A stretch of 40,363 nucleotides of DNA from Thermoplasmata archaeon. Its GTDB lineage: Archaea; Thermoplasmatota; Thermoplasmata; Thermoplasmatales; Thermoplasmataceae. Below the pieces are notes generated by a model. That model saw only the letters and a list, made by a program, of their open reading frames with translations, ran no database searches and was not told the origin of the DNA. Location: contig JAKATR010000065.1 of NCBI GenBank assembly GCA_021818675.1, positions 1 to 40,363 on the forward strand. Reading direction: 5' to 3'. Positions within the stretch are counted from its first letter, which is position 1. Every line of letters starts with the position of its first letter. A program made the position numbers and the translations under genes. Of this stretch, positions 1-40,363 are shown piece by piece.

Positions 1-76
1 GCGATCTCAGTCTGTTAATGATTTCACTAGGTTTTGCGCCTTCGCTTGAAAATGTTACCTTTAGATATGTTTTCAT
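1..76 (-). CDS. Start of a small conserved archaeal protein, cut by the window edge
   Basis: The reverse strand opens with ATG at 76 and reads MKTYLKVTFSSEGAKPSEII and a few more residues before the window ends; only about 25 codons are visible. The start resembles a family of short conserved Thermoplasmatales proteins, but I cannot name a function. An A/T-rich TATA-like stretch (about 104-113 on the plus strand) lies roughly 30-35 nt upstream, as expected for a promoter near the start. The call rests on the open frame, the protein-like composition and the promoter spacing. Confidence 0.55.
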   Translation of the reverse strand, partial: MKTYLKVTFSSEGAKPSEIINRLRS

Positions 77-231
77 CAGTTTCAAGACGCAGATTGGTGG
101 AAGGTATTTATTCTTTTTGAGAAAAATTGACATTTATTAACATAAATAATCAATTTTGAGTTGACACTAATAAAATGTTCCGCTCATTCTTAAAATTTTA
201 ATCTTTTCACATCGATTGGTATGGTCAAAAT

Positions 232-1392
232 TTATCCGTATTTTTCAACAAGATCTGTCAATATTTTCTCGAATTTTTTTTCCACACTGTCTATGCCATA
301 TTTGTTCATTGAGTATGAAGAAATATCGTTCCTAATCTTTCTAAATTTCTGGATATTATCAACAGCATACTTTATTTTATTGGAAATATCATCAGAAGTA
401 ATTTTAAAAAATTCCAAGTATTTCCTTTTGTATTCCTCTTTGAAACTTGGCATTAGGGACTCACTGGTAAGAATATATAACCCAGAGCACAGGGCCTCCA
501 GAATAGTAGTTGGAAGTGAGTCCCATCTGGTTGGATAAAGGAAAATATCTGATTTTTCATATTCCTCGAATAGTTCTTTGTCATCGGCTATTCCTAAAAA
601 ATTTATGTTCTTATTTCCGTTACTTATTGAGCTTTCTATAGCTTCTTTCATCGAACCGGCACCAATGATTGTTAAGGTAGAGTTATTCACATTGCTTTTT
701 TTCCATGCCTCTAACAGAAGATCAATACCCTTATACTTCTCAAGTCTTCCCACGAAAAGAAATTTAGCTGGGCCTTGATTCTGCTGAATATTGACAGTTA
801 TGGAAACCGGGTTTGGCAATTCAAACAGATCCTTGGTTCTTTTCAGAATTTCTGTGACCTTATCCCTGCCCTGATAAACATGCAATACTTTTATTTTCCT
901 CAGGAAAAATCCAGCAGCAACTAATCTAGAAAAAAGTAAATTCTTTTTGGAATCGGAGGAAAAAATGGCATGAGAACTTCCCACAAGTAAATCTGTTTTG
1001 CCTTTAAACAATCTCCAATAGGAATTTCTTGCAAGATAGACTAGGTCATAGTGATCCCTATCTGCCTTTATCTGGTTCTGACTGGTACTGCTTAATTTAA
1101 GAATCAACGGCATTAGTATATCTAGGATTATGGAAAGCAAAACTGTCTCACGCATAAATCTAAATTTTGAATCGGGTGATCTGAATCTAATTCTCCTTAT
1201 ACCTTGAAGTTTATTTTCAATGAATTCAGTTTTAAATCTCTTCATGTCAAAAAAATCGGTATCAAACAATGTAACGTCAAAGGCATCCTTATTTATGGCA
1301 CCAAGAATATTTATTACCCACCTTTCAACGCCACCCCCCATATCGATGGAGGAGGGAATAACAATAGCCAGCTTTATTTTTTTAACTTCCAT
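232..1392 (-). CDS. Glycosyltransferase family 4 (GT-B fold)
   Basis: Likely transfers a sugar from a nucleotide-sugar donor to a lipid or surface glycan acceptor at the cytoplasmic face of the membrane. The N-terminal domain begins KKIKLAIVIPSSIDMGGGVE, the typical GT4 opening with a glycine-rich loop. The C-terminal domain has FLFVGRLEKYKGIDLLLEAW (the usual GRL..KG..LLL signature), then IIGAGS, and LPTTILEALCSG, which is the family's EX7E region with Asp in the first acidic position. I chose the ATG at 1392 (386 aa) because the frame upstream adds 21 non-homologous residues. The next gene upstream on the same strand is a DUF2079 membrane protein, which suggests a small surface-glycan locus. 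Donor and acceptor are unknown. Confidence 0.85.
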   Translation of the reverse strand: MEVKKIKLAIVIPSSIDMGGGVERWVINILGAINKDAFDVTLFDTDFFDMKRFKTEFIENKLQGIRRIRFRSPDSKFRFMRETVLLSIILDILMPLILKLSSTSQNQIKADRDHYDLVYLARNSYWRLFKGKTDLLVGSSHAIFSSDSKKNLLFSRLVAAGFFLRKIKVLHVYQGRDKVTEILKRTKDLFELPNPVSITVNIQQNQGPAKFLFVGRLEKYKGIDLLLEAWKKSNVNNSTLTIIGAGSMKEAIESSISNGNKNINFLGIADDKELFEEYEKSDIFLYPTRWDSLPTTILEALCSGLYILTSESLMPSFKEEYKRKYLEFFKITSDDISNKIKYAVDNIQKFRKIRNDISSYSMNKYGIDSVEKKFEKILTDLVEKYG

Positions 1393-1536
1393 TTTTGATG
1401 ACAAATGCAAACACCTTAAAAAAGTAACTGAACTATTATTGGAATCGATTAACAATAATGAAGAAAATAATTTGTCTAAAAGAGGGCAATATAGTATTTT
1501 TGCACTTTAAACCTAGAGATACAACCTAAGTTGTAA

Positions 1537-3285
1537 TCAAGCATCATAATAAATTCCATTTCCTGTGTAATTAAGTTCCCACAGTGTAATATTCCCAGGG
1601 TAACCGGAATAAATAATCTCGCAGCGTATACGATAGAGAGGATTATTTAAGTCGTTTAAAACCCATGTAAACGCATATTGTTTCTGGGAACTGGAAAGAA
1701 GAATAAATTCAGGCAAATTGGTCTTATTAAAAGGAAATATAGTAGAATGGCTGTAACTGGCGTTTGCTGAAGAGTATGCATTTCTGTCATTGGCAATATA
1801 TGGGAAAAGGTTATTGGATGTTATTATAGTAGAGTTATAGCCAATATCTTCCTGAATATATTTCATATATTTTGATTCCGGATTTATGCTATACTTAAAT
1901 TTGTATCCTCCTCCAAGAATTAAAACATGGTGATCATTTTGTGGATTTAATGGTGAAACCATGATATTCATAGAAACTATGGCCACTAATATTAATGAAT
2001 ATGACAGTCTACTGTGTTTCTTAACAAATTTTATCAGATTGATACGTTTCTTTTTAATCGCGATCAAATATATGAAAATCGATATAGTCATAGCGGATAG
2101 CACTGAAAAGATTATTGCTTCTGTTGAGAGGAATACAATATTAAAATCGTTAGCAGAAATAGCTATTATTAAACCAACTGGTATAAGGGGTAAAGCAAGT
2201 CTTTTGTTCAATCCTATGGAATTTTGAAGGCCCTTCTTAATCGATAGTAAACCAAATGGAAGTGTAGGGGCAAGAAGACTCATCGTAATAAATGAATACT
2301 GGCTTCCTAATGTGGCATAATGAGGGACGAATATTATTGTTTCCACTAACCAGATTAATACTATGTACCCGGTCTTCCGATAAAATAGCGGAATAAAGCA
2401 TAACATAGAAATGCTGAAGGCCCAATAACCCAAAGTTCCCGGGAGGTCGAATAACGCACTGCTGGAAGGCAACAAAGGTTGTCCCGTTTTTCTAATTAAT
2501 ATTGGGATGGCAGATTGATTATGCAAATAAACAGGAATAACGTTGTGTTCAATCAGTGTGATTATTGTATATACTAATATTGAGAGAATACCCAAGGCGA
2601 GGAATTTCCACTCTGCTTTCAATTTTGTAAGAATCTTCGAAAAGGACAAATTGATATCACTCATAAAGACAAATAAAATTAGACTGATTGAAATAAATGT
2701 GAACGCTTCCTCGGTAAGGTTACCTATAATTATGATTAATGATGATAACAAAAATTTTCTTTTAAGAATTAAGTATAAGAAGAGAAAGGAATAAAGAGGC
2801 ATAAAACTAAGCCAATGATAATCGTAAAGGACTGCAGTAATTAAAGATGCATTAAATCCATAAATTATGGACGCAAAGGTAGCTATTTTTCTATCTTTAG
2901 TTATTTCAACAGTAAGAAAATAAAGTACAGGAACTGATGAAAAAACTGCAAAAGACTGAATTGAGAAAATAGTTAAAGAGTAAGGGAAAAGAAAGTAGAG
3001 ATAGGATAAAGGATATGCAATAAATGACGAATGAACTTCAAGGTGGGAGAGAACACCATACGATTCATAGTCACCTGAATCATACAAAAGATATCCATGG
3101 GTATTAGTCCAAAGTTGCTGCATATTAATGCCAAGGTCCCAGTTTTCACTGTAAAAATTGAGGTAGCGTATATATGAAAAAATTATCATTATTATTATGA
3201 GTATTCCCGTAATCAAAAATATAAAAGTAGGCGATTCAAAAAACCGCATTTTGTCGGGTCTTGACCTTGATAATTTGTTTGGCAT
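1537..3285 (-). CDS. DUF2079 multi-spanning membrane protein
   Basis: A large integral membrane protein (about 582 aa) with roughly ten or more hydrophobic segments. Near its N-terminus it carries NWDLGINMQQLWTNTHG followed by LEVHSSFIAYPLSYLYFLFP, which match the DUF2079 pattern (DLG...Q..W...G, then a conserved His in a short helix). DUF2079 proteins resemble polytopic GT-C type glycosyltransferases, so a lipid-linked sugar transfer role is an inference only. The C-terminal ~120 residues look extracellular and contain several N-x-S/T sites. ATG 3285 is preferred over the upstream GTG because a TATA-like element on this strand lies at about 3307-3319, 25-30 nt upstream. It sits 144 nt upstream of the glycosyltransferase on the same strand. 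Confidence 0.8.
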   Translation of the reverse strand: MPNKLSRSRPDKMRFFESPTFIFLITGILIIIMIIFSYIRYLNFYSENWDLGINMQQLWTNTHGYLLYDSGDYESYGVLSHLEVHSSFIAYPLSYLYFLFPYSLTIFSIQSFAVFSSVPVLYFLTVEITKDRKIATFASIIYGFNASLITAVLYDYHWLSFMPLYSFLFLYLILKRKFLLSSLIIIIGNLTEEAFTFISISLILFVFMSDINLSFSKILTKLKAEWKFLALGILSILVYTIITLIEHNVIPVYLHNQSAIPILIRKTGQPLLPSSSALFDLPGTLGYWAFSISMLCFIPLFYRKTGYIVLIWLVETIIFVPHYATLGSQYSFITMSLLAPTLPFGLLSIKKGLQNSIGLNKRLALPLIPVGLIIAISANDFNIVFLSTEAIIFSVLSAMTISIFIYLIAIKKKRINLIKFVKKHSRLSYSLILVAIVSMNIMVSPLNPQNDHHVLILGGGYKFKYSINPESKYMKYIQEDIGYNSTIITSNNLFPYIANDRNAYSSANASYSHSTIFPFNKTNLPEFILLSSSQKQYAFTWVLNDLNNPLYRIRCEIIYSGYPGNITLWELNYTGNGIYYDA

Positions 3286-3365
3286 CTCAATCCAAGAAAT
3301 TGAAGGGGTTATTAAAACTATATTGTCAATGGTAACATTTAAAAACAATAGTGCTATCAAATAGC

Positions 3366-3683
3366 ATGGCCATTCCTAAAAAAAATTCCGATTATAATAA
3401 AATTATAGCCGAAAGAAGAAGGAATAGCTTGTGTGATATCCCACCTGTTCTTGTTCCGGTTTGGCAGTTAAAAATAAGGGAAAGATTTGGAATAAATGTG
3501 GATAAGGAGATTGCCCAATATATAGTACTGGCTGCGCATGAAAGAGGAACATGGAAGAAGCAGCGCGCTATTAAGAAAATTGAAAAACTATTCATGCAAA
3601 GAGGAATAGATGAAGATTCTTCGGCTAAAATGGCAAAAGATGTGATAAATCTTATTATTAGCAACAATACTGTTGAGCAGTGA
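3366..3683 (+). CDS. Basic 105-residue protein of unknown function, coupled to a METTL5-like methyltransferase
   Basis: I do not recognise the family. The protein is small, rich in Lys/Arg and mostly helical in appearance, with a proline-rich element IPPVLVPVWQL after a basic N-terminus and an amphipathic C-terminal half. ATG 3366 is chosen because a TATA-like box (about 3335-3346) is centred some 24 nt upstream, giving a leaderless mRNA; the frame could extend five codons to a GTG at 3351. Its stop codon overlaps the start of the methyltransferase gene by 4 nt (GTGA), so the two are almost certainly co-translated. That coupling suggests a role next to RNA modification or ribosome biogenesis, which is inference. 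Confidence 0.75.
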   Translation: MAIPKKNSDYNKIIAERRRNSLCDIPPVLVPVWQLKIRERFGINVDKEIAQYIVLAAHERGTWKKQRAIKKIEKLFMQRGIDEDSSAKMAKDVINLIISNNTVEQ

Positions 3684-4279
3684 GTTTCAAAAAGACACTT
3701 GAGTTAACCTTACAAAAATTAGCGGTAAACCAAACTTTAACAAATTATTTGGAGCAATATCAAACCGATGGGAAAACGGCCTCATACATCCTTAACATTG
3801 CTTTTCTCGATGGTAATATTGAAGGTAAATCAATCATAGATATGGGGACAGGTAATGGTATTTTTGCAATTGGAGCAAAACTTCTCGGGGCCCGTGAGGT
3901 AACAGCAATTGATATTGATCAAAGACAGATCGATATTTCCAAAGAAAATGCAAAAAATCTGGACTTGGATATCAATTTTCTCAATTGTAATGTTAATGAC
4001 GTGAATGGGCATTATGATACCTGCATAATGAACCCTCCATTCGGTTCGGTAAAAGCACATAGCGATATCCCCTTTATAGAAAAAGCCTGCAGCATTTCTG
4101 AAAAGGTTTACGCGATTCATAACTATAAAACAAAGGAATTTGTGTTAAAGCAATACAGCGAAAGAGGCATGTCAGAACTTACGTGGGAAAAAATTAAGAT
4201 CGGAATTAACCGTACATACTCACATCACACCAAAGATAGAGCCTTTATCGATTCCCTTTTTATTCGTGCCTATAAATAG
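3680..4279 (+). CDS. METTL5-like SAM-dependent RNA adenine methyltransferase (COG2263 type)
   Basis: A class I methyltransferase of 199 aa. Motif I is IIDMGTGNGIF (about residues 52-62), the acidic SAM-binding position is AIDID (76-80), and the catalytic NPPF motif (118-121) is continued as GSVKAHSDIPF. NPPF marks methylation of an exocyclic amino group, as in N6-methyladenine enzymes. The downstream KVYAIHNYKTKEFV matches the VYSLHK... region of METTL5 relatives, which methylate small-subunit rRNA in eukaryotes; an rRNA substrate here is inferred from the family. It starts at GTG 3680 inside the stop of the preceding gene, and it is followed by tRNA-His. Confidence 0.85.
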   Translation: MSFKKTLELTLQKLAVNQTLTNYLEQYQTDGKTASYILNIAFLDGNIEGKSIIDMGTGNGIFAIGAKLLGAREVTAIDIDQRQIDISKENAKNLDLDINFLNCNVNDVNGHYDTCIMNPPFGSVKAHSDIPFIEKACSISEKVYAIHNYKTKEFVLKQYSERGMSELTWEKIKIGINRTYSHHTKDRAFIDSLFIRAYK

Positions 4280-4364
4280 CTCTTATTTATCGAATAATCA
4301 AAGTATCTAATAAATTCTCCATATCGCAAGAATAATTAATCAATGTTCTATGACCCTATGTAAT

Positions 4365-4437
4365 GGCCGGGTTGGGGTAGGGGTTATCCTTGGGGACTGT
4401 GGATCCCCGGACCCGGGTTCAATTCCCGGACCCGGCC
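4365..4437 (+). tRNA. tRNA-His (anticodon GTG)
   Basis: The sequence folds as a cloverleaf. The acceptor stem is GCCGGGT (4366-4372) with ACCCGGC (4430-4436), and the extra G at 4365 pairs with C73 at 4437, the hallmark of tRNA-His (G-1:C73). The anticodon stem is GGGGA/TCCCC with loop CTGTGGA, giving anticodon GTG at 4399-4401. The T arm is CCGGG-TTCAATT-CCCGG. No CCA is encoded, so it must be added after transcription. No intron is seen. Confidence 0.95.
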
Positions 4438-4452
4438 CTTAAATAATTTCAC

Positions 4453-4458
4453 TTTTTT
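4453..4458 (+). terminator. Oligo-T terminator after tRNA-His
   Basis: A run of six T, followed after two C by TTTT, begins 16 nt after the tRNA 3' end. Such T-runs end transcription in archaea. Confidence 0.5.
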
Positions 4459-4606
4459 CCTTTTATAACTTGAATCCGGCTATTTGAAATGGTTATAAAA
4501 CATAAAATCATCTTAAAGGAAACAAGTATTTCAAAGGGCACGGCTGGTCCTGCCAATTGTAATAAAAGTTAACCTAACTTAACTAGATTTGTTTTCATTT
4601 TCAAGT

Positions 4607-5126
4607 ATGTCAGAGGAGGAAGAATCCGTTATTGAGAATTTTATAAAGGCCGTAAAAGGAACTAAAAGTACAAGCAGGTTTGGAATTCAGTAACTTAACT
4701 ATAAAGCTCACCGGTATGTCTACTAATGCAGCATGTAACGTGAAAATAAGTATTACAATGAGACCGGTTCATGTAAGAACCAAACCTTAAAAATATAGTA
4801 GCCCAATTCTAAGTTCCAAAGTAAGCAGCAAGATTGAAATTTCCATTCAAAACCAGAAATTTGCTGGATTGGAGTTCAATAAAGATAAAAGGCATTTAAC
4901 GATTATAGATGAAAAAAGAATCATTCACATAAGGAAATATGTCCCGAAGAGATTCTTAAAATTTTCATTCATTAAAAGCATTGCATACATAATGAAGTAG
5001 TCAGGATACCACTTTGAGATCAGGGATCAGGCAGGGCTACTCGCCGAGTTTGGAAGAGGGGTTAAATCAATAACCGGTGATTTGAACGTCAAGATACATT
5101 CAGCTATTAAGTATTTACATAGATAG
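4607..5126 (+). pseudogene. Decayed protein gene (one frameshift, two in-frame stops)
   Basis: No long ORF exists here, but a coherent protein can be pieced together. From ATG 4607 it reads MSEEEESVIENFIKAVKGTK and on to a stop at 4691. The protein-like sequence continues in another frame from 4692 (LTIKLTGMSTNAACNVKIS), stops at 4788-4790, and resumes in that frame as SSKIEISIQNQKFAGLEF, then IIDEKRIIHIRKYVPKRF. It meets a TAG at 4998-5000 and continues as SGYHFEIRDQAGLLAEFGRG to the final stop at 5124-5126. The original would have been about 170 residues and basic, with no domain I recognise. The stretches between 4438-4606 and 5127-5254 show nothing else clear. Confidence 0.65.
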
Positions 5127-5254
5127 TAGATCCTGAAAAATCGAATTTTATTTTATTGTAAATTATTGTAAAACTGAAATCGTTCTTTATTTGAGATGAA
5201 AAGGTTTTAAAAGAGATCCCTGAAGTTCATATTTGCCACGTAGATCAGACCTCA

Positions 5255-5263
5255 AAATATAAG
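5255..5263 (+). promoter_or_regulatory. TATA box for the UPF0173 hydrolase
   Basis: AAATATAAG is centred about 27 nt upstream of ATG 5286, so transcription would start at or next to the start codon. This also supports ATG 5286 over the upstream TTG at 5268. Confidence 0.5.
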
Positions 5264-5285
5264 TAAATTGAGAAATTATACATAT

Positions 5286-5981
5286 ATGGGAAAAGTAAAC
5301 ATTACATGGCATGGTCACGCATGTTTTAACATAGACATGGGAAAGCAGATAATTACTGATCCATTTATTGAGCACAATCCAGTTGCACTCATAAGAAAGG
5401 AAGATGTAAAGGCAGACATTGTCGCGGTAACACACGGTCATTCTGACCATGTGTCGGATGCCCTTTATATTGCCTCAAAAAACAAAGCGCCCATTGTTAC
5501 CATTGTTGAACTGGCATGGCTTTTACAGAATAAGGATCATAGTGTCAAGATTCATGATATTAATTTTAGCGGAAGTGTAGAAGTATCAGGCATTAAAATC
5601 ACAGCGGTTCCTGCTCTTCATTCATCGAGTTTTGAGGACAAATATGCTGGCAATCCTGGAGGATTGATTTTCAATAACGGAAAAACGACCATATACCATG
5701 CTGGAGATACAGGTGTATTTTCTGATATGAAACTCATCGGGGAACTGTACAAACCAGATATAGCAATGCTGCCAATAGGTGGACATTATACAATGGGCCC
5801 AGAAGAGGCAGTAGAAGCTATTAAGATGATAAAACCTAAGGTTGTTATCCCTATGCATTATAATACATTTGATATGATCAAACAGGATGCGAATCTCTTC
5901 AAGAAGAACGTTGAGGAAAGAACAAATGCCAAAGTTCAAGTAATGGAAATAGAGAAGGTTAAAGAATTTGACTTTGAATAA
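5286..5981 (+). CDS. UPF0173 metal-dependent hydrolase (metallo-beta-lactamase fold)
   Basis: A 231-residue MBL-fold protein. After the start it has NITWHGHACF, then the metal motif VTHGHSDHVSD (HxHxDH, about residues 50-55), the distant ligands in ALHSS and YHAGDTGVF, and the final His in VIPMHYNTFD. This layout is that of the UPF0173/UlaG-like branch, whose substrates are mostly unknown; family members bind two metal ions. The length matches the family (about 225-235 aa). The start is placed at ATG 5286 from its homology-like opening and the TATA box position. Its 3' end overlaps the following methyltransferase gene by 14 nt, so the two probably form one transcript. Confidence 0.85.
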   Translation: MGKVNITWHGHACFNIDMGKQIITDPFIEHNPVALIRKEDVKADIVAVTHGHSDHVSDALYIASKNKAPIVTIVELAWLLQNKDHSVKIHDINFSGSVEVSGIKITAVPALHSSSFEDKYAGNPGGLIFNNGKTTIYHAGDTGVFSDMKLIGELYKPDIAMLPIGGHYTMGPEEAVEAIKMIKPKVVIPMHYNTFDMIKQDANLFKKNVEERTNAKVQVMEIEKVKEFDFE

Positions 5982-6591
5982 ATCCATTATTGAATTACTG
6001 GAAAACAAATATAAACATAGAATAGACAATCTTGAAGAGACGCTTGAACAAATAAAGCATTTTCAAGATAAATTGAAGGCTATCATAGAAGGGAGAGATT
6101 TCTGGCAGATATCTGATGATGAGTTTGCATTTTTATATCTTGCCGTTAGCATATCAAAACCAGGGATTGTCTTCGAAACTGGAGTTGGCCCGGGTACAAG
6201 TACAAGCGCCATACTAAAGGCCCTAGCAGAGGATTCAAAGTTGATAAGTTTTGATCTTGGAGTTAAATATGGGAACGCCGATGAAATGCCAGTGGGATTT
6301 GTAATCCCTGAAGATCTGAAAAGCAAATGGAAATTGGTGTTAGGGGATTCAAACATCACATTGCCCCGGGAACTAAAAATTTACAATAATATAGAAATGT
6401 TTTTCCATGATTCTACGCATACCTATGAACATGTTAGTTTTGAACTGAACACGGTTTTTCCTTATCTTTCAAAAAATTTTATTATTGTAGTGGATAACTA
6501 TGATTGGACAGATGCTCCTGAAGATTTTGCAAAGAAAAACAATCTGCACCTTCATCACGTTTCTGATGATATGTGTATAATAATAACTTAG
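5968..6591 (+). CDS. Class I SAM-dependent methyltransferase (Methyltransf_24 type)
   Basis: A 207-residue methyltransferase with an N-terminal helical region (coiled-coil-like, residues 5-40) and a Rossmann domain. Motif I is VFETGVGPGTSTSAIL and the next strand is KLISFDLG. EMFFHDSTHTYEHVSFELN followed by FIIVVDNYDW matches the Methyltransf_24/CmcI-like pattern (HDS.H.Y..V..DL). The substrate is unknown. The only plausible start is TTG 5968, because no ATG or GTG precedes the conserved region. It lies inside the end of the UPF0173 gene (14-nt overlap), with a GA-rich stretch upstream that may act as a ribosome binding site. Confidence 0.75.
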   Translation: MTLNKSIIELLENKYKHRIDNLEETLEQIKHFQDKLKAIIEGRDFWQISDDEFAFLYLAVSISKPGIVFETGVGPGTSTSAILKALAEDSKLISFDLGVKYGNADEMPVGFVIPEDLKSKWKLVLGDSNITLPRELKIYNNIEMFFHDSTHTYEHVSFELNTVFPYLSKNFIIVVDNYDWTDAPEDFAKKNNLHLHHVSDDMCIIIT

Positions 6592-7880
6592 TTCAGTTCA
6601 TTTGATTTTTCTTCTTCCGAAGCTGAAATTATTTTATCTAAAACAGCTTCGGCCGCATCGTTGGTTCCAAATCTGGTTTGAGTGGATCTGCGAGTAAAAT
6701 TGAAATTAGCCATCTCTTCATCCTCAAATAGGTATTTTTTCATTTCCTTCTCTTTCTCATTCAGTTGAATAAACCTTGTTCTTCCATAGCGGCCCAAGCT
6801 CTTCATTGTAGTCGTTATAAGCCCTGCATCTTCCAGGTCAGAAAGGAGATCAGAAACCCTTCTGGATGAAACTGGTGGTATCTTCATGTCTTTACAAATA
6901 TCCTTGTAGTTTGCATATATTTCTCCAGTGATCATATTGGTTTTATTGATCTCGCTGGCAGTTATACAGCTCAAGATTACTATTTTAGTGTGAGTAGGCA
7001 GGGTTCTTATTGTTTCTTTGAGTACATCCGTCTCGAGCCGATCTCTTGACTTGTATACATGGCTCGTTGTTACGCAATCACTATTTTCGCGTATTGCCAG
7101 TTCTATAGCAATTCTCATAAGATCAATTGCTTTTCTGGCGTCTCCGTGTTCCTGGGCACCAATAGCTGCACATAGATTTATTGCAGCCTCTTCAATACTA
7201 TTTTCTTTGATAATATTTTTAACTCTTGGTTCCAAAATATCCTTAAGTTCTGAAGCATTGTATGGCGGGAATATTATGCTCTCCTGATTGAGTCTGCTCT
7301 TAACTCTGGAATCAAGTTTTTCGGTAAATGAAGTATCATTGGTTATCCCTATAATTGAGGTTTTGGAATTTTTTGATTCATCAGCTGCCTTTAATATTAC
7401 ATACAGGGAATCCCCGCCATTTTTTTCAACCAGCTTATCTATCTCATCCAGAATTATAACAATATACCTTTTACTCTTTTCAATTCTGGCATTCAATTCG
7501 GAATAAACTCTGTCCAATGGCCATCCTGACACTGGTATAGGATCCGCATCCGAAATAGATTTAGCAACGTTTATCAAAATTGAATAGGGGGAATCAAACG
7601 TCTGGCAATTAAGATAGCAAGTAAGAATAGAGTTAGGGGCCTTTTCACCAAGTTTTGAAATAACATATTGTGTAACTGAGGATTTACCAGTTCCAGTTTT
7701 TCCATAAAGCAGAAGATTAGAGGGTCTTGAATCACGTATTATACTACTTAACGACTCAACCATAAGTCCAATCTGTCTATCCCTGTGGGGAAAATTCTCT
7801 GGGATATGCGATGAGGTTAGTGTGGATAAATCTCCCTTTAATATATTGTTTTGCCTATCAAATTTATCAAAAGGATTCAC
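6588..7880 (-). CDS. cdc6: Orc1/Cdc6 replication initiator
   Basis: Archaeal origin-recognition and helicase-loading AAA+ ATPase, 430 aa. Walker A is GKTGTGKS (60-67), Walker B is VIILDEID (141-148), and sensor 1 is GITND (about 178-182), followed by a SRLNQE region typical of Orc1/Cdc6. The C-terminal third (after about 300) is the winged-helix DNA-binding domain, with SSRRVSDLLSDLEDAGLI. The last 50 residues are a charged tail. The gene overlaps the methyltransferase tail-to-tail by 4 nt. An origin is often beside such a gene, but I could not see clear origin recognition boxes in the flanking 160 nt. Confidence 0.92.
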   Translation of the reverse strand: MNPFDKFDRQNNILKGDLSTLTSSHIPENFPHRDRQIGLMVESLSSIIRDSRPSNLLLYGKTGTGKSSVTQYVISKLGEKAPNSILTCYLNCQTFDSPYSILINVAKSISDADPIPVSGWPLDRVYSELNARIEKSKRYIVIILDEIDKLVEKNGGDSLYVILKAADESKNSKTSIIGITNDTSFTEKLDSRVKSRLNQESIIFPPYNASELKDILEPRVKNIIKENSIEEAAINLCAAIGAQEHGDARKAIDLMRIAIELAIRENSDCVTTSHVYKSRDRLETDVLKETIRTLPTHTKIVILSCITASEINKTNMITGEIYANYKDICKDMKIPPVSSRRVSDLLSDLEDAGLITTTMKSLGRYGRTRFIQLNEKEKEMKKYLFEDEEMANFNFTRRSTQTRFGTNDAAEAVLDKIISASEEEKSNELN

Positions 7881-8043
7881 CTTGGCACCTGCATTTAATC
7901 TTTAAGCATCGGACATACTAAACTCTTTTTTTACCAGTATCTGAATCATGTCTGTTATCGCTATCCAGGAAGAGTAAATTCTATATTCGGTTTATAAAAT
8001 CGGATTATACCTAATAAATAACTTCTGTCCAAATTTAATATTC

Positions 8044-9318
8044 TCAATAAGGAGAAGTATTCATGTTTTCCATTTCAGCGACCACACCGACAAGATACAT
8101 AGACCCAGTAACTAATAGTGGTTCGCCCAATGACTTTGAATATTCATAAGCCTCCACTGGATCTTCTATGATCTTAGCCTCCTTAAAAAGACTGCCAGAT
8201 TCTGCCATAAGAATATTGGGATCAAGGCTTCTGCCCGGTTCAGCTGGTCTTGTAAATATTACTCTATTTGATATTTTTCTGATGTTTCTCATGTATGAAT
8301 AGTGATCCTTGTCTGATAACATTCCAATAAGGAGAACAGGGTTGTCATTGAACATTTTACTATATGCTATGGAAAGGGAATTGGCAGCAGGAGGGTTGTG
8401 AGAGCAATCTATAAGTATTCTCGGGTCTCTCCTTATAATCTCAAATCTTCCAGGCCATCTTGCTTTGCTGATACCTTTCTGGATATGGGTTGGATCTAAA
8501 TCTATTCCAGATTCTTCAATGGCTTTTACTGCTGAACATATGTTATCTATCTGGAAATCGCCTATGAGCTTTGATTTAATCTCATATTCATTTTTGTCTG
8601 TTTTCAAGTCAAATGATAAACCATCCTCGGAAACGTTTATTTTATCCACTTTACAACTGCTCCTGACTTCTATTAATTTGCTGTTTCTCATTCTAGCTAT
8701 GCTTCTGATTTCTCTAATGGCCTCGTTTTTTATTTCTGATGTTACTGTAGGTTTCCCATTCTTTATTATTCCGGCTTTTTCAAAAGCTATAGATTGTAAC
8801 GTTCCTCCCAGCCTGTCTGCATGGTCAAATCCAATTTTGGTGATGACTGAAACTTTAGGGACAATGACGTTAGTTGCATCAAGCCTTCCTCCTAATCCAA
8901 CTTCAATAATACCAAAATCTAATTTGTTTTCCTTAAAAGCGTCAAAGGCAAGTTCTGTTGTTACCTCAAAAAAGGTTGGATTTCTGTTTACTTTCATATT
9001 ATCAATTATAAAGTTTTCAACTTTATTTAAAAAACTTTCAATCTCTGAATCTGAAATTTCTCTATTATGTATGAATATGCGCTCATTGAATCTTCTTAAA
9101 TGCGGAGAGGTGTAAAGGCCAGCCCTATACTTTTCCCTAATTATGTTAAAAACCAGTGAAGCAGTTGAACCCTTTCCATTTGTTCCAGCGATGTGAATGC
9201 TTGAGAAGCTTTGATGAGGCTTATTAAGGTACTCGTCAAAGATCTTCATAACATTTAGATCATATTTGATCTCATTTCTCTTAAGATTATAAAGCGTTTC
9301 AAGCCTATGAGAATCCAA
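8044..9318 (-). CDS. folC: Folylpolyglutamate synthase / dihydrofolate synthase (FolC, Mur ligase family)
   Basis: An ATP-dependent ligase adding glutamate to folate-type or pterin cofactors in the cytoplasm. The P-loop SIHIAGTNGKGSTAS is diagnostic of FolC. Further family marks are YTSPHLRRFNERI, EVGLGGRLDATNV, KIGFDHADRLGGTLQSIA..K and DCSHNPPA. The frame opens at TTG 9402, but I prefer TTG 9318 (424 aa). A TATATAT element on this strand (about 9340-9346) is centred 25 nt upstream, and the protein then begins DSHRLETLYNLKR, matching the usual short lead of FolC. Whether the substrate is folate or an archaeal analogue cannot be told from sequence. Confidence 0.85.
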   Translation of the reverse strand: MDSHRLETLYNLKRNEIKYDLNVMKIFDEYLNKPHQSFSSIHIAGTNGKGSTASLVFNIIREKYRAGLYTSPHLRRFNERIFIHNREISDSEIESFLNKVENFIIDNMKVNRNPTFFEVTTELAFDAFKENKLDFGIIEVGLGGRLDATNVIVPKVSVITKIGFDHADRLGGTLQSIAFEKAGIIKNGKPTVTSEIKNEAIREIRSIARMRNSKLIEVRSSCKVDKINVSEDGLSFDLKTDKNEYEIKSKLIGDFQIDNICSAVKAIEESGIDLDPTHIQKGISKARWPGRFEIIRRDPRILIDCSHNPPAANSLSIAYSKMFNDNPVLLIGMLSDKDHYSYMRNIRKISNRVIFTRPAEPGRSLDPNILMAESGSLFKEAKIIEDPVEAYEYSKSLGEPLLVTGSMYLVGVVAEMENMNTSPY

Positions 9319-9552
9319 CGAGGAGTAAGTACACCCCCATATATATCCTTGCCCAAGTTTTAATTTGCGCAATAACGATTTAATAGAAATGTTACCAAAC
9401 AATGTGGAATTATCTCTAAAAAACCAGTGTTCTATTTCCCAACTTCAAATAACCTAGAAAATAATTTGAAGAACCTGCAAACAGTTCTAAGCCAATGTTG
9501 CTTATATTCTGGAATGAAAAAGGATAAAAGGGAAAATGTATAAGGGATACCA

Positions 9553-10275
9553 ATGGATACAAAATTGGCATATCTGGAAGACAATTACTTGAAGGAAACT
9601 ACTGGAAAAGTATTATTTAATGAATTTACAGACCTAATAGTGGACAATTCGGTTTTCTTCCCTACAGGAGAGGGACAGCCCAATGATAGAGGGAAGATTG
9701 TAATAGAAGGGAAAGAATATGAAATTATTGACACATGGAATGATGGCACTGGAGTACATCTCATATCCCATGACACTTATCCAGAAAATATAAAAGGGAA
9801 AGAGGTAAAGCAGTACATTGATTGGTCTGTCAGATACGGGCACATGAAATTTAGAACAGCTTTAAGAATTATCACTGGCATTGCATACAGGGATTATAAG
9901 GCGGCGAACCGCATAAATCAGACATACGATGATCAGGCATGGGTTGATCTGGAGATTCCAGAAATCAATGAAGAAATTGTTAAAAAAATAGAAACCGAAA
10001 CTAATGAAATAATAAAAAAGGGTGTAAATGTTGAATTTGTATATCGGGATAGAAATTCAGTTCTGTTGGACAACGATCTGATGACAATTTCTAGAGGAAA
10101 TATACCAGATTTTCCAAATATAAGGCTTGTAAAAATTGGAGATCTGCCTTACCAGATAGATCACGGGACGCATGTAAGAAATACCTCGGAAGTAGGTACT
10201 GTTAATTTCAAGACCACATTGATTAAAGGGAAAGTGAGCAAAAGGGTTATAATTACTTTATCTGATAAAAAATAA
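9553..10275 (+). CDS. AlaX-like tRNA editing domain protein with altered zinc ligands
   Basis: A 240-residue protein of the alanyl-tRNA editing (AlaX/AlaRS second additional domain) family, which removes serine or glycine from mischarged tRNA-Ala in the cytosol. The N-terminal beta-barrel part carries FFPTGEGQPNDRGKI, typical of AlaX-M. The first zinc motif, normally HxxxH, reads GHMKFRTALRI (His97, Arg101). The second, normally CxxxH in CGGTHV, reads DHGTHVRNTSEVG (Asp203, His207). Two of the four usual ligands are therefore replaced. Either the group uses another metal geometry or the activity differs. Start ATG 9553 follows GGGATACC. It is a stand-alone gene, convergent with the next one. 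Confidence 0.75.
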   Translation: MDTKLAYLEDNYLKETTGKVLFNEFTDLIVDNSVFFPTGEGQPNDRGKIVIEGKEYEIIDTWNDGTGVHLISHDTYPENIKGKEVKQYIDWSVRYGHMKFRTALRIITGIAYRDYKAANRINQTYDDQAWVDLEIPEINEEIVKKIETETNEIIKKGVNVEFVYRDRNSVLLDNDLMTISRGNIPDFPNIRLVKIGDLPYQIDHGTHVRNTSEVGTVNFKTTLIKGKVSKRVIITLSDKK

Positions 10276-10280
10276 ATTTT

Positions 10281-10874
10281 TTAATTTATTCTATTGTCTA
10301 TTCCCATTTTTGTCAGGTTCCTCTCCTTTGTTCTCGAAGATGTATTATAAGTTAACCTTCCAACCATAGTTGCAACCCCCACAATAAGGAAAGGTACTCC
10401 AATTTCATCAAGGAAGAGATTACTTTGATTTCTGGTTATATACCAACTCAGTTCAGTAACCACAACGTGTAAATGTGGCGCATTTGTAGTTATTATCAAA
10501 CATAAGGAATATGATATCCCATGTGCATTTACGGGGGAAGTATAGAAAGTCTGATCAACGGAATTATTCAGGAAAGTTTGATTTTTTGTTACTGGCCAGC
10601 CAGTTGAATTTGTGTAACTTGCTATATAAAAAAGTCTGTATGAAAATGGAGTTCCATTTGGGTCTGAGAATGAAATATTGGATATAAACGATCCTCCAAC
10701 AACAAACCCAGTGGAATAAAAATTGGTTTTATTGGTAATGCTTACGGGGAAAACGTTATCGACAACGTAAGCCTTATATGGCTTTGGTTCGATATAAGAG
10801 TAATTTAGCACAAGAATCCCTAATATTATAAAGATTATGGCCAACACATAGAATCTATCCATCAACCTCTTCAT
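10281..10874 (-). CDS. Membrane-anchored protein of unknown function
   Basis: About 197 residues from ATG 10874. There is one hydrophobic N-terminal segment (residues 10-27, VLAIIFIILGILVLNY), a ~125-residue domain probably outside the cell, and a second hydrophobic segment (about 157-173, FLIVGVATMVG). The outer part has many N-x-S/T sites (NKT, NIS, NST, NQT, NNS, NQS), suggesting a glycosylated surface domain rich in beta strands. I do not recognise the family. The frame extends upstream to 11069 but that part overlaps the divergent gene and looks non-coding. It faces a zinc-ribbon membrane protein across about 105 nt. Confidence 0.6.
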   Translation of the reverse strand: MKRLMDRFYVLAIIFIILGILVLNYSYIEPKPYKAYVVDNVFPVSITNKTNFYSTGFVVGGSFISNISFSDPNGTPFSYRLFYIASYTNSTGWPVTKNQTFLNNSVDQTFYTSPVNAHGISYSLCLIITTNAPHLHVVVTELSWYITRNQSNLFLDEIGVPFLIVGVATMVGRLTYNTSSRTKERNLTKMGIDNRIN

Positions 10875-10952
10875 AATAACCGTTTTTAATTTGGTTAATG
10901 ATGTAATTTTCTTTTGTTCTACCTTTGGCACATTTATAATATTGTTATAGGG

Positions 10953-10960
10953 TATATATA
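10953..10960 (+). promoter_or_regulatory. TATA box for the zinc-ribbon membrane protein
   Basis: TATATATA is centred about 25 nt upstream of TTG 10981, supporting a leaderless transcript that starts at this unusual start codon. Confidence 0.45.
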
Positions 10961-10980
10961 GGTTACAAGAATAACATTTG

Positions 10981-11967
10981 TTGAAACAAAAGAAGGCAGA
11001 GGAAAGAGCAATAGAGTATGTATTTATAACCGCACTTGCTCTTATTATTCTATCAGCGTGTTTTTTCATTTTTAAATTACTATTAGGACATTATGATCTA
11101 CACATCACGTCATTAAACAATAATTTGCCTTTTATTATTACGGGAAACCTATCCTGGTTGTTAATTATAATATTGGTGCCAGTCTTATTTATCTGTATAC
11201 TATTTTACATAATGGATTCTAATAGAAATGGTGTTTTCATAGCTGAAAATGGGTTTAAAATCTCATCCTTACTATTTCTTGTGGAATTTCTCATAATAAG
11301 TGTTTCATATTATGTTAGCCCTTCGGCTGCGTCTACGATGAAAGGTTTTAACAACCTTGATTATGCTTTATATTACTCGGTCTGGACAATTTATATTGGC
11401 TTAATTTCTCTGGTTCCACCGCTGGTTATTTTTATTCTTCTTAATTTGTATAGAAGAACGGGCAATGGATCAAAATTGTTTTCCGGGACATTTAACCTTC
11501 AGCAGAGTCTTATAGTCTCAATTCCGATCGCATTGATTTCCGACATAATCTGGTCAAACGCATTGATCGAGGGAATTCAATATTACCTTTTGTTTTACGC
11601 GGTTTCCATTTTGTTTATGACAAAAGGTCCAGTAATTGCTTCTTTTGCTGCTTTATTTCCACTGGAAATAAATATAATGGCGTATTCATTCTTCGGAATT
11701 CTGGAACTTCCTTTTATATTTTTGATATTTGTCCTTATCGCTGCAGGGTTCTTGCAATTGGTTTCTATGCTTCCAAGGCACGGAGGGAATGAAGATGAAC
11801 CGAAAATTCAGAAACAACCATCCAAAGAGAAAAAAATAGAGAAAGAAAAACCAAGCTGGGTAAATGGGAAATGCCCTAATTGTGGGCATTCCGCATTTTT
11901 GATAAAAGGAGGGGCTTCAAAAAACCTAGTCTGCCAGAATTGTGGTTATGAATTTAATAAATTTTGA
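10981..11967 (+). CDS. Multi-spanning membrane protein with C-terminal zinc ribbon
   Basis: About 328 residues with roughly seven hydrophobic segments through residue 265, a charged linker of alternating Lys/Glu, and a C-terminal zinc ribbon: CPNCG, 17 residues, then CQNCGYEF. The family is unknown to me. The membrane part recalls polytopic archaeal proteins annotated only as hypothetical, and I see no catalytic motif. The zinc ribbon is presumably cytoplasmic and could bind protein or nucleic acid. The start is TTG 10981 or the adjacent TTG 10978, chosen from the TATA box. It is divergent from the membrane-anchored protein and convergent with the MFS gene. Confidence 0.65.
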   Translation: MKQKKAEERAIEYVFITALALIILSACFFIFKLLLGHYDLHITSLNNNLPFIITGNLSWLLIIILVPVLFICILFYIMDSNRNGVFIAENGFKISSLLFLVEFLIISVSYYVSPSAASTMKGFNNLDYALYYSVWTIYIGLISLVPPLVIFILLNLYRRTGNGSKLFSGTFNLQQSLIVSIPIALISDIIWSNALIEGIQYYLLFYAVSILFMTKGPVIASFAALFPLEINIMAYSFFGILELPFIFLIFVLIAAGFLQLVSMLPRHGGNEDEPKIQKQPSKEKKIEKEKPSWVNGKCPNCGHSAFLIKGGASKNLVCQNCGYEFNKF

Positions 11968-12048
11968 TAAGAAAAATGAATAAAATCATAGCTATAAAAG
12001 ATATTTTTTCAATAAAAGTTAACACAAAAACAATCATTTAATTCAGTT

Positions 12049-13167
12049 CTAATATTTTATAAGCCCCCTGCTTTTGTTTCGATTGTCAAAGAAAGATTTC
12101 GACAATTTTAAAAATAAATACATTAGTGGAGCTGCAAAGAGAATAAGAACACCTGTCATGGCAAAATATGAATACAACGCACTTCCTGCGAGAGAACCCA
12201 CTATGAAGCCAATACCAAATAAGGATTCATAATAAAATACTCCTGTTCCAGGGGAAGAGGTTTCAGATAAGTATGCTAATATTTTAGAAAATCCAACAGA
12301 AACACCAACTCCACCAATAGCAAGCACAGCTATAATTGTAAAAAGGTTAAAGCTGAATATCCATACTAAAGGCAGGGAAACAAATAATGAAGTTATTAAT
12401 CCTATCTTTTCAATGTTCTTAAATGTTAAAAAATTTAGAAGCAACGATCCTCCAGCGAATGATATACCCCAGATTGAAACAACTATGCCTATTAAATAAA
12501 GCTCTATACCTCTGTTTATAAGTAATGGAATCAGAACAAAAAAAGTGAAACCTGCTAAAATACCAACAAATACCATTGGTAAAACCATCATTAGATCGGG
12601 GCTTTCCTTTTTTACTAACACCTTGTCTTTTTTATCAACAGGTTGTAACACAAATCCTAAGAGAAACAACGATCCCGTTATAACAAAAATAGAAGAGTAA
12701 CCTACTAAATGCAAAATTGATCCTATGACTGCAGGCAATATTCCCGCAGGGATGCCCCATGCTGCCGAATATAGCTCTGCATGTCCCTTAATTTCAAGGA
12801 GATTGATCTCTATTTCAGTAGAAATCCAGAAAAATGATTGAATACTTCCTCCGATAATAACCACTGGAACCAAAAAATAGAAGCTTTGGTTGATTACCAT
12901 AACAAAGGATAAAATTGATAAAACGAGGAACGGTGCCTTCATTCCAAAATTTATCATCTTTTTATTATAATTTTTATAGAAGAAACCTACGATTAAAAAA
13001 GGGAGACTAATGAGTGCCCCAAGTATTCCTGTAAATAGATAACCGACACCGTATGAATTTCCTATAATGGGAAACGTAAAGCTCAGAATCATCCACGAAG
13101 ATGAAAAAATAAGGCTCGAAAGCACCAGATAAACGGGATTCTCCAATTTTCTTCCTCTTTCACTCAT
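12049..13167 (-). CDS. MFS-type membrane transporter
   Basis: A 372-residue polytopic protein with about 11-12 hydrophobic segments in two halves. The halves are divided by a charged loop near residues 175-192 (PVDKKDKVLVKKESPDL), the organisation of the major facilitator superfamily. The first half has YLFTGILGALISLPFLIVG and the second has WGISFAGGSLLLNF and GGVGVSVGFSKIL, typical glycine-rich MFS helices. It is slightly short for the superfamily (usually 390-450 aa). The substrate is not predictable. Start ATG 13167. Confidence 0.7.
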   Translation of the reverse strand: MSERGRKLENPVYLVLSSLIFSSSWMILSFTFPIIGNSYGVGYLFTGILGALISLPFLIVGFFYKNYNKKMINFGMKAPFLVLSILSFVMVINQSFYFLVPVVIIGGSIQSFFWISTEIEINLLEIKGHAELYSAAWGIPAGILPAVIGSILHLVGYSSIFVITGSLFLLGFVLQPVDKKDKVLVKKESPDLMMVLPMVFVGILAGFTFFVLIPLLINRGIELYLIGIVVSIWGISFAGGSLLLNFLTFKNIEKIGLITSLFVSLPLVWIFSFNLFTIIAVLAIGGVGVSVGFSKILAYLSETSSPGTGVFYYESLFGIGFIVGSLAGSALYSYFAMTGVLILFAAPLMYLFLKLSKSFFDNRNKSRGLIKY

Positions 13168-13218
13168 TCAGCCTTGTCTGAATGGTATTCTAGAATATAC
13201 TTATTTTTAGAGGGGAAA

Positions 13219-13389
13219 TTACTTCAATTCTGGGTCCATTTTTTTAATTTTGATACCATTATCTTCATAAAAAACTATGATATCATTGCCAGTGAGTCCA
13301 AGTTCTTTCGAGACTTTTTTGGGTATGGTCACTCGCATGGAATTCCCCTTTAAAGTAACATGAGTTACATCAATTACTCTTTTTGCCAT
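13219..13389 (-). CDS. Small AbrB/SpoVT-type DNA-binding protein
   Basis: A 56-residue protein too short for many ORF filters. It begins MAKRVIDVTHVTLKGNSMRV and continues TIPKKVSKELGLTGND, the swapped-hairpin AbrB/MazE signature (S.RVTIPK.V...LGL..GD). Such proteins are dimeric transcription regulators or antitoxins. No toxin gene lies beside it, so a chromosomal regulator is more likely than an antitoxin. A TATA-like ATATATTTG on this strand lies about 25 nt before ATG 13389. It is divergent from the L10e gene across about 150 nt and lies 51 nt downstream of the MFS start on the same strand. Confidence 0.8.
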   Translation of the reverse strand: MAKRVIDVTHVTLKGNSMRVTIPKKVSKELGLTGNDIIVFYEDNGIKIKKMDPELK

Positions 13390-13502
13390 TAGTGTAATTA
13401 TTGCAATTATTCAAATATATCCCCCTAGAAATTATGAAACACCCATTTCCTTCATTTATAACAATAACGCATCATCTTTTTTAAAAAAATGGAGTAGTGG
13501 AG

Positions 13503-13513
13503 TTTTTATATGG
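13503..13513 (+). promoter_or_regulatory. TATA box for ribosomal protein L10e
   Basis: TTTTTATATGG lies about 25-35 nt before ATG 13538, the usual archaeal core-promoter distance for a leaderless or near-leaderless mRNA. Confidence 0.5.
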
Positions 13514-13537
13514 AGAATCATTTCCCATTAGATAAAA

Positions 13538-14068
13538 ATGGTAACAAAACCAGCGAGAATGTATTCAAAGATTAAGGGGCCATCCTATACACGTAGAGAG
13601 TTCATGGGTGGTGTTCCGTATTCAAAGATCACAACTTTTACGCAGGGAAATCAAAAGAAGGATTTTGATATAGAAATGAGGCTCATAGCCGAAGAATCAT
13701 GCCAGATAAGGCATACTGCACTGGAAGCCGCAAGAATTTCCATAAACAGAAAGCTCTCAGAACAGGTGGGAAATGAGAATTTCTTTCTTCAGATCAGACC
13801 ATATCCACATCATGTTATAAGAGAGCATAAAATGGCAACAGGAGCTGGCGCTGATAGGATATCAAGCGGAATGAGAAATGCTTTTGGAAAACCTGTTGGT
13901 ACTGCAGCCAGAGTTTATTCAAATGATATAGTCATGGTAGGAAGAACAACAGCAGAAGGTGCCAAAAAAATGAAAGAAGCACTACACAAGGCATCTATAA
14001 AATTACCGACACCTTGCAGAATAGAGATTTCAAAGGGAAAAGATATTTCCGCAAAAATTGGTCTCTAA
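13538..14068 (+). CDS. rpl10e: 50S ribosomal protein L10e (uL16 family)
   Basis: A large-subunit ribosomal protein near the A-site and 5S rRNA region. The 176-residue protein shows the family's landmarks: KPARMYSKIKGPSYTRREF at the N-terminus, NFFLQIRPYPHHVIREHKMA in the middle, the loop GAGADRISSGMRNAFGKP, and VGRTTAEGAKKMKEAL near the end. Length matches archaeal L10e (170-180 aa). It is monocistronic with its own TATA box. Its stop overlaps the convergent agmatinase stop by 4 nt. Confidence 0.97.
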   Translation: MVTKPARMYSKIKGPSYTRREFMGGVPYSKITTFTQGNQKKDFDIEMRLIAEESCQIRHTALEAARISINRKLSEQVGNENFFLQIRPYPHHVIREHKMATGAGADRISSGMRNAFGKPVGTAARVYSNDIVMVGRTTAEGAKKMKEALHKASIKLPTPCRIEISKGKDISAKIGL

Positions 14069-14964
14069 TTTTTCATTTCTCTGCTTCCAATAAAATCCTG
14101 AATTAACTTTGCGGCAAGTACTGCCGTATTACCATTGTCATAAACTGGTGAAAATTCCAGAACATCAAACCCAACGATTCTTTTTGAAAATTTTCTGATT
14201 AAGGCTCTTACATCGGTATCTTTAATTCCATACGGTTCTGGTGTACCTACAGCAGGGGCATATGATGGATCCATACCATCCATATCTATGGAAAAATATA
14301 TGCTTGATTCAGGCGGTATCTTCGCATTGTTAATTGCGTTATTTATGCCAGAGTTTAAAACTTCTTCCGATCTTATGAATTTTACCTTGTTGAAATCCCT
14401 GTCTTCAAATTCTTCTCTTGAAATGGATCGGGTTCCAAATGAAAATATCTTTCCTTCTCCAAGTACTTCCAAAGCTCTGTGTGTAATGCAGGCATGGTTA
14501 AACTTGCTACCCATATACTCATCACGGAAATCCGAGTGTGCATCGATTATTATCATTACGGAATTTTTGAAATTTCTAATTGCACCACTAGTAATTGAGT
14601 GTTCTCCTCCTATCATAATGGGTATTTTTCCATCTCCGGTGATCAATTCGGTTATTCTCTGAACGGACTCCACGACCTCCTCAGGGTCCTCACTTACTGA
14701 TAAATTTCCCAAATCGCAAATGGGAATTTCTCCAAAATCAACACCATAATGTGCATCAAAGGATTCTAAGTTATCGTAGGCAATCCTTACTGCATCTGGA
14801 GCCAAGCTGGAGCCCTTTCTGAACGATGAGGTCTGATCGAAAGGAACCCCAAATATTACATATTTGGAATCTTCGTAAGTAAAGTGTGCATCAGCTATTT
14901 TTCTAAGGGAAATATAAGAACTTAGTTCCCCAGCATTATCTTTCTGACGCCCATTGCTTCCCAA
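14065..14964 (-). CDS. speB: Agmatinase / ureohydrolase family (arginase fold)
   Basis: Probably hydrolyses agmatine to putrescine and urea for polyamine synthesis. The metal-binding motifs are GGEHSIT (His122), [10 protein letters not shown] (Asp141, His143, Asp145) and [13 protein letters not shown] (Asp228, Asp230), all in the right order for a two-manganese ureohydrolase. Length (299 aa) is normal. The start at ATG 14964 lies within the end of the aIF5A gene, a 43-nt overlap; no later start is available before the conserved region. The pairing makes sense, since polyamines supply the aminobutyl group for aIF5A modification. The exact substrate (agmatine or an aminopropylated derivative) is not settled by sequence. 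Confidence 0.88.
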
Positions 14965-15311
14965 TAAGATACCTCTGTTCCTGCTTTAACCTTATCTAAT
15001 TCGTCATCCGAAAGCGATATGAGAAAAGTCTCATAGGTTTCGCTATCCATTAATTGAGCCTCTTTGTTTGCCACGCTAAGTACCTGAGCATTTTTCTTTT
15101 CTATTATTGGCACTTTAACCTTATGCTTGACAGGAAAAACCACGCTTCTTTTTTGGTTATCAAAGATACCAATAGCAACAATCCTCGCCTTTGCTTCACC
15201 ATGTTTTCCGGGCTTAGATGTTGTAATATCCATTATCTTGCATGGAGAATCATCAACAAGCATATACCTCCCAACTTTCAATTCTCTTACTTCGGCTTCT
15301 TGCCAACTCAT
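14922..15311 (-). CDS. eif5A: Translation factor aIF5A
   Basis: A 129-residue translation elongation factor that helps peptide bond formation at difficult sequences on the ribosome. The loop [19 protein letters not shown] contains Lys36, the site of (deoxy)hypusine modification. The N-terminal SH3-like domain is followed by an OB-fold domain ending [18 protein letters not shown]-like element on this strand (about 15340-15348) lies some 30 nt before ATG 15311. The agmatinase gene starts inside its last 14 codons, so the two are translated from one mRNA. Confidence 0.95.
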
Positions 15312-15401
15312 ATAAAACCATGGGGTTATGAGTTAGGTGTTATAATTTTTTACTATACCTTAAATGGATTAAATCATATAGAAAGGGCAATTAAGAATAA
15401 A

Positions 15402-16853
15402 TCAGTAACTTTCCAGGGCTGTTTGTTGGGTGTACTTTTCACCCTTTATCTTTACTGGATATTCCCCAGTTAAGCAACCGAGACACAAACTCTTAGATCC
15501 AAGCCCTATGCTCTTTTTCAAACCTTCTAAAGAAAGATAAGCTAGGGAATTCGATCCTATTTCTGCATTTATATCTGAAATAGTTTTATTTAGAGCGATA
15601 AACTGATCCCTTGTTTTCATATCTACACCCAAATAACATGGGGCAATAATCATGGGAGATCCAATTCTTACATGGATTTCAGCAGCACCGGCAGATCTCA
15701 GAATTGAAACAATATAACGCATAGTTGTTCCTCTGACAATACTATCGTCTATGAGCACAACCCTTTTTCCTGCTATAGCAGATTTGATAGGATTTAACTT
15801 TATCTTTACCGAATTGGACCTGAGACTTTGAGTTGGCATTATGAAGGTTCTTTCTGAATATCTGTTTTTGAAGAGGCCCTCTGAATATTCTATACCTAAT
15901 TCAAGAGCATATCCCATTGCCTGAGTCCTTCCAGAATCAGGAACGGGAACTACCACATCTGCTTTCACAGGTGACTCTCTGGCCAACTCCCTTCCCATTA
16001 AAATTCTGGCATTATAAACCTCCACATTATCAATGATACTATCTGGCCTTGAGAAGTATACGTATTCAAACATACAATGGGCAGTTCTTATAGAAGGTAC
16101 ATTTAGAATTGTTTTGTATTCGCCTTCAAAAAACTCAATCACTTCTCCAGGTTCTACATCTCTTATGATCTTTCCTCCTAACACATCAATTACAGAAGAT
16201 TCAGATGCTACAATATAGTTATTTCCTACTTTTCCAAAGATAAGTGGGCGGATCCCAAGAGGGTCTCTGAAGGCATACAGTTTATTATTAATTATAAGTG
16301 CGCATGAATATGAACCTCTCAATAGATTCATTGCATTTTTGAATCCGTTTTTTAATCCCTTTTCACTAATTTCCCTTGAAAGTACCATAAGAAGAACTTC
16401 AGTGTCCAGTTGTGTCTGGAAAGTGATACCTTTCTTTTTAAGTTCCTCTCTTAATTCAACTTGATTTACTATTTCTCCATTATGTGAAAGGGCGAGTTCA
16501 CCAAGCATAGAGGATACGGTGACCGGACCTGCACCACTAAGGTCTTTAGCCCCTGCTGTTGAATATCTGTTATGACCTACTCCAATTAATCCACTAAGTT
16601 TGGAATATATACTTCCATTCTCAACTGAACTTTTAAAACCTTCATTGACAAGGCCCATGACCTTAACAGTGTTAATTCTAGTCCCATCATATATGGATAT
16701 ACCAGAACTTTCCTGTCCACGATGTTGCAGTGTCCTTAATGAAGTAAATATCCAATCAAATGCGCTATCTGTGCCGTAAAAACCTACGACGGCACAGTGC
16801 TCATTTGGTTTTTGCCCAACTGTACTCTCTGAGTCTTGGACTAGGGAATCCAC
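15402..16853 (-). CDS. purF: Amidophosphoribosyltransferase (PurF), iron-sulfur type
   Basis: Catalyses the first step of purine synthesis: PRPP plus glutamine to phosphoribosylamine. The N-terminal nucleophile is Cys20 in EHCAVVGFYG, preceded by a 19-residue propeptide that must be removed. TLQHRGQESSGI and GHNRYSTAG complete the glutaminase site. The PRPP loop is VVLIDDSIVRGTTMRYIV (about 366-383). Cys260, Cys406, Cys457 and Cys460 (CLGCLTGEYP) match the four ligands of a [4Fe-4S] cluster as in the Bacillus-type enzyme. The only usable start is GTG 16853, which lies inside the L37e gene (53-nt overlap). Length 483 aa is typical. Confidence 0.95.
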   Translation of the reverse strand: MDSLVQDSESTVGQKPNEHCAVVGFYGTDSAFDWIFTSLRTLQHRGQESSGISIYDGTRINTVKVMGLVNEGFKSSVENGSIYSKLSGLIGVGHNRYSTAGAKDLSGAGPVTVSSMLGELALSHNGEIVNQVELREELKKKGITFQTQLDTEVLLMVLSREISEKGLKNGFKNAMNLLRGSYSCALIINNKLYAFRDPLGIRPLIFGKVGNNYIVASESSVIDVLGGKIIRDVEPGEVIEFFEGEYKTILNVPSIRTAHCMFEYVYFSRPDSIIDNVEVYNARILMGRELARESPVKADVVVPVPDSGRTQAMGYALELGIEYSEGLFKNRYSERTFIMPTQSLRSNSVKIKLNPIKSAIAGKRVVLIDDSIVRGTTMRYIVSILRSAGAAEIHVRIGSPMIIAPCYLGVDMKTRDQFIALNKTISDINAEIGSNSLAYLSLEGLKKSIGLGSKSLCLGCLTGEYPVKIKGEKYTQQTALESY

Positions 16854-16965
16854 AGTGGGAACACCTCTTTTCTCTCACATGATATGAATGATGACCACAT
16901 CTCCTGCATCTGATGTGTACTTTCTTTCCCGACATTTTACCCATTACTGCTGTTCCATTACTCAT
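16801..16965 (-). CDS. rpl37e: 50S ribosomal protein L37e
   Basis: A 54-residue zinc-binding large-subunit protein. It begins MSNGTAVMGKMSGKKVHIRC and carries the ribbon CRRCG...CSHCGF (Cys20, 23, 35, 38), followed by the basic tail PSPRLREYSWAKTK, the standard L37e ending. Start ATG 16965 overlaps the stop of the Lsm gene by 4 nt (ATGA). Its 3' part overlaps the 5' end of purF by 53 nt in a different frame. The Lsm-L37e pairing is a common archaeal arrangement. Confidence 0.95.
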   Translation of the reverse strand: MSNGTAVMGKMSGKKVHIRCRRCGHHSYHVREKRCSHCGFPSPRLREYSWAKTK

Positions 16966-17216
16966 TGTTTTTCACCTTTTGATGGAGACACGAATATAAC
17001 ATTATCTCCTCTAACCAGTATTCTGTCATAAACACCTTTGCTTTCCCCATTGATTATTTCGTTAGCACTCTTAAGGACAAGGTTCATATAAACATCGTAT
17101 CCTTCAAGAATTCCAGAGTATCCTCTCCTTCCCTTAACGTCTACAAGAACGTTTTTCTCTATGGATCTTCTGAGCACATCTAATGGTCTTGCTGCTGAAC
17201 TTGGATTTCCCGGCAT
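16962..17216 (-). CDS. Sm-like RNA-binding protein (Lsm)
   Basis: An 84-residue archaeal Sm protein, expected to form a ring (usually a heptamer) binding U-rich RNA. The Sm1 motif is visible as VLVDVKGRRGYSGILEGYDVYMNLVL and Sm2 as DRILVRGDNVIFVSP. The N-terminal SAARPLDVLRRS matches the short helix before Sm1. It is the first gene of the Lsm-L37e-PurF unit. A TATA-like TATTTATTTATAATG on this strand (about 17239-17253) lies roughly 25-35 nt upstream of ATG 17216. Confidence 0.93.
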   Translation of the reverse strand: MPGNPSSAARPLDVLRRSIEKNVLVDVKGRRGYSGILEGYDVYMNLVLKSANEIINGESKGVYDRILVRGDNVIFVSPSKGEKQ

Positions 17217-17300
17217 AATTACCTGCTGACATTGTTAATCATTATAAATAAATATCTAGTGATTAACCATAGTATGGTTTTCACATTAAACATTAACACT

Positions 17301-17310
17301 TATATTTATA
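17301..17310 (+). promoter_or_regulatory. TATA box for the MBL-fold hydrolase
   Basis: TATATTTATA lies 23-32 nt before ATG 17333, consistent with a leaderless mRNA. Confidence 0.45.
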
Positions 17311-17332
17311 TTGAGTTAAAACCTAAAGAACC

Positions 17333-17944
17333 ATGAAAGTTTCAGAAAACGTCACTTTGATTGATGGAACCATGGCTAACTGCTATGATGTCAAAATCGA
17401 AGGAACGCACGTGCTCATTGACGCGGGAACAAAAAAATCTTCAAAAAAAATTATTGATTATTACAAACAAATTCAACAAAAACCAGAGTACATATTGATC
17501 ACTCACTATCATCCGGACCACATAGGCGGCCTTAAGAATATTATTGAGGAATTTGGATGTAAGGTATATGTTCCGGATAATGAAATGGATGTTGTCATGG
17601 GCAAATCAAAAATTATTCCGACCAAGCATTTCCTATCTAAATTTGTTTCTAAGGTAATGAAAAGCGAACCCATAAAATCAGCCATTAAAGTCACAGAATT
17701 AAACATAAACGAGATCAGTTTCTTGAAAACGCCCGGCCATACCCCAGGGAGTACATCGTATTTTTTAGACAGCGATCAGGTATTGTTCGTTGGGGACGCT
17801 ATAACGAATAGATCAGGCAGGGCGATTATAAATAAGGCATTCACTCTCGATATGAAAATGGCAGAGAAATCGAAGGAATTAATTATTAACAAAAAAGCAG
17901 CATTGATACTACCGGGACATGGAAAACCTTTAAAGGGACGTTGA
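17333..17944 (+). CDS. MBL-fold metallo-hydrolase
   Basis: A 203-residue metallo-beta-lactamase-fold protein of the glyoxalase II-like branch. Motifs are ILITHYHPDHIGGL (HxHxDH), FLKTPGHTPGSTSYFL, LFVGDAIT and ILPGHGKPL, supplying all expected metal ligands for a binuclear site. The exact substrate (thioester, lactone or other) cannot be assigned. It is a single gene with its own TATA box. Its TGA stop lies in the loop of a hairpin followed by T-rich sequence. Confidence 0.82.
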   Translation: MKVSENVTLIDGTMANCYDVKIEGTHVLIDAGTKKSSKKIIDYYKQIQQKPEYILITHYHPDHIGGLKNIIEEFGCKVYVPDNEMDVVMGKSKIIPTKHFLSKFVSKVMKSEPIKSAIKVTELNINEISFLKTPGHTPGSTSYFLDSDQVLFVGDAITNRSGRAIINKAFTLDMKMAEKSKELIINKKAALILPGHGKPLKGR

Positions 17945-17957
17945 GACGTTCCCTTTT
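17932..17957 (+). terminator. Hairpin overlapping the stop codon of the MBL hydrolase
   Basis: AAAGGGACGT pairs with ACGTTCCCTTT (one bulged T) around the loop TGAG. The TGA stop at 17942-17944 lies in the loop, and TTTTCGTTCC follows. This is either a terminator or a 3'-end protecting structure. Confidence 0.45.
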
Positions 17958-18302
17958 CGTTCCTTTGTCAAAATTAAAATTGATACTGTATACATTAAAC
18001 ATTTTACATCTAAAGTTCATTTCAAAAGTTCAAAACAATAAAGAAATCCGAACAAATTCGGTTAAGCATGTAAATCAATACGGAAAGAGTGATATATTGG
18101 GAAATAATCAAGGTAGCATACCCACCAGCAATGGTAAATTCAAACCAGACGCACTCTATGAAATGGGTGAAATATGGATTAATACCTTCTGTAGCTATGG
18201 TTAAGGTGCAATGGATAAATCGTCGCGCCTTGGCTCAGTAAATATGAGAAGGTCAGGCAAGGTGGGCTCAAACACATAGTTAACAGAGAAGATGGTGATA
18301 AA
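17945..18302 (+). other. Gene-poor stretch with a possible coding remnant
   Basis: About 360 nt between the MBL hydrolase and the L44e operon. A short frame ending at 18204 contains a protein-like patch (FKPDALYEMGEIWINTFCSY) with no start, ribosome site or recognisable family. It may be a remnant of a lost gene. The last 20 nt contain the ribosome-binding-like GATGGTGAT before the TTG start of L44e. I see no tRNA or other RNA fold. Confidence 0.35.
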
Positions 18303-18590
18303 TTGAAAATTCCTAAACAAGTTAAAATGTACTGCAAATTCTGTCATGAGCATACTGATCATGAAGTAGAAAGGGTAAGGAAGAGAAAGGCAAGCGAATT
18401 AAAGCATGGTCAGAGATTATTCAGAAGAGTAACATCAGGATATGGAGGTTTTCCAAGGCCGAAACCCGAGGGCAGAGAAAAACCCACAAAGAGAGTCAGT
18501 ATTAGATTCCGGTGCACTAAATGTAAAAGAGCATTAACCAGACCAACACAGAGGGCAAAGAAATTTGAGATATTAGAGGTGCATCAATGA
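18303..18590 (+). CDS. rpl44e: 50S ribosomal protein L44e
   Basis: A 95-residue large-subunit zinc protein. It starts MKIPKQVKMYCKFCHEHTDH (first Cys pair CKFC) and has a basic middle with RRVTSGYGGFPRPKPEGREKPTKR and the second pair CTKCK, followed by RALTRPTQRAKKFE. The start is TTG 18303, preceded by GGTGAT at 4-10 nt, and matches the family's opening exactly. It is the first gene of the operon L44e-S27e-aIF2alpha-Nop10-PAC2, an order common in archaea. Confidence 0.95.
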   Translation: MKIPKQVKMYCKFCHEHTDHEVERVRKRKASELKHGQRLFRRVTSGYGGFPRPKPEGREKPTKRVSIRFRCTKCKRALTRPTQRAKKFEILEVHQ

Positions 18591-18784
18591 GCGAAAAAAC
18601 AAGCGTAAAGCTTAAAGGAGTGGGCAATAAATTTATCCGTTTAAAATGCAAAGAATGCAACAATGAGCAGGTAACTTATAGCAAAGGATCCTCCAAGGTG
18701 ATCTGCAACATTTGCGGTTCTGAATTAGCATCTCCAACTGGAGGGCTAATAAGCATATCTGGAGAAAAAATTAAAGAGTATTAA
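18587..18784 (+). CDS. rps27e: 30S ribosomal protein S27e
   Basis: A 65-residue small-subunit zinc protein with the ribbon CKECNNEQVTYSKGSSKVIC..CG (CxxC...CxxC) followed by the conserved LASPTGG. Its ATG overlaps the L44e stop (ATGA), so it is translationally coupled. Confidence 0.95.
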   Translation: MSEKTSVKLKGVGNKFIRLKCKECNNEQVTYSKGSSKVICNICGSELASPTGGLISISGEKIKEY

Positions 18785-18785
18785 A

Positions 18786-19547
18786 ATGGCAAAAAACCTT
18801 CCTGAAACAGGGGATGTCGTAGTAGTTACGATCAGAAACGTAAAAAAATTCGGAGCTGATGTAACTTTAGACGAATTTCCGGGGACAGAAGGTTTTATTC
18901 ATATAGCAGAGGTCGCAACTGGTTGGGTTAAATATATCAAGGATTATTTGAGGGAAGGTCAAAAAACTGTTTGCAAAGTACTTTCAGTTGATCCAACCAG
19001 AGGGAATGTTGAATTATCTTTAAAGAGGGTTAATGATCACCAGAAGAGAGCAAAAATTTCTGAGTGGAAAGATGAACAGAAGGCTAAAAAACTCATGGAG
19101 CTTCTCGCAAAGCAATTGAAGAAATCATACGAAGAGTGTATGACTGAATTTGGCAACGAGCTTCAGTTAGAATATGGCTCAATTTATGCTGCTTTTGAAG
19201 ATGCAGCTTCTGGCGAAGATTTTATGCCTACTGTTAAAGCAAAGTGGAAAAATGCTTTTATCAAAATTTCAAAGGAGAACGTGACTCCACCCTTCGTTAA
19301 GATAGGGGGATATATAGAAGCCTATTCTCTTCAGCCAAATGGTGTGGATTTGATTAAGGACACATTCAAAGACATTGAAGAAGAAGAGGGTGTTTCAATA
19401 CAATATGCAGGAGCCCCAAGATATAGAATTGTTGTTCGAGAAAAGGAATACAAAATGGCCGAAGAGAAACTAAAGAAAATCGTTCATAATATTACGGAAA
19501 AAGGTAAAAAAGAAAGTGTAGTAGTAGAATTTTCAAGAAGTAATTAG
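18786..19547 (+). CDS. eif2a: Translation initiation factor aIF2 alpha subunit
   Basis: The alpha subunit of the aIF2 complex, which brings Met-tRNAi to the small ribosomal subunit. The 253-residue protein has an S1/OB domain first (residues 8-85: GDVVVVTIRNVKKFGADVTL, then GFIHIAEVATGWVKYIKDYL), a helical middle, and a C-terminal alpha-beta domain ending KKESVVVEFSRSN. Start ATG 18786 follows the S27e stop by one base. Gene position between S27e and Nop10 is the standard archaeal order. Confidence 0.95.
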   Translation: MAKNLPETGDVVVVTIRNVKKFGADVTLDEFPGTEGFIHIAEVATGWVKYIKDYLREGQKTVCKVLSVDPTRGNVELSLKRVNDHQKRAKISEWKDEQKAKKLMELLAKQLKKSYEECMTEFGNELQLEYGSIYAAFEDAASGEDFMPTVKAKWKNAFIKISKENVTPPFVKIGGYIEAYSLQPNGVDLIKDTFKDIEEEEGVSIQYAGAPRYRIVVREKEYKMAEEKLKKIVHNITEKGKKESVVVEFSRSN

Positions 19548-19549
19548 TC

Positions 19550-19729
19550 ATGAAAACCCTTATTAGAAAGTGTGTAAAATGCGGCAAATATACAATGGAA
19601 GAGAAATGCCCTAAATGTGGTTCTCAAACTAGAAGTACAGACCCGCTTAAGTACTCACCTTCGGATAAATTTCAAAAGTTCAGGATCAGAGAAAAGGAGG
19701 AGGAAAATAATGGAGAAAATAGTAGTTAA
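19550..19729 (+). CDS. nop10: Ribosome biogenesis protein Nop10 (H/ACA RNP)
   Basis: A 59-residue component of the H/ACA guide-RNA pseudouridylation complex with Cbf5, Gar1 and L7Ae. It has the zinc ribbon CVKCGKYTMEEKCPKCGS (four Cys) and the following basic stretch STDPLKYSPSDKFQKFRI, both diagnostic. It starts 2 nt after the aIF2-alpha stop. Its last 20 nt overlap the PAC2-family gene. The tail EEENNGENSS is longer than in many homologues because of that overlap. Confidence 0.95.
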   Translation: MKTLIRKCVKCGKYTMEEKCPKCGSQTRSTDPLKYSPSDKFQKFRIREKEEENNGENSS

Positions 19730-20468
19730 TGAAATTAAGATGCCGAAAACAAATAACCCAATACTTATTGGCGGATTACCGGGTATAGGCAACGTAGGAA
19801 AAATAGCCGCCGATTATCTAATAGATAAACTTTCAATGGAAAAAATTTGCGATATCTTTTCTCAATATCTTCCTCCACAAATATTCATTGATGACGAAGG
19901 CGTAACTCATCTCTCAAGGAATAGCCTTTATTATAAAAAAATAGACGGAAAAAAGGAGATTATCATTGTGACTGGAGATTTCCAGGGAACAACTCAGGAA
20001 GGACAATACGAATTATCTTACAAAATTCTGGAAATAGCAAAGAAATTAAACGTAACCACAGTGTATACTATGGGCGGATATAGCACAGGAAGAATTGTTG
20101 AAAAACCAAGGGTTCTGGGCGCAGTTACCGAAAAAAAGCTAAAATCAAAGATGCTGAAAAGCGGTGTTGTGTTTCCTAAGGGAGAACCGGGAGGAGGAAT
20201 TGTTGGTTCTGCCGGTATTATATTAGGATTAAGCCAGGAAATATTTGCAATGGATGGAGGATGTCTGATGGGCGAAACATCAGGTTATTTTGCAGATCCC
20301 AAGGGAGCAAAGGAACTGGTTAAGGTCTTAACAAAACTTCTGGGTATTAAGGTAGACGTCAAGGATCTTGAATTAAGGAGCAAACAGATAGAGCAAATTA
20401 CAGAAAAAATGCAGGAAGAAGCCATAAACAAAGGTCAAAAGAAGGACGACCTCGGTTATTTCGGATAA
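19710..20468 (+). CDS. PAC2-family proteasome assembly chaperone homologue
   Basis: A 252-residue archaeal PAC2/PbaB-type protein, expected to help assemble or bind the 20S proteasome. Family marks are NPILIGGLPGIGNVGKIAAD, the IIIVTGDFQGTTQEGQYEL strand-helix, TVYTMGGYSTGRI and GGGIVGSAGIILG. The last residues are GYFG, close to the hydrophobic-Tyr-X tail used by proteasome-binding factors but with Phe in place of Tyr. I chose ATG 19710, which matches the family's start and sits behind AGGAGGAAAA, a strong ribosome binding site. It is the last gene of the L44e operon. Confidence 0.85.
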   Translation: MEKIVVNEIKMPKTNNPILIGGLPGIGNVGKIAADYLIDKLSMEKICDIFSQYLPPQIFIDDEGVTHLSRNSLYYKKIDGKKEIIIVTGDFQGTTQEGQYELSYKILEIAKKLNVTTVYTMGGYSTGRIVEKPRVLGAVTEKKLKSKMLKSGVVFPKGEPGGGIVGSAGIILGLSQEIFAMDGGCLMGETSGYFADPKGAKELVKVLTKLLGIKVDVKDLELRSKQIEQITEKMQEEAINKGQKKDDLGYFG

Positions 20469-20616
20469 TATCCCTTTATATATACTAAAAAATCCCTATA
20501 ACTCAATCAGTTCCATATAACGCAAAGGTCATACGTAACATTTCTAAAAAAAGGAAGTTATCTCGTTTTTAGGGTCAACAATCCTCTCTAAAATCTCAAA
20601 TTGATGGAAAAGAGTG

Positions 20617-21711
20617 TCACTCCTCATCCATATCTTCTTCATCCCCAACAAGATTGTTGTAAAGGATAACTGATAGATCCTCCATATATTGGTTGCCTTT
20701 AACATCTGATGATAAATTTGATAATGCATTTTCAGTAGCTGATTCATCTTCTTGATCATCGAGACCATAGTAAATTTTGATCAGAGTGTTTAGACTTTCT
20801 GGAAAACCTGCTTCATCAAGGAAAGTGGTAAACAATTTTAAATCCTGAGTAGTTGAAAGTATATCTATAAACATGAATGTAAGCAGAGGGTTATTCTTGT
20901 TCTCTCTATACTGTTCAAATCCAAATTGCTTTGCTTCATCATGCATTTTAAAATCAAGCAATAAGCTCCCTTTGATTAATTTATACCTTTCATTTGAATG
21001 ATTAATAGAAATTGCTTCTTCGATGAACTTTATAGCCTGAACCGGTTTATTCAAAGCTGTTTCTATTTCTGAGGCCCTTTCAAGGTATCTTTGATCAGGC
21101 AGATCTTTTGTCAATTCCAAAGCCTTTAAAATGGATTTTTCGGCTGTGGGAATATGTTTGAGGTTCATATGCGACTCAGCCTCTACAAAATAAGCCTCTG
21201 CCTTTAGCTCCTCATTATCATTTATTTTGTTCAATTCTGAAATAGCCTCCCTCTCCCTGTTTAGAGCATTCAGCAAAGACGCTTTAATAATTATTAATTC
21301 CACATTGTCTGGATCATTCTTAATCGCTCTAATTATTGCCTTTAGAGCCGATTGCATATCTCCTTTCATTTCAAAGGCCGAGGCCAGTTTCGTAAGATAT
21401 CCCGGATCATCGTCAGATTCATCAGAGCTTTTTTTAAGAAGTCTTATGGCATCATCGATCAAACCAAGGTCAAGCATAGCCGAACCTGCCAAAAAATTGT
21501 AAAAATGAAAATTGTTTATCTTAATTGCCCTGTTTGCCTCTTTTAAAGCCTCTTCCGGGCGATCCATTTCAAGCAGTATCATTGCCTTTAGAGCAATTGC
21601 ATCTGCATCATTTTTTTGTGAGGTTAAGTATTCGTTTACTTTTTTAAGAGCACCATCAAAGTCATCTTGCTCAACATAGTTGAGAATTTCTGTCTGGATT
21701 TGTTCATCCAT
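20617..21711 (-). CDS. Tetratricopeptide-repeat (TPR) protein
   Basis: About 364 residues composed almost wholly of helical TPR-like repeats: for example DADAIALKAMILLEMDRPEE, then FLAGSAMLDLGLIDDAIRLL and YLTKLASAFEMKGDMQSALK. These carry the usual spacing of small and aromatic residues. The C-terminus is very acidic (GDEEDMDEE). It is presumably a scaffold for protein contacts in the cytoplasm; the partner is unknown. The start is probably ATG 21711 (MDEQIQ), since the frame upstream to 21753 looks unrelated. It is convergent with the PAC2 gene across about 150 nt in which I see nothing clear. Confidence 0.75.
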   Translation of the reverse strand: MDEQIQTEILNYVEQDDFDGALKKVNEYLTSQKNDADAIALKAMILLEMDRPEEALKEANRAIKINNFHFYNFLAGSAMLDLGLIDDAIRLLKKSSDESDDDPGYLTKLASAFEMKGDMQSALKAIIRAIKNDPDNVELIIIKASLLNALNREREAISELNKINDNEELKAEAYFVEAESHMNLKHIPTAEKSILKALELTKDLPDQRYLERASEIETALNKPVQAIKFIEEAISINHSNERYKLIKGSLLLDFKMHDEAKQFGFEQYRENKNNPLLTFMFIDILSTTQDLKLFTTFLDEAGFPESLNTLIKIYYGLDDQEDESATENALSNLSSDVKGNQYMEDLSVILYNNLVGDEEDMDEE

Positions 21712-22107
21712 ACCGGTCAGTTCATGGGAGAATATAATCATTTTAGAAACCATGGAAAAATGGTTATCTTCATTAAACGAGAGCGGGAACTCATTGGAAG
21801 AATATTAATGGCCGTGATTGAAATATGTATTTTTTGCTGAGAAATTAGAATACTTTGGGTTGTCAGATAGAAGTGAAGCAGATCGGTCAGTATATCGTTT
21901 CATATATGGCTGTGTCCCTATAACCCGGGTAATTGATCGGTGTGACATTATCCAGTGTAAAAGGGAGAAATCAAAAAAAGACTCTGTTAGAAAATGTTAA
22001 ATTGGGAAATTGCACCCAAAAGATTAGAGAGATGCCAATGAATAATTCATGGGTTTGTCATAAACTCTGAGATGATTATTAATAAGGAAATTGAATTAAG
22101 GCTCTGA
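21712..22107. other. Intergenic stretch of about 400 nt without a confident gene
   Basis: It lies between the divergent TPR and site-2 protease genes. A 60-codon frame at 21818-22000 has no homology-like features and is probably noise. A short perfect palindrome, ATGAAT-A-ATTCAT, lies at 22038-22050, about 60 nt before the protease start, and could be a binding site. No RNA gene is seen. Confidence 0.35.
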
Positions 22108-23667
22108 ATGAATTCATTGTATCTCGTTCTGATCCTTATTGTTCTATGGATTATGGGATTGAACATACTTTCCCCTTATATAAACAGGACAAAGCATTTT
22201 CAAGTATATGTAGGGGCATTACTTCTCTGGAAATCAACGAAGAATCGTGGAGTGATGGATAGGGTAAAAGGAAAAAGTCAGAAAATTATCTTTTCCAAAA
22301 TATCTGTTGTAATTGTTTTCATATTTTTCATTTTAGCCATGGCAGTTATGATTTACGGGGCCTATCTTGGCCTTACAGTTAAAAGTACCAGAAGTCTTTC
22401 ACCAGCAGAGCTTCTGGGATTACCGGGGATTAACCCAATAATTCCAATTGGATATGGTATAATCGCGTTTGCGGTATCAATAATGATACACGAGCTATTC
22501 CATGGAATAACTGCAAGGAAACATGGGATAAAGGTCACATCTGTTGGAGTTATGTTTTTTATAGTACCTCTGGGTGCCTTTGTTGAACCGGATGAAGCAG
22601 AAATAAATAAGGCTGATCCAGTCATAAAAAGAAGAATAATCGCAGCCGGTCCAGCAATAAATGTTGTAATGGCACTTCTGGCTCTTTTTATTCTAGTAGG
22701 ATCAATGGCCCCAGTTATGCACCAAAAACAGCCCGGAGCGTATATATTTTCAGTTGAGCCCAACAGCATTTATTCTAACGATAGCTTGGTAGGGATGGAA
22801 TTGACTTCCTTTGGGAACTACAGTGGAAATTCACTTTTAAATTTGCCTTATAATTCTACATTAACTCCAGGGAAACTTTACAGTGGAACTTTTTTTGATG
22901 GTTCTTCATTTAAGAACATTTCAATTCCGGCGGGAGTAACTATTTATAGCACAATTTCAGGATACCCGGCAGCATCTAGCAAATTGAAAGCCGGATCAAT
23001 AATAATATCAGTAGATAATAAAACAGTTTACAACCTAACAACTCTTTCAGATATATTTCAGAATGTAACGCCCGGGCAAAATGTATATGTTTCCACAGTC
23101 TATTATCATACCAGCCAGTCCGGGACATATGAAAACACAACAGTAGGGACAGTTTCAGAATATCAGTATTATAAATCTGTTGATCCTTCTGCAGCAACAC
23201 CCAGTATGAAAAAAGTTGCATTCATAGGAATAGAGATCATATATTCAGGAATGAGTCTGGATAGTCTCAGTTCACTAAAGCAAGTAGTAAGCGGAAGTCT
23301 TACATACCAGGTTCCGTGGTACGGGTTTCTGGAAACTCTATCTTTGCCATTTTCTGGTCTAACCCCAGTTCCAACCTCACTGGCACATATGTATACAACT
23401 CCATTCTCCGAATCAGTCTTCTTTATATTTTTTAATATGTTATATTGGCTTTTCTGGGTAAATATACTATTGGCAATAACAAATGCACTTCCTCTGGTGA
23501 TAACTGATGGGCATCAATTTTTCAGAGAATCACTTACCATATTGTCCAGGAGAAATAAGTTTGCATTTTTAAGAAATAAGAAAGTGTTTGACAACATAAT
23601 CATTGGAATTAATCTAATAGTCCTGCTACTCTTTCTCTTAGAATTTCTGTCTATCAGCATATCATAA
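22108..23667 (+). CDS. Site-2 protease family membrane metalloprotease (peptidase M50) with PDZ domain
   Basis: An intramembrane zinc protease, likely cutting membrane-bound regulators or leftover signal peptides. The 519-residue protein has N-terminal membrane segments and the zinc motif HELFH at 128-132 within a hydrophobic helix. A PDZ-like domain at about 265-330 carries SGYPAASSKLKAGSIIISVD. The third ligand region near the end reads NALPLVITDGHQFF, equivalent to the N-x-x-P...D-G motif of this family. The outer domain is rich in N-x-S/T sites. Start ATG 22108. It is monocistronic as far as can be seen. Confidence 0.88.
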   Translation: MNSLYLVLILIVLWIMGLNILSPYINRTKHFQVYVGALLLWKSTKNRGVMDRVKGKSQKIIFSKISVVIVFIFFILAMAVMIYGAYLGLTVKSTRSLSPAELLGLPGINPIIPIGYGIIAFAVSIMIHELFHGITARKHGIKVTSVGVMFFIVPLGAFVEPDEAEINKADPVIKRRIIAAGPAINVVMALLALFILVGSMAPVMHQKQPGAYIFSVEPNSIYSNDSLVGMELTSFGNYSGNSLLNLPYNSTLTPGKLYSGTFFDGSSFKNISIPAGVTIYSTISGYPAASSKLKAGSIIISVDNKTVYNLTTLSDIFQNVTPGQNVYVSTVYYHTSQSGTYENTTVGTVSEYQYYKSVDPSAATPSMKKVAFIGIEIIYSGMSLDSLSSLKQVVSGSLTYQVPWYGFLETLSLPFSGLTPVPTSLAHMYTTPFSESVFFIFFNMLYWLFWVNILLAITNALPLVITDGHQFFRESLTILSRRNKFAFLRNKKVFDNIIIGINLIVLLLFLLEFLSISIS

Positions 23668-24000
23668 TTTAAACGGAAAAGCTTCAGCATTTGACCGACT
23701 CAGAAGCGGGAACTGGTGTTAAACATGGTCGGGCATTCATTCAGAATGCCAAACAAGTCATCTTTATATCAAAGAGAGAACATTATGCGCCATTTCACCT
23801 TATGACTCCGCTGAAGTTATTTGTCAAAAATGGTTTAAGATTTACTGAATAGATTTGAATAATTCCGTTCTGTTGTCCTTAAAAAAATAACCAAAACACT
23901 GGAATTCCTGGTCAGGAATGAAAGAATATGTAAAGTGATATGATGGTGTGAAAGAATTAATAACATATTAAAGATAACCCGTCATTCGAAGGTAATAAAT
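23668..24000. other. Intergenic stretch with one hairpin and the L40e promoter
   Basis: There is no convincing gene in these 333 nt. A hairpin GGCATTC-ATTCA-GAATGCC lies at 23732-23750, 65 nt after the protease stop. It is not followed by a T-run, so a terminator role is uncertain. An ACATATTAAAG element at about 23967-23977 is a likely TATA box for L40e-PurQ. Confidence 0.35.
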
Positions 24001-24150
24001 ATGCCATTTCAGGAAGCTATTGAAAGAAGATTAAATAAAAAAATTTGCATGAGATGCGATGCCAGGAACCCCCTCAAGGCAACCAAGTGCAGAAAGTGTG
24101 GTTATACTGGGCTCAGGATGAAGGCTAAGGAGAGAAGAGGAGGACAGTAA
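24001..24150 (+). CDS. rpl40e: 50S ribosomal protein L40e
   Basis: A 49-residue zinc-ribbon protein of the large subunit. It begins [20 protein letters not shown] and has CMRC...CRKCGY, with NPLKATKC between the pairs and a basic end [11 protein letters not shown], which is the L40e family exactly. ATG 24001 is preceded by GAAGGT, a possible ribosome site. It is followed 10 nt later by purQ. Confidence 0.95.
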
Positions 24151-24160
24151 GGGGCATTAT

Positions 24161-24949
24161 TTGGAGGACATTAAAATTGCAATCCTTCGAATGGAAGGAA
24201 CAAATAATGAGGAAGAGGTTTTCGTTGCTTTTAAAAACCTCGGCGCTAGCCCAGAATTTGTGCATATAAAAGAACTGGAATCCAAAAGGAAATCCCTCGA
24301 GAATTTTCAGGGTATATTTATTCCCGGCGGATTTTCTGCAGGAGATTACGTGAGGGCAGGAGTAATATTTGCTCAGAGGCTCATTAAAAGTTCATGGAAA
24401 GAGATAAGAACGTTCACAGAAGAAAAAAAACCATTAATAGGAACATGCAACGGTTTCCAAATTCTTTCTGAAATGGGTCTCCTTCCAGATATAAATGGGA
24501 AAGCCGAAAAATCCATGGTTTTATCTGTCAATAAATCAGGAAAATTTGAGTGCAGAACCACTTATATTAAATTTTCAAACAAGAATCCAATTCTCACTAA
24601 AGGGGTAAGTACGGGAACTATACTCCAGGTGCCGGTAGCACACAAGGAAGGTCAGGTTATGTTTAAAGATTCAAGCACGCTTGATGAAATAGTTCAAAAT
24701 AATCAGATCTTATTTCAGTATACAGACAGCAATGGTAAATCTGGAGACTATCCTTGGAACCCCAACGGTTCTATTAATGGGATAGCAGGTCTATCAAACA
24801 GAGAAGGAAATGTTATTGGCATGATGCCTCATCCAGAAAGGGTTTTTGATATTTTCAACATGAGCGGAAGAGAAAGAGAGGGAAATCTCTCCACTGGTAA
24901 GATATTTTTCACTTCAATCATTGAATACATTAAGAGTAGGGCAATTTAG
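24161..24949 (+). CDS. purQ: Phosphoribosylformylglycinamidine synthase, glutaminase subunit PurQ
   Basis: Supplies ammonia from glutamine to PurL for the fourth purine step (FGAR to FGAM). It is a class I glutaminase with nucleophile Cys96 in GTCNGFQ and His224/Glu226 in MMPHPERVF. The oxyanion strand is FIPGGFSAGDYVRAG. The length (262 aa) is that of a stand-alone PurQ. The start is TTG 24161, ten bases after the L40e stop, with GGGG as a weak ribosome site; no nearer ATG fits, since ILRMEGTN is conserved. PurL and PurS are not in the window. Confidence 0.95.
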   Translation: MEDIKIAILRMEGTNNEEEVFVAFKNLGASPEFVHIKELESKRKSLENFQGIFIPGGFSAGDYVRAGVIFAQRLIKSSWKEIRTFTEEKKPLIGTCNGFQILSEMGLLPDINGKAEKSMVLSVNKSGKFECRTTYIKFSNKNPILTKGVSTGTILQVPVAHKEGQVMFKDSSTLDEIVQNNQILFQYTDSNGKSGDYPWNPNGSINGIAGLSNREGNVIGMMPHPERVFDIFNMSGREREGNLSTGKIFFTSIIEYIKSRAI

Positions 24950-25048
24950 CTCTTTTAGACCAATATTAATAATTTTAACTCTCAAAATTCAGTTCCAAAT
25001 CAAAATATCACATGTATATTAAAACAGGTTCATGTTTTACTTCTTAAA

Positions 25049-25585
25049 TTAATTATTTTTATTAATTTTCATTAGTAAATCACGTGATTTTCTTTTAAAC
25101 TCCTCCAAAGAGGAATCATTCACGATCATATAATCTGCTAGAGATATTGCATTGCCGATACCCCATGACAATTCCCGATCATCCCTGGAGACAAGTTCAT
25201 CGTGAGTGTGTACATCATCAGGTCTATTTCTCCTTAATATTCTTTTAAGCCTCTCTTCCCTTTCTGTGTATATGGCAATAAGGATTAGGTCTGTATCCTT
25301 AGATTTAAAATATTCAAACTCTTCCAGATTTCTCAGCCCATCGATAATGTAGTTTTTCCCAGGCTTCATATCATCCCACACTCTTTTTGCCCATATTTCC
25401 TTTCCATATGTCTGGCGCTCTTTTGAGGCAAATTTACCTATTTCACTATCTATGGAAGGAATATTGTTGAGGTTTGCGTACTTCCTAACCTCATCGCCCA
25501 TATGAATGTCGATCCAGCCCAGTGTCTTTGCAACTTTGATGAATTCATCCTTACCCGATCCAGGCATCCCTGTAACTACAATCAT
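25049..25585 (-). CDS. UPF0200 family nucleotide kinase-like protein
   Basis: A 178-residue P-loop protein of the UPF0200 group, related to dephospho-CoA and adenylate kinases. The Walker A loop is GMPGSGKDEF (about 6-15), followed by HMGDEVRKYA, and the strand-helix YIIDGLRNLEEFEYFK is typical. The lid-like region holds RRNRPDD. The substrate is not proven for the family. It is divergent from the ferredoxin oxidoreductase genes across about 145 nt. The 99 nt after it, towards purQ, show only T-rich sequence. Confidence 0.82.
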   Translation of the reverse strand: MIVVTGMPGSGKDEFIKVAKTLGWIDIHMGDEVRKYANLNNIPSIDSEIGKFASKERQTYGKEIWAKRVWDDMKPGKNYIIDGLRNLEEFEYFKSKDTDLILIAIYTEREERLKRILRRNRPDDVHTHDELVSRDDRELSWGIGNAISLADYMIVNDSSLEEFKRKSRDLLMKINKNN

Positions 25586-25682
25586 TGAATCTGTATGTTT
25601 GAAATCTATTAATCTGTTCCTTTGACTAAAGATAAACTTAATGCAATGTTATTAAAAAAACCGTTTCAACTATTCTAAAACG

Positions 25683-25693
25683 AATATATAAGG
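25683..25693 (+). promoter_or_regulatory. TATA box for the ferredoxin oxidoreductase operon
   Basis: AATATATAAGG lies 38-48 nt upstream of ATG 25731, so the mRNA would have a short leader of roughly 15-20 nt. Confidence 0.45.
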
Positions 25694-25730
25694 TTGAAAA
25701 CTATTTCTATTCATTTAACATCTCCTGACA

Positions 25731-28554
<2,824 letters not shown>

Positions 28555-28557
28555 GCC

Positions 28558-29235
28558 CTAAGAGATTAGGGTACCAATTTTTTTCTTCTTTTCTATTACA
28601 TCTCTATAATTTTCGGGAATATCTCCTTTAATAACGTGGATCTTGATGTTAGCTCTGCGTGCAATCAGGAGAGATACGGGATCCATAAAAACATTACTTC
28701 CTGCGTTTTTATAACTTTCCAGGCTAAGAGATAGAGCTTCGCTATACGTGAGGTTTTCAAATTTTTTACTTCCTTTATTTGTCATGGGATCCTTCGAATA
28801 AACGCCTTCAACCGATGTGCCATTAATGAATTCGTCCATACCAGATGCCTCAGCAAGAAGCATTGCAACCGTATCAGTGGTGTGTCCAGGTATGGTTCCT
28901 CCCATCACCACAAATTTTCTATTTTTCCACACCATTAATGCCTCATCTACGGATTCCGGTATTACGTTTTCAACATCCTTGAGAAGATTGACAATTAATT
29001 CGGCATTAAGACGGGTTGCTTTTATTCCCACTCTATCCAGAAAATAATTGTTAATTCTCTCATTTTTGAGAGGTTCAATGTATCCTCTTGCCAGAGAACC
29101 GCCACCAACTACAATGCCACACTTTGAAAGTGACGGGATTGTTTCCAGCACATTTATGAACGCTTTAATAAAATTCATATTTACGCCATTTGAAGAGACA
29201 ACAGATCCACCTAGTGAGATAACAATTTTTTCCAT
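28558..29235 (-). CDS. pyrH: UMP kinase (archaeal type)
   Basis: Phosphorylates UMP to UDP in pyrimidine synthesis and belongs to the amino-acid kinase fold. The 225-residue protein starts MEKIVISLGGSVVSSNG, the glycine-rich nucleotide loop, then GIVVGGGSLARGYIEP, VVMGGTIPGHTTDTVAM and INGTSVEGVYSKDP, all matching archaeal PyrH. ATG 29235 is chosen because the family starts at this point; the frame extends six codons more. It is divergent from aRF1 across 48 nt, so the promoters share that space. Confidence 0.92.
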   Translation of the reverse strand: MEKIVISLGGSVVSSNGVNMNFIKAFINVLETIPSLSKCGIVVGGGSLARGYIEPLKNERINNYFLDRVGIKATRLNAELIVNLLKDVENVIPESVDEALMVWKNRKFVVMGGTIPGHTTDTVAMLLAEASGMDEFINGTSVEGVYSKDPMTNKGSKKFENLTYSEALSLSLESYKNAGSNVFMDPVSLLIARRANIKIHVIKGDIPENYRDVIEKKKKIGTLIS

Positions 29236-29283
29236 GATACGCAATTTCATCAAGGTTATATATTATTATAAATTTTCTTTCCA

Positions 29284-30525
29284 ATGCCTACTGATGAGAA
29301 ACAACTCAGAAAATACGAATTCAAGAAAGCCCTTGAAGAACTTTCAAATCTCAAGGGAAGAGGAACTGAGCTTGTTTCGCTATATATTCCTCCAGATAAA
29401 CAGATATGGGATGTAGTTCAATACCTGAGGGAAGAATATTCAACATCCTCCAACATAAAATCAAAATCTACAAGGAAAAACGTTCTGGCAGCAATTGAAT
29501 CCATAATGTCGCGTCTAAAATCATATAAAATGACCCCTCCCACTGGACTTGTTTTATTTGTTGGTCATGTTGCCACAAGAGGCGATCAGACCACAATGTA
29601 TGCCCAGATAATTGAACCACCAGAGCCGTTCCAAACATTTATTTACAAATGTGATTCCCAATTCTATTTAGATCCGCTTCTCAGTCAATTAAAAACAAAG
29701 GAAATTTATGGTCTGATCGTGATCGACAGGAAGGAAGCAACCATAGGATTCCTCAATGGAACAAATATTGTAGCAGTTACAAATGAGCAATCACTGGTTC
29801 CTAGCAAACATCATCAGGGAGGTCAATCTTCCCGAAGATATGAGAGGCTTATTGAGATAGCTGCCCATGATTACTTTAAGAAAATAGGAGAGATTTGTAA
29901 CAACACCTTTGTTCCAATTATTAAGGATATTAGAGCCATATTTATTGGCGGCCCTGGCGCAACCAAAAATTACTTTTTTGAAAAGGACTACTTAAGAAAC
30001 GAGATAAAGAACAAGGTAGAGGAACTCTACGATGTAGGTTACACCGATGAATCAGGTTTAAGAGAGCTTGTTGAAAGAGCCGCGGAAACAATGAAAGATA
30101 TGGATATTGCAAGGGAAAAGGATCTTGTGACTAAATTCCTCATGGAGATTAAGAAGTCGGAAGGAGGCCTGGGTATCTACGGTGAAAATCAAGTAAAGGA
30201 AGCATTGGAGAGAAAGGCAATTGACATACTCCTTATTTCGGATGGAATTAGAAGCACAAGATATTATTATAAATGCCCTGCCTGTGGTTTTGCGAAGGAT
30301 TATGATAAATGGCTCGACGATGTTACCTGCCCAAACTGTGGTGCAGCAATGGATCTTGACCATGAAGAGGATCTGGTTAAAAATTTGTATGAATTAGCTG
30401 AGGCATCTGGAGCAAGAGTTGAGATAATTGGAGAAGACAGCGATGAAGGGAAGTTATTAAAGAAAGCCTTCAGCGGACTTGCCGGAATACTTCGATATGT
30501 CCCACAAAGGCCAAATTCGCAGTGA
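29284..30525 (+). CDS. prf1: Peptide chain release factor aRF1
   Basis: Recognises all three stop codons and releases the finished chain. Domain 1 carries the NIKS motif (57-60, in [11 protein letters not shown]). The middle domain has GGQ (179-181, in [14 protein letters not shown]). The C-terminal domain holds [11 protein letters not shown] and a small zinc site with Cys331/334/349/352 (CPACGF...CPNCGA). The length of 413 aa fits the archaeal family. A TATATATT element about 26 nt upstream (29257-29264) serves as promoter in the short space shared with UMP kinase. Confidence 0.96.
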
Positions 30526-30547
30526 AAATAAAATCAGGAGTTCTCTC

Positions 30548-30805
30548 TCAATCCAATTTCGGAACTCTCTGTAATTCAATTACAAAAACATCCTTTCCCA
30601 TCTTGACAAATTCGTAAGGTACCACATATCTTCCCTTAACATCCTTTTTGAAATGGGTTATTTTTTCGCCGGTTGGATTGATCAATAATTCAAAAATATC
30701 TCCAGTTTGATCATTGATAATGATATCATCAAGTCTTCCTATCATGGTGCCCTCACTGGTGACCAGTGGCATATCCATTAGCCTCGTAGCAAATTTTTTG
30801 TTCAT
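30548..30805 (-). CDS. PRC-barrel domain protein
   Basis: An 85-residue single PRC-barrel (beta-barrel) protein. It shows FATRLMDMPLVTSEGTMIGR and the LDDIIINDQTGDIFELLI strand pattern typical of the family, then RYVVPYEFVKMGKDVFVIEL. Archaeal short PRC-barrel proteins include cell-division factors (CdpB), so such a role is possible but unproven. It is convergent with aRF1 and divergent from the aminopeptidase. Confidence 0.8.
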   Translation of the reverse strand: MNKKFATRLMDMPLVTSEGTMIGRLDDIIINDQTGDIFELLINPTGEKITHFKKDVKGRYVVPYEFVKMGKDVFVIELQRVPKLD

Positions 30806-30924
30806 GGATCATCATGGTATATATGATTAATATTTTTACCATAAACTGGTTTTGACATAGAATCGCATATTCTTCAACTTCAGGAAATCAGTATTTTTCT
30901 GATCAAAAAGTACGTAAATTCAGA

Positions 30925-30933
30925 ATTTATAAA
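30925..30933 (+). promoter_or_regulatory. TATA box for the aminopeptidase
   Basis: ATTTATAAA lies 31-39 nt upstream of ATG 30964 in an A/T-rich leader. Confidence 0.4.
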
Positions 30934-30963
30934 GAATTAAATATTAATTAGGAATAAAACTTA

Positions 30964-33348
30964 ATGACTGTCAAAGTTGAAAAGTACATTATAAATATGG
31001 ATTTTAGTCAGGGAGAAAGCGGTTATTCAGGAAATGAACAAATATCACTATTCAACGATTCACAAGTAATAGAAATGGATTCAAAAGGGATAGAAATTTT
31101 AAGTCTCAAGGTTAATGATATGGTCAATAAATTCGAGTATAGCGATGATAAAAAACAGCTAATTATAAGAGGAATTGAGTCTGGCAACTTAAAGATAGAA
31201 ATTGGTTTCAAAAGATCGTTTTCGGAAAGTCTTTCGGGGCTTTACCTTGCTGGAACTGGGAGCAGCAGAATTATAACGACACAGTTTGAATCTACGGATG
31301 CTTCTAAGGCATTCCCCTGTTTTGACCGTCCCGATGCCAAGGCAGTATTTGAGATATCAATGAAAATTCCAGCAGATAAAGAAGCCATAAGTAACATGCC
31401 CATTAAGGAAGTAAAGAAAGACGGGGAATTCCATATTGTAGAATTTCTGCCTACACCAACAATGTCAACATATCTGCTCTACATGGGTGTTGGAAAATTC
31501 AGCACAAAATCAATAAAATACAAAAACGTCGAAATAACACTTGCAATACCTGGGGAAGAACTTAACAGCAATGATTTTCCGCTTGAAATAGCATCGAAAT
31601 GCCTTGAATTTTATGAGAACTATTTTGGAATTCCATTCGAACTCCCAAAGGTCCATCTTATTTCTGTACCTGACTTTGCTGCGGGTGCAATGGAAAATTG
31701 GGGAGCAATCACCTTCAGAGAGGAAGCTCTCGTATGTAATGACAATACAGATCTGGATTCCAGAATAAACATAGGCGTAACCATAGCTCATGAGCTGGCA
31801 CATCAGTGGTTTGGGAACCTCGTCACAATGAAATGGTGGAATGATCTATGGCTAAACGAAAGTTTCGCAACTTTTATGGAAATGCTTTGCCTGAACACAA
31901 TTCACACGGAATATGATGTCATTAAATCAACATACCTGTCGCAAACAGTTTCATCGATGACAAGTGATTCTCTTAAAAGCACACACCCCATAAATGCAAA
32001 GGTAGAAAGCCCCGATGACATTCAGCAGATTTTTGATGAAATAAGCTATGGTAAGGGTGGAAGCATACTGAGAATGATCCATAATTATGTGGGGGACGAA
32101 AACTTTAGAAAAGGGGTATCAGCATATCTGGATAAATTCAAGTATGGGAACGCTGAAGGTTCTGATTTATGGAATTCCATAGGGGAAATTTCCAAGATGC
32201 CGGTAGGTGATATAATGTCTGACTGGATAAATCAGCCCGGTCTGCCTGCAATAAGGGTAACACCATCTGGTAAGAAGCTTAAACTGGAACAGAGGAGATA
32301 TTTCATGAACGATCAGCATTCAGAACTTGTATGGAGGATACCCTTATCAGTTAAAGGATCTAAGGGAACCAAAAATGTTCTTATGGATACAAAATCAATG
32401 GAAATCAATAAAGGCGACTATGTTAAATTGAATTCGGATGGAAATGGGTTTTTCAGAGTTATTTACGAGGAGGACTTTTATGCGAATCTTAAGGATAAGG
32501 TAGAATTTTTCTCAGATATTGACAGGGCAGAAATAGTAAACGATTCCTATTCTCTTCTCTTATCAGGCAAGATGACTATTGACAAATATTTCAGAATATT
32601 GAATGATCTGATCCCCGGTGTGACAACGCCTGTTATAACTCTTGTACAGAGGAATCTTGATAACGCCATGTCGATTCTATTTGACAGGGAAGACTTCAGA
32701 AAAAAAGCCACTGGTGTGTTGAAAACCATTCTATCAGATCTGGGAGAAAAATCTCCTGATGAAGAGTCTCTGAAATCAATTACCAGAGAAAAAATAAGGG
32801 AAACACTGGCCTTATACGATCATGATTTCGCTGCTGCAAATGCAGTCAATTTCAGTGAGTATTTCAATACTCCACCAGAGGGAAGGCAGGCTCTCGCATT
32901 AGCGAAGGCAGCAATATCTGAAAATATTGAGGATCTCAAAACAACATATCTAAAGGCAAAGGACGACACTGATCGAAACAAACTCATCATTGCAATGGGA
33001 TCGATGAAGGGAAAGAAGAATCAAAAGGCACTGATGAAAATGGTAATTAAAGGAGAGGTCAAAAGACAGGATTCACCTTGGGCTTTCATCTCACTCGTAA
33101 GAAATCCAGATTCAAGAAATTATATGCTTGGTATATTTAAATACATTATGCGTTCCATCAGAAAAGAGTTTGCTGGTAGCGGTTTCGGTGCACAGGCTAT
33201 GCAGATTTCCATTCCTCTGCTTGGGATTGTTAATGAAAAGAAGACCAGGAAACTTGTGGCAGTTCTCAATGGGCCGGATGTATCGTTGGGAGTATCAAAG
33301 GGTCTGGAAATGCTTGATATCTATTTGAACTTCAGGAAATATAATTGA
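30964..33348 (+). CDS. M1 family aminopeptidase, tricorn protease interacting factor F2/F3 type
   Basis: A zinc aminopeptidase of 794 residues that in Thermoplasma works with tricorn to turn proteasome products into free amino acids. The substrate-binding GAMENWG motif is at 241-247. The zinc site is HELAHQWFGN (276-285) with the second Glu in WLNESFA (Glu299). The N-terminal saddle has TQFESTDASKAFPCFDRPDA, and the C-terminal 350 residues are helical. Length is close to that of F2 and F3 (about 780 aa); I cannot tell which of the two this is. It is convergent with the VAT unit. Confidence 0.92.
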   Translation: MTVKVEKYIINMDFSQGESGYSGNEQISLFNDSQVIEMDSKGIEILSLKVNDMVNKFEYSDDKKQLIIRGIESGNLKIEIGFKRSFSESLSGLYLAGTGSSRIITTQFESTDASKAFPCFDRPDAKAVFEISMKIPADKEAISNMPIKEVKKDGEFHIVEFLPTPTMSTYLLYMGVGKFSTKSIKYKNVEITLAIPGEELNSNDFPLEIASKCLEFYENYFGIPFELPKVHLISVPDFAAGAMENWGAITFREEALVCNDNTDLDSRINIGVTIAHELAHQWFGNLVTMKWWNDLWLNESFATFMEMLCLNTIHTEYDVIKSTYLSQTVSSMTSDSLKSTHPINAKVESPDDIQQIFDEISYGKGGSILRMIHNYVGDENFRKGVSAYLDKFKYGNAEGSDLWNSIGEISKMPVGDIMSDWINQPGLPAIRVTPSGKKLKLEQRRYFMNDQHSELVWRIPLSVKGSKGTKNVLMDTKSMEINKGDYVKLNSDGNGFFRVIYEEDFYANLKDKVEFFSDIDRAEIVNDSYSLLLSGKMTIDKYFRILNDLIPGVTTPVITLVQRNLDNAMSILFDREDFRKKATGVLKTILSDLGEKSPDEESLKSITREKIRETLALYDHDFAAANAVNFSEYFNTPPEGRQALALAKAAISENIEDLKTTYLKAKDDTDRNKLIIAMGSMKGKKNQKALMKMVIKGEVKRQDSPWAFISLVRNPDSRNYMLGIFKYIMRSIRKEFAGSGFGAQAMQISIPLLGIVNEKKTRKLVAVLNGPDVSLGVSKGLEMLDIYLNFRKYN

Positions 33349-33376
33349 ACAGTATAATTCATTCCATATTTTCTGT

Positions 33377-33751
33377 TTAGATATATTGCCATATTTTATC
33401 CTGCCACAGGTCGTATGATTCTTCAATTTCTTTTATTGGTTTCTTCTTTAATGTTCCATCTCTGAGCAGTTGATTATATCTGGTTATTACATCATCATAA
33501 CTCAATCTGGAAATGGTATCAAAATGATCCTGTATCTTTTTCATGTTATGAGGATGGAGCCCATTTATCTTTGGTCCGGTATATAGAATCTTAAAAAATC
33601 TCTTATCCTCAAGCTTGACCTTAAAAATTCTCCAATCTATATTGAATTCATTGCTCATATCATGTCCTGTCAGATCGGCCAGAGCCTGAACCAGATCCTG
33701 ATCTTCATTTCCTGAAGCAATCTGAAACGATATTTCCAAACCTTTATTCAT
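33377..33751 (-). CDS. Unknown 124-residue protein downstream of VAT
   Basis: I do not recognise the family. It has a predicted alpha-beta N-terminal half (MNKGLEISFQIASGNEDQDL, then FKVKLEDKRFFKILYTGPKI) and a helical, basic C-terminal half ending WQDKIWQYI. There is no signal peptide, membrane segment or Cys. It starts 46 nt after the VAT stop on the same strand, so it is probably co-transcribed, suggesting a VAT-related role. It is convergent with the aminopeptidase. The penultimate Tyr loosely recalls proteasome-docking tails but lacks the preceding hydrophobic residue. Confidence 0.7.
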   Translation of the reverse strand: MNKGLEISFQIASGNEDQDLVQALADLTGHDMSNEFNIDWRIFKVKLEDKRFFKILYTGPKINGLHPHNMKKIQDHFDTISRLSYDDVITRYNQLLRDGTLKKKPIKEIEESYDLWQDKIWQYI

Positions 33752-33797
33752 GGGATTGAATGGAAAACAAAATATATCAAGATTATGAAAATGAAAG

Positions 33798-36041
33798 TTA
33801 CTGGTATAAACCAGAAACTTCTACATCCTTCCTCTTTTCTCTCATGCTCTTGCCCATGTTGGAACTTATGGTGTTATAAAATTTCAAAACTTCCTCATCA
33901 ACAGAAGGCTTTATTGCATTCATGGCATCCATAAAATCGGCCTGGGTCACCTTTGTTGCGTTTGGATCCTTTCTATAGGCAATCATTCCTGCTTCTCTGA
34001 CAAGATTTTCAAGGTCCGCTCCAACATATCCATCTCCAATATTCGCGATCTTCTTCAGATCAACATCGGAAGCAAGTGGCATATTCTTTGTATGTACCTT
34101 TAAAATTTTCAATCTGCCTTCTGCATCTGGTGGTGGTATGTAGATCATCTTATCAAACCTTCCTGCTCTTAGCAGGGCGCTATCCAGAATATCTGGTCTG
34201 TTCGAGGCACCGACAACAACCACACCCTGCAGAACCTCAATGCCGTCCATAGAAGTAAGCAATTGATTTACTATTCTTTCGGTGACTCCTGAATCTCCAG
34301 TACTTCCCCTTCTTGGTGCTATGGAATCTATTTCATCAAGGAAAACTATGGTAGGAGCAACCTGCTTGGCTTTTTTGAATATTTCCCTGACGGCTTTTTC
34401 GCTCTCTCCTACCCATTTGCTCAATACCTCCGGACCCTTTACAGAAATAAAGTTTGCATTGCTTTCATTTGCCACAGCCTTGGCCAGCAGAGTTTTACCA
34501 ACTCCTGGAGGACCATATAAAAGAAAACCTTTCGGAGCCCTAATTCCAAGGTTCTTGAAGATTTCTGGCTTCTGCAGAGGCAATTCAACACTTTCTCTCA
34601 ATTCTCTCTTTACATCATCAAGGCCGCCAATATCATCCCAGTGCACATTAGGAATCTCAACCGTAACTTCTCTCAAACTGCTCGGTTCAATTGATTTAAG
34701 AGCCTCAAGAAAATCATCCTCTGTAACGGCCATCTTTTCCAGAATCTCTGTGGGGATTGGCTTATCCAGATCAATTTCCGGAAGATATCTCCTCAAAGAA
34801 TTCATTGCTGACTCTCTTGATAAGGCTGCCAGATCAGCTCCAACAAACCCGTAAGTCATATCTGCTATTTCATCCAGAAACTTGGATTTCCTTTCCTCAT
34901 CCATGCCAAGAGGCATTGCTCTCGAATGAATATTGAGGATTTCTCTTCTGCCCTTTTTGTCTGGAACTCCAATGTTAATCTCCCGGTCGAATCTCCCGGG
35001 TCTTCTCAGAGCAGGATCAACTGCATCAATTCTATTTGTTGCTCCGATGACTATTACATGTCCTCTTTCCTTGAGTCCATCCATTAGTGTAAGAAGCTGT
35101 GCAACAACCCTTCTTTCAACTTCTCCCTGAACCTCTTCCCTTTTGGGTGCGATTGAGTCGATTTCATCTATGAATATAATGGAAGGTTCCTTGTTTTCAG
35201 CTTCAGTAAATATTTCCCTGAGCTTTTGCTCACTTTGCCCGTAATATTTACTCATTATTTCCGGACCATTAATGGAATAGAAATTTGCACCTGATTCATT
35301 CGCCACTGCTCTTGCTATTAATGTTTTACCGGTTCCTGGAGGACCATAAAGCAAAACTCCCTTAGGTGGTCTGATTCCAAGTCTCTCAAAAAGTTCGGGA
35401 TGCTTTAATGGCAATTCTATTATTTCCCTTACTTTCCCAAGCTGGTCTGATAAACCCCCAATATCTTCATAACTTATTCTTGAAACATCTTCGAGAACCT
35501 CTGATGCAGGTTCCTCTCTGATCTCAATCTTGGTAATTTCTCCTATTTCTATTGGAACTTTGGAAGGTGTTGTCTTGATGACTTTGAATAATAAACCAGA
35601 ATGGCCAGCAAGGGTCAAACCGGGAACACTTATATTGTCCTGCTCCAGCATGGGTCTTCTAATCAGGGCTTTCTGAACAAAATCATCTATGCCCTCACCG
35701 AATCTGACTCTCTGATCTTTCCTTATAATAGGGGCCAGGACTACCTTTGTTGCTATTTCAGTCTTTACTTTTCTTACCTTTACTTTTTCCCCAATGGATC
35801 CACCGCAGTTGTTTCTCAGGACGCTATCTATCCTCACAATACCTTTATTTTCATCCTCGGGCCTTGCCCTAAAAACTCTGCCCACGGTTTTCTTCGTTTT
35901 TTCTATTTCAACGACATCTCCTATTTCTGCACCCAGTGCTATTCTGGACTCTTCATCAAGCCTGACCCTTGACATACCGGGATCTGTGGAATTTGCCTCT
36001 GCAACTCTAAGTGTAATACCGTCTCCATAAGCGTAACTCAT
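33798..36041 (-). CDS. vat: VAT: VCP-like (Cdc48) AAA+ ATPase
   Basis: A hexameric unfoldase that pulls folded proteins apart and can feed the 20S proteasome. The 747-residue protein has the double-psi-barrel N domain ([20 protein letters not shown], to about 185), then D1 with Walker A GPPGTGKT (233-240) and Walker B IIFIDEID, and D2 with GPPGVGKT and IVFLDEID. The arginine-finger region RRPGRFDRE is present. As I recall the Thermoplasma protein, the match is very close. It ends LYQ, a hydrophobic-Tyr-X tail that docks onto proteasome pockets. ATG 36041 gives the family start; a TTTTAAAAT element centred about 27 nt upstream (36064-36073) supports it. Confidence 0.97.
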
Positions 36042-36168
36042 ACCCCAATATCGTTTATTACCTATTTTAAAATTATGAGCTTGTACATGCAGTTTTTCAT
36101 TTGAGTTGATTCTCTTAAAACGTTGGAAGATAGGTAATAGATATATCAAGGTCTACAATTAAGTTTAC

Positions 36169-37440
36169 ATGAACCAGAAGTTTGACGTAATTGTTATCGG
36201 TGCCGGTATCTCAGGGCTGTCTACCGCTATGCATGTCAAAGAGGACAATCCAGATCTGTCCATTGTTGTGCTTGATAAACAGAACACTTATGGACAGGGC
36301 AATACGGGGAAAAGTGCTGCCGGCTATAGAGATATTTTCAAAACAGAAGTTAACAGAAAATTGGCATCATCATCTATTGAATTCTATAAAGACATTCAAA
36401 AATCTAAAGGATTTGATGTGGGAATGCACTCAAGTGGTTATCTCTTTTTGGTCGGAGATGAATCGCCTATGGATTTAATGCTGAATGAGCTATCCCGTGT
36501 AACAAAGATTGAAAAAGTAGAAAAGGATGAAATTAGGGATTCACTAAACCTCCGTTATGAAATTGATTCTGAACAATCCAGATTAATGAATCTTCAAGGG
36601 TATGATAAGGGATATCTTGGTAAAAATTGTGGTATTATCGAACCAGAACTGGTTGCAGATTATTATTACAGAGAGTGTGTTAGATTAGGAATACAATTTA
36701 ATTTTGGGGTAACTGTATCAGGCATCTCATTGGTTCCCGTGAATCCTCTTGATTATCCGGGGGAGCCATTTATTTGGCAGGATAAGAAGGTTGGGGCGAT
36801 TGATACTAATAAGGGGACATATGAAGCCGATGAATATATAATGGCCGCTGATGTTTATACAACAGGGTTACTTGACAAAACGGGTATTGATGGTCATGAA
36901 AGACCGAAAAAAAGGCAGATTTTTCAGGTAACAAATGAAAAGATAAGGGATATGCTTTCCCGGGAGATACATACAACGGAAGGAATAATGCCGTTTACCA
37001 TATTACCTTCTCACGGGGTGTTTCTCAGGCCCGCACCCAAATTCCACTCCATGTGGATTGGTGTTGCAGATGATCTTGCACGGGATTTCTCATTTACCGA
37101 GGATCCACAGCCGGAGCATGACTTTTACGATAACAGCATTTATCAGATTCTTACAGCATATTCAGACAACTTCCAAAACGCAGAATTGACAGGGAACTGG
37201 GCCGGATATTACTCATACAATACAGCAGATATGACCCCGAACATTTTCAGGGAGATCAATCTCACTGTTATTTCAGGTACAAGCGGAAGTGGAATTATGA
37301 AGGGAGATGCCATTGGAAGAGTAGCTTCTGCTGTATTTTCCAGAAAGGATAAGGCAAGATTATACAATAATATAGAATTCAATGCAGCGGATATTGGCGT
37401 TAATCATAGAAATGTAAAGATGGAGCAGCTCATTCTTTAA
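36169..37440 (+). CDS. FAD-dependent oxidoreductase (DAO / sarcosine oxidase-like)
   Basis: A flavoprotein of 423 residues. The N-terminal dinucleotide fold is FDVIVIGAGISGLSTAMHV (GxGxxG) followed by the acidic strand end VVLDK. The next region, NTGKSAAGYRDIF, is typical of DAO-family amine or 2-hydroxyacid dehydrogenases. Near the end VISGTSGSGIMKGDAIGRV closes the FAD site. No covalent-flavin Cys is obvious. The substrate is not predictable; glycine, sarcosine or a related amine is possible. It is divergent from VAT across 127 nt and convergent with the isochorismatase-like gene. Confidence 0.8.
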   Translation: MNQKFDVIVIGAGISGLSTAMHVKEDNPDLSIVVLDKQNTYGQGNTGKSAAGYRDIFKTEVNRKLASSSIEFYKDIQKSKGFDVGMHSSGYLFLVGDESPMDLMLNELSRVTKIEKVEKDEIRDSLNLRYEIDSEQSRLMNLQGYDKGYLGKNCGIIEPELVADYYYRECVRLGIQFNFGVTVSGISLVPVNPLDYPGEPFIWQDKKVGAIDTNKGTYEADEYIMAADVYTTGLLDKTGIDGHERPKKRQIFQVTNEKIRDMLSREIHTTEGIMPFTILPSHGVFLRPAPKFHSMWIGVADDLARDFSFTEDPQPEHDFYDNSIYQILTAYSDNFQNAELTGNWAGYYSYNTADMTPNIFREINLTVISGTSGSGIMKGDAIGRVASAVFSRKDKARLYNNIEFNAADIGVNHRNVKMEQLIL

Positions 37441-37446
37441 ATTTTT

Positions 37447-38034
37447 TCAATATTCCCATTTCTTTATTAAATCTCTTGAATCAATGACTTCAGCGGTCAT
37501 GGAAATAAATTCAAGAGCCGTAAAAAACATTCTCTCAGAGTAAGTGGAGGTTGCATCAGAAATAACGACTGGGATAAACCCGCTATTGAATAAGATCGCT
37601 GTTGTTATGAGAATCTCTAGATCCGTGGTAAAACCACTGATCATAATGATTTTTCTGTTAGCTGAATTGATTGCTTTGAATATATCCGGGTCAGTCAAAA
37701 TATCTATCTTTTTAGTTTTAAATCTCAGGGCAGGTATATAGAGATCTGTAATCTCTGAAAATTGCTTTATGAATTCCGCATGCTGAGGACTAACCGGAGC
37801 CATATTTCTCTTTCTACGAAGATGCTTCTCAGCACCATATTCCCGGGATAAATGATCCATGTCTTCCATAGAAATGCTTATCGTGGGGATATTGTATCTT
37901 TTAAATGCACTGAGTATGTATTCATAAGCCCCCAAAAATTCCATTTTACTAAACACATCCTCAAAAGTGGATTTGTTAATATTCAAAGAAATATGTAATA
38001 TATTTTCTGGATTCGTGAGGTTCTCTATATTCAC
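37447..38034 (-). CDS. Isochorismatase-fold protein lacking the catalytic cysteine
   Basis: A 195-residue protein with the cysteine-hydrolase fold, best seen in KIIMISGFTTDLEILITTAI followed by FNSGFIPVVISDATST. In active members this region reads G..T..CV..TA, with the nucleophile Cys. Here the position is occupied by DLE. The N-terminal Asp of the triad (usually ..VIDMQ) is also missing from NILHISLNINKS. The protein is thus probably not a hydrolase and may be structural or regulatory. The likely start is GTG 38034. It is convergent with the FAD enzyme with 6 nt between them. Confidence 0.65.
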   Translation of the reverse strand: MNIENLTNPENILHISLNINKSTFEDVFSKMEFLGAYEYILSAFKRYNIPTISISMEDMDHLSREYGAEKHLRRKRNMAPVSPQHAEFIKQFSEITDLYIPALRFKTKKIDILTDPDIFKAINSANRKIIMISGFTTDLEILITTAILFNSGFIPVVISDATSTYSERMFFTALEFISMTAEVIDSRDLIKKWEY

Positions 38035-38161
38035 AACAGGATCAAGAAGATGATAGTTAAAAGCATATGAGTTTTTCTCACAACATTTACGTTGACGCAG
38101 TATCCTTCAGGTATCTGATGCATTCAGTCTATTGTATCTATATAATTATTTCTGCAGCATA

Positions 38162-38560
38162 TTATTTCGTGATAATATTTATCTGTGAATCATTCACACT
38201 GTGATGAGTTACTGAAAGCTGCCCAATGATATTGTTCTCATTCAGAATGGTCTCTGTCTTGTATCTGAAATGTTCCAATTATTCTTTGTTGCCCATTCAC
38301 CATTCTTTGATCTGCGGGTCTTTGAATGTTTCAATATGCTGATCCTTTTGGTCGCAATCAAGTCTATTATTTCAATAAATACTAGGCCGATTCTTTTCTG
38401 TATTTTATAACCTTCCCGAGAAATACCATGTTGCGTTTCTATCCGGAACTTTCTTAGAATAACTCTATAAACAAAGGATCGATAATTGATCTCAGCTAAG
38501 GCACTCCATCTTCAATTCTGTTGTAATGTATCTATACTCCAACGGTGAAATTCCTAACAT
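38162..38560 (-). pseudogene. IS5-type transposase remnant
   Basis: Reverse-strand pieces in different frames add up to the middle of an IS5-family DDE transposase. One frame (38242-38511, no start) reads GLVFIEIIDLIATKRI and then TRRSKNGEWATKNN, the family's TRRS.DG.W..KNN block. A second frame reads VPDRNATWYFSGRL (about 38412-38456). After the first frame ends, the second resumes as HFRYKTETILNENNIIGQLSVT and HHSVNDSQ, matching YK.H.I...N.I....VT.ASV.DSQ. Frameshifts and stops separate the pieces, and the C-terminal part is missing. It is an old, non-functional copy; no terminal repeats are visible. Confidence 0.7.
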
Positions 38561-38861
38561 TAGATTTTTTATCATAATTTCAGATTTCTCCAATATGTAT
38601 TAGTGTTATTGTCATTGATCTGGTACAGCAATGACCTTATATTTTCAATGTCAATGGGATATCATATACAGGTGGGATGTTCACCTTATATTTCAAACTC
38701 ATTTCAGAGCTCAGAAATTGCTGTTTAGTAACGGTTCATGTTATTGATCATTAGGATTTGAAAATGATTAGTTTGGATGTGTTTTGATTCCGATCATGCA
38801 TCATTTTCTTTAAATTGAATTATAGTTTTTTCAATATGTCTATATACTGATACTTTCTCTA
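38561..38861. other. A/T-rich intergenic stretch without a recognisable gene
   Basis: About 300 nt between the transposase remnant and the broken hydrolase. Short reverse-strand frames occur but no motif is clear; part of it may be the lost N-terminal coding region of the transposase. A TATA-like string at about 38840-38847 precedes the hydrolase start by some 25 nt. Confidence 0.35.
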
Positions 38862-38867
38862 ATGCAC

Positions 38868-39568
38868 ATGTATAATTATGTACTCATACCCGGAGCATGG
38901 CTTGGAGGTTGGGTATGGGAGAATGTTTACCGTATACTTGAAAAGAGTGGTCACAATGCCTATCCCATAACGCTTACATGTATGGGATAGAGAGTTCATT
39001 TAGCATCGCCTGAGATAGGCATGAAATCGCAATCGACGATGTGCTTAACGTTATAAAATTCAATGATCTTGAAAACATCGTACTGGTTGGACACAGCTTT
39101 GCTGGGAAAGTTGCCGCTGCTGTTTCAGACAGGATTCCAGAAAAAATCAGAATGACAGTTTATCTTGATTCGTTCATGCCTGTTGATACTCAGGGACCTC
39201 AGGGAAGCTTTGATACACAAGAATTTGGTCCACCTGAGGAAGGATCATTTGTGATCCCTTTTTCAGAAACAGTCCTTGATAATATTGGAAAAGATGTCAA
39301 GGGAAAAAATAAGAAATGGATGCTTGACAAATGTACTCCTTGGCTAATAAAGCTTGCTACAGATTCAATTATTCTCACCAATTCACCACACCATATGAAA
39401 ACAGGATACATTTTTTGCAAGTTGAGCGGTAACCCAATAGAGGAGATAATTCAAGGGAAATGGGGGGAGATTAGTGGCCCCTACCGTATAATGGAGACTG
39501 GGCATTATCCTATGGTAACAAAACCTGATGAACTTGCGAAGTATCTTCTTGAACTCCCAGAATTATAA
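38868..39568 (+). pseudogene. Broken alpha/beta hydrolase gene (one stop, one frameshift)
   Basis: The gene starts at ATG 38868 (or 38862) as MYNYVLIPGAWLGGWVWENV, the HG-like opening of esterase-type alpha/beta hydrolases. An in-frame TAG at 38988-38990 interrupts it after TLTCMG. It reads on as RVHLASPEIGM, then shifts frame by a single lost base near 39021-39023. It continues as EIAIDDVLNVIKFNDLENIV, then VLVGHSFAGKVA (nucleophile Ser) and ends with the catalytic His in METGHYPMVTKPDELAKYLL. The intact protein would be about 233 aa, similar to plant-type methylesterase/hydroxynitrile-lyase relatives. The 3' part (39041-39568) remains open and might be called as a gene, but lacks the N-terminal strand. 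Confidence 0.8.
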
Positions 39569-39945
39569 TATATAGAGTGGTCCACTTTGCCGATTTGACA
39601 TAGAATTTCAAAACATGGGGTAATCAAATATAATTAAAATCCTGCTGAATATTCTAGATTGGCTTTATTCACTGAAGAATGCCTCCTTCAGGGTACATTT
39701 CAAATATGATTATATTTATAGGTTTCAAACACACAAAATTTTTTTAAAAATCTGGGGAGGTTATAAAGATTTCTAGAAGTAATTTTTCTTTATAGTATAT
39801 ACATGCATATATATGATTATTAATCGAAAAATTTTTTTTTGGATTGATCAGTTTTTTTAATTTCGCTTCTTGGAGAAAGCCCCTTTTACCACCACACACA
39901 AATATTAGTATCTTTCATATATTGCTGTTTAATCCCTATAACTAA
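39569..39945. other. A/T-rich intergenic stretch before tRNA-Leu
   Basis: These 377 nt hold no gene I can support. T-runs of 7-10 bases occur at about 39739, 39830 and 39852 and could end transcription from either side. A CATATATTG string at about 39917-39925 is the likely TATA box of the tRNA, roughly 25 nt upstream. Confidence 0.35.
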
Positions 39946-40030
39946 GCGGAGGTTGTCGAGCTAGGTTAAAGGCGATGGATTTAGGGTCCATTCCCGTTGG
40001 GGTTCGCCGGTTCAAATCCGGCCCTCCGCA
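39946..40030 (+). tRNA. tRNA-Leu (anticodon TAG)
   Basis: A class II tRNA with a long variable arm. The acceptor stem is GCGGAGG (39946-39952) with CCTCCGC (40023-40029) and discriminator A at 40030. The anticodon stem is ATGGA/TCCAT with loop TTTAGGG, giving anticodon TAG at 39982-39984. The variable arm and T arm (GCCGG-TTCAAAT-CCGGC) follow. No intron is seen and CCA is not encoded. Confidence 0.95.
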
Positions 40031-40074
40031 TTTTAATTGAAAAAAAAGGAATGAAAGAAAATCTAAATACGGGT

Positions 40075-40119
40075 GGAAAATATTCAACCGCCGTTTTTGG
40101 AAAGTTTTCAACCGCCATT
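40075..40119 (+). repeat. Two 21-nt direct repeats, 24 nt apart
   Basis: GGAAAATATTCAACCGCC (plus GTT) at 40075-40095 and GGAAAGTTTTCAACCGCC (plus ATT) at 40099-40119 match at 18 of 21 positions. Their period is 24 nt, about two helical turns. They look like protein-binding sites or the end of a lost mobile element (IS21-type ends carry repeated motifs of this kind). No transposase is present in the next 240 nt. Confidence 0.6.
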
Positions 40120-40219
40120 GACACTACTGGTACCATAGGTATTTATCAACCAAAAGTTGACAATTGCGAATAATCCAATAATTTTTATATTCACACGGTT
40201 ATACTGGCACATAGAAGCC

Positions 40220-40236
40220 ATTCATCTCAGATGAAT
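40220..40236. promoter_or_regulatory. Perfect 17-nt palindrome in the leader of the last gene
   Basis: ATTCATCT-C-AGATGAAT ends 17 nt before ATG 40253 and lies some 35-40 nt after a TATA-like TTTTTATATTC (about 40176-40186). It would lie just downstream of the transcription start, the place for a repressor site or a small leader hairpin. Confidence 0.45.
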
Positions 40237-40252
40237 CTCTGGAAGTAATTTT

Positions 40253-40363
40253 ATGGAGGTAGTTGAGGGTCAAGAAGATCATCCATTAGGCAGGTTTCTT
40301 GCTTCCAGATTCATCACCTCGATGGCATTCGAAGTGTTTGTTGTCTACTACGTGTGGTACTTT
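40253..40363 (+). CDS. Start of a membrane transporter (MFS-like), cut by the window end
   Basis: ATG 40253 opens a frame to the end of the window (37 codons). It begins MEVVEGQEDHPLGRFLASRF and goes into a hydrophobic segment, ITSMAFEVFVVYYVWYF, much like the first membrane helix of major-facilitator carriers (R-F...S..S...F). GGAAGTAATTTT upstream may be a ribosome site. The family is inferred from one helix only. Confidence 0.55.
   Translation, partial: MEVVEGQEDHPLGRFLASRFITSMAFEVFVVYYVWYF

Follow-up and report, generated by a model that had tools for sequence, protein, structure and literature searches.

What is the role of the small basic protein encoded directly in front of a METTL5-like methyltransferase gene in the window (the whole 40,363-nucleotide stretch of Thermoplasmata DNA analysed here), and does it serve the enzyme as TRMT112 does in human cells, or act on the rRNA itself? 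According to PMC8481954, METTL5 is one of four ribosome biogenesis factors that pass a filter of 90% presence among archaeal taxa, and it is among the most widespread factors of this kind in archaea and eukaryotes; its archaeal companions have been little studied. The small protein, here called S, is single-copy, order-wide and unannotated, and is tied to the methyltransferase, here called M, in an order of acid-loving archaea. The pair should make it possible to test whether METTL5 needs lineage-specific helpers, and how lineages in which Trm112 is not detected cope. Should S be a 30S protein, the small subunit of Thermoplasmatales would have a part that is uncatalogued within the literature searched.

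Gene organization and promoter

The small basic gene directly 5' of the methyltransferase gene, with a 4-nt GTGA overlap, was the starting point of the original prediction, and the open reading frames and the sequence bear it out (Table 1). The ends of S and M are overlapping or close in most relatives and not just in the window. Because of the overlap, translation of M may be coupled to that of S by re-initiation at the GTGA.

Table 1. Features in and around the S-M gene pair, in window positions.
Feature	Position	Strand	Description
DUF2079 membrane protein gene	1537-3360	-	Divergent, upstream of S
TATA-box-like element TTTAAAAA	3338..3345	+	28 to 21 nt 5' of the S ATG
S	3366..3683	+	105 aa, ATG start; basic, predicted all-helical, family-less and order-restricted; from the translation
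GTGA overlap, 4 nt	3680..3683	+	S stop TGA / M start GTG; presumed translational coupling
M	3680..4279	+	199 aa, GTG start; METTL5-family SAM-dependent methyltransferase, predicted 16S rRNA m6A enzyme
tRNA-His gene	4366-4438		Downstream of M

An in-frame GTG at position 3351 offers an alternative start for S 5' of the ATG at 3366. A T-rich TATA box is common to 43 aligned S upstream regions at about -28 to -23 from the ATG (by column counts, T at -27 in 38 and at -28 in 32 of the 43), with an A-rich BRE-like run at -34 to -31. A distance of this size is typical for leaderless archaeal transcripts. Because of the conserved element ATG 3366 is preferred over GTG 3351 and is the probable start of S, and the conserved BRE/TATA spacing indicates that S is the first gene of a probably leaderless S-M transcript.

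The methyltransferase

By phmmer, M matches Ta1320 (PDB 1ne2) with an E value of 9.2e-50 over residues 3-194, PH1948 (1wy7), a Thermococcales protein, with 7.2e-32, and human METTL5 of 9ohl and 6h2u with about 2.5e-19 (2.6e-19 for 6h2u, over residues 5-192); generic methyltransferase families gave lower scores than these structures. With such whole-length matches to solved METTL5 proteins the prediction of a METTL5-like enzyme holds, and M is, judged by sequence, a member of the METTL5 family and an orthologue of Ta1320, PH1948 and human METTL5. The window protein has both the SAM-binding glycine motif (DMGTGNG) and the catalytic NPPF motif (MNPPFG); residues G56, G58, G60, N118, P120 and G122 are invariant in 37 aligned rows while F121 varies. 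Family membership points to a decoding-region adenosine of the small-subunit rRNA as the probable target.

Distribution and linkage of the gene pair

Genomes were grouped under the labels f1, f2, f3, f5 and f11, which are families within the order or class of the genome collection, and those with a completeness of 90% or more and a contamination of 5% or less were taken as high-quality. S is present in 103 and M in 106 of the 117 genomes of the order, and both occur in all 51 of high quality. In 102 of the 103 genomes with S, which belong to f1, f2, f3 and f5, M comes directly downstream of it, sharing its contig and strand, 0-192 nt past the S alignment, and the adjacency recurs in all 45 loci sampled from the order. 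The only genome with S and without a visible M is G112, where the contig ends. Since M follows immediately 3' on the same strand in 102 of 103 cases the coupling is more than chance; the linkage is confirmed and is stronger than the window alone could reveal. The expected conservation of the pair across the order was thus found, and the small gene does not occur apart from the methyltransferase except at that contig end.

Four genomes of the order have M and no match to S. In G111 and G040 M is at a contig end, and in G040 a 24-aa S-like tail precedes it directly (E 0.74, suggestive only); in G022 and G024 other genes occupy the place of S. Outside the order the S profile matched at none of 20 sampled METTL5 loci. 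All 63 S matches in a class sample of 300 genomes fall within the order, as do 48 of the 49 matches at E <=0.01 in a phylum sample of 389 genomes. S is lineage-specific, as the original prediction considered, and nothing convincing turned up beyond the order. A match in G362 (E 0.003, 36 aa in a 241-aa frame) was rejected as a distant homologue, being at chance level in a search of 389 genomes, and viral spread was likewise discarded, as a pattern search of viral contigs gave 54 matches and no relative among them. The named relatives of S come from E-plasma and other Thermoplasmata. Genome G097 is taken to be Thermoplasma acidophilum, since its M agrees with the 1ne2 sequence, and it carries the same S-M pair; Ta1320 and PH1948 are the same enzyme as M, and the former also has S beside it. 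G101 is presumably T. volcanium.

The small basic protein

The S protein of the window has a pI of 9.8, with 20 K+R against 13 D+E, and is as basic as predicted; the median pI of 67 S proteins is 10.0. In an alignment of 33 rows, P26, W33, W63 and G80 are invariant and T62/K64/R67/A68 form a near-invariant cluster. S is a real gene, because dN is 0.008 against a dS of 0.67 in comparison with the nearest relative. In G096 (locus L059, 2978-3267) S is split over two frames (residues 6-60 and 61-101), by a frameshift or an assembly error.

Searches of Pfam, NCBIfam, PHROG and PDB sequences with S or its profile gave no relative, and the profile found nothing below E 0.2 among the PDB sequences, ribosome structures in that copy included, although, as far as we are aware, none of these ribosomes is from Thermoplasmatales. 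AlphaFold2 predicts five helices for S alone in a weak model (pLDDT 69, pTM 0.49), and within a fused S-M chain the pLDDT blocks of S are higher, mostly 81-94. The best Foldseek hit of the S model has an E value of only 1.1. VIA gave a best Z of 6.9, to mitochondrial RNA polymerase, where helical-bundle likeness at Z <=6.9 means little, and the values for the Nab2 N-domain (6.1) and RBM25 (4.9) are below the meaningful level of the tool for helical models; a PWI entry is absent among the Pfam families listed for 33 members. The literature searched holds no description of S or of its counterpart next to Ta1320. A survey from 2007 (PMC1852104) counts 77 Thermoplasmata-specific proteins, and S may figure among them without a function.

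The window was also compared with its closest relative, G070, where 37 of 40 non-overlapping frames have an orthologue. With 99.1% identity S ranks third of the 37, below eS27 (100%) and uL16/L10e (99.4%) and above aRF1 (99.0%), an LSM-domain protein (98.8%) and L44e (97.9%), and M ranks 24 with 87.9%; the dN of M against the nearest relative is 0.068. The genes for L44e, eS27 and aIF2-alpha, among the most conserved of the window, stand in a row at 18303-19547. Between T. acidophilum and T. volcanium the identity is 90.1% for S and 69.0% for M. S is more similar than M in all 903 pairs of f1 and all 36 of f5, but in just 17 of 36 pairs of f3 and 7 of 10 of f2, and between families the identity of S is similar to that of M or lower. 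By these figures S is under very strong constraint within families, as a component of a ribonucleoprotein or a hub would be, and yet it is unlike a universal ribosomal protein, because between families it has only 24-40% identity to the window protein, compared with 63-72% for L44e and 57-64% for uL16.

A proposed role in small-subunit maturation

The reading that we favour, and offer tentatively, is that S is a lineage-specific RNA- or 30S-binding factor in an S-METTL5 rRNA maturation module; a METTL5 cofactor ranks second, and an RNA role independent of METTL5 third. S and M would then form one module for maturation of the small-subunit rRNA. The S gene comes first in the pair, with a conserved archaeal promoter before its own ATG, and across the order METTL5 comes after it directly or with an overlap; the translation of METTL5 would be coupled to that of S by re-initiation. 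Being basic, helical and under strong purifying selection, S would bind RNA, most likely the 16S rRNA or a pre-30S particle, either to assist assembly in this lineage or as a subunit component, and METTL5 would then methylate a decoding-region adenosine of the same particle; direct contact between the two proteins is possible and would not be required.

In favour of an RNA- or 30S-binding factor are the near-constant adjacency, the joint presence in every high-quality genome, the conserved BRE/TATA element, the METTL5 likeness of M, the basic pI, the rank of S near ribosomal proteins, its higher identity than M in all pairs of f1 and f5, the invariant W33 and W63 with the T62/K64/R67/A68 cluster, and the Csl4 and Lsm genes of the neighbourhood. 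We count against it that no RNA-binding family or structure matched, that S diverges to 24-40% between families, that in f3 it is not slower than M, and that G022 and G024 have M without S. Lineage-specific archaeal ribosomal proteins are a general class, and S resembles them in being small, basic, conserved within families and lineage-restricted; it differs in that no ribosome in the PDB copy searched contains a relative of S, and in that it diverges faster than L44e and uL16 between families. A bolder form of the same idea, which we think improbable, is that S, having arisen with the order, is an unrecognised part of the small subunit or is obligatory for late 30S assembly, and that it brings METTL5 to the decoding region or licenses it there; in this lineage subunit assembly would then be coupled to m6A.

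Trm112 and a possible cofactor role

S could also be a dedicated heterodimer cofactor of METTL5, affecting stability, SAM binding or RNA binding, in a TRMT112-like role with an unrelated all-helical fold. We hold this to be rather unlikely, the less probable of the two leading readings. The near-exclusive linkage across the order and the close or overlapping gene ends would be expected of such a pair, and S may evolve slowly because it is a hub that serves several methyltransferases, as TRMT112 does (PMC8708615). A short Trm112-like gene (PF03966) is found in 23 of the 102 genomes with S and M, namely 7 of 68 in f1, 4 of 5 in f2 (one weak), 0 of 16 in f3 and 12 of 13 in f5. It is thus missing from 61 genomes of f1 and all 16 of f3, including the single-contig G097, G006 and G048; in complete genomes of this kind, G097 and G006 among them, S could therefore take the place of a partner. 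However, most genomes of f5 and f2 carry both S and Trm112, and for this reason S was ruled out as a simple replacement. M also occurs without S in G022, G024 and at all 20 outgroup loci, and in the larger families S is more conserved than M. The idea that S stands in for TRMT112 is therefore not sustained; the analogy is the weaker one, and a helper that binds rRNA, the other half of the original prediction, appears to fit better.

The zinc-binding features of Trm112 are missing from S, as predicted. Its zinc-knuckle signature, [C/D]PX[C/D]...CX2C (PMC5372719), does not fit S, where 63 of 67 proteins have no cysteine and four have one; S gave no useful Pfam score to PF03966, nor does this family figure in the Pfam listing of the 33 members. 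Archaeal Trm112 is likewise a small protein expected to aid translation-related methyltransferases, but it has this Cys/Asp signature and a fold of its own, and S shows neither. In the human METTL5-TRMT112 complex (18S rRNA m6A1832, PDB 6h2u) the enzyme belongs to the same family as M and a small protein is likewise linked to it; S differs in having no zinc knuckle, a predicted all-helical fold and a gene beside that of METTL5, in occurring together with Trm112 in two families, and in that its binding is hypothetical.

For the heterodimer, a fused S-M chain was modelled with AlphaFold2 from 14 loci read through the S stop, aligned together with further rows of S or M alone (60 rows in total). 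Both domains are well predicted, with M at a pLDDT near 97, but no interface emerged with confidence: the pTM is 0.68 for 310 residues, which by our own estimate, made with no positive control, is close to the value for two domains of such size placed independently. With pairing as shallow as 14 rows, the model weighs neither for nor against a heterodimer.

Thermococcales are reported to be without Trm112 (PMC5372719). As PH1948 comes from this group, METTL5 in archaea may in some cases be able to do without it. In f1 most PF03966 matches lie in frames about 313-335 aa long; the one in the genome of the window is TFIIB, and the rest are assumed to be alike. In one genus of f1 (g5; L190 in G061 and others) a longer Trm112-like protein of about 104-119 aa occurs, which may have been regained by transfer; most of f1 is without one. 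Family f11 of the class (e.g. G165, G192 and G235) has kept METTL5, and both S and a clear Trm112 are apparently absent, its PF03966 matches being at E about 1e-4 or weaker.

Genes around the METTL5 loci

A gene for a Csl4-like exosome protein follows METTL5 at all 20 loci sampled outside the order; four of these candidates were run against Pfam, and all four match ECR1_N. Inside the order Csl4 comes after M at the loci sampled from f2 and f5 and is near M in some of f1, and an Lsm gene is near S-M at 25 of 45 loci. As Csl4 follows at 20 of 20 outgroup loci without S, the METTL5-Csl4 arrangement looks ancestral in these samples, with S presumably inserted upstream in this order. With such neighbours, and with S more conserved than M, S could act elsewhere in RNA metabolism (in the exosome, with Sm-like/Lsm proteins, in transcription or as a general RNA binder) and only share the METTL5 transcript, but Csl4, Lsm, sucCD and argF (the last two named by eye from sequence) are variable where S-M is constant, and we consider this unlikely. 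Neutral hitch-hiking, with S an essential gene of unrelated function that stands in front of METTL5 by accident, is most improbable: in the outgroups and in G022 and G024 METTL5 does follow unrelated genes, but where the gene before it can vary so freely, one neighbour fixed in 102 genomes of four families is unlikely without selection.

A connection of S to unlinked rRNA genes was considered and rejected, because, in 24 genomes compared, the SSU and LSU genes lie far apart in the 12 from the order but also in most of the outgroup genomes without S, so that the arrangement explains nothing about S. In G178 (contig C1) two pieces of LSU rRNA, at 1770008-1770802 (+) and 817568-818509 (-), are nearly 1 Mb apart while the SSU gene is intact; either the 23S gene is fragmented or split, or the assembly is at fault.
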